Position numbers and translations under genes: made by a program. Source: a virus. From it: a stretch of 44,815 nucleotides of DNA. The stretch is taken from IMG/VR virus record IMGVR_UViG_3300018082_000014, positions 1 to 44,815 of that record; one strand, 5' to 3'. The notes below the pieces were generated by a model, which saw only the letters and a list, made by a program, of their open reading frames with translations, made no database searches and had not been told where the DNA came from. This document shows, in pieces, positions 1-44,815 of this stretch (the stretch's first letter is position 1; each line of letters begins with the position of its first letter).

Positions 1-169
1 AGCCGGCTGTGGGAAGATTGCTGACGGTGGGTTCACTTCCAACACTGAGTGTATATGGGTCCCTCAAGCCTTCCCGCCTCTAGTAGGGTCAACCCGCATC
101 AATGTCTTTGCTATCAATGTTGGACTGCATGATGCCGAAGTGGTCACAGTCCTAGCACACGGAGACTAG
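1..169 (+). CDS. C-terminal part of a small tail-associated protein (gene wraps from 44652)
   Basis: Open from base 2 to a TAG at 167-169, with no start codon inside the window. The last two bases of the window plus base 1 make an Ile codon, so the frame opened at 44652 continues here without interruption. Each side supplies 55 codons, giving a 110-residue protein. The part seen here has a GSTRINV segment that lines up with GSARVV near the end of the protein at 44200-44652, which places it as the C-terminal half of a paralogue of that protein. These are small beta-rich domains found at phage tail tips or fibres. The next gene starts 3 bases after the stop. Family assignment is by resemblance only. 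Confidence 0.8.
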   Translation, partial: AGCGKIADGGFTSNTECIWVPQAFPPLVGSTRINVFAINVGLHDAEVVTVLAHGD

Positions 170-171
170 CT

Positions 172-843
172 ATGAGAACGCCTTTAGTCCGTTTCTACGA
201 GATGCCAGCTGAGTGGACACTGCCGAAGTACGATATTGGGCATGTGCGCTATCTGGTTCCCAATGAGCGAATCAGGCGTGTCGTGGACTTCGATGATGGA
301 CACCGAGTAGCGATATCAGAGACTTCAGAGCAGTTCGTCAGGCGTCTCGCAAAGAGCCGTCGGCATTACTTCCCTGACACACGACATAAGGAGACAGAGG
401 GGCAAACGCTGAAGCGTATCTACCTTTCTTTGCGACATGACGGTGAATCGCCTGGGACGTTCTTTGAACGCATCTACCTCTCTGGTGGTGCTATTGACGA
501 TGCTAACGATAACTACTTCCTCTCGCGCGTCGCATGGATGGCCGAGACCTTCCAAGACTCATCTCTTAGCTTGAACACTGCCAAGCTCAATGTGAGCACC
601 GAGATATGTGATGCGCTGGAATCTCCTAGCCAACGCCACATGTCCCACTACAGGGCGTTGCGAAATTCTTTGCGCTTCAACTACACCAAGAACGCCATCG
701 TCGTTGATACTGAGGCGCTGGCCTACAAGATTCGCAAGGAGGACGGCTGGAAGTTCTGGCGCGTCATCCCTCGCATGTTCTTTGGCGAGGATCAGCGGAT
801 CATTGACCTGCTTGACGCAACTGGTAACAAGACGGAGTTGTAA
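172..843 (+). CDS. hypothetical protein, late module
   Basis: A 223-residue protein that I do not recognise. It is soluble, with no membrane segment or signal peptide, and rich in Arg, Phe and Tyr. The ATG follows a GGAG at 161-164. It sits between a tail-associated protein and the holin-like gene, on the late virion strand, so a role in the particle or in lysis timing is possible but not shown. The downstream gene begins 13 bases after its stop, consistent with one transcript. Confidence 0.75.
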   Translation: MRTPLVRFYEMPAEWTLPKYDIGHVRYLVPNERIRRVVDFDDGHRVAISETSEQFVRRLAKSRRHYFPDTRHKETEGQTLKRIYLSLRHDGESPGTFFERIYLSGGAIDDANDNYFLSRVAWMAETFQDSSLSLNTAKLNVSTEICDALESPSQRHMSHYRALRNSLRFNYTKNAIVVDTEALAYKIRKEDGWKFWRVIPRMFFGEDQRIIDLLDATGNKTEL

Positions 844-856
844 CTGGAGGCGTTTC

Positions 857-1036
857 GTGAATGACCAGCTCCGTACTGCCATCATCGCTCTAGCCCAGAG
901 CACCTTTCCTGTACTAGTCCTACTTGGTGTAGTCGATCTCAGCGAGGTACAGATAGGCGGTATTATGCTTGTAATTACGAATGCTATCACGGTGTTGGCA
1001 TTGATATTCAAGCAGGGCCAGGAGCCAGGGAGTTAG
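857..1036 (+). CDS. holin-like small membrane protein
   Basis: Begins at GTG with a GGAGG 6 bases upstream, and encodes 59 residues. Two hydrophobic segments (about residues 7-25 and 33-52) are separated by a short polar turn (DLSEVQ), and the tail is short and polar with a basic residue. This is the shape of class II holins, which form lesions in the inner membrane and release or activate the endolysin. The glycosidase/amidase genes lie on the other strand around 16.6-18.0 kb, so if this is the holin, the lysis genes are split between strands. A longer in-frame ORF reaches back to 608, but that part overlaps the preceding gene and lacks its ribosome binding site. A tail-anchoring membrane peptide is the alternative. 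Confidence 0.65.
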   Translation: MNDQLRTAIIALAQSTFPVLVLLGVVDLSEVQIGGIMLVITNAITVLALIFKQGQEPGS

Positions 1037-1038
1037 CT

Positions 1039-1188
1039 ATGCCAGTGAACAGGAAAATGATGAACTCAATGCGTGAACAGTATGGTAAAGAGCGGGGTGA
1101 GCGGGTCTACTACGCTACAGAGAACTCCCAAAAACACTCCAAGCGTCACAAGCTAGCCGAGTCACTTGCTAAGAGGAGACGCATATGA
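1039..1188 (+). CDS. small basic conserved phage protein
   Basis: A 49-residue, strongly basic protein. ATG lies two bases after the holin-like gene's stop, and the last four bases overlap the next start (ATGA). The centre reads MREQYGKERGERVYYATEN, which resembles a recurrent class of small phage proteins found near virion genes (YG..kG..VfYA pattern). The C-terminus is a run of Arg. No function is known to me. The tight coupling to its neighbours makes it a real gene despite its length. Confidence 0.7.
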   Translation: MPVNRKMMNSMREQYGKERGERVYYATENSQKHSKRHKLAESLAKRRRI

Positions 1189-1535
1189 TACCACAGCGAC
1201 CTCAATACCCACAGTGGTATAACCCAATACCAGCACCAGGTGTACCGGGCCCAGGCCAAGGAATCTATACTGGTGGATCACTACCTATGGAGAGGCCCTC
1301 TACTCTCCAGTATTATGGTCAGGTATCTCCTATGCAGCTACCGCAGCCCCTACCACAACCAGTTCAACCAGTTCGTGCTACTGGTCTAGCTCGTGCTCGT
1401 CAGGTAGCATCACCACGCGCGAACATTCCTAATAGGACTACTAATGCCAATCGACCAAAAAGTGCACTAGCTGTTAGCCTGAGTAAGCCACGCAGCAGAC
1501 CAGCCGCTCAACCTACTAGTAGGAGTACCTACTAG
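1185..1535 (+). CDS. proline-rich virion-associated protein
   Basis: 116 residues. The first 65 are dominated by Pro, Gln, Gly and Tyr with PQ/QP repeats; the rest is rich in Arg, Ser, Thr and Asn. Low complexity throughout, without a hydrophobic core, so it is probably disordered. It overlaps the previous gene by 4 bases and the next by 1 base (TAGTG). Linker or tail-assembly roles are possible, but nothing in the sequence proves one. Confidence 0.65.
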   Translation: MIPQRPQYPQWYNPIPAPGVPGPGQGIYTGGSLPMERPSTLQYYGQVSPMQLPQPLPQPVQPVRATGLARARQVASPRANIPNRTTNANRPKSALAVSLSKPRSRPAAQPTSRSTY

Positions 1536-2824
1536 TGCCATCCACTACTGTACTCGCTATCATCGAGGAATGCGCCAGAAGAATCCAGGCACTACGTCAG
1601 GGTACACTTACTGCTGCCAGTGCAACCGCACTGACTGCCAACAACAGCCCCGCGTTCCGTACCAACCGTACCAACGCTGACCAGGCTGGAGGCTATGCCG
1701 GAGCGGAGTTTATGTCCACTAGCGGCACTGCGCCAGCCCCAAACCCTAATGGTGTTAGCGCGCATGTATGGTCCACTGGTGTTCTCACTCCAGCTATTGA
1801 CTTCACCATTACTCCTGGCAGTACCAGTACCTTCGACCTCTTCCTGCGTGGCGTAACTAGGACTATGCTCTTGGATGCGCTCAACAAAGCCTTCCGTGAT
1901 ATGCGCTATACAGACCGCATACCATTATCCTATGTGGATGATGCTGATATGGAAGCGAGTGGTGTGACAGCCTGGACTGACTCAGGCGCAACCTCTACCA
2001 AAGTAGCTGGCCGCAATGGTCGCCAGGCCCTTCGTGTTACCAATGTTGGGGCTGGTGACTTTACCCGTACCGCTAGCCTGGATGTAGACCCAACCTATGC
2101 TAATCAGTGGCTCATAGCCTGCTATGTACGCGCAGCCACTGGGACAGCCCGCCTCATCGCTTATGACGCCACAAACAGTGCTAACATTGACACCGAGGAC
2201 TGGACCATGCGTGGCTGGGGCTTCATATGGATGGTCATATCACTTCCCACTACATGTGAGCTACTCCAAGTACGGCTATCAGGAGTAGCCGCACCAGATA
2301 TTACAGATTGGGATGATCTAACAGTCCTCCCTATTGGTGCTACTGACATATTCCTCCCCGCCTTTGTGGAGGACCGTCAGCAACTACGGCGTGTTTGGCG
2401 TAGACAGCTCAACAACCAGGCCGAAACTCCAGGTTTTCGCCCCTACTACTGGTATGACATACTCCCTAACCAGTCCAGCCAGGGTGTATCACCTGACTTC
2501 GCGCCTTCACCGTACCGTCTAGAGATCAAACCAGGTGTCAATGCGCCTATCTATATAGACGTAGATCGGCCATACCCCAGCGTCAGTGCTAATACCGACA
2601 CTACCTTTGGATCGCGCAACTGGATAGAACAGGTAACCCTGGTAAATCTACTCACTGACCTAAGTTCGCGCCCAGGACAGGAAGTAACCACTTGGAAGGC
2701 ACGCCTAGCTGAGGAACAGAAGCGTCTATATCGCATGAATGTCAGGCGCAGTGAGCCAATCGGTATCAGGTATGGGTTCTCATCGCCTCCTAACACTCCC
2801 ATATATTCTGGCGATAGATACTAG
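1535..2824 (+). CDS. head-tail adaptor-like virion protein with a beta-sandwich insert
   Basis: 429 residues from a GTG that shares its G with the preceding stop. The N-terminus starts with a helix of the type LAIIEECARRI. A second helical block (LLDALNKAFRDMRY, about residues 110-123) is followed by roughly 125 residues of beta-rich sequence with the pattern of carbohydrate-binding beta-sandwiches, ending near DDLTVLP. The remainder (FLPAFVEDRQQLRRVWR onward) is again mixed alpha/beta. A helical protein placed directly before a ~780-residue protein resembles the T7 order gp11 adaptor then gp12 nozzle. That homology is inferred from size and order, not from a motif. Confidence 0.55.
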   Translation: MPSTTVLAIIEECARRIQALRQGTLTAASATALTANNSPAFRTNRTNADQAGGYAGAEFMSTSGTAPAPNPNGVSAHVWSTGVLTPAIDFTITPGSTSTFDLFLRGVTRTMLLDALNKAFRDMRYTDRIPLSYVDDADMEASGVTAWTDSGATSTKVAGRNGRQALRVTNVGAGDFTRTASLDVDPTYANQWLIACYVRAATGTARLIAYDATNSANIDTEDWTMRGWGFIWMVISLPTTCELLQVRLSGVAAPDITDWDDLTVLPIGATDIFLPAFVEDRQQLRRVWRRQLNNQAETPGFRPYYWYDILPNQSSQGVSPDFAPSPYRLEIKPGVNAPIYIDVDRPYPSVSANTDTTFGSRNWIEQVTLVNLLTDLSSRPGQEVTTWKARLAEEQKRLYRMNVRRSEPIGIRYGFSSPPNTPIYSGDRY

Positions 2825-2828
2825 TTAG

Positions 2829-5165
2829 ATGGCTGGTAACGATCCAGTCCTGCATCGCACTACCATATCTCTCAATGGTATAGAGTACGCTCTAGCCAGG
2901 AGAGAAGTCCTGGAGCGTGTAGGCCGAGCTCGTTCCTGGCAGGTAGAACGTCTACCTACCTCCACCAAGATGGAGCCACGCCCAGATGTGCGCCAGGGGA
3001 GCCTTCCTGACGAGTACATTATTACCCTGGACGACTTTACTCGTGGTGTAGCGGGGGATCATGATAATATTCCTGGCACATACTTCGCATCCAACCGCCT
3101 AATAGGATACGATGGTATCCTTACCTCTATAGGCTCCTCCAACAGCTTCCAGGACACTAATGCCTGGGGTGCTGACCCAGCCATATTCCTGTGGTTCAAC
3201 TATGAACTATTCCTACTCGCTGGTCGTTACGCATTTAGGTTTACCTCTATTGGTGTACCTATCACTGATAAGGACTTCGGGTCAGGCAATTCAGTTACCG
3301 ACGCAATAGTCCATAATAACGAGATCGTGGCAGGCTTTGGTGGCAGCACCAAGAAGATTGAGACTCGCAACACAGCTGGAACCTGGACCGAAGCCACTGA
3401 CGCTGTTTTTGTTGACTACTTTGCCCGTGTAGAAGCTCGGCTATGGCGTGCTACTGCCACCAATGAGGTCAGTAACATAGGCCCTACTGACAACCCACTC
3501 ACATTGGCTAACTGGTCCTCGGGTATCACAGTCGGCGACGATGACACTCCTATCACTGACCTGAACTCCATCAATGAGCGTCTAGCTGTATCCAAGGAAA
3601 CCGGCTTCCATCTTGGTGATGCTGCTGCTATATTCCCTAATATCTTCCCTCAGATCGAGTCCATACGCGACCAGAACAATGGTAAGAACACCCTAATCAC
3701 TGGTGATGTAGTCTACTATCCTCACCGTGACGGACTACTAAGATGGACTCTGGGCGAATCGGCTGAGGAGATTGGTCTCCAGGAACTCTACAAATCAGCC
3801 GATGTACGTGATACCTTCACTCCAGGACTACGTATCTCTGCTCTTGCTCCACAGGGCCGCTATCTTTGGGCAGCTAGTGAGCCAGGACTATACCCTCGTG
3901 CTGACCCAACAGGCGTAAAACGAACCATAGACAATGAGGTTAGCTTCACCAGTGACTTAGCAGATGCTATCGACAACGACCTATCCACCCATGTCCAACT
4001 AGACTCCCAGGATACAGCTGCTAATGGTGACTACTTCTATGTGGGGCACTCTGCTGCCTTCCACAGCGTATTGTTCCAGGTATCTACCCCCAACTACATC
4101 GCGTCTGTTCTGACTGTCCAGTATTGGAGCGGTGCTGCCTGGACATCTGCCCCTGGTGATCGTCCCTTTATAGATGGCACCTCCGCTAATGGCAAGACTC
4201 TCAACAAAAGTGGTGATGTAACCTGGAGGACTCCAGCCTCCGATTGGGCGGCCTCTACTATTGATGGCACTAACGCGTTCTGGCTAAGGTTCAGCGTATC
4301 AGTAGCCCTGTCTACAGTTGTTCGTATCGGCGAGATCAGGATTGCAACCTCCAGTACCTGGACATCTGCCATATTTCGAGGTCGTCCACGTACTGCTGGT
4401 GATCCACGGCCCAAGAGTGTCATCTGGGATATGGTCATGTTGGCTGTTGCACATACCAAAGTAACAGCCTTATATGTATCTAATGATGTCTACCCATTCA
4501 GACGTGGTTCAGCTGTTGTAGCAGCCTCCAGACAGCAAGTAACCCACTGGGAACTCGCGTATAACCCCATTGATAGCTCACTGATGAGTACACCCAGTGC
4601 TGACATGTGGACTACCAAGATGGATGGTGGCCTGCCCTTTGAGCAGAAGCAGTGGACTCGCATCCGCGCCAAGATGAAAACAGTCGGTACAACCCAGGAA
4701 CTCCTCATAGGCTACCGTATGGACGAGGACTCAGCATTCACAGCCTTTATGGAACTAGATACGTCAGGTACGTATGTTGAGTCTGGTGAACTCAACGTAG
4801 CTGGTAGAGCCATACAGCTTCACCTAAACCTGGACTGGGCAGCACAAGACCTGCCACCAGAGGCGCTGGAGATAGAGATTATATTTCGCAGGCGTCCCTC
4901 GTACAAGAACGTCTACACCTGTGTCCTAGAGCTCTCCGACTATCAGTCAGGCTCCCAGGGTACTATGCCAGCAGCAGCAACTCAGTTGGATAATCTTGAG
5001 GACTTGACTGGAGCCGCACCATTCATTATGATAGACCCATTAGAGCGACGTGTTGGCGGCACCAGTGGGCTAGTCACTATATCACAGCTCCAACAGATCG
5101 AACGCGTACAAGAGGGGCTTGACTACCCTGTCACAGCCGTAGAAGTCGTATTAGCTGAGGTGTAA
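2829..5165 (+). CDS. large tail protein, nozzle (T7 gp12)-like by size and position
   Basis: 778 residues, beta-rich, with no membrane segment. An N-terminal stretch with a TLDDFTRGVAGDHDNIPGTYF pattern is typical of phage proteins that open a beta-propeller. A second beta domain with many Trp, Ser and Thr residues covers about 380-510 (for example VQYWSGAAWTSAPGDRPF) and resembles a sugar-binding module. T7 gp12 is close to this length and follows gp11, the arrangement seen here. The gene starts at ATG 4 bases after the preceding stop. Receptor binding or DNA exit through a short tail are the likely jobs; the exact family is uncertain. Confidence 0.55.
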   Translation: MAGNDPVLHRTTISLNGIEYALARREVLERVGRARSWQVERLPTSTKMEPRPDVRQGSLPDEYIITLDDFTRGVAGDHDNIPGTYFASNRLIGYDGILTSIGSSNSFQDTNAWGADPAIFLWFNYELFLLAGRYAFRFTSIGVPITDKDFGSGNSVTDAIVHNNEIVAGFGGSTKKIETRNTAGTWTEATDAVFVDYFARVEARLWRATATNEVSNIGPTDNPLTLANWSSGITVGDDDTPITDLNSINERLAVSKETGFHLGDAAAIFPNIFPQIESIRDQNNGKNTLITGDVVYYPHRDGLLRWTLGESAEEIGLQELYKSADVRDTFTPGLRISALAPQGRYLWAASEPGLYPRADPTGVKRTIDNEVSFTSDLADAIDNDLSTHVQLDSQDTAANGDYFYVGHSAAFHSVLFQVSTPNYIASVLTVQYWSGAAWTSAPGDRPFIDGTSANGKTLNKSGDVTWRTPASDWAASTIDGTNAFWLRFSVSVALSTVVRIGEIRIATSSTWTSAIFRGRPRTAGDPRPKSVIWDMVMLAVAHTKVTALYVSNDVYPFRRGSAVVAASRQQVTHWELAYNPIDSSLMSTPSADMWTTKMDGGLPFEQKQWTRIRAKMKTVGTTQELLIGYRMDEDSAFTAFMELDTSGTYVESGELNVAGRAIQLHLNLDWAAQDLPPEALEIEIIFRRRPSYKNVYTCVLELSDYQSGSQGTMPAAATQLDNLEDLTGAAPFIMIDPLERRVGGTSGLVTISQLQQIERVQEGLDYPVTAVEVVLAEV

Positions 5166-5167
5166 CT

Positions 5168-5431
5168 ATGAGACTATTACTGAGCCGAGAATCTGGTGGC
5201 GGTCTATTCCTACAAGCGGAATGGTCTGACGTAGCTGGGAACCATACCAAACGTCTAACTGAGGAACTACCACTGCCCATCTTCGATCATGCTACATCAC
5301 TCCTGGAGTGGGCCGAACAGTACCGAGATACTGACCTCGTACCTAAAGCTGAGCAGCATGAGGAGATCATCACACTCGAACAGGAGATCGCCAAGATGTC
5401 TGCTAGGCTGCTCCAGCTCAAGGGTAGATAA
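5168..5431 (+). CDS. small virion-associated hypothetical protein
   Basis: 87 residues, starting 2 bases after the preceding gene and sharing one base with the next start (TAATG). The C-terminal third (EQHEEIITLEQEIAKMSARLLQL) is a predicted coiled coil with heptad-spaced Leu, Ile and Met. The next protein opens with a similar coiled coil, so the two may assemble together on the tail. No family recognised. Confidence 0.65.
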   Translation: MRLLLSRESGGGLFLQAEWSDVAGNHTKRLTEELPLPIFDHATSLLEWAEQYRDTDLVPKAEQHEEIITLEQEIAKMSARLLQLKGR

Positions 5432-6096
5432 TGGACGATGCTCTGAGGAGGGTACGTCAGCTAGAACTAGATCTGGCCGCACTCAAGCGTCAGCATGGTC
5501 CCACACATGAAATCAGTGGTGGTGATGAGGTACGTCCTGCAGTGATGAACCAGGGCACATTACTAGCACGGCAACGTACAACTAACTTTAGCACTGGCCT
5601 CCTGGCTACACTCAACAACGCCAATAAGCGTATTGACATTACCACCAGCGGTATCCCTTTGGGTGCTGTGATCCGTAGTAGTAATGACCAGGAGGTTACT
5701 GATGCTACTCTAGTTAGCTCATCGGAACTGACTACCAGTGTAGTTGCTGCTACCGAGTATGGCTTTCGTGCTGTATTATTCATGCTCAATGATGGAGCGG
5801 CTGAGGGTATCAGGCTAGCTCTTGGTGGAACCTGTACCATCACAGCACTCAAGGCACAGATCAGCATCTATGATGATACTACCAACGCATTAGCTGCCTT
5901 TGCTAGAGTGACTGCATTGGGTAGTGCGGTAGCTGCCGGTATTAGCGCTGGTTCTAACTATTGTGTGATCGAAGGTGGTGTGCTTATCAATGCAGCAGGA
6001 ACATTCTTGGTGCAGTTTGCACAGAATGTGGCCGGCATTGGAGCTGGTGTTCATCTGGAGGTTGACTCTACCTGGGAAGTATGGAAGGCTAGCTGA
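5431..6096 (+). CDS. tail appendage/fibre-like protein, last gene of the late strand
   Basis: 221 residues. Residues 1-22 form a short coiled coil (RRVRQLELDLAALKRQ) suited to trimerisation. The rest is Ala-, Thr- and Gly-rich beta sequence without charged clusters, as in tail fibre or appendage domains. Its stop is one base away from the end of the convergent methyltransferase gene, and I see no hairpin terminator between them. Function is inferred from position at the end of the tail gene block. Confidence 0.55.
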   Translation: MDDALRRVRQLELDLAALKRQHGPTHEISGGDEVRPAVMNQGTLLARQRTTNFSTGLLATLNNANKRIDITTSGIPLGAVIRSSNDQEVTDATLVSSSELTTSVVAATEYGFRAVLFMLNDGAAEGIRLALGGTCTITALKAQISIYDDTTNALAAFARVTALGSAVAAGISAGSNYCVIEGGVLINAAGTFLVQFAQNVAGIGAGVHLEVDSTWEVWKAS

Positions 6097-6097
6097 T

Positions 6098-6754
6098 CTA
6101 CAACCATTTTATATACTGCAAGAATCTCTCTCCTATCCACTGAGTATAAGCTGGTGGGATAGCCTGAGTAAGATCATAGCCATTCATCCAGTCAATATCC
6201 ATAGCATATGCTGGGTCTGGACCAATTCTGGTTGGTTTTCTATCCCTATTACCTGCTCCCCTGCGTGGTCCTTTGCCGCCTCGTGCATACACTCCAGCGA
6301 AGTCACCTTCTGACACCGATCCCCAATGGTCACATGCTGGAGGCTTAGGTAGAGGGAACGAAGTCTCGAATAACCGGTGTCTGATAACCGACAGTTTGAA
6401 TCCAGTACCACATAGTATGGTAGGTCTGATAAGTGGCGCACCTGGCACGTTCTCAATTACATATGGAGCTCCACATATCTCTAACTTCTCCCGTATTGGG
6501 TCTATCATTCTTGGATACTTAGTCAGCAAGTTCTTATTGCGCTGAATATAGGCTTGGCATGGCGGACTGGCATGTATCGCGTCGAATCCTTCCAGTGGAA
6601 ACGTCATGGCGTTAGCCTGGATAAACGTGAATGGATAGTGTGGCTGCGGCTTGATGTCCACTCCTACGATTTCATCAAAGCCAGCATGATAGTAACCCAT
6701 TGCTGCACCTCCAGCCCCACAAAATAGATCAAGCAACTTTAGTCTGTCGGCCAC
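6098..6754 (-). CDS. DNA cytosine-5 methyltransferase
   Basis: A SAM-dependent C5-cytosine methyltransferase, 218 residues from a GTG with GGAG 8 bases upstream. A longer in-frame GTG start at 6802 would overlap the polymerase gene further. Motif I is LLDLFCGAGGAAMGY near the N-terminus, motif IV is ASPPCQ with the catalytic Cys, motif VI is ENVPGAP, an RHRLFE segment stands in the place of motif VIII, and IPPAYTQWIG resembles motif X. It is short for the family, so the target-recognition region is small. Phage enzymes of this kind modify phage DNA against host restriction. It is the last gene of the replication operon and overlaps the polymerase end by 16 bases. No cognate restriction endonuclease is nearby. 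Confidence 0.88.
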   Translation of the reverse strand: MADRLKLLDLFCGAGGAAMGYYHAGFDEIVGVDIKPQPHYPFTFIQANAMTFPLEGFDAIHASPPCQAYIQRNKNLLTKYPRMIDPIREKLEICGAPYVIENVPGAPLIRPTILCGTGFKLSVIRHRLFETSFPLPKPPACDHWGSVSEGDFAGVYARGGKGPRRGAGNRDRKPTRIGPDPAYAMDIDWMNGYDLTQAIPPAYTQWIGERFLQYIKWL

Positions 6755-8415
6755 CGTGTAAACTCCTTCACACTCACAGGCGTCCTTACTGGCCCAACCC
6801 ACTCCAGCATCTCCTCCAGGTCCTTACGTGGCCAGGGCATCTCACCAATGTTCCTGTCAAACATCAGCTCATCGTGTATCTGTACCACCATCGCCGGGCA
6901 CCAGGCCAATAGCATCTGCTCGCGTAGTGTCTCTCCAGCACTAGTCTGTATTGGATAGTTCACTGCCCTCTTGCGGACGCCTTCCTCACCTTCCTCATCC
7001 CACATTATGAGCATCTTTCTCCCTCCCACTGTCTCTACCTTCTCTCCTCTAACGGCTGCTTGACTTGTCCGTTGGAGCCAGGCCCAGGCTTCAGGATAAC
7101 CCTGCGACCACGCTCTTTGTATTCTTGCCGCCTCTGCCATAGATACACCAGCGGTATCAGCAATACGAGGTATACGACCACCGTAGATGATGCAAAAATT
7201 CGTGTTCTTACTTGATCTATACTGGATATCGCTGTAACCAGAGCCATAAAGCAGACGAGCTGTGTCACGATGAATGCTCTCATCATGGTCGAATACCTCC
7301 TTCATACGCTGGTCACCACTAAGATACTGTAGCTTGCGCAGTTCCAACTGGCTATCATCTACATCTACAAAGTCTCCTACGAACACATCTCTCAGCTCAT
7401 GTGGTATGTTTGTCAGGTTGTAGTCAGCACTACTGATACGAGCAGTCCTGGCGTCCAGGTTGAACCTTGTAGTAGCACGGTCATCCCCCAGCCAAGGTCC
7501 TAGATATGTATTTAGCATCGTCTGCTCGTGTCGATAGTTCAGTATGTTCTGTATGAGTGGATCACCACCGGCAAATCTCTTTAGCGTGGCATTATCTGTA
7601 GCCAGCTGTCGCTTCTTCTTAGTCATGGGCAACCAACTACCCCTGGATGCTAGTGTGTACCCTACCTGTTGTAGACTCCCAGGATTGAAGTTCAGTCCCT
7701 CACAAATGGCCTTGTTATACTGCATTTTCCTATCGTACTCAATTACATGCTTGATTACCCTGTCGTGATCCAGCTCCAGCCCTCTACGGCCCATATCGAG
7801 GAGTAGTGGTATGATCTTCATCTCGCGCTTGTAATACTCCCATGATACATCCTGCAAACCTCTATCGAGAAACCACTCATACAAGGACAACGTTATTTGT
7901 GAGTCCAGCAGACACTTACCAGCTACTATACCATAAGGTAGCTGGTCTACTCTCTTGACCTTATGCTGTTTCATCACTTTGCCCATAGGAGTAGGAGGCT
8001 GTCTATTTACCCATATCGCCATAGCATCTAATGTGGCCGGGAAGTAGTTCTCGAACCTAGACATCACTGCAGTATCCTCAATATTCGTACCATCCACGCC
8101 GTAGTCCCATAGTACGTCCAGATCATAGGGAGCATTGTGAGCTACCTTAGTTATAGAGGGATCACATAGTATGAACAGTGGCAATAGCGGTGAGTCCCAA
8201 GGCCAGTACCAGCTCTCCCTTGGCGATGTAGCGATACTCAGCCCTACTAACCTGCGGTCTTTGATGTTGACTGTTTCTACATCAAACCCAATCACATGCG
8301 TCTTTCGAATAGTGATGAGGAATTGCTCCCAGGAGTCATCAGCTGTAGCCACTGGGTCGGGGCCAAAGTATGATATGCGTCTCCCAGTTGGGATACGATC
8401 ACCTGGCTCGTTCAT
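6739..8415 (-). CDS. family A DNA polymerase with 3'-5' exonuclease
   Basis: 558 residues, a phage-type PolA with no 5'-3' exonuclease domain. Exonuclease: FDVET (D45, E47), HNAPYDLD (residues 93-100), and an Exo III-like Asp in LLDSQIT (D171) without the usual Tyr four residues earlier. Polymerase: motif A is VDDSQLELR (about 352-360), where the family usually has DYSQIELR. Motif B is YRSSKNTNFCIIYG, keeping Lys403, Phe407 and Tyr411, but Tyr399 sits where E. coli Arg754 would be. Motif C is QIHDE (H514, D515, E516). Phe at the E. coli 762 position predicts discrimination against dideoxynucleotides. It is the replicative polymerase candidate; no separate primase or ligase was recognised. Overlaps its neighbours on both sides. 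Confidence 0.93.
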   Translation of the reverse strand: MNEPGDRIPTGRRISYFGPDPVATADDSWEQFLITIRKTHVIGFDVETVNIKDRRLVGLSIATSPRESWYWPWDSPLLPLFILCDPSITKVAHNAPYDLDVLWDYGVDGTNIEDTAVMSRFENYFPATLDAMAIWVNRQPPTPMGKVMKQHKVKRVDQLPYGIVAGKCLLDSQITLSLYEWFLDRGLQDVSWEYYKREMKIIPLLLDMGRRGLELDHDRVIKHVIEYDRKMQYNKAICEGLNFNPGSLQQVGYTLASRGSWLPMTKKKRQLATDNATLKRFAGGDPLIQNILNYRHEQTMLNTYLGPWLGDDRATTRFNLDARTARISSADYNLTNIPHELRDVFVGDFVDVDDSQLELRKLQYLSGDQRMKEVFDHDESIHRDTARLLYGSGYSDIQYRSSKNTNFCIIYGGRIPRIADTAGVSMAEAARIQRAWSQGYPEAWAWLQRTSQAAVRGEKVETVGGRKMLIMWDEEGEEGVRKRAVNYPIQTSAGETLREQMLLAWCPAMVVQIHDELMFDRNIGEMPWPRKDLEEMLEWVGPVRTPVSVKEFTRWPTD

Positions 8416-8630
8416 TTGCTGTGTCGCCTTTGCTTTCTTCTGAGCATAATGAGGTAGAATACCAGGTCCACTGCTTCTTCTAGTGCCTGCTCCAATGGAT
8501 CACCCTGGAACTCGTCACCGTACTGGCTATGTCCAATGCTACCTGGACCAGTACGTTCCCTGAACATATCATATATATCAAGAAGTATCTGCTGTCTATT
8601 CTTCGCGGTTAGGGAGCGCCAGCCTACCAC
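8412..8630 (-). CDS. MazG-like small helical protein
   Basis: 72 residues from a GTG sharing one base with the preceding stop; its end overlaps the polymerase start. The C-terminal part (DPLEQALEEAVDLVFYLIMLRR) has the E..EE..D pattern of small phage proteins related to MazG-type nucleotide pyrophosphohydrolases, which hydrolyse NTPs or dNTPs. It is shorter than a full MazG domain and only one acidic helix pair is visible, so enzymatic activity is uncertain. Its place between a methyltransferase and a DNA polymerase would fit nucleotide-pool control. Confidence 0.5.
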   Translation of the reverse strand: MVGWRSLTAKNRQQILLDIYDMFRERTGPGSIGHSQYGDEFQGDPLEQALEEAVDLVFYLIMLRRKQRRHSK

Positions 8631-9451
8631 TATTGTGGCTTTCTCAGTATTACTATATCCTCGTCCAGAACCTGTCTAACTCCTCTGCTCAGGTTGATCT
8701 CATTCAGCCCACTACGAGACTCTCTGTGATCCCACAACTCCAGCTCAAATCCTACCTGATTACATATACGTACAGTCTCGCTGGTAAGTGGCTCGCGCTT
8801 GCCTGACTTGTACCGCTCCTTGATGACAATAGAACAGGTTCCTCCAGGACGAAGGGACTCATACAGTTTTCTGTACAACTTCATAATCTCTTGGTTGTAC
8901 ATAAACCTGGGCAGCCGTGATAGGTTACCTATAGTAGCCGAGAACACTGCAATCGACTCTCCCTGTCCGTCTGCGTGAGTATGGTGCTGATCCTTGAACT
9001 GGTCTCCGCCATGCCCCAATGTGTCAGCATATGGTGGACTGAATATCACATGATCTACTGGGAATGGTAGAAAGTCTAAGCAGTTACCCTTCAATAAGGT
9101 AATAGCCTGCCGCGATTCCTGTGACCAGTTAGCTATACTTGCCAGCTGTATGTTATGGAACAGCTGTTCCAGCTCTATGGCTATTACTCGCCTTCCGACC
9201 ATTGCTGCTACCAATGTGGTTCCTGACCCTGCCATAGGATCGAGGATCATCTCACCAGGTTTGGACACATGCTCGATTAGATCAATAGTCAGTAGGAGGT
9301 TAGTCTTAGCTGGATGCGAAAAGGCTTCTGGTGTGAACCACTGGCGGCGTAAACTCTGCTCATCCTGACGGTTATAGACGATATGGCCTGCCTCGTTACG
9401 CTCCCTTCCCTGTCCGAACACTTGCGCTGGTAAGTCTGTTATCTGCTCCAT
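8630..9451 (-). CDS. DNA amino-methyltransferase (N6-adenine or N4-cytosine)
   Basis: 273 residues from ATG 9451, chosen because GAGGAGGA lies 8 bases upstream; an in-frame ATG at 9592 has no such site and would overlap the previous gene much more. HPAKTNLLLTIDLIEHV followed by DPMAGSGTT (about residues 71-79) gives motifs X and I for SAM binding, and SPPY (about 138-141) is the catalytic motif IV. SPPY occurs in N4-cytosine and in some N6-adenine enzymes, so the modified base cannot be fixed from sequence. Motif order is X-I-IV. With the C5 enzyme at 6098 the phage carries two solitary methyltransferases, consistent with protection from host restriction. Confidence 0.85.
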   Translation of the reverse strand: MEQITDLPAQVFGQGRERNEAGHIVYNRQDEQSLRRQWFTPEAFSHPAKTNLLLTIDLIEHVSKPGEMILDPMAGSGTTLVAAMVGRRVIAIELEQLFHNIQLASIANWSQESRQAITLLKGNCLDFLPFPVDHVIFSPPYADTLGHGGDQFKDQHHTHADGQGESIAVFSATIGNLSRLPRFMYNQEIMKLYRKLYESLRPGGTCSIVIKERYKSGKREPLTSETVRICNQVGFELELWDHRESRSGLNEINLSRGVRQVLDEDIVILRKPQ

Positions 9452-9623
9452 GTACGAAATCCTCCTCGATGTAGTTAGAACTAACCTGCATCTCATGTCT
9501 CCTGATGGTATGTATATGACAGCCACGACAGATCCATGTACGAACCAGTGTCCATATACCAGTAGGGTACTCGCGAGTATACTGACCTTCATACTCCATG
9601 TTTGGATGCACGCATCTATCCAT
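9396..9623 (-). CDS. small zinc-ribbon-like protein
   Basis: 75 residues from an ATG sharing one base with the preceding stop (TAATG), with GGAG 11 bases upstream. CxHPN near the N-terminus and CRGCHIH about 30 residues later form a plausible zinc-binding set. The last 56 bases overlap the methyltransferase start region. Function unknown. A shorter gene ending before the overlap is not possible in this frame. Confidence 0.55.
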   Translation of the reverse strand: MDRCVHPNMEYEGQYTREYPTGIWTLVRTWICRGCHIHTIRRHEMQVSSNYIEEDFVHGADNRLTSASVRTGKGA

Positions 9624-10072
9624 TATAATAATGACTCCTTTGCTATACGACGCATCCAATCAGATGACTCAGGTGGGTCGTCATCTGATATTAGTTGGAG
9701 TATCGTGGTCAGCCGCTTGACCTGCTCCCGCAGTTGTAGAGTTGTGTCAGTCTCCATTTCACTCATGATTTTGTTCTCTAGCTGAAGCGCTTTTGTTTCG
9801 GCAGCTCGCAGGCGATCGACGAGGGCGCTCACCTTCTCGCCATATGCCTTCGCTGCTCCACCTGGATACAGCCAACGCCAATGATTTACCCAGTCTAGGT
9901 CAATGCTGTTGTCGATCGTCGTCGGCTCAACCGCAAACGGGTCAGGATTCCACGTTCCCTTACCTACAATCCGCATACGTGGGGTCGTCTCATCCATGTA
10001 TCGGTACTCCATTGCTTTACGTTCTTCAACCGTAAAGAAGTCTGTGGCCGGCTCGTCGTTGCGCTCAGTCAT
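9623..10072 (-). CDS. hypothetical protein with C-terminal coiled coil
   Basis: 149 residues, ATG preceded by GGAGGA. The N-terminal half is acidic and aromatic (VNHWRWLYPGG). Residues about 78-125 (VSALVDRLRAAETKALQLENKI and following) make a coiled coil with clear heptads, suggesting oligomerisation. It is joined to the next gene by a one-base overlap. No family recognised. Confidence 0.7.
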   Translation of the reverse strand: MTERNDEPATDFFTVEERKAMEYRYMDETTPRMRIVGKGTWNPDPFAVEPTTIDNSIDLDWVNHWRWLYPGGAAKAYGEKVSALVDRLRAAETKALQLENKIMSEMETDTTLQLREQVKRLTTILQLISDDDPPESSDWMRRIAKESLL

Positions 10073-10105
10073 GCCGTTCCTCCATAGAGATGTAATCGCT
10101 GGTAC

Positions 10106-10261
10106 TCATCGGCCCACCACATATATCGGCAAGGGGCATGGCTTACGCCAGCACTCCATACACAGCGGCCACTCGCCACAGACCTGACACCGCTGTGGAG
10201 CCATGAGACCCTGACTCTTACAACTGGTGCATCTAATCCAACCACTAGGCCAATTAGGCAT
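10106..10261 (-). CDS. small zinc-ribbon protein with three CxxC pairs
   Basis: 51 residues with CTSC, CQVC and CMEC, three Cys pairs within 30 residues, typical of a treble-clef or ribbon zinc site. The start is ATG behind GAGG. A 14-codon ORF (10109-10065) overlaps its stop by ATGA and runs into the next start, and may only couple translation. Function unknown; DNA, RNA or protein contacts are all possible. Confidence 0.55.
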   Translation of the reverse strand: MPNWPSGWIRCTSCKSQGLMAPQRCQVCGEWPLCMECWRKPCPLPIYVVGR

Positions 10262-10343
10262 CCTTTACCTCACTCAACATCGCCGCCCGTGCACTTCTCC
10301 TTGATTCGCCTCTCCTGTATGGCCTTGATAGAGCGCAAGCCAT
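10254..10343 (-). other. 29-codon ORF resembling the tail of the upstream gene
   Basis: The ORF ends RAAMLSEVKDA and stop, while the upstream protein (10366-10632) ends EAAMLPREVKDATDS. The nucleotides around the two ends are also alike, suggesting a small tandem duplication whose second copy has degraded. It could instead be a short expressed peptide, but I see no clear ribosome binding site. The zinc-ribbon start at 10261 overlaps its last codons. Confidence 0.35.
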
Positions 10344-10365
10344 AGGACGCGAACAAAGATGAGGG

Positions 10366-10632
10366 TCAACTGTCTGTTGCATCTTTCACCTCCCTTGGCA
10401 GCATCGCCGCCTCTACTAACTTCACAGCGCCAAGTACTACCTTTGTAGTCTCGCCAGTTAGCAGCATCTCACCAATTAGCGTATTGCGTATCTCCTTGAG
10501 CGCGTCGTCGGCAGCGAGCAGGGCACGAGCCATCTTTGGCCAGAACCATCCGAACGGTGCGGCAGCATCATTGGCTATCTGCTCGACTTCCTCACGGCTG
10601 ATGTGCTGTCCATCGCTAGTCATTGGAGTCAT
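10366..10632 (-). CDS. hypothetical helical protein
   Basis: 88 residues, overlapping the nuclease gene upstream by ATGA. Mostly helical (EEVEQIANDAAAPFGWFWPKMARALLAADDALKEI), with no Cys cluster and no membrane segment. Position directly after an ERCC4-type nuclease suggests the recombination/replication module, but I recognise no family. Confidence 0.65.
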   Translation of the reverse strand: MTPMTSDGQHISREEVEQIANDAAAPFGWFWPKMARALLAADDALKEIRNTLIGEMLLTGETTKVVLGAVKLVEAAMLPREVKDATDS

Positions 10633-11354
10633 TGGCCCAATACCTCTACTTGACTCTCCAGTATTAGTCTCATATAACTAGCAGTTGGAGTGTCCATACC
10701 AGGCAGGCTTCCTACTTCAAACTGATTTCTTCCCAGTGCCTCAATAATACCCTTGATGGATTGATACTTCCTCAACATAACCTGCGCCCTCTGTTCTCCT
10801 ACTCCACGTATACTCAGGAGTGTGCTGACCCTACGATCTGGATGCCAAGTGTTCCTCTCACGCGTATACCTTCGTAGTGTATCATGTTCTGCTTTCTGGT
10901 CAAACTTATAGGCCGCGACCAGGTATTGTGCGGTCCCTTCTAGTGAGCCGGTGAATGTATAGTCCACCCCCGCTTCACGTAAACCCAGGAGCCAGCTCCT
11001 GACCATACTATACGGTATGTGATAGTAAGATTGCTGTACCCAGGCGCCCTTAGAGGACTGTCTGGGCTTACTAGCATATGTGCCACCAGGACCAGGTAGC
11101 AGGAAGCCCTCAATGACAAGCTCTAGGATGTCAGTGTTATTCAACTGTCTCCTGAGCTGTGTCTCTACTTCATCTAGTCCTGTAGATAGTAGCTCATCAG
11201 CCTGCTTACGTTCGTGGCTCACTTTGGCGTGGTGTATATCCAGGTAGCTGTAGTCGGCTAACCCGGCGTCGTTAGCTGCCTCGATAGTTACTGGTAAGGA
11301 CTGCTCTATGAGTTCTATGATTCGACTGGGTTCGTTCAGATCGACAGTAATCAC
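10629..11354 (-). CDS. ERCC4/XPF-type structure-specific nuclease with helix-hairpin-helix
   Basis: 241 residues from a GTG that forms a GTGA overlap with the preceding stop and has AAGGAG 6 bases upstream; an ATG at 11396 is less likely. The opening VITVDLNEP matches the first strand and acidic residue of the ERCC4 fold. HERKQADELLST is the diagnostic ERK motif, and ELVIEG supplies the following strand. The C-terminal LSIRGVGEQRAQVMLRKY is a helix-hairpin-helix for non-specific duplex binding. XPF/Mus81/Hef nucleases cut branched DNA 5' of junctions; here the job is likely to be resolving recombination or replication intermediates alongside the Sak4-like ATPase. The usual ERKxxxD spacing is kept. 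Confidence 0.8.
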   Translation of the reverse strand: MITVDLNEPSRIIELIEQSLPVTIEAANDAGLADYSYLDIHHAKVSHERKQADELLSTGLDEVETQLRRQLNNTDILELVIEGFLLPGPGGTYASKPRQSSKGAWVQQSYYHIPYSMVRSWLLGLREAGVDYTFTGSLEGTAQYLVAAYKFDQKAEHDTLRRYTRERNTWHPDRRVSTLLSIRGVGEQRAQVMLRKYQSIKGIIEALGRNQFEVGSLPGMDTPTASYMRLILESQVEVLGQ

Positions 11355-11557
11355 TCCGCTCTCCTTACTCCCTGCAATTGATGAGACATGATACATACCT
11401 GACCATTCTGGATGTGATGAGGGAAAAACCAGTATGTATTGCCATTACTTACACGTATAACTGGTCGTACCTGATTTGCACATTCAGGGCACTTGGTTTT
11501 TCCTGGTGATCTGTCAACCATCTTAGTATTATTCCACGTGACATCACGAGATACCAT
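11351..11557 (-). CDS. small protein with one CxxC pair
   Basis: 68 residues, joined to its neighbours by TAATG at the start and GTGA at the end, so it is translationally coupled on both sides. It has CPEC near residue 23 and aromatic FFPHHIQNGQ further on. C and H residues may form one zinc site. No family recognised. Confidence 0.55.
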   Translation of the reverse strand: MVSRDVTWNNTKMVDRSPGKTKCPECANQVRPVIRVSNGNTYWFFPHHIQNGQVCIMSHQLQGVRRAE

Positions 11558-12390
11558 TACCAGCTCCCAGGACGCAGGAACTTCAGCCTCTGCACTATAG
11601 TATCATAGTTGGGATCAAGAATACGCATCCCTAACATGTTCAGATCCAGTCCTGCTTTGGTGACTGTCCCAATTGGAGCTATACGATCACCAGTTTTCAC
11701 GCCATCGTTGTTGTATATTGCTACCTGTTCCAGGCTAGTTACTAACATCATATCCACCAGCTCAGGTGTCTTGTTGAATCCCTTCATCACTCTATGACCA
11801 GTCTTTACAGATACCTTTTCCTTCTCCCCTGTACGTGGATCAAAGGTGATGTCATCCTTGTACTCATCCTCATCATAGTGTGTGACTACCAGGTTCTTCC
11901 TTGCTGACTTTACTGCCTGGTATATGGACTTGATCCTATCATTGGGAGCTGCATACTCGATCTGTTGTAGCTGTTGCCGTAGCTCGCCAGGTCTGGATGG
12001 ATGTTCCTGGAGTTCTTGTAAATAACCATTATTCGCCGTCTCACGCATTTGCGTACCAGTGTCAATCACGATAGTCAGCGTGTCAGGCTTTCGTAGTTCA
12101 TCCAACAGGTCCTGGACAAACTGATCATATTGTTCTCTCCATCCCTGGAGTTGCCACTTGATCTGAGTACCTCTAGTCTCACCACTCTTGGCTATGTGTA
12201 CTGGAGCCTTATACTCATATGCGCCAGTCTCGCCCTCAGTACGGCGTACTATCCTGTCGAGGAGCTTCTTCTCCACACCACCTAGTCTGAGGTCGAAGTC
12301 AAATACAACGGGTCCTGGAAAACTAAGTGCAATGCTGGACTTAGCACTACCAGTTGTACCCCATATAGCCAGGCTAAATGGTTGTGTCAT
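11557..12390 (-). CDS. Sak4-like RecA-fold ATPase (recombinase candidate)
   Basis: 277 residues. A P-loop lies at residues 11-18 as GTTGSAKS, with Ala where most Walker A motifs have Gly before Lys. Walker B is TLTIVIDTG with D110. The size, the single RecA-like core and the position among replication and nuclease genes fit phage Sak4-type single-strand annealing ATPases, which pair with a phage single-strand-binding protein. The methyl-directed or packaging ATPases do not fit. It overlaps the upstream gene by ATGA. Function is inferred from fold and neighbourhood. Confidence 0.7.
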   Translation of the reverse strand: MTQPFSLAIWGTTGSAKSSIALSFPGPVVFDFDLRLGGVEKKLLDRIVRRTEGETGAYEYKAPVHIAKSGETRGTQIKWQLQGWREQYDQFVQDLLDELRKPDTLTIVIDTGTQMRETANNGYLQELQEHPSRPGELRQQLQQIEYAAPNDRIKSIYQAVKSARKNLVVTHYDEDEYKDDITFDPRTGEKEKVSVKTGHRVMKGFNKTPELVDMMLVTSLEQVAIYNNDGVKTGDRIAPIGTVTKAGLDLNMLGMRILDPNYDTIVQRLKFLRPGSW

Positions 12391-12593
12391 GGTCGCCTCT
12401 CGAATATCTCAGCCAGCGTGTCATCACTCACATCAAACTCATGTACATCTGTCCCAATCTGTATTCGATCATCATAGTATGTGTATACCCAGTCAACAGA
12501 GTTATCCGCAATGGCTCTAGCTATATATGGTGAGTCAGCTTCTACCTCCAGTTCACTGATTGATGTCTCGATTCGTCTGAGTAGGTACTTCAT
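12387..12593 (-). CDS. small acidic hypothetical protein
   Basis: 68 residues, acidic (many Asp and Glu), with AGGAG 5 bases before the ATG. It starts one base after the upstream stop and ends in an ATGA overlap with the Sak4-like ATPase gene. No recognised domain; an acidic partner of the ATPase or a DNA mimic are possibilities only. Confidence 0.6.
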   Translation of the reverse strand: MKYLLRRIETSISELEVEADSPYIARAIADNSVDWVYTYYDDRIQIGTDVHEFDVSDDTLAEIFERRP

Positions 12594-12594
12594 C

Positions 12595-12777
12595 CTAGCT
12601 CCTGTCCACTAATCTCGCTGCTTTCAGCAGTGGTCTGACTCTTAGGTATTCCCCTCTCCAGTATTCTACTCTATGTTCTGGACAGCAAAACACATGGTCG
12701 TCACGCTTAGGGATAAACATTATGCCGCATGTCCTTAGGCGGCAAGCCCTTTGGTAGCGTTGCTTAGGTCGTTGCAT
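12595..12777 (-). CDS. small basic zinc-finger-like protein, first gene after the promoter
   Basis: 60 residues, basic. CRLRTC followed by FCCPEHR gives a likely Zn site of the kind seen in MYM/TRASH-like or CGNR-like fingers. The chosen ATG has no good ribosome binding site. A strong GGAGG lies 4 bases before another ATG at 12799, which opens an 11-codon ORF in a different frame that ends at 12764. Either that short ORF is a leader peptide that couples translation, or a frameshift is present. The gene is the first of the operon running to 6098. Confidence 0.6.
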   Translation of the reverse strand: MQRPKQRYQRACRLRTCGIMFIPKRDDHVFCCPEHRVEYWRGEYLRVRPLLKAARLVDRS

Positions 12778-12824
12778 AGGTCGTTATAGGTCTTTGCATA
12801 TGTCCTCCAAAACATTGGCCTTTA

Positions 12825-12858
12825 CAAGCATTATAATGCTTGCTAGACGTATCGTCAA
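12825..12858 (-). promoter_or_regulatory. sigma70-type promoter with palindromic operator over the -10
   Basis: On the minus strand TTGACG (12858-12853), 17 bases, TATAAT (12835-12830). A perfect 18-base palindrome, CAAGCATTATAATGCTTG (12825-12842), covers the -10. It points into the operon 12777-6098. The half site ACAAGCAT also occurs twice at the promoter at 16237-16266. Confidence 0.8.
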
Positions 12859-12867
12859 GCCTCCGCC

Positions 12868-13143
12868 TTAGTTGTCCCCCTTAGCCCCGGCCCCTAGAGG
12901 GTCTAGTTGACTAGGCCCATTCTCCGTCCACCACACAGCCGCCAGTACTCTCCTATTCGGTCCCACCCTCAGCTCCAATCTATTATAGACGCTTTGTAGG
13001 CGGCTCATAACATACGCCTTAGATATGCCCAGCTTATCGGCTATCTCCTGGTCAGTAAGACCTTGGGCCACCAGTGGCAGGATGGATCGTTGCCTAGAAC
13101 CAAACATTCTGCCGCCACGTCTGCCGCCATGTACTATTACCAC
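12868..13143 (-). CDS. LuxR/GerE-type helix-turn-helix protein
   Basis: 91 residues from a GTG that overlaps the nuclease stop, with AAGAAGG 7 bases upstream; ATG at about 13107 is an alternative start. Residues about 20-60 (ILPLVAQGLTDQEIADKLGISKAYVMSRLQSVYNRL) form the classic GerE HTH with the GLTxxEIA turn. There is no receiver or ligand domain, as is usual for phage versions. It is the last gene of its unit and lies just upstream of the promoter at 12830-12858, whose palindrome it could bind. That link is inference. Confidence 0.8.
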   Translation of the reverse strand: MVIVHGGRRGGRMFGSRQRSILPLVAQGLTDQEIADKLGISKAYVMSRLQSVYNRLELRVGPNRRVLAAVWWTENGPSQLDPLGAGAKGDN

Positions 13144-13835
13144 TGGTTAGCCTTCTTGAGACTAGCATAGAGCTGACATCCCAACAAATGCCTACACTGA
13201 TTCTGACTGCCTATCCCGCACTCCCATTGTTCCATGAACATGAAGGGCTCTGGTGGCTCATCCATGTCCTGGTGCATCTCATGTACCTGCTTACGGAATA
13301 GCACATACTGCCAGTTAGCCTCTATCTCTTCCTCGGTGAACCAGTACCGCCACGCTTTTATAACTGGCTGTATTAGATGTACTGTTATTACGTCAAAGGG
13401 GTAGGGAAACTCTACCTCTTCATCCGCTGCTCGCTTTTGTTCGATCTCGGCCTTACAGTACCCTAAGAACTGTCGTATCCACATACCTCCATAGGTATCC
13501 ATCCTGGGTGGGTCAGGTCTAGCCCTAGTAGACTTCAAGTCCGCTAAGACTCCACTCAGCTGTAATAAATCTGGGTGCATAGAGATACCGTCTAGTTCCC
13601 ACTGCTTGTTGACCATCCGACTACGGATCAGCACTCGCTCCAACCCGAATCCAATACTGAATAGTTCTAGTTCCCTATCAGTAAGTTGTGTCGGCTCGTG
13701 TTTGTCCTTCCAGGCTTTAGTTAGACAGTATATGACAGTACTGAGGGATAGCCCTGTACGGCCATCTCCTATATACTCTTGCCTAAGTAATTCGAGAGTC
13801 TCCCTGACTGCCTCATCGTTGGCAACGATCTCCAC
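13137..13835 (-). CDS. PD-(D/E)XK nuclease, Cas4/RecB-like
   Basis: 232 residues from a GTG sharing a base with the preceding stop (TAGTG). An early Cys (C37), then LDG (D82) and DLK (D99, K101) give the PD-(D/E)XK metal site, and QFLGY (122-126) is the QxxxY motif of RecB/Cas4-type exonucleases. The C-terminus carries Cys residues (CGIGSQNQC and GC) that, with C37, could hold a 4Fe-4S cluster as in Cas4 and AddB. The enzyme probably resects DNA ends for the Sak4-like ATPase. No CRISPR array or other cas gene is present. Confidence 0.75.
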   Translation of the reverse strand: MEIVANDEAVRETLELLRQEYIGDGRTGLSLSTVIYCLTKAWKDKHEPTQLTDRELELFSIGFGLERVLIRSRMVNKQWELDGISMHPDLLQLSGVLADLKSTRARPDPPRMDTYGGMWIRQFLGYCKAEIEQKRAADEEVEFPYPFDVITVHLIQPVIKAWRYWFTEEEIEANWQYVLFRKQVHEMHQDMDEPPEPFMFMEQWECGIGSQNQCRHLLGCQLYASLKKANQW

Positions 13836-14068
13836 TACTCCTCCACCCGTTCTGGCCAGTGCCAGGTACCACCAACCATCCTACCTCCCTCGTCTAGCTG
13901 CGCATGTTCATGGAAGAACAGACCTGTTGGGTTGATCACTCCAAGTCTTACCCAATGGTTGTCTATGACTGCGGTGATGATAGCTGCCCTGCACTCACTC
14001 TTGTACTCTCCACCAGGAGTACCATAGCTTACATAGTGTACTACCCTGCCCACACTCGGCTTAGGCAT
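13835..14068 (-). CDS. small conserved phage protein
   Basis: 77 residues. VGRVVHYVSYG at the start, NPTGLFFH in the centre and GTWHWPE near the end form a pattern I recognise from small proteins common in bacteriophage early regions, with no assigned function. It sits one base from the coiled-coil gene upstream and shares one base with the nuclease start. Confidence 0.7.
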   Translation of the reverse strand: MPKPSVGRVVHYVSYGTPGGEYKSECRAAIITAVIDNHWVRLGVINPTGLFFHEHAQLDEGGRMVGGTWHWPERVEE

Positions 14069-14069
14069 A

Positions 14070-14279
14070 CTATACTCCCACCAGATGCCTGGTCTCAGTC
14101 AGCTCATCCCTCAGTGCTGCGATTTGTTTCTCCAACTGTGGTATGGTAGTCTCCAAAGCAGTCAGTCTCTGTAGTATGGTTATGGACTCAGGTACGGTCA
14201 TGGACTCAGGTACACGGTCACCTCGTTCTATGGACGGTATCCAAGACCCATCCTGTAGACTATCCCTAGGTGGTGACAT
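14070..14279 (-). CDS. small coiled-coil protein
   Basis: 69 residues from ATG 14279, preceded by GAGG; ATG 14348 would overlap the previous gene by 83 bases. The second half (ITILQRLTALETTIPQLEKQIAAL) is a clear coiled coil. A short duplicated segment (VPESMTVPESI) reflects an imperfect direct repeat in the DNA at about 14193-14220. Function unknown. Confidence 0.6.
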   Translation of the reverse strand: MSPPRDSLQDGSWIPSIERGDRVPESMTVPESITILQRLTALETTIPQLEKQIAALRDELTETRHLVGV

Positions 14280-15000
14280 GATACCTAGCCTCACTATCCA
14301 GGGATACCTTCCCACTGGCCTGTTTCTCAGCCAACCAGCTTTGATCAATCAGCCTCTGCTGTAGCTGCATGTTACCCTTCACCTCATCCAGCACTAGCGC
14401 ATGACTCCCGAACTCACTCAAGGTCTTACCATCCAGTAGAGTGAGCAGCTTGTCCTCGATAGATACCTGCCCGTTCGGTGATGTACCAGTACCAGTTCTC
14501 CCCTCAATGGATAGACATTCCCATGCCACTACTACTCGGTGGGGTTTCATGCCAGTCTCTGGATCGACCACTGCGTTGAAGTCCTCTCCATAGTCGTGAC
14601 CAGGAGTCTTAGACCAGTGCATGACCTCTCCCAACAGTCCTACCTTGATGGACTGCATTTCCTCTTTGGTCGCACCAGCCGCAAACAGTGATTTGCCCAT
14701 TGTTCCATAGGCTGAGTTCTCCATCCCTCCTGAGTGTGGTATATCCACATCCAGGATGGGAGATATCCAGGGAGTATCAGACCTGATGATCCAATTATGC
14801 ACATTCGCTGGTTGTTTGAACCCGAACGTGATATAGTATGCTGTTCGTGTTGCCGCAGGATTACGCCTATCGGGGAACTCCCGTGCCCTGACATCCACCT
14901 TCACCAGCTCACCAATGAACTCCTTCACTGGGGTGTCGAAGCCTTTTCTCAGGTCGTCAGGCCACATGCTGAACTGTGGTTCTTGCTGCACTGATGCCAC
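14266..15000 (-). CDS. hypothetical protein, single-strand-binding candidate by position
   Basis: 244 residues from a GTG with GGAGG 8 bases upstream. It carries beta-rich segments (FIGELVKVDVRAREF and AYYITFGFK) and a helical C-terminus. It lies between the helicase and the Cas4-like nuclease, where phages with a Sak4-like ATPase usually place their single-strand-binding protein. I see no definite OB-fold signature, so that role is a guess from context. The end overlaps the coiled-coil gene by 14 bases. Confidence 0.55.
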   Translation of the reverse strand: MASVQQEPQFSMWPDDLRKGFDTPVKEFIGELVKVDVRAREFPDRRNPAATRTAYYITFGFKQPANVHNWIIRSDTPWISPILDVDIPHSGGMENSAYGTMGKSLFAAGATKEEMQSIKVGLLGEVMHWSKTPGHDYGEDFNAVVDPETGMKPHRVVVAWECLSIEGRTGTGTSPNGQVSIEDKLLTLLDGKTLSEFGSHALVLDEVKGNMQLQQRLIDQSWLAEKQASGKVSLDSEARYHVTT

Positions 15001-15024
15001 TTGGGATACCTCCTGGTGAAATGA

Positions 15025-15198
15025 CTACAAACAAACTGCCCGATACGTTATGTAATGTACTACACTGTTACCCCCCGCTACTACGTTGTGTGATGGGCAG
15101 ACCTCAACCTGGGTCAGCCTGGCTCTTAGGATCACGGCCCACTCTGCTATGGGCGCATAGTCTCCAGTTCCTGGAGGGCGAGCTACCTGTAACACCAT
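15025..15198 (-). CDS. possible 57-residue protein in a 263-base gap
   Basis: Open from ATG 15198 to TAG 15027-15025. No convincing ribosome binding site precedes it, and the sequence shows no recognisable family. It fills the otherwise empty stretch between the helicase and the gene at 15000. A 6-base inverted repeat (CTCCAG, TTC, CTGGAG at 15162-15176) lies within it. The stretch may instead be untranslated leader. Confidence 0.3.
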   Translation of the reverse strand: MVLQVARPPGTGDYAPIAEWAVILRARLTQVEVCPSHNVVAGGNSVVHYITYRAVCL

Positions 15199-15263
15199 AC
15201 TTACACTGTCGGTCTAGTTTGGTAAGGTGCTGAGCCAGGCTGAGGTCTAAACATCACAGTTTG

Positions 15264-16208
15264 TTACTTCTTCCTCCACTTTACAGTCTTACCCTTACTC
15301 TCCCGGTCTACTGGTGGGTCTCGTTCAACCTTCACGCTGTATACCATCCCCAGCATTGTCTTTCTAACATGCTCGACAGATGACTTGGGTTCAGGCAACA
15401 TACTGACGATCTCAGATGTTGTTTTCCATTGCCCATCTAGTACCTGCAGTATCTTAGCTTCTAGACCGCCACCAGATCCAAGCGTCACAGCTAGTTCCCC
15501 AGTAGGTAGACGTGTATACTCAATCTCTCCTACTACGTCTACTCTACCAAGTACCTCCAACTTTCTGTAGTTGGGGTCAGTCTTGACCCGAGGGTCGCGC
15601 TTCAGTTCCAGGATGGTATCGACGATACCACCGAACGCCTGGGACCCAGACAGTCCCTGTCCGAAGGTACCACCAGCCTTTCTCTCATGGTGCACGACTA
15701 TCAGTGTCTTACCAGAGTCTCCACACGCCTTGACGTATGGTATCAGTGCCTGAGCCACATGGCCAGCCTCGTTCTCCTCAGCTATCCCCAACAGGCTCCT
15801 GACTGTGTCTATGATAATCACATCAGCGTCACTGCGGAGGACTGCGTTTATAATATACTGCTTCTCAGCAATATACTTTCCCATCGCATAATCCCAGGTA
15901 ATATGGGGAACCTTCCCGACATGAGGACCACGTAGTCTGAGTCTCTTACGCCATACCCTTCGGTTCTCCTCGGTAAACCATAGCACCTGGTATCCCTTCC
16001 AGGAAGCTACCGACTGGAACAGTAACTCTGTCTTACCAGCTTTAGGATCAGACGCGAGGATGTGACTCTCCCCAACAGAGATAAACCCTGTCTGTCCAAT
16101 TAGCGGTAAGTAGTCATCTGTTTCCATGTCGTCCTCTGCCAAACTTTCCTCGGTAAACACAGTCCTATCGAGTCGGGATACGATCTCTGAGGCGTCGTCT
16201 AGCACCAT
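15264..16208 (-). CDS. RepA/DnaB-family replicative helicase (RecA-fold ATPase)
   Basis: 314 residues from ATG 16208, chosen for GGAGG 4 bases upstream. Walker A ASDPKAGKT (about 52-60), Walker B DVIIIDTVRS (about 129-138), and TLIVVHHERKAGG with GSQAFGGIVDTILEL follow the RepA/AAA_25 hexameric helicase pattern. The last 60 residues (ILQVLDGQWKTTSEIVSML and following) look like a winged helix. It probably unwinds phage DNA for the PolA-type polymerase. It is the first gene behind the promoter at 16237-16266. A separate primase was not found. Confidence 0.82.
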   Translation of the reverse strand: MVLDDASEIVSRLDRTVFTEESLAEDDMETDDYLPLIGQTGFISVGESHILASDPKAGKTELLFQSVASWKGYQVLWFTEENRRVWRKRLRLRGPHVGKVPHITWDYAMGKYIAEKQYIINAVLRSDADVIIIDTVRSLLGIAEENEAGHVAQALIPYVKACGDSGKTLIVVHHERKAGGTFGQGLSGSQAFGGIVDTILELKRDPRVKTDPNYRKLEVLGRVDVVGEIEYTRLPTGELAVTLGSGGGLEAKILQVLDGQWKTTSEIVSMLPEPKSSVEHVRKTMLGMVYSVKVERDPPVDRESKGKTVKWRKK

Positions 16209-16230
16209 TGGTCCTCCGAACCTACAACAT

Positions 16231-16266
16231 ACAAGCATCATATCACAAGCATATATTGGTTGTCAA
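16231..16266 (-). promoter_or_regulatory. sigma70-type promoter for the replication operon with direct repeats
   Basis: On the minus strand TTGACA (16266-16261), 18 bases, TATGAT (16242-16237). Two copies of ACAAGCAT (16231-16238 and 16245-16252 on the plus strand), 14 bases apart, overlap the -10 and the spacer. The same octamer forms the palindromic site at 12825-12842. The helicase gene starts 29 bases downstream. Confidence 0.75.
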
Positions 16267-16349
16267 GGCCCGTTTTAGACCTCCAAATGCCTATACGTGT
16301 ACGTTTCGTTGGACGTACCAACCTCCCACAATCCTTCCATCAAAATCCC

Positions 16350-16386
16350 CACGGGTGGGTAGCATGGCTACTACCCACCACCCGTG
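16350..16386 (-). terminator. GC-rich hairpin at the end of the lysis unit
   Basis: CACGGGTGGGTAG pairs with CTACCCACC..CGTG across a short loop, with a 3-base bulge. On the minus strand the hairpin is followed by GGGGATTTTG, a short T run. It lies 21 bases beyond the stop of the small membrane protein and before the helicase promoter, the expected place for a terminator. The T tract is weak. Confidence 0.55.
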
Positions 16387-16406
16387 CACCTTGCTGCTTG
16401 GTTTTA

Positions 16407-16580
16407 CTAATAAGTACCCTCCAGTTTATAGCAACTCTCCCTTTGTAAGGGGTCGATCACTGCTCTACAAGGTGGTATGTACTGGTAATCTGACTGTTTG
16501 TACTCATACTCATTCTTAGTGTTTATCATTATGGCAGCCAGTATACCCACAAACACTATCAGCGCAATCCATACTTTCAT
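16407..16580 (-). CDS. small single-pass membrane protein after the endolysin
   Basis: 57 residues, overlapping the amidase stop by ATGA. Residues about 3-19 (VWIALIVFVGILAAIMI) are a single membrane segment, followed by a polar tail of about 37 residues with two Cys (C38, C50). An inner-membrane protein with a periplasmic tail directly after the amidase suggests an i-spanin-like or pinholin-like lysis accessory. No lipoprotein box or second overlapping spanin ORF was seen, so the exact role stays open. Confidence 0.6.
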   Translation of the reverse strand: MKVWIALIVFVGILAAIMINTKNEYEYKQSDYQYIPPCRAVIDPLQRESCYKLEGTY

Positions 16581-17041
16581 GCCGTTATCCTCGACCAGTC
16601 AAACTTCTCTCCTGGATCACTCTTCCCCACGCGTATGCCCTGTGGTGTCTGGTCATGGCCTAACACCTTATCTATGGTTGGGTACTGTCCTTTCCACCAC
16701 TGTATCAGCCTGTTCAGCTCATCATATTGCCAATCACTAAACGCATGCTCACGAGTTGGTTGAACCAGCTCTACCCCTAGTGAATATTGGTTATGTTCCT
16801 CAGCATGCCACGCCGACCACTTATCCGCTACCACCCGAGCGTGCTGTCCCTCATACCAACCTATAACTGTGTGGCTACTAGCCTGACTAGATACATTGGT
16901 AAACCAGTTCAGTGTAGCTCTATACTCCAGGTTCGTCTGCTGCCCACCTCTAGTGGAATGCACTACTATCCAGGTAATGGGTCTACCACTACGGCTGGAT
17001 GAGTTACCCAGGATGATCTCACTAAAGGTGGGCTCACCTAG
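16577..17041 (-). CDS. N-acetylmuramoyl-L-alanine amidase domain, read in the -1 frame after the glycosidase
   Basis: Amidase_2/PGRP-type zinc amidase. WIVVHSTRGG carries the first His ligand, SSHTVIG the substrate-facing strand, WHAEEHN a conserved His segment, VELVQ the core strand, and LGHDQTPQGIRVGKSDPG the second His and Asp ligands with the K.DPG catalytic region. The first canonical start in frame (GTG 16963) falls on the codon just before the metal-binding His, losing the first strand. The frame is open upstream to 17041 with family-like sequence (NSSSRSGRPITW) but no ATG, GTG or TTG. It is exactly the -1 frame relative to the gene at 17038-18003. The enzyme would cleave the amide bond between MurNAc and peptide. 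The coordinates given are the -1 frame portion. Confidence 0.82.
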   Translation of the reverse strand, partial: LGEPTFSEIILGNSSSRSGRPITWIVVHSTRGGQQTNLEYRATLNWFTNVSSQASSHTVIGWYEGQHARVVADKWSAWHAEEHNQYSLGVELVQPTREHAFSDWQYDELNRLIQWWKGQYPTIDKVLGHDQTPQGIRVGKSDPGEKFDWSRITA

Positions 17042-18003
17042 TTTGGGAGTTTCCCTATAATTGTGTCTAGGTAGTTCACCGCCTGGCCTAACTTATCCTT
17101 AGCCCTTACTACAGCATTGGCTACCTCGTTGAGTGCGAACTGTGGATCGTTACTGATGAACTGTGCACCTAGCTCAGCCTGCACGCCTAGCAACATCGCG
17201 CGGAGATCGGCCTTCTGTTGGTCTGTCACTGGAACCTCCTGTGGTATGTGTAGCTGCTCATGTAGTGACCTATACGCACTGGCCGCACCGACTGTTAGGA
17301 ACCATTTACCCCATTCCTCTTGGCCCTCCTCATAAGGTAGGATAAAGAACACCAGTGCCTCTACCCTTGGTAGTATGTTAGTCAGTACCTCTAGGTTCTT
17401 GGTAATCCCCCAGTAAGGCTGGTCGCCTGAGTAGCCGAACTCAGTTACCACCTCTCCCTCTCCAGGTAGGTACATGATTCCATCCAGGCCCTGGGTATGG
17501 TAGACATGTCCACCCTGGAAGCTACATCTCTCCCTCTCACGCATAGTCTCGCGGAGCCATAAGGCAGTATTGGAGTTGTTAGGTGCTGACTCAACCATCA
17601 GCCCTGGGCTGACCAACTTCACAGGCCACTGACCTGCTACATCTATGAGTCCTAGTAGGTTGGTCATGTACGCAGGACCTGGCCTAGTCCATCTATCTGG
17701 CCTAGTCCATCTACTCTCAGGGTGGTTAGGCTCGTTCTCCAACTCAAGCCAGTCTCCAGGTAGAACCATATGTACGCTCTGGTTGAACTCGTCCAGTAGC
17801 TGGTAAGGTGTAGGCGTCTCCCTACGAGGACGCCATAGCACTATACCACCTGTACCCATGATGTTCCTGGCTCTCTGTACATCATCAGGCCATTGCTGAG
17901 TTAGCCTGAACTTCGCTACTTTCGGGTGTAGCTCAGTGAATGCCTCCCAGCCTTCAGATGTAGTCCTGTATGGTGGCGGCGGGAACTCACAGCCCAGAAG
18001 CAT
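17038..18003 (-). CDS. glycoside-hydrolase-like (clan GH-A type) domain, N-terminal part of a split endolysin
   Basis: 321 residues. LELENEPN holds the N90-E91-P92 motif typical of the acid/base Glu in clan GH-A TIM barrels, and VVTEFGYSG supplies the likely nucleophile E188. About 70 residues after the barrel (260-320) are helical. There is no signal peptide. Next to an amidase it is best read as a muralytic glycosidase that cuts the glycan strand. The stop at 17040-17038 sits on a slippery heptamer and the amidase follows in the -1 frame, so a fusion of about 475 residues could be made. A tandem 18-base repeat near 17690-17712 duplicates RWTRP. A carbohydrate-acting enzyme unrelated to lysis is the alternative. 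Confidence 0.65.
   Translation of the reverse strand: MLLGCEFPPPPYRTTSEGWEAFTELHPKVAKFRLTQQWPDDVQRARNIMGTGGIVLWRPRRETPTPYQLLDEFNQSVHMVLPGDWLELENEPNHPESRWTRPDRWTRPGPAYMTNLLGLIDVAGQWPVKLVSPGLMVESAPNNSNTALWLRETMRERERCSFQGGHVYHTQGLDGIMYLPGEGEVVTEFGYSGDQPYWGITKNLEVLTNILPRVEALVFFILPYEEGQEEWGKWFLTVGAASAYRSLHEQLHIPQEVPVTDQQKADLRAMLLGVQAELGAQFISNDPQFALNEVANAVVRAKDKLGQAVNYLDTIIGKLPN
17041..17047 (-). promoter_or_regulatory. candidate -1 ribosomal frameshift site C CCA AAC
   Basis: The glycosidase frame reads CTC CCA AAC TAG, giving a slippery heptamer of the form X XXY YYZ directly before the stop. After a -1 slip, reading continues CTA GGT GAG into the amidase frame. Immediately downstream AGGTG and CACCT can form a hairpin with loop AGCC. 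Confidence 0.6.
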
Positions 18004-18006
18004 TAT

Positions 18007-18204
18007 TTATTCCCTCCCGTGCCTAAAGATATTGGAATAGACCTTACATACCAGTTGATGGCTGTCCCAACGGTACTGTGACCCTTGCTCAGTTTCTAAT
18101 TCATACCATGACCAGCCACAGTGCTCACACCACCATATCATTTTCATCACCTCAACCAGGGGCCAGGCACAGCACTCACACCCAGATCCCCAGTCACTAT
18201 CCAC
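18007..18204 (-). CDS. small Cys-rich zinc-ribbon-like protein
   Basis: 65 residues from a GTG. CECC near residue 9 and CEHC near 26, then an aromatic WSWYELE, suggest a zinc ribbon. A shorter form from an internal ATG (about 18147) would keep only the second pair. Its start overlaps the stop of the 26-residue membrane peptide upstream, and it ends three bases before the glycosidase start. Function unknown. Confidence 0.55.
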   Translation of the reverse strand: MDSDWGSGCECCAWPLVEVMKMIWWCEHCGWSWYELETEQGSQYRWDSHQLVCKVYSNIFRHGRE

Positions 18205-18277
18205 TGTACGTCACTAGAGCAAGCGTAGATAGCATGCACGTCAATATGAGCAGTAACAGTCTATCATGCTTGGTCAT
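18197..18277 (-). CDS. 26-residue single-pass membrane peptide
   Basis: The ATG overlaps the preceding stop as ATGA, and the stop lies inside the next start region, so it fits the coupled gene layout. The peptide has a charged N-terminus (MTKHDR) then about 18 hydrophobic residues (LLLLILTCMLSTLALV). Such tiny membrane peptides next to endolysin genes can be holins or antiholins, but size alone does not decide. Confidence 0.45.
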   Translation of the reverse strand: MTKHDRLLLLILTCMLSTLALVTYSG

Positions 18278-19188
18278 ATATCCCCCGCCATTATCGCCTT
18301 CAGCCGCTCCGCCACATCAGCCAGCCTCACTGCCCACCCGCGCATATCCCTTCTATATTGCTGTGCCTGCTGCATTTGCTCCATAGTTACCTCATGGAGC
18401 AGCTCCAACCGCTTTTGTCGAACCTCCACTGCCTTGTAGTAGTCACCATGAAGATCGTGGTCGTACTTCTCCCACTCACCCAAATATTTAGCCTGCAAGC
18501 CAGTAGTTCGCTCTACCTCCTGCCCATTCACAGTCCTGGCTCCTGCTATACCACTCAATGGCTGTGGTGCTGGTTGATCTCCAATACTCTGGAACACCAC
18601 ACTACCATCCTCCAAGGAGTTGTACCATACCCAGTATGGCTCATAGCGGTTGCTGGTGATACACATCTCACATACCGCACTGAGATCAGTCCTATTGCTG
18701 TTGGGCCCTGCGACCATCCTCCCCTTGGGTATGTCCATCCTACAATGAGCGCACACTGGGTACACTGCCTTGACATCCACATACGAGGCAACCACAATAG
18801 ACTGGTCAACCTGCTTATACCTACTGCCCATCTGCCGACGATATTCGGTGTCACCACTACAGTCGGGGGCGCACTCCAGATCCAGCAACCAGGTAGTCTC
18901 ATACTTCAGTGACTGGCTTGTAAGCAGGTCTCTCTTACTGCTACTCACATCCACATACGGCCGTTGGTCAAACAAATCAAAGTGGTATATTCCTCCACGG
19001 TTATGATGGAAGTGGTGTGCCTGTACTCTCCCCACCTGGTAAGCAATAGGCAGGTACTCCTGCTGACAATCACCACATATATTGGCTTGACTTTGAATGG
19101 GGCTCGCAAACATCAGTCCCTCAGCCTGCCCATTAGACACCGCCCATTCAGCTGTGGTCAACCTGGCAAACTTATAACCACGAGCCAT
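18274..19188 (-). CDS. zinc-finger protein of unknown function with C-terminal coiled coil
   Basis: 304 residues. Cys pairs CGDC (about 38-41), CAPDC, CAHC and CEMC are spread over the first 180 residues and suggest at least two zinc sites, with HHFHHNRGG between them. Residues about 235-300 form a long basic coiled coil (KAVEVRQKRLELLHEV and MEQMQQAQQYRRDM). No catalytic motif is evident. It starts one base from the gene upstream and lies above the lysis genes in the same unit. Confidence 0.65.
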   Translation of the reverse strand: MARGYKFARLTTAEWAVSNGQAEGLMFASPIQSQANICGDCQQEYLPIAYQVGRVQAHHFHHNRGGIYHFDLFDQRPYVDVSSSKRDLLTSQSLKYETTWLLDLECAPDCSGDTEYRRQMGSRYKQVDQSIVVASYVDVKAVYPVCAHCRMDIPKGRMVAGPNSNRTDLSAVCEMCITSNRYEPYWVWYNSLEDGSVVFQSIGDQPAPQPLSGIAGARTVNGQEVERTTGLQAKYLGEWEKYDHDLHGDYYKAVEVRQKRLELLHEVTMEQMQQAQQYRRDMRGWAVRLADVAERLKAIMAGDI

Positions 19189-19376
19189 TACTGCTTCCCT
19201 GCCATGATAGCCAGTGCCTCAGCTATCTTGTTCAGACTGTTTGCTACATGTCCCAGTACATGGACCTGCATCAAGCTGCTTATTGCAGCCAAATCGTTAG
19301 ATGGTACATCACTGAGCTGCTTTGGAACTGTATATGCGAACCCACAGTCTCCGCACTCAATCTTTGTCTCACTCAT
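19188..19376 (-). CDS. small CxxC protein
   Basis: 62 residues from ATG 19376 with AGGGGG upstream; a TTG at 19424 would add 16 residues but lacks a ribosome binding site. It begins with CGDCGFAY, then a helical C-terminus (LNKIAEALAIM). CGDC recurs in the next protein, which may show partnership or common ancestry. Function unknown. Confidence 0.55.
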   Translation of the reverse strand: MSETKIECGDCGFAYTVPKQLSDVPSNDLAAISSLMQVHVLGHVANSLNKIAEALAIMAGKQ

Positions 19377-19459
19377 GGCAACCCCCTGTGATCGCCTAGC
19401 TAGTAACCGCTTCACTACGTCCAACCACGTTGATTCGTCATCCGATCAACTGCGTAAAC

Positions 19460-19750
19460 TCACTGTGCCACCTCCAGGTTAGCTAGGTACTCCAACTCCT
19501 CATTCAGTTGCTCATCATTCAGCCAGCCCTTAGGCCACTCATACACACTCCCTAGGTAGTCCAGCTCAAAGTCAGTGATCTCTTCACTGTGGAACCTCAC
19601 CGGCATGATCTCCCACAGCCCCTGCTCACCACCATAGCTGTACTGTCCCCTAATCACACTGGCTCCACGTAGGTTATGGAACCTGTATAGCTTCTGTACT
19701 CCATCTGGATCGTACCGATGAGTCTTGACCACTACTGGTTCTATAGCCAC
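19460..19750 (-). CDS. hypothetical protein, first gene behind the 19.9-kb promoter
   Basis: 96 residues from a GTG with GGAGG 6 bases upstream. Acidic and aromatic, with no Cys cluster or membrane segment. The DNA just before the start is about 79 percent identical (33 of 42 bases, ungapped) to the DNA before the zinc-ribbon gene at 21972, pointing to a duplicated leader. No family recognised. Confidence 0.65.
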   Translation of the reverse strand: MAIEPVVVKTHRYDPDGVQKLYRFHNLRGASVIRGQYSYGGEQGLWEIMPVRFHSEEITDFELDYLGSVYEWPKGWLNDEQLNEELEYLANLEVAQ

Positions 19751-19836
19751 TGCGTACCTCCTGTCCTGATATACACTGCTAGCATAACCTGTATCACACC
19801 ATTTACACCCCCAACGGTGAATGTACTGGGAACTTA

Positions 19837-19865
19837 CTCACTTGCCAGTCATTGGACTAAGTGAG
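19837..19865 (-). promoter_or_regulatory. leader hairpin between promoter and first gene
   Basis: CTCACTT and AGTC pair with GACT and AAGTGAG around a CAAT loop, with a 3-base bulge (11 base pairs). It lies about 40-70 bases after the predicted start of transcription, in the untranslated leader of the 19750 operon, overlapping a 14-codon ORF. An RNA control element or an operator are both possible. Confidence 0.4.
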
Positions 19866-19910
19866 CACTGCCAATTCATACAGTGCCACCAACTTCTCCA
19901 TACCGCTGTA

Positions 19911-19939
19911 ATTATAACACAAAGAACCAGCCAGTGCAA
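19911..19939 (-). promoter_or_regulatory. sigma70-type promoter of the lysis unit
   Basis: On the minus strand TTGCAC (19939-19934), 17 bases, TATAAT (19916-19911), with TGT before the -10 giving an extended -10. It drives 19750-16407. The leader is about 150 bases long. Confidence 0.75.
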
Positions 19940-19966
19940 GCTGATCCCTTTGTGGTTATAGATGGG

Positions 19967-20629
19967 TTAGTCGTTGACGAACACCACCGTATGACCTTCA
20001 GCCTCCAGTCTCTTGATGATCCGTGTCGCCTCACCACTCCAATAGCTCTTGGGTAGTGCCTTCTGTCGCTCGTCTCCATATGCCTCAACCAGAGCTGCCC
20101 TACTATCATACCGCTGCCCATCCACCAGTACTGCTACTGCCCTGCCCCCACCCTGTGCGCCTTTGGCTCCATCAGCACTCGCCCTGGGAGCGCGTACAAC
20201 TGCTCCACCAGTCCACATTTGGCGTCCGATACTCGCCTGAGCCTCCTTATCCTCTACCAGCCTCTCCTTAGTAGGCACCGTAAGGACAATGTTGTAGGAG
20301 GTGAACCCAGCATTGACGGCTTGCTCCATCACACTTCGGAACTCAGGTCCACTGATTACCTGTCTCAGTGCTTGTTCGATCAGCGGCTGCGTAGACTGTG
20401 TGATCTCATGGATAACCCTACCCTGTGCGGCCTTGGTCTGCATACCAGCCAGCTCCTTGTGGAGCTTTTGCGCCTGTATTTGCAGTGGTGTGGCCTCAGC
20501 GATGTTTCCACTGGCGTAGGCTGTTCCCATACGCGTACCAACATCAGTCAGCTCGGCTAGCACCAGCTCCTCAGTTCGTGGGGCCGCCACTTGACCAGCT
20601 ACCACTTGCTCGGCCTCTTCTACCGCCAT
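19967..20629 (-). CDS. putative DNA-binding or regulatory protein of unknown family
   Basis: 220 residues. The N-terminal half is helical (LQIQAQKLHKELAGM), the middle has a beta segment (FTSYNIVLTVPT), then a Gly/Ala-rich linker, and a small C-terminal domain (AVAVLVDGQRYDSRAALVEAYG and IIKRLEAEGHTVVFVND). The protein at 22804-23418 has the same layout, with FTIHISLA in the middle and a last strand GYIVVYEPD, so they may be distant paralogues flanking the control region. ATG follows GGAGG. It has its own promoter and upstream repeats. Confidence 0.6.
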   Translation of the reverse strand: MAVEEAEQVVAGQVAAPRTEELVLAELTDVGTRMGTAYASGNIAEATPLQIQAQKLHKELAGMQTKAAQGRVIHEITQSTQPLIEQALRQVISGPEFRSVMEQAVNAGFTSYNIVLTVPTKERLVEDKEAQASIGRQMWTGGAVVRAPRASADGAKGAQGGGRAVAVLVDGQRYDSRAALVEAYGDERQKALPKSYWSGEATRIIKRLEAEGHTVVFVND

Positions 20630-20756
20630 AGGATCGCCTCCAATTATGATTATGCTTATGCCACGATTGCGCGTGGTCGCCTACCCGCTCTAGGTTGTGT
20701 GTTCACCCATAGTGTGTTGTCCCGTGATTTTATCACCTCCCTTACGATCTACTACC

Positions 20757-20785
20757 ACTGTACCAGCATGCTCGGTGGGTGTCAA
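20757..20785 (-). promoter_or_regulatory. promoter adjoining four 11-base repeats
   Basis: On the minus strand TTGACA (20785-20780), 17 bases, TACAGT (20762-20757). The repeats end three bases upstream of the -35, a usual place for activator sites. The leader to the gene at 20629 is about 120 bases. Confidence 0.65.
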
Positions 20786-20788
20786 GCG

Positions 20789-20832
20789 AATACCACGCAA
20801 ATACCACGTGAATACCACGCAAATACCACACA
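20789..20832 (-). repeat. four tandem 11-base repeats (iteron-like)
   Basis: Plus-strand units AATACCACGCA, AATACCACGTG, AATACCACGCA and AATACCACACA lie head to tail with no spacing, one per helical turn, so a protein bound to each would face the same side. They lie between an intrinsic terminator and a promoter -35. Confidence 0.85.
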
Positions 20833-20856
20833 AAAAGCCCCCAATATAATTGGAGG
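20831..20856 (-). terminator. intrinsic terminator of the micro-gene operon
   Basis: On the minus strand CCTCCAAT, loop TAT, ATTGGGGG (8 pairs with one T-G) followed by CTTTTT. It lies about 60 bases beyond the stop of the last gene at 20918. A pair of 11-base direct repeats (CTTACAACTAC, 20892-20913) precedes it. Confidence 0.75.
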
Positions 20857-20917
20857 TCAATTTGCTACCCTGTTACACTAGCACAAAGATTCTTACAACT
20901 ACCTTACAACTACGATT

Positions 20918-21109
20918 TTATACCCTCCTGTTGTATAACCGTAAACTAATGTTGAACCAGAGCCAATCCAACTCAACACACCACTGGACTCTGTGCCCAC
21001 GCCAGAATCTCAAGTGTGGTTTCTTTATTAGTGGATGGCTAACGACAATTCTTATCATGCCTGCCTCCCACTCGAACACCGTGAACTTGGGTAGCTTTGA
21101 CATTATCAC
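20918..21109 (-). CDS. small aromatic hypothetical protein
   Basis: 63 residues from a GTG with GGAGG 5 bases upstream (ATG 21103 two codons later is an alternative). Rich in Trp, Phe and Arg; LDWLWFNISLRLYNRR near the end resembles small phage proteins of unknown function. Last gene before the terminator at 20831-20856. Confidence 0.6.
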   Translation of the reverse strand: MIMSKLPKFTVFEWEAGMIRIVVSHPLIKKPHLRFWRGHRVQWCVELDWLWFNISLRLYNRRV

Positions 21110-21132
21110 ACTTGCCTCCCACACAAAATGTT

Positions 21133-21288
21133 CTAGTACTTCCGTTCTTGCTCCTGGTAATATTCCTGTAGGCACAGTGGACACAGCCACACTGCCTTAC
21201 CATAGCGCCTGTCGAATCCCACGAATACCAGGTGAACTAGCTGTCGTAGTTTGGCTGGTACTGTATACCCACACTGCGAGCACATCAC
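21133..21288 (-). CDS. small zinc-ribbon protein with two CxxC pairs
   Basis: 51 residues starting GTG ATG, the second of which may be the true start. CSQC near the N-terminus and CPLC 30 residues later give a standard zinc ribbon; the C-terminus is a charged helix (EYYQEQERK). The ribosome binding site is weak. Function unknown. Confidence 0.6.
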   Translation of the reverse strand: MMCSQCGYTVPAKLRQLVHLVFVGFDRRYGKAVWLCPLCLQEYYQEQERKY

Positions 21289-21312
21289 GGCAGGTTCTCT
21301 AGGCTCAGTGTA

Positions 21313-21570
21313 TCACCCACCGCATGCCTCCACCCAAGCCTGCCTGTTGAACCTATGACACTGACATACCTTGTCTCTAAAGCAGTCATTACCTGACGTG
21401 TCGCTATGCGTATAGCAATCGTAGCACATCTCCAGGAGCTGGAACACATCAGCCAGGCTCTCTATCACATCATGGGTCATCATGTATGGAGGGCTAGAAG
21501 CACGTCCCCAGTCTGTCTCGCTGGCAATCACCTTGGCAATCGCCTCATAGTGTTGCTTGGTCATTCCCAT
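21313..21570 (-). CDS. conserved small phage protein (MTKxHYxAIAKVI type)
   Basis: 85 residues from ATG 21570, which overlaps the preceding stop as TGATG. The start (MTKQHYEAIAKVI) and end (FNRQAWVEACG) match a small protein family widespread in actinobacterial and other phages, of unknown function. Between them lie several Cys (MCYDCYTH and CFRDKVCQCH) that are not typical of that family and may bind metal. Confidence 0.7.
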   Translation of the reverse strand: MGMTKQHYEAIAKVIASETDWGRASSPPYMMTHDVIESLADVFQLLEMCYDCYTHSDTSGNDCFRDKVCQCHRFNRQAWVEACGG

Positions 21571-21674
21571 CAGCATGCTCTCCTACAACAGCAGCACTTA
21601 CACCCCATAGTGTAGTACCACCTGGATAGTATCCTGTGCGCTCGCTTGTAGTGTCGCTTGGTTACTCTACTCAC
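21570..21674 (-). CDS. 34-residue basic Cys-cluster peptide
   Basis: GTG overlaps the preceding stop as GTGA and the stop overlaps the next start as TGATG. Residues 1-22 are basic (10 Lys/Arg/His); residues 25-34 read CKCCCCRRAC, six Cys in ten. Such density suggests metal binding or disulphides. The start GTGAGTAGAGT is identical to that of the zinc-ribbon gene at 21972. I know no family. Confidence 0.55.
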   Translation of the reverse strand: MSRVTKRHYKRAHRILSRWYYTMGCKCCCCRRAC

Positions 21675-21847
21675 TTCACGTACTCCTCGTAGGCCTGGAC
21701 ATGTTCAGGGAATACCTGTTTGAGCTTTGCGCGATTCTTACGATCTGCCTTTGCTATGAGCCTAAGCAGGTAAGCACCAAACCAGTTGCCCTGTCCTTTT
21801 AGTATGTGCTGGATGTTCTCCTTGTCGAACTCGCTCATGCCTTCCAT
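21671..21847 (-). CDS. conserved small phage protein (LLRLIAKAD type)
   Basis: 58 residues from ATG 21847, fixed by a TAATG overlap with the preceding stop and GAGGAGG upstream. HILKGQGNWFGAYLLRLIAKADRKN and then FPEHVQAYEEY match a small helical protein frequent in phage early regions, function unknown. Confidence 0.75.
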   Translation of the reverse strand: MEGMSEFDKENIQHILKGQGNWFGAYLLRLIAKADRKNRAKLKQVFPEHVQAYEEYVK

Positions 21848-21972
21848 TATATCTGTCGCCTCCTCGCACATCTATTACAGTACGCACTGCGATTCGCAAC
21901 CAGAATAGCCTGTGATGTTGCGTTCCCACAGTTGACGCAGTGATTGGCGGGTTTCCGTCTAACTCTACTCAC
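21847..21972 (-). CDS. 41-residue zinc-ribbon protein
   Basis: GTG behind GGAGG, overlapping the preceding stop as GTGA. CVNC and CNRC are 17 residues apart, and the tail is Arg-rich (RRRQI), so a minimal zinc ribbon that could bind nucleic acid. Function unknown. Confidence 0.65.
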   Translation of the reverse strand: MSRVRRKPANHCVNCGNATSQAILVANRSAYCNRCARRRQI

Positions 21973-22061
21973 TGTACACCTCCTATTCGTATATACACTG
22001 CCAGCATAACCGGCAACGCTAGGTAGATCAATATGTAGATGAGCCGCAGCAGTGTATTCAT
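21969..22061 (-). CDS. 30-residue membrane peptide
   Basis: ATGA overlap at its start and GTGA at its end. About 20 hydrophobic residues (LLRLIYILIYLALPVMLAV) then IRIGGVQ. The DNA of its last 30 bases is repeated before 19750, where a truncated copy (VMLAVYIRTGG) can be read. It may be a tiny membrane protein or mainly a translational coupler. Confidence 0.5.
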   Translation of the reverse strand: MNTLLRLIYILIYLALPVMLAVYIRIGGVQ

Positions 22062-22195
22062 ATCAAACCCCACCAAGCATCGCAGAGATGGAACAGCCGC
22101 TCAACCTGCCAGCTTCCCCAACCCATGAATGGCTTACCATGCTGGCATATCTCATATGTTCGATGCGGCCAACCTGGTCGATGTTGGCGTATCAT
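22058..22195 (-). CDS. 45-residue Trp/His-rich peptide
   Basis: GGGAGG 5 bases before the ATG, and ATGA-type overlaps at both ends. Rich in Trp (6) and His, with two Cys (C17, C38). No family recognised; the perfect ribosome binding site supports expression. Confidence 0.6.
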   Translation of the reverse strand: MIRQHRPGWPHRTYEICQHGKPFMGWGSWQVERLFHLCDAWWGLI

Positions 22196-22290
22196 GATAT
22201 CCTCCCTGGTGCCGTTTTGGACCAATACCCCCCTCGTAACGTGGAACCGCAGGTGGGAGAAGCTTCACTGATCCTTATCACCTTACTCAT
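22192..22290 (-). CDS. 32-residue peptide
   Basis: ATGA overlap with the preceding stop and ATGA overlap with the next start. Basic, with a single Cys; no recognisable domain. Included because both ends are coupled to its neighbours; it has no strong ribosome binding site of its own. Confidence 0.45.
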   Translation of the reverse strand: MSKVIRISEASPTCGSTLRGGYWSKTAPGRIS

Positions 22291-22496
22291 ATCATCCCCA
22301 GCACTATCATCCAGCTGCTATGCCCATGTGGGCACTGGCCATCCGGTTCCACCTTGCACCCATCCGTTGCCTCCGCCACTGAGTCATACGCCCAGTGCTC
22401 CATCTTCCTCATGCTTGGCTGCTTGGTGGTAACCAAGTGCTTACTGCCCTTTGGTCTACCACACTTGACGCACACCGTATCAGCTACCAGTGGCAT
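22287..22496 (-). CDS. zinc-ribbon protein of the CPHGHxSW type, first gene of the micro-gene operon
   Basis: 69 residues, with GGGAGG 6 bases before the ATG. CVKC and DGCKVEPDGQCPHGHSSW. The second segment is a recurrent small phage protein signature. The promoter at 22525-22553 lies directly upstream. Function unknown. Confidence 0.72.
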   Translation of the reverse strand: MPLVADTVCVKCGRPKGSKHLVTTKQPSMRKMEHWAYDSVAEATDGCKVEPDGQCPHGHSSWMIVLGMI

Positions 22497-22524
22497 ATGC
22501 CACCTCCCTAATCAATATACTCAC

Positions 22525-22553
22525 ATCATACCACACTTACCGCAGCTACGCAA
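22525..22553 (-). promoter_or_regulatory. promoter of the micro-gene operon
   Basis: On the minus strand TTGCGT (22553-22548), 17 bases, TATGAT (22530-22525), with TGG before the -10. The -10 overlaps CATACCACAC on the plus strand, a match to the 11-base repeats at 20789-20832. It is divergent from the promoter at 22699-22727. Confidence 0.65.
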
Positions 22554-22559
22554 GCTGGT

Positions 22560-22575
22560 CTATACAGCTGTATAG
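22560..22575. promoter_or_regulatory. 16-base perfect palindrome, operator candidate
   Basis: CTATACAGCTGTATAG, immediately upstream of the minus-strand -35. A partial copy (AGCTGTATGG) follows at 22584. Another inverted repeat, TCTACC-TGTT-GGTAGA, lies at 22649-22664. The whole stretch 22497-22803 holds no gene that I can support. Confidence 0.6.
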
Positions 22576-22671
22576 TGACCCATAGCTGTATGGCCGCTGA
22601 CATGGTACTAGACCTGGCTAATGGTCAGTAGCCCATATGTGCTAGTATTCTACCTGTTGGTAGACACAAAC

Positions 22672-22696
22672 TTTTACCAGTCTTTTACCTTTTACC
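22672..22696 (+). repeat. three TTTTACC direct repeats before the -35
   Basis: Copies at 22672-22678, 22683-22689 and 22690-22696, spaced 11 and 7 bases, ending two bases before the -35 of the plus promoter. The last reads TTTTACCAC, close to the 20.8-kb repeat unit. Downstream, GTGGTA and TACCAC form an inverted repeat at about 22734-22754. Confidence 0.6.
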
Positions 22697-22698
22697 AC

Positions 22699-22727
22699 TT
22701 GACCAGGACCAAACGGTATGATATGCT
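22699..22727 (+). promoter_or_regulatory. promoter for the gene at 22804
   Basis: TTGACC (22699-22704), 17 bases, TATGCT (22722-22727) with TGA before the -10. It is flanked by TACCAC motifs on both sides, so repression or autoregulation is plausible. Confidence 0.6.
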
Positions 22728-22803
22728 TACAGCGTGGTAAATGAGGCATACCACAAACACATATGGTCGGGAACCAAACTAGCAATGTACCCTGGAGGGT
22801 ATA

Positions 22804-23418
22804 ATGACAATTGAAGTACCAGCCCCTATACTCGTAACCGCTATCGACTCAATCAAAGCCAAAGGCCTCCAAATAGCAGCGCTCTACGCGGATTTTGATC
22901 CCGCTAACACCTTACAGAGTGAGCAAATCGCGCTGCTACAACGGGAACTAGCCACTTTGAGAGAAAGCGAAGTTGCTAAGGCGCAACTGTCGGCTATCAC
23001 TTCCGCACTTTCATTTGTTATTCCTCGTGGTGATATGCGCCAGAAGGTCAAAGAACAAATGCTTGCCAACAAGGTAAGCGCCTTTACCATCCACATTAGC
23101 CTTGCGGACAACGCAGAGGCTATGCCCGATGTTTCGTTGACGCTCGGGAAGGCGTCTAAAGCCTCAACGAATGGTACTGGCGGAACTAAAGTAAATGCCC
23201 GCCAAGTGACCATCAAAGACCGTGCTACAGAGGATGTAGTATGGGTAGGTGTAGCCAAACAAGGCATGATTGAACGCGGACAAGGCGGAGTAGTCACTGC
23301 CGCCAAGAATGGACTTGCGAATAGGCAGACTCATGCTCAATTCACACGCCAACAAGAGGCGCTAGGCTATATCGTGGTCTATGAGCCGGATTTTGATGAC
23401 CCAGCTGGCAGCGCCTAA
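22804..23418 (+). CDS. hypothetical protein resembling the product of 19967-20629
   Basis: 204 residues, GGAGG 5 bases before the ATG. Layout: helical or coiled N-terminal half (EQIALLQRELATLRESEVAKAQLSAI), a beta segment (KVSAFTIHISLA), a Ser/Thr/Gly linker, and a compact C-terminal domain ending FTRQQEALGYIVVYEPD. The minus-strand gene at 19967-20629 has the same order of parts. It is the first gene rightward from the control region, so it may be an early regulator or DNA-binding protein. No HTH could be identified with confidence. Confidence 0.62.
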   Translation: MTIEVPAPILVTAIDSIKAKGLQIAALYADFDPANTLQSEQIALLQRELATLRESEVAKAQLSAITSALSFVIPRGDMRQKVKEQMLANKVSAFTIHISLADNAEAMPDVSLTLGKASKASTNGTGGTKVNARQVTIKDRATEDVVWVGVAKQGMIERGQGGVVTAAKNGLANRQTHAQFTRQQEALGYIVVYEPDFDDPAGSA

Positions 23419-23552
23419 TGATAGGCGCACATTGCGGCAAACTAACCGTGCCGATAAGTAACAATCCCGTGTACTTTAGGCGTGGATGCCAGGTATGCGG
23501 TCAAGTTTGGAAGCAACGGAAGCGACGAAAGCGCATAACCTCGAGCGCATAG
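23418..23552 (+). CDS. 44-residue basic zinc-binding peptide
   Basis: TAATG overlap with the preceding stop. One CxxC (CQVC) and an earlier HC, then a highly basic tail (WKQRKRRKRI). Probably nucleic-acid binding. Function unknown. Confidence 0.55.
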   Translation: MIGAHCGKLTVPISNNPVYFRRGCQVCGQVWKQRKRRKRITSSA

Positions 23553-23566
23553 AGCGTACAGAGCGG

Positions 23567-23601
23567 TTGACACCATCCTAACGAATATGCTAGGATGGTG
23601 T
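23567..23601 (+). promoter_or_regulatory. promoter overlapped by an 11-base inverted repeat
   Basis: TTGACA (23567-23572), 18 bases, TAGGAT (23591-23596) with TGC before the -10. ACACCATCCTA (23570-23580) and TAGGATGGTGT (23591-23601) are perfect inverted copies separated by 10 bases, lying over the -35 edge and the -10. Drives the gene at 23636. Confidence 0.75.
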
Positions 23602-23635
23602 CACCTTGGAAGGTACAACACAAAGGAGGTCCGAC

Positions 23636-23911
23636 ATGCGTGTTAGTGATATGATTGCATGGCTAGAAGCCATGATAACGCAAGCAGATGAGTGTTATTC
23701 ACCATCCGAGCTCACAAACGGAGTAGTGGATGGCACCGGAGAAGCTATTGCGCCTAGGCAAGTCACCATTGCCCATCTTGTGGACCACTTGAGGGAAGAC
23801 TATAAAGGTCAAGACGTGATCGTAGTCGTAGGGAGTACAGCGCAAGTTGTCTACTACGATGTAGAAGGGCCGCCAACTTTTGACGCTAAGGTGGTAAGGC
23901 TCACTATCTAA
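23636..23911 (+). CDS. small acidic hypothetical protein
   Basis: 91 residues from an ATG with a perfect AAGGAGGT 5 bases upstream. Acidic. HLVDHLREDYKGQDVIVVVGSTAQVVYYDV suggests a small alpha/beta fold of the type found in phage proteins of unknown function. It has its own strongly regulated-looking promoter and stands alone, suggesting an early host-takeover or regulatory role by inference only. Confidence 0.65.
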   Translation: MRVSDMIAWLEAMITQADECYSPSELTNGVVDGTGEAIAPRQVTIAHLVDHLREDYKGQDVIVVVGSTAQVVYYDVEGPPTFDAKVVRLTI

Positions 23912-24124
23912 CCGTTTCCCTTCCAAGGGCGGGTAATACCCTCTGGCTACATAGTCGGGGGGTATTATTATGCCCATATATAGTCTGTCTCATGTACACG
24001 GGAAATACACATACCATGCCGACGCCCACATACCTACCCATACCCCCAGGGGGGTACCATCGCAGCATGGAACACCAAATGGGGATGGTTCACCCAACCA
24101 GCAAATATCAAAACAGCCAGTTAG

Positions 24125-24154
24125 TACTGTGGACTACTGTGGAGTACTGTGGAG
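24125..24154 (+). repeat. three tandem 10-base repeats upstream of the terminase
   Basis: TACTGTGGAC, TACTGTGGAG, TACTGTGGAG with no spacing. Candidate binding array for the small terminase or a replication protein, given the position 334 bases before the terminase genes. Confidence 0.7.
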
Positions 24155-24294
24155 GGCTTGCAAGGTACCACTGGTAGGTCACGCTCAGTCTTTGCTCTGT
24201 CTTTGTCACTACCTGGTGCTGATAACCACACCAGCGGGCTGCTTGACAATAACCACGTACAATAGCCGCTATATAGTCAACTACCCCCACATAC

Positions 24295-24323
24295 TTGACA
24301 ACCAGCCTCTATGGTGGTACTGT
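24295..24323 (+). promoter_or_regulatory. candidate late promoter before the terminase genes
   Basis: TTGACA (24295-24300), 17 bases, TACTGT (24318-24323). The -10 is imperfect; a second TTGACA at 24243 has no well-spaced -10. The leader to 24488 would be about 155 bases. Confidence 0.45.
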
Positions 24324-24487
24324 TATAGTAGGCGGGTCGCCCGATCAGCGCATAATGCGTACCCACGATCTGTGGGACCAAAAAACGAGGGCAGCCTGAC
24401 CCAACTTGAACAGCCAGAAGGGCTCACAAGTAGGGCGTAGCTAGGTAGTAGTCGCTGGAGAACACTGAAAATGACTGGAAATGGCTG

Positions 24488-25048
24488 ATGGCTGGCGGTA
24501 AACGCACAGGCTCAGGCCGTCCATCCGGCTCCACCATGACCAACCGATATGGTAATGAGCAGGTCATAAACCTGATTCCTCCTGACCAGCGTCGTCCTAC
24601 AATAGCTACCCCAGTTGTACTGGATAAAAACATCCCCGACACCCAGCAACACCTGATCGGTCTGCAGGCTGGAGTAGCTACAGCACTGAGGATGATGGCT
24701 AGAGCTAAGAATATTACCGAGATCACAGAGGCTCTGGGCCTGAGTAAGACCACCCTCCTAGCGTACAAAGATAGGTTCCCTCTCGCACTGCAAGAGGCCA
24801 GCATAGAAGCTGCGAGTGGCCCAGACGAGCTGCTCAGGCCACTACTACCAAAGGTTATGTTCGTGTACGATGACCTGTTAGACCGTACAGATAGGCCAGA
24901 CGTCCAAAGCGGTATTGCTAGGGATGTGATGGACAGGCTATTTGGTAAACCGGTCGTCCGCACACAGGTAGAGTCAGTCCAACCAGTCAGTGTAGAGTTC
25001 ATAGACATACCAGCCACTATACTCAACGACCAGGAGGAGGTAAGGTAA
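24488..25048 (+). CDS. terminase small subunit candidate
   Basis: 186 residues. The N-terminus is basic and disordered (MAGGKRTGSGRPSGST), typical of small terminases. Residues about 77-97 (ITEITEALGLSKTTLLAYKDRF) form a helix-turn-helix, followed by a helical centre suited to oligomerisation. It lies four short genes before the large terminase. It would recognise the packaging site, possibly the repeats at 24125-24154. GGAAA lies before the ATG. Assignment rests on HTH and position. Confidence 0.7.
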   Translation: MAGGKRTGSGRPSGSTMTNRYGNEQVINLIPPDQRRPTIATPVVLDKNIPDTQQHLIGLQAGVATALRMMARAKNITEITEALGLSKTTLLAYKDRFPLALQEASIEAASGPDELLRPLLPKVMFVYDDLLDRTDRPDVQSGIARDVMDRLFGKPVVRTQVESVQPVSVEFIDIPATILNDQEEVR

Positions 25049-25051
25049 CTA

Positions 25052-25243
25052 ATGCCCAATGACCAGGATTACACCGAAGCCATACTCAACCTGGTGAGGG
25101 ACATGCCAGGTGAACTCAGGGTAGACCAGATATTCCAACTTACTGTCACACAGGGACTCAAACAGTACACTAGACAGTTTAGTGTGACTGATTATCCATT
25201 TGAACAGTATAAAGAGGAAGTACGCCTGGCCATAGTTTCATGA
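25052..25243 (+). CDS. small hypothetical protein between the terminase genes
   Basis: 63 residues, ATG 3 bases after the preceding stop, with AGGAGG upstream in the end of the previous gene. Helical and acidic; no known domain. Its stop overlaps the next start as ATGA. Confidence 0.6.
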   Translation: MPNDQDYTEAILNLVRDMPGELRVDQIFQLTVTQGLKQYTRQFSVTDYPFEQYKEEVRLAIVS

Positions 25244-25413
25244 CTGCCCATATGACTGCCCGTATTCTCCTATCTATAGAGTTTATTAGGACTGTCTTAG
25301 ACACAGCCAGACTTACAGACGCAAATAGAGGTCATCTGACTGACGCTATTCACGAACTCCAGTTATCACTCAAACTGGTTGAGTTGGAGCCACTCCATGA
25401 CTATCTGGTATGA
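25240..25413 (+). CDS. 57-residue helical protein
   Basis: ATGA overlap with the preceding gene. Amphipathic helices (RILLSIEFIRTVLDTARL and LTDAIHELQLSLKLVELE). No family recognised. It ends inside the start of the next gene. Confidence 0.5.
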   Translation: MTAHMTARILLSIEFIRTVLDTARLTDANRGHLTDAIHELQLSLKLVELEPLHDYLV

Positions 25414-25543
25414 TCCGGATACTGGCGAGCAGCTACATCTGTTCCCTAACTTCATAAAGGACATTCGAGTATTCGGCTGGCGCGCAGCCATTTATAACTT
25501 CTGGTGGCTACTAGTTCATCGAGGAGGTTCCCAATCGCAATAG
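25397..25543 (+). CDS. 48-residue protein with hydrophobic centre
   Basis: GGAG 7 bases before the ATG. WRAAIYNFWWLLVHRGG could be a short membrane or interface helix. The end overlaps the large terminase ORF by 40 bases. Function unknown. Confidence 0.5.
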   Translation: MTIWYDPDTGEQLHLFPNFIKDIRVFGWRAAIYNFWWLLVHRGGSQSQ

Positions 25544-27000
25544 CGGCAGTCGCCTCTAAACAGCAAATACGCCTGTTCGGCTTCCAGGCAGGCAAAGAGG
25601 GCTTTGTGCGTTTAGGGACCGGCCCAGTCAGTTCACCGCCCGGTACAGGCTTCCAGCTAGAAGCCTGGACCAACAGGCTATTCATGTATGCTCATGGCGG
25701 TAGGCGCGCAGGCAAGTCCAAAGCTGGCGCCTACCGAACGCTCACCTATATACAGGCCTGGCCAGGCGCGGTAGGCGTAGTTACGGCACCAACTTTTCCC
25801 ATGCTCCATGACGCCACCTTAGTCAGTATACGGGAGGCTCTCGATGAGTTCGGTCTCCGTCGCGGCCACCACTGGGAATACATCCAAAACAGGGAGGAAA
25901 TCCAGTTTTGGAATGGAGCACTGGTACTTTTGCGTACCACTGAACATCCAGATCGTCTTAGAGGCACCACGACAGCTTTCTTTTGGATGGACGAACCTAG
26001 AGACTCCCCCTATGAGGCCTACAGAAACCTCAAAGCAGGTCTTTCCCAAGTAGACTATCCCCACCAGGCCTGGTTCACCAGCACTCCCAAGGGTCGCAAG
26101 CATTGGCTCTATAGAGTATGGTACGCTAGACATCTATTAGAGCAACCAGACCAAACATTGGCCGGCGACCAGTATGTGGCATTCCCAGCCAAAACAATAG
26201 ATAATCCGTTTGTTGGACGCGAAGTAGCAGACAGTCTGATTGCTGATTATGGTCCAGACACTCCGCTATATAGACAGGAACTCCTTGGTGAGCATGTTAT
26301 TGCTGAGGGTCTAGTATACCCTACCTGGAATAGACAACTATACATGCGTCCAGTCAGTGAATGGCCTGTCAAACCCCGTGACCTCATCCAGTCAGGTCGA
26401 GTGTACGGCGGTATTGACTTCGGCTTCCGCAATCCTAGCTGTATTGGTATCTATGCACTGGACAAGCTCAATAGACGCTACCTTATTGATGGCATATATA
26501 AGGCGCGGCTTACTGAGCCAGAACTCATCCAGGCAGCTCTCAAGCTACAGAAGCTCTATGACGTGCGTTCTTTTGCCTGTGATCCTGCCGACCCAGGGTG
26601 GCGCATCTCCGCGCGTAGGGCGGGAGTCAAGGTAGTAAAGGCAGTCAACCGCAAAGGCAGCGGTCGAGACACTAGCTTTGGGATAGGTGCCTGTACTGCT
26701 GTACTCCAGCCAGGCCGCTTTTATGTGAATCCCGCATTAGAATGGTTTGCAGACGAGATCGAGGAGTACACTGAGGAGGACCCACTGAGAGAAGATATGA
26801 ACCTCAGAGAACGACCAAAACAGTCTGCCGACCACGCAATGGATGTCTGGCGGTACGTGGAATCCTTGGTGAGTTTGAATAGTAGGCGTTCTCCTGGTAG
26901 GATGATAAAGACCACTATCAGCGCCAATTCCTCTAGCCCCTACGCGGGCTACGCGGGCTACGCGGGCTACGCGGGCTACGCGGGCGCGCACACGCGATAA
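25504..27000 (+). CDS. terL: terminase large subunit
   Basis: 498 residues. ATPase: Walker A GGRRAGKS (about 65-72), Walker B AFFWMDE (about 158-164), and FTSTPKGRKHW as motif III/coupling segment. Nuclease: GGIDFGFRNPS, FACDPADPG and DHAMDVW supply the metal-binding Asp residues of the RNase H-like domain. It pumps DNA into the prohead at the portal and cuts the concatemer. The start is uncertain: GTG 25504 has no ribosome binding site, while GAGGAGG at 25530-25536 precedes ATC and ATA codons but no standard start. The C-terminus ends in a repeated AGY tail encoded by a 9-base tandem repeat. Confidence 0.95.
   Translation: MATSSSRRFPIAIAAVASKQQIRLFGFQAGKEGFVRLGTGPVSSPPGTGFQLEAWTNRLFMYAHGGRRAGKSKAGAYRTLTYIQAWPGAVGVVTAPTFPMLHDATLVSIREALDEFGLRRGHHWEYIQNREEIQFWNGALVLLRTTEHPDRLRGTTTAFFWMDEPRDSPYEAYRNLKAGLSQVDYPHQAWFTSTPKGRKHWLYRVWYARHLLEQPDQTLAGDQYVAFPAKTIDNPFVGREVADSLIADYGPDTPLYRQELLGEHVIAEGLVYPTWNRQLYMRPVSEWPVKPRDLIQSGRVYGGIDFGFRNPSCIGIYALDKLNRRYLIDGIYKARLTEPELIQAALKLQKLYDVRSFACDPADPGWRISARRAGVKVVKAVNRKGSGRDTSFGIGACTAVLQPGRFYVNPALEWFADEIEEYTEEDPLREDMNLRERPKQSADHAMDVWRYVESLVSLNSRRSPGRMIKTTISANSSSPYAGYAGYAGYAGYAGAHTR
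26941..26985 (+). repeat. five 9-base tandem repeats in terL
   Basis: TACGCGGGC repeated five times, encoding YAG units at the terminase C-terminus. More GC-rich than its surroundings and likely to vary in copy number by slippage. Confidence 0.9.
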
Positions 27001-27007
27001 TATAATA

Positions 27008-27247
27008 ATGAAGGTGACACTCATTGGCAAACTGTTTCAGTTTCTCAACTTCCCAGGTATGGTTCGTCCAGTTAGATATCGTACTCGTACTGGGCTGGAG
27101 GTATGGATAGACATGAGTGAGCGATATACGATGATACATCTTGGAAACGAGGTATTGTACTTCTGGCGAGAGTCTGGTTATTATGATGGTTGGTCTGCAG
27201 ATGTATCTATATCAGATGGTGCTGAACTCAATGGAGGCGTCAGATGA
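27008..27247 (+). CDS. small hypothetical protein
   Basis: 79 residues, starting 7 bases after terL without a strong ribosome binding site. Beta-rich and aromatic (EVLYFWRESGYYDGW). ATGA overlap with the next gene. Position between terminase and portal; function unknown. Confidence 0.6.
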   Translation: MKVTLIGKLFQFLNFPGMVRPVRYRTRTGLEVWIDMSERYTMIHLGNEVLYFWRESGYYDGWSADVSISDGAELNGGVR

Positions 27248-27459
27248 CTAGACAGCTATTCGATCCCGACCACAATCGTCTCGCTATGGCTACTGAACTC
27301 AGCGCTGACCCACCCGAATACTGTCCCAGCTGTAGTGCTGAAGTGAAGTACATCGCCACCCAGGGAGGCACTCTCAGGCGCCTTAGATGCACCTGTAAGA
27401 ACCTAGAGGATATGGCGAAGCATTCCCCTAACTCTAATGTACGCAGGTTATTTAGCTAA
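27244..27459 (+). CDS. small zinc-binding protein
   Basis: 71 residues. CPSC and, 24 residues later, CTC give a likely zinc ribbon (YCPSCSAEVKYIATQG and RLRCTCKN). Coupled by ATGA at the start and TAATG at the end. Function unknown. Confidence 0.6.
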   Translation: MTRQLFDPDHNRLAMATELSADPPEYCPSCSAEVKYIATQGGTLRRLRCTCKNLEDMAKHSPNSNVRRLFS

Positions 27460-27605
27460 TGATACCTAATGCTCGACTACTCAATGCTCGACTGCTAGAA
27501 ATCTGGGCGCAACCTATTTATGACTATCTTGTTATTGATACTCAGTTAGATATTCTACACCACTGGGGACCATACTGGATGATTGGCTCTCCTGAGGAAG
27601 TCTAA
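27459..27605 (+). CDS. 48-residue hypothetical protein
   Basis: TAATG overlap with the preceding gene. Begins with a duplicated ARLLNARLLE (the DNA repeats AATGCTCGACT). Hydrophobic and acidic; no domain recognised. Confidence 0.5.
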   Translation: MIPNARLLNARLLEIWAQPIYDYLVIDTQLDILHHWGPYWMIGSPEEV

Positions 27606-27611
27606 TCGCTG

Positions 27612-27749
27612 ATGGCCTATAAACACCAAATCAAGGTCAGCTCCAAGAAGGGTCGTACTGTAGCTGGCCGTAAGTGGCGGCGACAGGCCAAACTCCGTAT
27701 GTTCAAAGAACTGGCTGAGAACAAGCATATTACTCCTAGGGGTCGGTGA
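27612..27749 (+). CDS. 45-residue basic peptide before the portal
   Basis: Very basic (Lys/Arg about one third: VSSKKGRTVAGRKWRRQAK). TGATG overlap with the portal start. Probably binds nucleic acid or an acidic partner; function unknown. Confidence 0.5.
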   Translation: MAYKHQIKVSSKKGRTVAGRKWRRQAKLRMFKELAENKHITPRGR

Positions 27750-29629
27750 TGGCGATGCAGGTAGCTGCTGGTTACATCATGCCCGAAGGGACAGTCACTG
27801 ATATAGACATAGATGATCCCGAATATTATCTCAACTACGTCAAGAGCCTGACCAGCTACCAGAAGATCAAGATGCAGTCCAGGAATAACAAAATCCAGGA
27901 CATGTATGACCATCGCTACGGTAGGCACTCAGTAGCTATTCCAGACGCCTTCAGGGCCACTGCCAGTGAGTACAAGTCCCCACTGATACGGGACATTATA
28001 CGCCGCGCAGTAGCTATTACCAACGACTTCCCTGAGCCGAGAGTACATCCCAGGAAGAAGTTGGGACCAAAGAGTCAGGAGAATAGCTCCCTGCGTGAAC
28101 GGTTCGCTGCTGGTTGGCTCCGTTGCGCTAATCGGAGCAAAGATGTCTGGGGCATGATTCGTGACGACGCGGCGACAGCAGGCTGCGCAGTCTGGAAGGT
28201 CATATTCCGCGAGCACTACTGGACCTCATACGGCCTTCGCAGGGATGGTGAGACAGCCCAGTTATACAACAAACGAGTGCAGGAGCATCGCCAGGAGCAC
28301 TTTCCCTTCATCTGGGAACATGTGGAGACTAGTACCTGGTATCCTGTCGCCGAGGATGAGGACGGCCTATGTGAGACCTTGGAGATTACCCGCAGGGAAA
28401 CACTTCCTATGATGAACAAGTATGGCCTCCAGTTCACCCAGGGCCGCTTTAGTAAGGGTGTAGGACAGGTCCTCAAAGAGCCAGGTGACTGGTCCACCAT
28501 GCCAGATACTGTGGAGTTTATAGAATACTGGAATCGTAACATCTTTTGCTACATCGTCGCAGGAGTGATGGTCAAAGCTGGCTATCACGACTACGGCAGA
28601 CCTCCATACTTCTACGCGATGGCCTCTACAACTGGCTCGAAGAACCCCGTAGATCAGTATGAGTCTATTGCTACCCCACTGGTAGCCATCCAGGACTTGC
28701 AGGATAGCTTCACCACAATTAGAATGAACTGGGCCTATATCAATGGCTTTCCAGCGGCCAGGCTAGTACCAATCTCAGACGAGGTTGTCGAAGTGCCTGA
28801 TATCAGTACCATCAAGTACGTTCCTGGAGAGACCATCCAGGCTCCAGCAGGCTACAAGTGGGAGTGGGTTCCAGCACCTCCAGTAGGCGATGACCTCCGC
28901 TTCCTCAGTGAGTGGCTCGAAAAACAGGCAGACACCTTCAGCCTAGCCCCTATACTCTATGGCCTCCCCGCTGGGGCAAATGTATCTGGTGTAGCCACTC
29001 TCCAATTGATCGCCATCGCAAAGAGCCTGTTTGCGCCAGCCCTAGAGAACCTCGCCAGAGCTATGAACGACACCATGTCCTTTGTTCTTTATCTCATTGA
29101 GCATGTGATTCAGGCTCCTGTGCCAGTCTACTACCAGGGCGATGAGGAGTGGGTAGAATTAGGGCCATCTGATATTGATGGTTATTACGAGTTCGACTTT
29201 AGGATAGAGCCAGTCATCCAGGCAGAGCGCATAGCCAGATCACAGTGGCTCAGCGATCTCGAAGCTAGAGGGATGGTCACTAAGGAACATGTCCTAGAAG
29301 AGGGGGCAGGGATACACGATCCTGAAGTCATGTTAGATAAGGTCAGAATACAAAAGTTTAGAGAGCGAGCTGACTATGAGGGTGGTGTATTCCAGGAAGC
29401 AATGCGCCAGCTCGAACTGGAGGATTACTTTACCCCTCCACAGCCACAGCCTACACCAGGCATGCCAGTAGGACCAGGCGGTATTGGTATACCAATGCAG
29501 CAGGGTATTCAATTACCACTACCTGGTATGATGCCAGGCGTTCCTGGCCAGATGGCTATGCCGAATGCTGAGCAGGCAGCTGGTCGTCAAGGTGGCACAC
29601 CACCAGCACAAATGCAGCAGCTATTCTAA
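27749..29629 (+). CDS. portal protein
   Basis: About 626 residues from the ATG in TGATG (a GTG one codon earlier is possible). Follows the large terminase and precedes lysozyme, scaffold and capsid genes, the standard place for the portal. The N-terminal half is mixed alpha/beta with conserved-looking IIRRAVAITNDFPEPRVHPR. A long central helix region (SEWLEKQADTFSLAPILYGLPAGANVSG) resembles the portal stem and wing. The last 60 residues are Pro/Gly/Gln/Met-rich. The size fits portals of P22-like and T7-like phages. The portal forms the dodecameric DNA gate. No sequence motif is diagnostic, so identity rests on order, size and pattern. Confidence 0.82.
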   Translation: MAMQVAAGYIMPEGTVTDIDIDDPEYYLNYVKSLTSYQKIKMQSRNNKIQDMYDHRYGRHSVAIPDAFRATASEYKSPLIRDIIRRAVAITNDFPEPRVHPRKKLGPKSQENSSLRERFAAGWLRCANRSKDVWGMIRDDAATAGCAVWKVIFREHYWTSYGLRRDGETAQLYNKRVQEHRQEHFPFIWEHVETSTWYPVAEDEDGLCETLEITRRETLPMMNKYGLQFTQGRFSKGVGQVLKEPGDWSTMPDTVEFIEYWNRNIFCYIVAGVMVKAGYHDYGRPPYFYAMASTTGSKNPVDQYESIATPLVAIQDLQDSFTTIRMNWAYINGFPAARLVPISDEVVEVPDISTIKYVPGETIQAPAGYKWEWVPAPPVGDDLRFLSEWLEKQADTFSLAPILYGLPAGANVSGVATLQLIAIAKSLFAPALENLARAMNDTMSFVLYLIEHVIQAPVPVYYQGDEEWVELGPSDIDGYYEFDFRIEPVIQAERIARSQWLSDLEARGMVTKEHVLEEGAGIHDPEVMLDKVRIQKFRERADYEGGVFQEAMRQLELEDYFTPPQPQPTPGMPVGPGGIGIPMQQGIQLPLPGMMPGVPGQMAMPNAEQAAGRQGGTPPAQMQQLF

Positions 29630-29772
29630 TGATAATAGTCAAGTTAGAGTATTTTACTGGTAAATACAGCAACTGGCTGTGGGGTTTCTGGAATAGTGGC
29701 AGGCGAACTCGGCCGTATGTCTGGTTTGGGTGCAACGTTGGCCCTCTACTTGTTAGAGTCTGGCGTTACTAA
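29629..29772 (+). CDS. 47-residue aromatic peptide
   Basis: TAATG overlaps at both ends. Trp-rich (six Trp), with basic residues. No family recognised; coupling to portal and the next gene supports expression. Confidence 0.5.
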   Translation: MIIVKLEYFTGKYSNWLWGFWNSGRRTRPYVWFGCNVGPLLVRVWRY

Positions 29773-30113
29773 TGCTCCCCGCTAGACCTGGACCGAAGCC
29801 ACGACAGCACCCAGACGAAGTGCTCATTGAGGCACTCAAGGAGCAGTTCAAGCACGACGTCTCCATGATGGTAGACTATCTCACAGTGAATGGCCGGCCC
29901 CTGTTCCATGTTCGTCTCACCAGGGACGAGGAACTTACCAGGTTCCGTGACCCACAGACACGTGAGGAACAGCTCAAACAGATAGAAGCTCGTGAAGGCC
30001 CTGAAGCAGTGGGTAGGTACGTGAGCCGTATGTACCGACTCATGGAACAGCAGGAACAGCACGATATAGAGCTATGGAAGTCGCAACAGCAGTCCTCCTC
30101 GCAGGAGCCGTAG
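29772..30113 (+). CDS. hypothetical charged helical protein
   Basis: 113 residues, Gln/Glu/Arg-rich, largely helical with a coiled-coil C-terminal half (REEQLKQIEAREG and MYRLMEQQEQHDIELWKSQQQ). It overlaps the lysozyme-domain gene by 40 bases. A head-assembly or internal protein by position. Confidence 0.65.
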   Translation: MLPARPGPKPRQHPDEVLIEALKEQFKHDVSMMVDYLTVNGRPLFHVRLTRDEELTRFRDPQTREEQLKQIEAREGPEAVGRYVSRMYRLMEQQEQHDIELWKSQQQSSSQEP

Positions 30114-31723
30114 CTGTGGGCCTGGGCGATACCTATACCCCTAGCCAGCTAGCTGCTGCCATGCGTAAGGCAGGCTTTCCTGAATCAGTCATTTCTACTG
30201 GGGTTGCCATCTCATTTGCGGAAAGTGGTATCAGGGGCGTAAAGAGCCGTACGGACCCAAATAGCTGGGGACCTTGGCAGATCAACCGCGATGTTCACAA
30301 CATCTCCATAGAAGCTGCTAATGACCTCCAACAGTCTACCAATTATGCGTATAAGCTGTGGAAAGCCAGTGGCTGGGATCCCTGGTCGGCGTATACTGCT
30401 GGTTCCTATCAGCCCTACCTGAACTTACCTATCGAGGGCGATACCCTTGTCCGTACTGAGGGTCGTCCAGTCCGATTCACATACTCACCACGCCAGGTTA
30501 TTAGAACCGGCCAGACTGCACAGCAATTAGGACTAGCACCAGGAGTACCTGCTATGCCAAATCCTCCAGAACCATTCTCCGCGCCATTCAACCTCGACCA
30601 GGCTAAGGAGATCATCCGCAGGGCCTATATGCTCTACCCAGAGCTGATGGGCATGACAGTCCAGCCCCGCTCAACTGGTATGGAGGCAGTTGAGGCTGGT
30701 CGTACTGGCGGCCAGTTGAATCTTGGCTTTGGGATAAGTAGTGAAGCTAGGCGTGCTCAGGCAGAACTTTTCATAAATTCTTCCTCTGATGAAGCCATAC
30801 TAAGAATGGCTAATCATGCTATGGTCAATGTAGCTCCCAGGGAGCGACTAACGCTCAGCGCTGACATTACACCATTCTATAACCAGCAGGAACAGCAGCA
30901 GAAACAGCAAGCTGAGGCCGAACAGGCTAGACAGTCAACGGCTGGGATTACCGGCTACATACCGCAGCCGATAGAGCCTGATCCCCTTGAGGGTATTGAT
31001 CCCGTTACTGCTACTGGTCTGTATGATATTATGAGTGAGGTGGTTTGGGATGATCCAGATGATATTTTCCTAACAATGGGTGAAATTGCTCAGTGGTGGC
31101 GGGATAACCCTGATGCTGACCCTATAGCAGTATCTTCTGTACTGGACGCCCTTGGTAAAGCTCATGCTGAATCTATCAAGATGCAGATTGGCACTACTAG
31201 CCAGTATACATCCAGTAAGGACGCATTTGACCGTACTATGGCAGAGAACAGGCGTCAGTTTGATATTACCAGTGGTATTTCACAGGGTCAGCTAGACGTA
31301 TCTCGTGGCGGTTTGGATGAGCAGAAGAGGGCTAATGTAGAGCAGGAAAAGCAGTCCATTCGCGCTGAGTTAGCCCGACTCCAGGCAGGCCGTGCTTCCC
31401 AGGAACTAGGCGCCAGGACAGCACTAGCTGGTAGCACTCTCCCTCCAGGCACTCCATACGTGCCAGGCTACGAACCAGGCGGTGCAGCCTCCAAGCTATT
31501 TGGAGGGTATGGCGCACCCTTCACGCCAGTTGTTCCAGGTCAGGTTGACGTCTCCCTCCAGCCTACTGAGGGCGAAAATGTACTAGCTAGGGCACTAGCA
31601 GCCATGTCCAGTGGCGGTGGTGCTGGTTTGCCAGGCGCTCCTACAGTAGGTCAGGCACAACCATATTCCACACAGATCGCCCAGGAACTAGCCACACAGG
31701 CTATGAGAGGACCGAGGTACTAA
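30074..31723 (+). CDS. virion-associated lysozyme/transglycosylase-domain protein
   Basis: 549 residues. A hydrophobic N-terminus (VATAVLLAGAVAVGLG) precedes a lysozyme-like domain: AISFAESG with catalytic E50 candidate, WGPWQINRDVHN, and STNYAYKLWKASGWDPWSAYTAGSYQPYL, matching the SLT/lysozyme-like fold of phage peptidoglycan hydrolases. The remaining 400 residues are helical, Gln/Ala/Gly-rich. Such proteins are packaged and cut the wall locally during DNA entry, as T7 gp16 does. Followed two bases later by the next internal-protein gene. Confidence 0.8.
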   Translation: MEVATAVLLAGAVAVGLGDTYTPSQLAAAMRKAGFPESVISTGVAISFAESGIRGVKSRTDPNSWGPWQINRDVHNISIEAANDLQQSTNYAYKLWKASGWDPWSAYTAGSYQPYLNLPIEGDTLVRTEGRPVRFTYSPRQVIRTGQTAQQLGLAPGVPAMPNPPEPFSAPFNLDQAKEIIRRAYMLYPELMGMTVQPRSTGMEAVEAGRTGGQLNLGFGISSEARRAQAELFINSSSDEAILRMANHAMVNVAPRERLTLSADITPFYNQQEQQQKQQAEAEQARQSTAGITGYIPQPIEPDPLEGIDPVTATGLYDIMSEVVWDDPDDIFLTMGEIAQWWRDNPDADPIAVSSVLDALGKAHAESIKMQIGTTSQYTSSKDAFDRTMAENRRQFDITSGISQGQLDVSRGGLDEQKRANVEQEKQSIRAELARLQAGRASQELGARTALAGSTLPPGTPYVPGYEPGGAASKLFGGYGAPFTPVVPGQVDVSLQPTEGENVLARALAAMSSGGGAGLPGAPTVGQAQPYSTQIAQELATQAMRGPRY

Positions 31724-31724
31724 C

Positions 31725-33206
31725 ATGCCATACAGTGAGTTGCAGCCAGACGGATCAGTAGCAGTATTTACTGATGATGGTGCATATATTGGCACTGAGT
31801 CCTTCGAGCAGAATCAGGGCCTAGCTCCAGGCGGTCTAGCAGAGAGGACTAACAACTATTCCCAGCCCGACCCGCAGCAGGCAGGTGGCGATGGTGGTGC
31901 ATCTCCTGTTGGGACACCACCACTGTCGGCAAGCATGCAAACCAACGGTGGTGGTATGGTCTATGCAGACTCTACTGGCTGGTGGGGTCTCAACGCCGCA
32001 GGCCAGACCCAACACTTTACTGAACTGTGGGAGGCTCGTAACTTCGCTGAAGGCTCCCAAACATATGGCCCGGGTTCCCAGGCATATGGCTCTCCTCCAG
32101 GTACTCCTATAGGTACTAACCCTCCTGGCCCTGTAGCGACAGGCGGTGCAGGCACTTATCAGACCATCAACGGCCCCAAGACTCTCCAGCAAATGGAATC
32201 AGAACTACGCGCAGCTGGCTGGCCTGGTGGAGAGGACGTAGCCACTGCCTATGCACGTACTACTGGAGGAGCTGTTACTCCACCGGCTGGCGGTACTCTC
32301 CCAGGCACTCCCAGTGGCTCTGTTACTACCGCTCCTATCGACTTACTACGTGTCCAGAACGAGTTAGCCTACCAGCTCTACCTCCAGGATAAGCTCAACC
32401 GCCTGGAGATACCTGAGTTCCAGGCAATGGACGAACGCTCCAGGGCTGAAATCAGCTTCAATGCAGCCATTCAACAAATGAACTCCCTTGGCTACTATGT
32501 TGATCCTCAGCAGGTACGCAGCTACCTATTTGGCGGTGGCGGGCAGCCAGGAGTAGATACTACTCGTCCAACACTCCAACGTCAGCAGCTCGAACTCCAA
32601 CAGCTCGCTGAACAGCACGACTACGCCATTCGCTCAGGCCAGCTCGACCTAGCACGAGAAATCGAACGTCGTCAGGTCGCTCTTCAGGAGGAAATCCAGC
32701 GTGGTCAGTTAGCCATATCAGAAGGTGAGCTGACTGGCTACTACCAGGGAGCCGCCACCTTCCCACGTGAACAGTACACCTCCAACCTCCTGGCGAACCC
32801 TCGCACTCTAGTAGAAGGTCTCCTAGCGATGGGCCAGAATCCCCAACAGGCAGCAGGAACACTTCAGCAAACACCACTATACCGAAGCCTTACTCAGCCT
32901 TGGTTCCCACAGCAGGGCCAGCAACCACAGCAGGCGCAGATTCCCTTCACTGGTGTGGAGCGCCAGGGCGACATCATGAATCCAGCTACTGGTTGGCCTA
33001 CTGGTCCAAGCGGTTTCTCCTTTATCCAGGGTAGACAGCTACCAGTCCGACAAACGTTATCTGATATTCGTACTAACAACCCACGCATTCCACTGTATGA
33101 ATCACTAGCATCCTTTAGTGGTCAGAATCCCAACATGTTTTTTGGGGACTTTACTGAGGCCCTTCCCCAGGGTAGACTTACCCAGCAGGCGGTAGGTATA
33201 ACGTAG
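31725..33206 (+). CDS. Gln/Gly/Pro-rich internal virion protein candidate
   Basis: 493 residues, low complexity, with about 190 disordered N-terminal residues (Gly, Pro, Gln, Thr) then helical segments rich in Gln and Leu (LQRQQLELQQLAEQHDYAIRS). It sits between the lysozyme protein and the 1323-residue protein, as the inner core proteins of podoviruses do. No motif; function inferred from position. Confidence 0.55.
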   Translation: MPYSELQPDGSVAVFTDDGAYIGTESFEQNQGLAPGGLAERTNNYSQPDPQQAGGDGGASPVGTPPLSASMQTNGGGMVYADSTGWWGLNAAGQTQHFTELWEARNFAEGSQTYGPGSQAYGSPPGTPIGTNPPGPVATGGAGTYQTINGPKTLQQMESELRAAGWPGGEDVATAYARTTGGAVTPPAGGTLPGTPSGSVTTAPIDLLRVQNELAYQLYLQDKLNRLEIPEFQAMDERSRAEISFNAAIQQMNSLGYYVDPQQVRSYLFGGGGQPGVDTTRPTLQRQQLELQQLAEQHDYAIRSGQLDLAREIERRQVALQEEIQRGQLAISEGELTGYYQGAATFPREQYTSNLLANPRTLVEGLLAMGQNPQQAAGTLQQTPLYRSLTQPWFPQQGQQPQQAQIPFTGVERQGDIMNPATGWPTGPSGFSFIQGRQLPVRQTLSDIRTNNPRIPLYESLASFSGQNPNMFFGDFTEALPQGRLTQQAVGIT

Positions 33207-33214
33207 GAGTCTGA

Positions 33215-36200
33215 ATGGCTGGATTTGAGAATACACGGCGCTATCAGTCCCGCCAGCAGCAGATCAGTGTCCAGCGTATGCGAGAGGACACAGCAAGGCA
33301 GGCACAGGAGGCGCAGCAGGCTGAACAGCAGCGTCTCCTAGAGGAACGTCAACGCCAAGCTCAACAGCTGAACTGGTTCCAAAGAGCACTCGAAGTACCA
33401 GCTCTACCAGGAGCCATAGTGCAGACAGCATTAGGTATCCGCTCCAACGAGGGAGTCACACCATTAGCGGCATCACTGGCACGGTTAGGTGGACGTAATG
33501 TTCAGAGACCCAATGTGGAAACCTTCCTCCAGCAAAGAGGAATGGGCGAGGGACCTGCTATCCAGACTCCTCTGGGGCACCTTACTGGTCGTGGCATCCT
33601 GGGGTTTGCTGGTGATATTGCTACTGATCCTATAACCTGGTTGTTCCCAGGCAGTCAAGTAAATAAGGCAGCACAGGCAGTTGAAAAGGTCAAACTAGCT
33701 AGTAGTCTAGCAGGCGACGTACTCCCCAGGATGCTCACTATCCAGGACGCACTCCAGGCATCCCAGCCAACCAGCACAGTGGAGAAGCTAGGTGCTCGCT
33801 TGGGGCAGGTCAAACAGCCACAAGCTGAACGAGCACTGTCTACACTCAACCTCATTAGTCCAGGTATACTGCAGAAATCTCCTATCGCTCAGGTAGTAGG
33901 TCGGGCATATGAGTCAGTCCTGGATGCTCGCCAGTCGTTCAAGATACCCAGACTAGCCAGGTTCCAGCAACTGCTACCCGAGAATGTAATCCAGGGAGTA
34001 GCTCCTAATCAGCCTAACGTACTAACTACGGGGGGTAGACTACCAGGCCAGGCTACTACTGGTGGACTCACAGCCATTCCGTTTGGTACAGTGGCCGAAT
34101 CACGTTTCCCTGAACGCCTGGCTGGTACTGAGATACGCCCAGCTCTTGACTACGCCAACAGAGTACTCGACGATGAGATGGGCCGCTACCAGCCACTACT
34201 AAGATCGCTGCCTAAGTTAGTACAGAAGCAGTTCGAGCTTGCAGGTGGTCCACTAGAAAGATACTTCCCCAGGGTTGCGCGTCACATAGCTACTGGTGAC
34301 ATTATTGCTATGAACCAGTTTGGCAAACCGGTCGGCGGTCAAAGAGCGTTCCAGAAACTTCGCCAGTTCGACACTATCGAGCAGGGGATCGCCAGTGGAG
34401 AATGGGAGTACATTACCGATCCAGTCAAGGCTCTTGGCGCTCACATAGACGACGTGGAAGAGAAGATCGCACAGATGCAACTCATCAAAGAACTTCTCCC
34501 TCTGGCTAAGGTGTTTGATCCAGTCAGACAGCTTGCTCTTCGTGGACAGCGTATAGAGACACGAGCAGGTCTAAAATCTCTCAGTCAGGCCATGCGGGAT
34601 ATTCGTGCTGGTACAGCTACTGCTGATACCGCACAGTTCCTTGAACAAAACTACCCTGACATATACCAGGAGCTGGTCAATCGAGGCGGGGTCACGAAGA
34701 TACCTGGACAGGCAGCCATACCAACACAAGCAGCCATACCAGCTACTACGCTGGCTTTTACTACCCAACGACTGACTCGACAGCAGGCTATTGACTTGAT
34801 AGGTGAGATCACCCGTGCGCCACCGGCAGGACTTTCCAGTCCATTTGGCAGTGCTGGCAGCAGGTTCCCCAATATGCTACACAGGAATCCAGATGGTTCC
34901 TATGTTGTTCGGGTACGGGATTATGTGAAAAATACTAGTGAGCAGGTAACCAGCTTGGATGAATGGAAAGCTAGGTTTGGTGACCAGTTTGGACTTACTC
35001 CATCACCTACAGTCCCAACAGTCCCAGTTTCGCCTCCAGTAGCCCCAGTAGTTGGTGCATCCTATGCGTTTGCTCCACTCAACCGTCAGGGCAGGCAGGC
35101 AGTAGGCAAGTTACAGGTCAGCGCTCGTACAGCAGGTAGAGCAAATATAGCTCGCCTTGGCGGCGAGATTAGTGCCGGCACTGAGCAGGCTATCCGCGCA
35201 GGTCGTGTGGAGCTATCCAAGGCAGGTCATCAGGGAGTCAGCTTCCTCAAGGACCTATGGTTCACCCCCACTGAAGGTAAGGAGATAGCCGACATTCTTA
35301 CCGCTCAGGCTCCTGCCGCTCTCACAGCCCTACGTACTCCTACCGCAGCGCTTCGCACTATTATGACTGTAGTAGACTTCTCTGGTGCCATGATCCAGGG
35401 TCTACCAGGCCTGATGCGTGATCCCCGAGCGTTCCTTACCGCATTAGGCAAGAGCTTTGAAGCGTGGGCCAACCCAGAGTCGTTCTCTAAATATGCTGCC
35501 GAACAGGTCAACCAGTATACCTGGTCCAAAATCCCTGTTACTCTAGTCACTGGCGGTGAGAGTGAGTTTGGCCTTATTCAGCGTAGTCTGTTCGACCAGC
35601 CAGGCCCTATTGCGCAGAAGGTCGAGCCGCAGCTCAGTCGGTTTCAGCGTTCCTTCACTGTATTCGGCGATATTCTCCGTACCGAATGGGCCAAGGGTTT
35701 ACTACCTACTGTCGAGAAGTCCGGCGACACAGCCCTTCGAGAGGCTGCTAACTTCATCGACCACGCCACAGGCGTTATCTCCTCTCGTGGTATGGGCATC
35801 CGTCCCACCCAGCGAGCTTGGGAAGGTACTGTGTTTTTCTTCGCTCCCCGTTACCTAAGATCGTCCCTGGCGGTAGTAGGAGATATGCTCAGTGGTGGAG
35901 TCCAAAGAGATGAAGCACTCAAAACACTAGGTTCTATGCTGTTCGTAGGTACAGCCTGGTACAACGCTCTCTCTCGTGCTACTGGCCAGGAACCTATCAA
36001 CGACCCCTCAGACAGCCGCTTTATGACTCTCCAGGTGGGAGACCAGCGCATTGGTATCGGCTCTACATGGGTCAGCCTAGCTCGTCTAGCCGCCAGGATC
36101 GCCATCGACCCCAAGACTGGTCAGTATGACCCAGGCCGTATATTGGACCTGGACGCTGATAACCCTATATTCGAGTTCTGGCGTGGTCGTCTCCCTCCAG

Positions 36201-37186
36201 CTACCAGTGCTGTCTGGGACGTAATCCAGGGCGAGTCATTCTCAGGATATCCAGTAACCGACTCCGTGTGGGACGCACTCAAATATGCTGGCACGAAGTT
36301 CTTACCATTCTCAGTTCAGGGCATCATAGAGACAGGTCTCCAGGGAGCTCCAGTGGCAGCAGGGCAGCTAGGTACTGAGTTCGGCGCTGGCTTCGTAGGT
36401 CTGCGCTCCTTCCCTGCCAGGTACGAGGAACAGTTAGACCGAACTGCCACCCAGCAGTTCGGTGCTCCTTTCGACCAACTTCCACCAGCTCAAAAGGCAG
36501 CATTGCTCAACCAGCCGCAGTTCGCCGAACGTCAACCATCACCAGGCCAACGGGGAGAACGGGCCAGGGATCTCCGCGACATCTTTGGTACTCGTGAGCA
36601 GGAGATCACTCGTTACGCCCAGCTAGTAGAGTCTGGCGCGCTCACCAAGGAGAACTTCCGTGAACGTGTCAGTGAAATAGATGCTGATCTCGGCGCACAG
36701 CTAGAACGTGTAGAACCCAAGCAGCCTGGTAGGCTGGCCATTCCATTAGAGCAGTCCCGCCAGGACTATCTAGCTATACTCCATCAAAAGGATGAGTTTG
36801 GTCAGACTCGCTTCGACGAAGCCGAACAGTTCCTGGAAACTCTTCCAGCTGAGGTGCGGGACTACATTGATGAGCAGCGCGAGATGCGTAACCTCCAATT
36901 ACCAGAACCGGCGTCCTCCTTGATGGAGGAACTACGTCAGGCTCGTATAGCACTCCGTCCCTACAGGGATATACTAGACCAGGTCCTAAAACAGCGGGGC
37001 CTCCTGGACGAATACCAGGCTATGAGTCCAGCCCAGAGAGAGTCCTTCGTCAACTCTCGGCGGTTCAACCGCATACAGAGTGATGTTACCAGACGTAAAG
37101 AACTCTGGCGTAGGCGCAATCCCAAAGGAGACCAGTACTTAGTGGACTGGTACGGCCTCCAACCAATCAGAGGGAGGCGGCGTTAG
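33215..37186 (+). CDS. very large internal virion protein (ejection protein candidate)
   Basis: 1323 residues, the longest protein of the genome. It opens with a Gln/Arg-rich coiled coil (QRLLEERQRQAQQLNWFQRAL). LGFAGDIATDPITWLFPG at about residue 130 is a motif seen in large phage polyproteins of this position. Later regions are helical with weakly hydrophobic stretches (LRTIMTVVDFSGAMIQGLPGLM) and a charged C-terminus. It precedes the scaffold and capsid genes, unlike a tape measure, which normally follows tail tube genes. A T7 gp16-like or P22-like ejection role is the best inference; a tape-measure role cannot be excluded. Confidence 0.6.
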   Translation: MAGFENTRRYQSRQQQISVQRMREDTARQAQEAQQAEQQRLLEERQRQAQQLNWFQRALEVPALPGAIVQTALGIRSNEGVTPLAASLARLGGRNVQRPNVETFLQQRGMGEGPAIQTPLGHLTGRGILGFAGDIATDPITWLFPGSQVNKAAQAVEKVKLASSLAGDVLPRMLTIQDALQASQPTSTVEKLGARLGQVKQPQAERALSTLNLISPGILQKSPIAQVVGRAYESVLDARQSFKIPRLARFQQLLPENVIQGVAPNQPNVLTTGGRLPGQATTGGLTAIPFGTVAESRFPERLAGTEIRPALDYANRVLDDEMGRYQPLLRSLPKLVQKQFELAGGPLERYFPRVARHIATGDIIAMNQFGKPVGGQRAFQKLRQFDTIEQGIASGEWEYITDPVKALGAHIDDVEEKIAQMQLIKELLPLAKVFDPVRQLALRGQRIETRAGLKSLSQAMRDIRAGTATADTAQFLEQNYPDIYQELVNRGGVTKIPGQAAIPTQAAIPATTLAFTTQRLTRQQAIDLIGEITRAPPAGLSSPFGSAGSRFPNMLHRNPDGSYVVRVRDYVKNTSEQVTSLDEWKARFGDQFGLTPSPTVPTVPVSPPVAPVVGASYAFAPLNRQGRQAVGKLQVSARTAGRANIARLGGEISAGTEQAIRAGRVELSKAGHQGVSFLKDLWFTPTEGKEIADILTAQAPAALTALRTPTAALRTIMTVVDFSGAMIQGLPGLMRDPRAFLTALGKSFEAWANPESFSKYAAEQVNQYTWSKIPVTLVTGGESEFGLIQRSLFDQPGPIAQKVEPQLSRFQRSFTVFGDILRTEWAKGLLPTVEKSGDTALREAANFIDHATGVISSRGMGIRPTQRAWEGTVFFFAPRYLRSSLAVVGDMLSGGVQRDEALKTLGSMLFVGTAWYNALSRATGQEPINDPSDSRFMTLQVGDQRIGIGSTWVSLARLAARIAIDPKTGQYDPGRILDLDADNPIFEFWRGRLPPATSAVWDVIQGESFSGYPVTDSVWDALKYAGTKFLPFSVQGIIETGLQGAPVAAGQLGTEFGAGFVGLRSFPARYEEQLDRTATQQFGAPFDQLPPAQKAALLNQPQFAERQPSPGQRGERARDLRDIFGTREQEITRYAQLVESGALTKENFRERVSEIDADLGAQLERVEPKQPGRLAIPLEQSRQDYLAILHQKDEFGQTRFDEAEQFLETLPAEVRDYIDEQREMRNLQLPEPASSLMEELRQARIALRPYRDILDQVLKQRGLLDEYQAMSPAQRESFVNSRRFNRIQSDVTRRKELWRRRNPKGDQYLVDWYGLQPIRGRRR

Positions 37187-37237
37187 GGCACAACTAGGCA
37201 CAACTAGGCACAACTAGGGGGCAACTAGGCACAACTA
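37187..37237 (+). repeat. 10-base tandem repeats before the scaffold/capsid promoter
   Basis: GGCACAACTA at 37187-37196, 37197-37206, 37207-37216 and 37228-37237, with an imperfect copy lacking CA between them. The array ends 7 bases before the -35 box. Confidence 0.85.
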
Positions 37238-37244
37238 GGCGGAC

Positions 37245-37274
37245 TTGACACGCATGATAGCTCCGTGCTATCCT
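37245..37274 (+). promoter_or_regulatory. scaffold/capsid promoter with inverted repeat over the -10
   Basis: TTGACA (37245-37250), 18 bases, TATCCT (37269-37274) with TGC before the -10. GATAGC (37256-37261) and GCTATC (37267-37272) form an inverted repeat overlapping the -10. It gives the scaffold and capsid genes their own transcription start. Confidence 0.72.
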
Positions 37275-37294
37275 CTTGGACAGGAGGCTCTTCT

Positions 37295-38068
37295 ATGACA
37301 GTTGAACGGCAGGAACCCCAACCAGATGGTGGACAGTTACCTGTTCCTACCAAGGAGCAGATTGCTGCGTACTTAGCTCAGGCCAGCCATGATGAACTCA
37401 AAACTATCCCTGAGTATAACAAACGATTCCAAACCGTAATCGCTGATGCTCGTACCGAGGCCCAGCGCATCCGTGACGAAGCCCAACAGTCTCTCCAAGA
37501 GGACCAGCGTCTCGCTTACTTTGAGCGCTCCATGATGGGAATGTCTGAGCCGCAACGGCTCCAAGCTCTCCAGAACCCTGATTATGCGCATGCCTGGGCA
37601 CAGATTCAGGAACGTCGTACTGGTCGTGTTGACATCAATCAGATACGTCTAGATGCTATTATCGATGCAATGGAGTCATTCAAGTCTGAGTTCTCTCAAG
37701 AACCAGGGTTCGAGGATTTTGACTGGTCTAAGTTCGAGAACGAGAAGTCTCCATCTAAAGCACTCCAACATATTATTAGTCATGGCACTGCCAAGGAGCG
37801 AGCATCTATGAGCAGCTCATTAGATGAAGAAATCCAGGCGAAGGTAAGCGAAGCGCTGGTAGCCAGAGGAATGGCTCGCCCCCAACCCGACGTACTCCCT
37901 CCTAGTGGTGCAGGAAGGTCGATGGACTATAACGCACTTATGCAGCTCAGTCCTGACACTCGTGAGGACTTTCGCAAGAAGAACTCTGACGAGTATGATG
38001 CTATTGTGAATGTCCATCTAGCTGCTCGTGAAGCTCGTGGCCTTCAACGCCTAGATCAAGTGAGATAA
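37295..38068 (+). CDS. scaffolding protein
   Basis: 257 residues from ATG 37295, chosen for GGAGG 7 bases upstream. The predicted start of transcription is near 37281. Acidic and highly helical, with a coiled coil at about 45-75 (VIADARTEAQRIRDEAQQSLQEDQ) and a basic/charged C-terminus (REARGLQRLDQVR) like that which contacts coat protein. It is directly before the YkgJ-like gene and the capsid gene. Scaffolds guide prohead assembly and leave afterwards. Identity by composition and position. Confidence 0.75.
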   Translation: MTVERQEPQPDGGQLPVPTKEQIAAYLAQASHDELKTIPEYNKRFQTVIADARTEAQRIRDEAQQSLQEDQRLAYFERSMMGMSEPQRLQALQNPDYAHAWAQIQERRTGRVDINQIRLDAIIDAMESFKSEFSQEPGFEDFDWSKFENEKSPSKALQHIISHGTAKERASMSSSLDEEIQAKVSEALVARGMARPQPDVLPPSGAGRSMDYNALMQLSPDTREDFRKKNSDEYDAIVNVHLAAREARGLQRLDQVR

Positions 38069-38073
38069 GCCAC

Positions 38074-38625
38074 TTGTCCATTCGTATTGGTTCCTGCCTC
38101 GGTTGTGGACAGCACTGCTGTTCTCTTATTGGCCTACCCTGGACGCCTTACACGCAGGTCATGGGTAGCCAGTTGATCAGCCGCCTCCCGCTCAAGAACA
38201 TCCCATATGAGCGGGTAATAGCACAGAACTGGTCCGATTATCGCAAGTGGCTGTCCTACCACAATATCGACTCATACTGGGAAGGTGACACCCTCTCCGA
38301 TGGCTCACCAACCAGTACCACCACGTTAGTTGTATCGGCCCCGAAGGACGGCGTACTCCTTGACCCCGCTGGTCGGGTAGTCCCCCAGGTTTTCGGTGGG
38401 AAGCAGGCACTGATTCTCCTCAGCCTGCGCTGTAAGTTCCTCCAGGACGATGGTTCATGCGGAGTGTACGGGACTCCTGAGAGGCCCGACATTTGTGCTG
38501 AGTGGCCGTCACAGCCCTGGGAACTCCAGACGCTCGATGAGGCAGGTCAGGCTGCCTGTGGTTACTCGTTTATACCCACCAAACCCGGAGGAACAAACAG
38601 ATGGCCGTCACAGGCATCAGTGTAA
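38074..38625 (+). CDS. YkgJ-family CxxCxxxCC metal/Fe-S binding protein
   Basis: 183 residues from a TTG, the only start that keeps the N-terminal Cys motif. CLGCGQHCC (C8, C11, C15, C16), then CKFLQDDGSCGVYGTPERPDIC, matches the YkgJ (zinc- or iron-chelating, UPF0153) pattern: C..L....CsIY..RP..C. In bacteria these proteins are poorly understood and bind zinc or an Fe-S cluster. Here the gene lies between scaffold and capsid and overlaps the capsid start by 25 bases, so it is transcribed with head genes. A role in head assembly, modification or metal handling is unproven. Confidence 0.75.
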   Translation: MSIRIGSCLGCGQHCCSLIGLPWTPYTQVMGSQLISRLPLKNIPYERVIAQNWSDYRKWLSYHNIDSYWEGDTLSDGSPTSTTTLVVSAPKDGVLLDPAGRVVPQVFGGKQALILLSLRCKFLQDDGSCGVYGTPERPDICAEWPSQPWELQTLDEAGQAACGYSFIPTKPGGTNRWPSQASV

Positions 38626-39479
38626 CAGAACTCGCCAACTGGATACCCGAACTCTGGTCCGATGAAACACTCGGCGCAATCCAGCACGCAACTCGAATAG
38701 CAGATACCGCCAGTCGTCGCTATGAGCGTATGCTCAAATTCGGCGATACTCTCAATATCCCTCGCCGCAGCAACCTGACTATTGGCACAAAGTCCGAGGA
38801 CACTGTAGTCACCTTCGAGGCTATTACTGAAGGCGTACAGCAGATCACCGTCACTACGCACCAGTACGTGGCTATCCGTGTAGATGATCGTGGCGAAGTA
38901 CAAAGCAAGTACGCAGTCCGCTCTGCATACACTGAGAACATGGGCTATGTCCTAGCCAGAGGGATGGATACCAATATTGCTGCCTTGTTCCAGAACTACT
39001 CCCAGGTAGTAGGAACGTTGGGTGCTGAGCTTACTGACGACAACCTCAGTGAAGCATACAAGCTCCTCCAGCAGGCCAGCGCTCCTGATTCTCCACGCTA
39101 CCTACCCATGTCTCCCGGTGGTGTAGTTGGTCTTCAGAAGGTCGATGCTTACCGCAACCAGATGTATGGCGGCTCTACTGAGTGGATCAAGGCAGGCGTT
39201 CCCCTCCGTCGCATCTATGGTGCAGCGCTTATAGAGACCAACCTACTGAGAGCGGCTGCTGCTGGTCAGGCTGACGCAGCTATGTACCATCAGGATCAGA
39301 ACGCACTCATTGTCCAAATCACACCTACTCCTGTACTCCTACACAATCCCGAAGTGATTGAGTGGCAGGTAGTTATGCACCAACTCTACGGCAGTGCGGA
39401 GATCAACCGCCCGCCCGAGACGGCTGGTGGCGGTACTGCAGTCGATACGTGGGGAACACTTTTACGGACTCTTCAATAG
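38601..39479 (+). CDS. major capsid protein
   Basis: 292 residues, ATG with GGAGG 9 bases upstream. It follows scaffold, as expected. It begins with helices (VTELANWIPELWSDETLGAIQHATRIADTAS), then a beta region (GDTLNIPRRSNLTIGTKSED) like the E-loop and P-domain of HK97-fold coat proteins. AIRVDDRGEVQSKYAVRSAYTENMGYVLARGMDTNIAALF resembles N4-gp56/P22-type coat subunits. It would form the icosahedral shell. No protease gene was seen nearby, in line with scaffold leaving intact. Confidence 0.85.
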   Translation: MAVTGISVTELANWIPELWSDETLGAIQHATRIADTASRRYERMLKFGDTLNIPRRSNLTIGTKSEDTVVTFEAITEGVQQITVTTHQYVAIRVDDRGEVQSKYAVRSAYTENMGYVLARGMDTNIAALFQNYSQVVGTLGAELTDDNLSEAYKLLQQASAPDSPRYLPMSPGGVVGLQKVDAYRNQMYGGSTEWIKAGVPLRRIYGAALIETNLLRAAAAGQADAAMYHQDQNALIVQITPTPVLLHNPEVIEWQVVMHQLYGSAEINRPPETAGGGTAVDTWGTLLRTLQ

Positions 39480-39487
39480 AGGGTAAG

Positions 39488-39805
39488 ATGTCTGTTACTA
39501 TCACCATAACCACTACCTGCGAGTGCTGCTCTCGGCTAGCTATAACTAAGACACTGGAGTATGAGACAGTAGCTCGCCTGGTGGACTACCCTCGTCAGTT
39601 CACCAAGGAAGTTTGGGGACTCCTCTCTACTCCTCGTGGAGAGGGGCTTCCAGCTACCTATTGTAGCGACTGCGCTCCAGTAGACCACAGGCTCCATCCA
39701 GGAGTGGCTCTCTATGGCTGGCCTCACGGAGGACCTATAGAGATTCCTGTGGATTTCCCTGACGACGAACCAGTAAAGGTAGAGGTAGATGCCAAACCCG
39801 CGTAA
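39488..39805 (+). CDS. small zinc-ribbon-like protein in the head module
   Basis: 105 residues from ATG 39488 with GAGGG upstream; an in-frame ATG at 39362 lies inside the capsid gene. CECC near the N-terminus and CSDC about 50 residues later are a likely zinc site. The C-terminus is acidic. It overlaps the next gene by 17 bases. Function unknown. Confidence 0.65.
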   Translation: MSVTITITTTCECCSRLAITKTLEYETVARLVDYPRQFTKEVWGLLSTPRGEGLPATYCSDCAPVDHRLHPGVALYGWPHGGPIEIPVDFPDDEPVKVEVDAKPA

Positions 39806-40292
39806 CCGTCCCATGCCTACACCATCCAGTCTGGGCACTCCCGGCCCTCTTATCCTTGTGGCTGAGGACACTCAGTATGGCCTGGAACTCATCACCTCAT
39901 TCGTGGACTACCCCAGCGACTGGGACTTCCGCGACCTCGGGTTCCAGGATCAGCTCAACCAAGCCAAAACCAAGATTGTAGAACAGCTAGAGAACGAGGG
40001 GATACACTTCCAGGGCACTGCCTTCGTAATGCGTAAGAGTGATGGGACTAAACTACTCATAGAGAAGGGTTTCTATGTACGTGGTCCCTCCAGTGTCATC
40101 ACTGACCAGGAAGATGGGCAGGTACACTACGAACAGGTCGAGCATGATGGCAAGGTCAGCTATCGACCAGTTCAGCAGTCCCTCTCTCGATGGTACTTTA
40201 CCGCAGTCTACCGCGTCCCTTTGGTACGCGCCGAGAAGCCAGACTATCCGCTAGCCTGGAAGGACCATCCTAACTATAAGGAGCCAGAATAA
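39789..40292 (+). CDS. hypothetical virion protein
   Basis: 167 residues. A Pro-rich N-terminus, then mixed alpha/beta sequence; FRDLGFQDQLNQAKTKIVEQLENEGIHFQGTAF forms the core. No known domain. It shares one base with the next start (TAATG). Head completion by position. Confidence 0.6.
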   Translation: MPNPRNRPMPTPSSLGTPGPLILVAEDTQYGLELITSFVDYPSDWDFRDLGFQDQLNQAKTKIVEQLENEGIHFQGTAFVMRKSDGTKLLIEKGFYVRGPSSVITDQEDGQVHYEQVEHDGKVSYRPVQQSLSRWYFTAVYRVPLVRAEKPDYPLAWKDHPNYKEPE

Positions 40293-41278
40293 TGGCACTG
40301 ACAGAAGAAGTTGCCTTGATAGGCGGTATCCCACCTGAGTTGCTCAGTGCTGAGGATGACACTGAGTTCCTGGACGAGGGAGGGGAAGCCAAAGAACTCC
40401 GCTTTGGTCATGCCTACTGGCGCAGATCACACAAACCACCCGATGGCCCTGCCGACAACTGGCTCACCGTAGCCAGCGCAGAGAGGTGGGCCATCGCGAA
40501 CATGACCGAGAAGGGTATGACGCCGATACTGGAGTTCGGTAAGTTCCACTACATGCCACCGTTCAAGACTAATACTCTGGGAAAGATTGTCCCCCAGTGG
40601 CAACCCTGGCAAAGATCGTGGGACAGGATACTCGAACTAGGTGGCGCAAAGCTATTTCCTCTTGACCAGGTTATCGCTCATAATTGGCATCGTGAGTGCT
40701 ATTTCGAGCAATTCCAGTACAACCCTGATGGGTCTTGGCGTAAGTCCAGGATATTCCTGGTTCGCAATGGTATGGTACGCTCTTACCAGGGTAGACCTGC
40801 CTTCCCACAGTTAGTGGGCACAGAGGCTAGTGAGTATACCTTCCCCTGTACCCTCTGCTCTCGTCGTGAGCCCTTCAACTACCGTCATATCCTGGATCTG
40901 CACAAGCGGCTGATGCACTCCGACCAGATGCAACTAGAGACTCTGCGCGAGTCGCAGAAGATCATCAACGATACTATAGAACGAGCCTCAGGCCAGCCCA
41001 CTGACAGCTCAACTATCGCGCTCCTCCTGGCCAGCTTCACCACCATGATCGAGAACCAGAACAGCATGCTTGCTAGGATATTACCAACAGTCATGGCTAC
41101 TCTAGATGAACCTGAGGATAAGCCTGAGGACGAACAGACAGTTGAGGAGGGCTCTGGCGAGGAGGACAAACTCCCCGATGACGCTCCTCCCGGCACGATA
41201 GTTGACCCAGCCCCAGATCAAGCGCCAACAGTAGCTACCAATGAAGCCAGTGTAGCTGCTTTAGACAGGTTCCGCTAG
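40292..41278 (+). CDS. virion-module protein with a C2H2-like zinc finger
   Basis: 328 residues. At about 185-210 FPCTLCSRREPFNYRHILDLHKRLMH has CxxC, then H and H four residues apart, a C2H2-like arrangement with 14 residues between the pairs. The C-terminal 60 residues are strongly acidic (Glu/Asp/Pro) and disordered. The N-terminal part contains several Trp-rich segments (WQPWQRSWDRILELG). C2H2 fingers are uncommon in phage structural regions. Function unknown. Confidence 0.65.
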   Translation: MALTEEVALIGGIPPELLSAEDDTEFLDEGGEAKELRFGHAYWRRSHKPPDGPADNWLTVASAERWAIANMTEKGMTPILEFGKFHYMPPFKTNTLGKIVPQWQPWQRSWDRILELGGAKLFPLDQVIAHNWHRECYFEQFQYNPDGSWRKSRIFLVRNGMVRSYQGRPAFPQLVGTEASEYTFPCTLCSRREPFNYRHILDLHKRLMHSDQMQLETLRESQKIINDTIERASGQPTDSSTIALLLASFTTMIENQNSMLARILPTVMATLDEPEDKPEDEQTVEEGSGEEDKLPDDAPPGTIVDPAPDQAPTVATNEASVAALDRFR

Positions 41279-41294
41279 TACCCAGGTCAGGGGT

Positions 41295-41323
41295 TATAAT
41301 ACTGACTTACCGCGAGTGCGCGG
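41295..41323 (+). promoter_or_regulatory. candidate promoter -10 and hairpin before 41336
   Basis: TATAAT at 41295-41300 without a good -35, followed by CCGCG-AGTG-CGCGG (41310-41323) directly before the AAAGGA ribosome binding site. Either an additional late promoter or an RNA element that controls translation of the next gene. Confidence 0.4.
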
Positions 41324-41335
41324 AAAGGAACACAC

Positions 41336-42136
41336 ATGCCCGATCCAAGCCCATTGTTCATCCAGTCTATCCCAGGCAGCATGGCTATGCTGTCACGTCT
41401 ATTCCAGGGCTCAGACCCCGTCAAAGTGGTTGCCGCTTATCCACTGCTATTCTCAGACTACTACTTTAGAGTCTGGCACTTCGACGAGGATGCCATCGAA
41501 GCACGTTGGGCGACAGCAGTCACTGCTGGTGGTGCTCCCACTGCCTTTGCCTATAATGCCCAGCGTAATGGTGCACTGCAGGGTCTTACTGGAACTACTG
41601 ACGATGGGGCTATTGCTCTCCACCTTGACAACGTGATCTTTGACCCAGCCGATAACCCTTGGATGCTCGTCCGTTGGCGTGCTCCAGCAGCAGTCACAGG
41701 GTTCAGCTTCGAGATTAGCTTCACTGATGCTAGGACTGATGAGGCACTCCCAGGAATTACCGACATCGACACTCCCGCCTCAGGAAACGGCATTACCGAC
41801 GGTGGTGGTATCCATATGGATACCGACCAGACCCTTACTACTGCTGCCGCCTGGGGTGTAGGAACTAGCACTACTATTCTCAAAACCAACATGGGTACAT
41901 TCACTCCCACCGCTTCAGCTATCCAGTATACCCTCGTTGGTGTTCGCATTGGCCAGACATTTGTGGCTCATTGGGACGGTCGTGCCCTGGCCAATAATAC
42001 TATCTACTCGGTCCTGTCAGGTCCTGACACAGCAGTCCTGGTTCGTCCACATCTCCTGTTCCGTACTCGCAACACTACCAGCAAAACTATCAATGTCCAC
42101 ATGATCGCTATCGGAGCTGAGGAGAACGCAACCTAA
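41336..42136 (+). CDS. lectin-like head decoration or appendage protein
   Basis: 266 residues. About 60-260 is a beta-sandwich pattern resembling concanavalin-like phage domains (FEISFTDARTDEALPGI, QYTLVGVRIGQTFVAHWDG). AAAGGA precedes the ATG. Comes after the capsid block, where decoration and fibre-anchoring proteins are common. Shares one base with the next start (TAATG). Confidence 0.55.
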   Translation: MPDPSPLFIQSIPGSMAMLSRLFQGSDPVKVVAAYPLLFSDYYFRVWHFDEDAIEARWATAVTAGGAPTAFAYNAQRNGALQGLTGTTDDGAIALHLDNVIFDPADNPWMLVRWRAPAAVTGFSFEISFTDARTDEALPGITDIDTPASGNGITDGGGIHMDTDQTLTTAAAWGVGTSTTILKTNMGTFTPTASAIQYTLVGVRIGQTFVAHWDGRALANNTIYSVLSGPDTAVLVRPHLLFRTRNTTSKTINVHMIAIGAEENAT

Positions 42137-42468
42137 TGGCGCTAAACTGGCGACGCCTGATCGGCCTAGAGGGTATTCCGACTCATCCTGATACCACGGG
42201 TCTTGGTTCAGACTTTCCTGGCTCTGGTGGCGACCGTGAGCGAGGTAAATTCCGTGAGAGTGCATATCCTCGTCTTACTACTGTAGCGATTAGCAATGAT
42301 GATGGCTCAGATGTCTTTGGTGGCAGTAGTGGTATAGGCGGAGACAGTTCAGCAACTCTCGGTAATGTTGTATTATGCCTAAATGATCTTATTACTGAGA
42401 TACGCCTGCTCCGCCATGCTCTCATTCTTACTGGTATAGCTGCTGATATTGAGGAGCCTATGGACTAA
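42136..42468 (+). CDS. small virion protein with conserved helical C-terminus
   Basis: 110 residues. The N-terminal 75 residues are Gly/Ser/Asp-rich and flexible; the C-terminal helix (LNDLITEIRLLRHALILTGIAADI) is a recurring segment in phage proteins next to decoration or tail genes. Function unknown. Confidence 0.6.
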   Translation: MALNWRRLIGLEGIPTHPDTTGLGSDFPGSGGDRERGKFRESAYPRLTTVAISNDDGSDVFGGSSGIGGDSSATLGNVVLCLNDLITEIRLLRHALILTGIAADIEEPMD

Positions 42469-42543
42469 CCTAATCGGCTGCCTACTCTGTTTATGATCCA
42501 ACGTGGAGTAAACTAGTAACAGTAGTAACAGGAGTAATCTCTA

Positions 42544-43254
42544 ATGCCAGTAGTTGATCTCTCAATCCTAGTTCCAGGTCATGGCTCGAAGCGTGCTGGT
42601 GGGAACCAGCAAGGTTCTCTATTTACCCTGGATGATGTAGATGCTGCAATATCCAGAGGGCTGGGCTTCCAGGTCACAGTAGGTGCGTTCTCCACTGGCA
42701 TAGTTGGTGGTGGCGCAGGCACAATACTTGACCTAGACCAGCCAGAACTCGCTATCGGTATCCCTAGTGGTGTAGCAATCCGCCCTGTGTACTTCAATGT
42801 GCAGGTTCAGGTAGGTCTCATCGCTGCTGACAACGACGAGAACGAAATCCTCATCGCGGTAGACCGCCTGGGTGTATGGTCAGGTGATGGCACTTCCACA
42901 GCTGAAACCGCCACAGGACTTCGCTCTGACATGGGTGGTGGCTCCCGCTGCCGTGTTGGTTCGGCCTTCACCGCCGACATGACTACCACACCAACTGGTG
43001 CTGCTGCAGCCGATCCAGTCCTCGACATGGAACTAGCTCGTTTCGTGCAGACAGTAGATATTCTGTTGGCATCTACCCCTGTTGACTCGCACCTGAAGGT
43101 AACGAGTCTCCTATATGAGCCGAAGCACCCACCGATTATTGTCGGTCCAGCTACTCTCTTGGTCTACTACGGTGGCACAGTGGCTACCCTCGGTGGCTTT
43201 ATCCAGGGGCATTGGGTAGAAGCACTTGCATCTGAATACATCAACCTAACCTAA
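42544..43254 (+). CDS. virion protein, paralogue of the next gene
   Basis: 236 residues, beta-rich and Gly/Ala/Thr/Val-rich. The end (PPIIVGPATLLVYYGGTVATLGGFIQGHWVEA) matches PNILAGPASFLIYSAAGT in the product of 43284-43934, so the two are probably products of a duplication. AGGAG precedes the ATG. Likely a beta-sandwich appendage or decoration subunit. Confidence 0.6.
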   Translation: MPVVDLSILVPGHGSKRAGGNQQGSLFTLDDVDAAISRGLGFQVTVGAFSTGIVGGGAGTILDLDQPELAIGIPSGVAIRPVYFNVQVQVGLIAADNDENEILIAVDRLGVWSGDGTSTAETATGLRSDMGGGSRCRVGSAFTADMTTTPTGAAAADPVLDMELARFVQTVDILLASTPVDSHLKVTSLLYEPKHPPIIVGPATLLVYYGGTVATLGGFIQGHWVEALASEYINLT

Positions 43255-43283
43255 CCGACCTAAACTCTAAGGAGGTTGGGAAT

Positions 43284-43934
43284 ATGGTCCAGATTGCGTC
43301 TCAGTATGAGCGTAGAATTAGTGACCTGAACCTTGGCCTGGAAGGTGCACCATTCGATAGGGCGAGATCGACACGTGATGCAGTTCCATTCACTGCTGAC
43401 TACATACTGTCACTTGCCTTAGCTGGAAGACTCTGGGTATTTGGTGATGGAGACCAGAACGATACTGTAACAGGTCAGACATCTTTTGCCAATACGACTC
43501 CGACCTGGCTTCTGGATGTACCAGCCGAAGTGGTAGCAATCCCTCTCTTTATGGATATGAGCCAGACAGGTACTGTAGCCGGTGGGGACATTGAGCTACT
43601 GTTTGAGTATCAAGGCATAAAGAGATATGCTTCTGGTGGTACTTCCGAGAAAGGTCTAAATGTACTTACCAGTGTCCAGGGTAATCCTATCTGCCGGTGT
43701 TTCTCGAACCCTACGGCTGTTGCTGGGTTCGGTATGACTGTATTCAGAGCCGATATTGCACCAGACGTCTCTCCTGCTGAGGGTATCCTACCAGGGCCGC
43801 TATGGACTCCGGTAGTTCCAAATATCTTAGCTGGTCCTGCCTCCTTCCTGATCTACTCTGCTGCTGGCACAACTGGACCCACTTGGTTCTGGAACCTATG
43901 TATCGCCGAACTCCCTAGAGGATGGGCACCATGA
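43284..43934 (+). CDS. virion protein, paralogue of the previous gene
   Basis: 216 residues with a strong AAGGAGG 8 bases before the ATG. Shares the GPA-(S/T)-(F/L)-L-(I/V)-Y segment near its end with the preceding protein, and a comparable beta pattern in the middle. Probably the partner or alternate form of the same appendage. ATGA overlap with the next gene. Confidence 0.6.
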   Translation: MVQIASQYERRISDLNLGLEGAPFDRARSTRDAVPFTADYILSLALAGRLWVFGDGDQNDTVTGQTSFANTTPTWLLDVPAEVVAIPLFMDMSQTGTVAGGDIELLFEYQGIKRYASGGTSEKGLNVLTSVQGNPICRCFSNPTAVAGFGMTVFRADIAPDVSPAEGILPGPLWTPVVPNILAGPASFLIYSAAGTTGPTWFWNLCIAELPRGWAP

Positions 43935-44203
43935 TCTATGAAACAGTACTTCGCCGAACTGCTCCTGAGTCTAATCCAGACGTTGCTATCTTATATTTGG
44001 AAGCAGTAGGTGAGCAGGAGGCAAAAGAACTAGCTGTTCAGATTATTGCTAATGATAAGAACCAAAATAGTCCTACCAACCTATCCTGGTCAAGCATTGG
44101 TGATCAGAGCCTCTGGGGACTAGCCGAAAGTGTCGAGGTAGTATCACTTACTCCAGTTAGTCGTCCTCGTAGGGAAGTCTTTCGAGACCGTAATATACTG
44201 TGA
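43931..44203 (+). CDS. small virion-module hypothetical protein
   Basis: 90 residues from ATG 43931, which overlaps the preceding stop (ATGA) with AGAGGA 8 bases upstream; ATG 43922 is an alternative. Acidic alpha/beta (ILYLEAVGEQEAKELAVQII). No domain recognised. GTGA overlap with the next gene. Confidence 0.6.
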   Translation: MIYETVLRRTAPESNPDVAILYLEAVGEQEAKELAVQIIANDKNQNSPTNLSWSSIGDQSLWGLAESVEVVSLTPVSRPRREVFRDRNIL

Positions 44204-44652
44204 GTATGGCACAACCTATCACCTATACCTGGAGAAAGCTTTTCGCTTTCGGAAAGCTGCCTCCAGGTGGTCATGGCAAAGACAAGGGTGACAAAGGTGG
44301 AGGTCATGGCAAAGGCGGTGGAGGTAAAGGCGGTGGAGGTGGCGCTCCGAGTCTTGGCAGCTGGGCTGTCTATGACGAGACAGGAACACTCACGCTCCTT
44401 GATAGTGAGAACGTAGACAGTCTTGTGGACAACGCTGTCGGCGATACGACAATCAATTGGACAGTGGATTTCAGTGGCGCGACCTACGCTATGATGGGCG
44501 GTTGCCTTGGAGCAATCGGTGGAAACGACGAGCACTTTGTATACCTATTCAGCGGCGCTACTTTCCTTGCTGGCTCTGCACGAGTTGTGACTGGTGTTGG
44601 GGCGGTAGAGGAGGACGTGGACTACGCCTCAGCCTTTGCGGTTGGTAACTGA
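44200..44652 (+). CDS. tail-tip-like protein with Gly/Lys/His-rich linker
   Basis: 150 residues from a GTG in a GTGA overlap (ATG two codons later is possible). About residues 25-50 are a run of Gly, Lys and His (KGGGHGKGGGGKGGGG), a flexible linker. The C-terminal 100 residues form a beta domain (TGTLTLLDSENVDSLVDNAVGD onward) also found in the gene that follows. It resembles small tail-fibre tip domains with the xxSGTixxxxxxNVxSvxDxGxGdyT pattern. Confidence 0.65.
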   Translation: MSMAQPITYTWRKLFAFGKLPPGGHGKDKGDKGGGHGKGGGGKGGGGGAPSLGSWAVYDETGTLTLLDSENVDSLVDNAVGDTTINWTVDFSGATYAMMGGCLGAIGGNDEHFVYLFSGATFLAGSARVVTGVGAVEEDVDYASAFAVGN

Positions 44653-44815
44653 TGGCTGGTCTCCTGATCCAGATGTGGGTGTGCCTAGATGGTTCAGGGA
44701 CAATTGCCATTTTAGACGATCTCAATGTCGATTCGGCAGTGGACAATGGGACTGGCGATTATACATTCAATATCGGCACTGACTACGCCAACGATGACTA
44801 CGCTGTTGCTGGTAT
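44652..44815 (+). CDS. N-terminal part of a small tail-associated protein (continues at 1-169)
   Basis: ATG 44652 overlaps the preceding TGA as TGATGG with no gap. 54 codons and two bases are present before the window ends. GSGTIAILDDLNVDSAVDNGTGDYTFN matches the paralogue at 44200-44652 and the widespread phage tail pattern. Joined to bases 1-169 it makes an uninterrupted 110-residue protein. Confidence 0.82.
   Translation, partial: MAGLLIQMWVCLDGSGTIAILDDLNVDSAVDNGTGDYTFNIGTDYANDDYAVAG

Follow-up and report, generated by a model that had tools for sequence, protein, structure and literature searches.

The DNA analysed here, called the window, is a 44.8-kb virus record from IMG/VR with a G+C content of 51.5%. 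On its minus strand, the window carries two overlapping open reading frames (ORFs) that probably together code for a single two-domain lysin (Table 1). The upstream ORF is preceded by a strong Shine-Dalgarno (SD) sequence (-10.8 kcal/mol for ATG 18003), and its protein product has a probably helical tail. The second ORF codes for an amidase and lies in the -1 frame relative to the first. This frame is uninterrupted from 17092 to its stop codon at 16579-16577, and the two ORFs overlap at 17092-17038. The computed junction of a product that joins both ORFs at the end of the first is a trans-frame peptide around LPN-LGEPTFSEIILGN.

Table 1. Features of the locus, with coordinates given as positions in the window
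Feature	Coordinates	Strand	Remarks
Upstream ORF, 321 aa	17038..18003	-	Glycosidase-like by motif; ends CTC CCA AAC TAG
Slippery heptamer C_CCA_AAC	17041..17047	-	In phase with upstream ORF
TAG stop codon of upstream ORF	17038..17040	-	Abuts heptamer
Amidase_2 (N-acetylmuramoyl-L-alanine amidase), 154 codons + stop	16577..17041	-	-1 frame; PF01510, codon usage, relatives
Predicted frameshift product, 475 aa (upstream domain, linker, amidase)	16577..18003	-	Calculated; in-frame counterpart in L055
GTG after TAG	17035..17037	-	Frame 0, outside amidase frame
First ATG/GTG/TTG of amidase frame (GTG)	16961..16963	-	Val27, adjoins metal-ligand His28 (putative); -3.1 kcal/mol
Small hairpin AGGTG-AGCC-CACCT	17026..17039	-	Begins 1 nt after heptamer
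Longer hairpin	16965..17004	-	~36 nt downstream of heptamer; -16.7 kcal/mol
57-aa protein, one hydrophobic membrane-like segment	16407..16580	-	ATG overlaps amidase stop

Coding signal and start codons of the amidase frame

A first-pass annotation of this DNA had placed the amidase in the -1 frame and had proposed that its N-terminal residues are coded upstream of any ATG, GTG or TTG. Both proposals are borne out. The -1 frame matches PF01510 (E=1.4e-19, 71.1 bits versus a cut-off of 26), and the match begins at residue 19 of this frame as counted from 17041. No ATG, GTG or TTG occurs in the amidase frame before GTG 16963, which is residue 27 and has profile positions 2 to ~9 upstream of it. 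Thus, a start at this GTG would lose the first strand of the domain. Relatives of the window amidase align to it from residue 13. Residues H28, H129 and D142 are conserved in the alignments and, by analogy to AmpD, are probably the metal ligands.

Codon usage provides additional evidence. With scores built from 22 other genes, the 26 codons before GTG 16963 reach +4.0 in the amidase frame versus -16.6 and -34.1 in the other two frames, and only 0.2-0.35% of this genome's out-of-frame 26-codon segments score as high. The amidase frame is therefore coding before GTG 16963, and none of the other coding-like ORFs of the window (57 in all) carries as much coding signal ahead of its first start as the amidase ORF does. 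The best frame-switch point by this measure is 17041, with a plateau at 17092-17041. The drop in score beyond this point comes mostly from the cost of reading TAG as a codon, and so codon usage alone permits a switch ~20 nt past this position (17038 to ~17020).

None of the start candidates of the amidase frame in the window is preceded by an SD sequence (-2.3 to -3.8 kcal/mol, similar to random sequence). Stand-alone amidases, by contrast, mostly do have an SD; the median values are -8.95 kcal/mol for 66 distinct amidase starts at other loci and -6.8 kcal/mol for the genes of this phage. GTG 17037 has a value of -5.6 kcal/mol, which derives solely from a mis-spaced AGGGA. An in-frame internal start with its own SD, which is the hallmark of endolysins made as two polypeptides, was not found in the window.

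In two other genes of the window, at 19460-19750 and 6739-8415, codon usage already looks coding-like 15-25 codons ahead of the first start codon, and their starts are possibly misplaced. In a separate observation, locus L164 (G659:C173), from a genome that shares its phylum with G007, has an Amidase_2 match with one in-frame TAG.

The candidate slip site and its surroundings

When read on the minus strand, C CCA AAC at 17047-17041 is in phase with the upstream ORF and lies directly before its TAG, as the first-pass annotation had stated. In-phase heptamers of the form X_XXY_YYZ make up 0.14-0.17% of codons in the window, and of 42 ORFs the upstream ORF alone terminates in such a heptamer. The chance of finding such a heptamer directly before the stop codon is ~0.2-0.3%. 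The site was originally picked from the whole window, and therefore the rarity of the heptamer there is, taken alone, only suggestive. The heptamer is located in the overlap between the two ORFs, and the -1 ORF is coding from near the heptamer onward and has no start codon of its own, with near-cognate ATC, CTG or ATT codons being possible exceptions. In addition, a candidate shift site occurs at the same place in two relatives, as C_CCA_AAA in L017 and C_CCT_TTA in L141, which constitutes conservation among few sequences.

Neither a significant downstream structure nor an upstream SD was found at a working distance from the heptamer in the window. The small hairpin exists at 17039-17026 as previously noted, but it was rejected as a likely stimulator, since it begins only 1 nt from the heptamer and its stability does not exceed that expected by chance. 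The stability of the longer hairpin is reached by 3-4% of this genome's windows. SD sequences known to stimulate -1 shifts are located 10-14 nt upstream of the heptamer, whereas the sole SD-like element at this locus, AGGGA at 17056-17052, is 4 nt upstream. A stimulator is not strictly needed at all -1 sites. Experiments in E. coli indicate that heptamers whose A-site codon mixes a purine with a pyrimidine (AAC; UUA) are weak shifters, and that most heptamers exceed background when given a stimulator (PMC4066793). Both C_CCA_AAC of the window and the L141 heptamer, with its UUA A-site codon, fall into the weak class by this E. coli ranking, which may not be that of the host.

Related loci and the upstream domain

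No close relatives of either half of the locus were found by single-protein scans of viral and genome contigs or by tblastn of a phage collection. Relatives whose amidases are 38-45% identical were recovered with an alignment seeded with distant phage amidases, and an amidase search of 350 Chloroflexota genomes added one further relative. Additional draws of genomes yielded no relative in which both domains are close to those of the window. Scans with the terminase large subunit (TerL), the major capsid protein (MCP) and the polymerase for sister phages gave one weak MCP match only. The phage thus stands apart from other known sequences searched: its one MCP match in viral contigs is 29% identical (L001), and the TerL matches are distant, the first listed being 25.9% identical and from a virus assigned to Methanofastidiosa.

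Comparison with homologues fused in one frame, which had been suggested as a check, is provided by L055. This virus contig encodes a glycosidase-like domain, a proline-rich linker and a related amidase in a single frame of 496 aa. Just before the amidase, L055 carries a strong SD followed by an ATG (AAAGGAG-8 nt-ATG 2947) inside the fused frame (L055:2932-2949, AAAGGAGcaacacctATG), which may be an internal start that yields a separate amidase. A Chloroflexota genome (L177) has a one-frame glycosidase-like plus amidase-like arrangement when read by eye. Similarly, L051 (also L052 and L053) at 1777-3573 and L062 at 2221-3429 appear by eye to carry a lysozyme- or transglycosylase-like region followed by an amidase in one frame.

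Three split members are known, namely the window, L017 and L141. L141 (the same locus as L172) is from Chloroflexota genome G115 and adjoins a phage-like gene cluster. Over 243 aa, its glycosidase-like domain shares 52% identity with the L055 domain, its amidase is in the -1 frame, and its first ORF ends with C CCT TTA CCG TGA, which places the heptamer 3 nt before the stop codon. L017 has an upstream protein of 498 aa and also has its amidase in the -1 frame. The first ORF of L017 ends with C CCA AAA GGG TGA, again with the heptamer (C_CCA_AAA) 3 nt before the stop codon, and a second contig (L018) is identical to L017 across the available locus. In both L017 and L141, an in-frame GTG overlaps the stop codon of the first ORF (GTGA), and L017 also has an SD-like sequence ahead of TTG 2393. 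Thus, the amidases of these two loci may be made separately by reinitiation. The SD energies are -3.0 kcal/mol for the L141 amidase start and, for L017, +0.8 kcal/mol for GTG 2429 and -7.7 kcal/mol for TTG 2393.

One of 42 ORFs in the window, one of 11 in L174 (the L017 stretch) and one of 8 in L172 end with an in-phase heptamer 3 nt or less from the stop codon, and in every case this is the glycosidase-like ORF. The heptamer background across the three stretches is 0.16-0.22% per codon. We estimate that chance agreement of both relatives has a probability of ~1e-5, assuming ~0.17% per codon and two possible positions per relative, or ~4e-4 if a proline near the C-terminus is fixed by protein constraint. 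Of 154 amidase loci, 47 are preceded by an ORF relative to which the amidase is in the -1 frame, although many of these junctions are near-duplicates and fewer are independent. In this set, heptamers no more than 9 nt from the stop codon are confined to the L017 and L141 groups.

Judged by its motifs, the upstream protein might be a TIM-barrel glycosidase-like protein. It contains LELENEP at residues 86-92 (NE motif) and VVTEFG at residues 185-190 (TExG motif), and the spacing of the two is 99, versus 84-111 in relatives. In glycoside hydrolases of the clan GH-A type, these two acidic motifs belong to strands 4 (NE) and 7 (TExG) of the barrel. Searches against Pfam, PHROGs, PDB sequences and a profile of L055, L141 and L175-L177 gave no glycosidase family match for this protein, and a GH25 family search of the window was likewise negative. 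The pattern ENEPNHP gave chance matches only in viral contigs, and the upstream domain had no match in 350 Chloroflexota genomes, in a search that included no positive control. No homology was detected when the upstream proteins of L017, of L055/L141 and of the window were compared. AlphaFold models made without an alignment were unusable (pLDDT 39.9). The lengths of 321 and 475 residues originally proposed for the two products stand, whereas the certainty with which the shorter one was called a glycosidase does not, given that this name derives from motifs only.

Expression of the two frames

The best explanation for these observations, to which we assign a probability of about 0.7, is that the two ORFs make up a single lysin gene whose expression involves -1 ribosomal frameshifting. 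This reading is favoured by the geometry of the frames, the coding signal, the lack of an SD-led amidase start, the heptamers in two relatives and the fused arrangement of L055. Translation would begin at ATG 18003 and produce the glycosidase-like domain, and most ribosomes would terminate at the TAG to release the 321-aa protein. With UAG as the next codon, some ribosomes at C_CCA_AAC would slip back one base to CCC_AAA and read on into the amidase to produce the 475-aa two-domain lysin. We infer the slipping itself, the slip rate, a catalytic activity for the upstream domain and an involvement in lysis. The fusion first proposed from this site has thus gained comparative support and is still the best-supported reading, whereas the hairpin as a stimulator and the confident glycosidase assignment have been lost.

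Several alternatives that the first-pass annotation left out, involving non-canonical starts, reinitiation, or GTG 17037 together with an indel, need to be weighed against frameshifting. Two separate proteins might be made if the amidase arises by reinitiation or initiation at ATC 17017 or 17014, CTG 17011 or ATT 16978, in which case the heptamer would be due to chance. The ATC and CTG positions match the starts of relatives, which lie a few residues ahead of the N conserved in SPN/LGN, and the GTGA overlaps of L017 and L141 together with the internal SD and ATG of L055 indicate that separate amidases may be the family norm. Caution also comes from the classic example of the MS2 lysis gene, whose expression, according to titles in the reference list of PMC5009743, was initially attributed to frameshifting but subsequently to reinitiation that depends on termination. 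Nevertheless, the four candidate codons of the window lack an SD (-2.3 to -3.5 kcal/mol, in the range of random sequence), and neither a heptamer with a chance of ~0.2-0.3% nor its presence in two relatives would be explained. Non-canonical starts such as ATC, CTG and ATT are very rare, which likewise counts against separate proteins, and overall we consider this alternative unlikely.

An error of sequencing or assembly, or a real indel, might instead have split a gene that otherwise has one frame, as in L055, or the amidase might begin at GTG 17037. A single base missing between ~17034 and 17024 would put GTG 17037 in frame, and its context, GTGAGC, resembles the amidase starts of L017 and L141, where the GTG is in the amidase frame. 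Codon usage permits a switch point at 17038 to ~17020 if the cost of reading TAG is ignored, and the contig is a single metagenome record without a close relative. However, no other homology-supported break is present among the 57 coding-like ORFs, this one sits exactly between two domains and at an in-phase heptamer, and independent homologue sequences share both the -1 layout and the heptamers. GTG 17037 also lacks a correctly spaced SD, and so we regard a split of this kind as quite improbable. It is highly improbable that the amidase starts at GTG 16963 without its first strand, or that the amidase frame is unexpressed. Although GTG 16963 is the first canonical start in this frame, its use would delete the conserved strand WIVV before the metal-binding His, residues 13-26 align with relatives and show coding codon usage, and the codon has no SD and is beside a stable hairpin.

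If frameshifting is accepted for the window, its relatives permit a broader proposal. On balance, we lean toward a phage-lysin lineage, represented in uncultured phages and a Chloroflexota genome, in which a slip site at the end of the first domain would set the ratio of the stand-alone glycosidase-like protein to the fusion. The domains would be joined in this lineage by in-frame fusion (L055), by a slip site plus an overlapping GTG (L017 and L141), or by a slip site alone (the window).

The main known examples of programmed frameshifting in tailed phages are tail assembly genes. In the lambda G/GT tail assembly chaperone (Xu et al. 2004, as cited in PMC6070908), two phage frames are likewise fused when ribosomes slip by -1 on an X_XXY_YYZ heptamer close to where the first ORF ends. 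However, the lambda example involves tail genes and is conserved across tailed phages, whereas the window gene codes for a lysin and has its heptamer directly before the stop codon. The IS1- and IS3-family transposases also use -1 frameshifting (PMC4066793), with the same class of heptamer joining two ORFs, but many of these combine an A_AAA_AAG-type motif with an SD at a fixed spacing and a stem-loop or pseudoknot, which were not found in the window. Endolysins made as two polypeptides through an internal start (PMC9430671, PMC7098653, PMC12203907) resemble the proposed system in that a single gene yields two lysin products of different length. Those products share a frame and the C-terminal part, whereas in the window the shorter one would be the N-terminal domain and the longer one requires a change of frame. 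The in-frame fusions of L055 and L177, and of the lysozyme-like L051 and L062, have a similar domain order, and in L055 a related amidase, but use one continuous frame. For Streptomyces phages of cluster BI, a genome announcement predicts frameshifts near the endolysin and holin genes (PMC9671017). These are similarly proposed near lysis genes, but they are predictions only, concern neighbouring genes and do not include a described endolysin fusion.

A search of the open-access literature found no frameshifted endolysin; it returned tail-gene frameshifts, in papers that also mention endolysin, and internal starts of endolysins. To our knowledge, the window would provide the first endolysin made by programmed frameshifting if our reading is correct. 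Phages of this type would adjust the proportions of their lysis products at the ribosome, alongside the known devices of internal starts and holin timing, and would have a rare route to a lysin that couples two peptidoglycan-cutting domains. Amidases of this kind will be missed or truncated by gene callers, since the start of the domain does not coincide with any start codon.

The short gene that follows the amidase in the window is possibly part of a lysis cassette. A comparable gene at L172:4662-4850 codes for a 62-aa protein with one hydrophobic segment and is located directly 3' of the amidase. Both short proteins are candidates for holin or spanin-like components of such a cassette.
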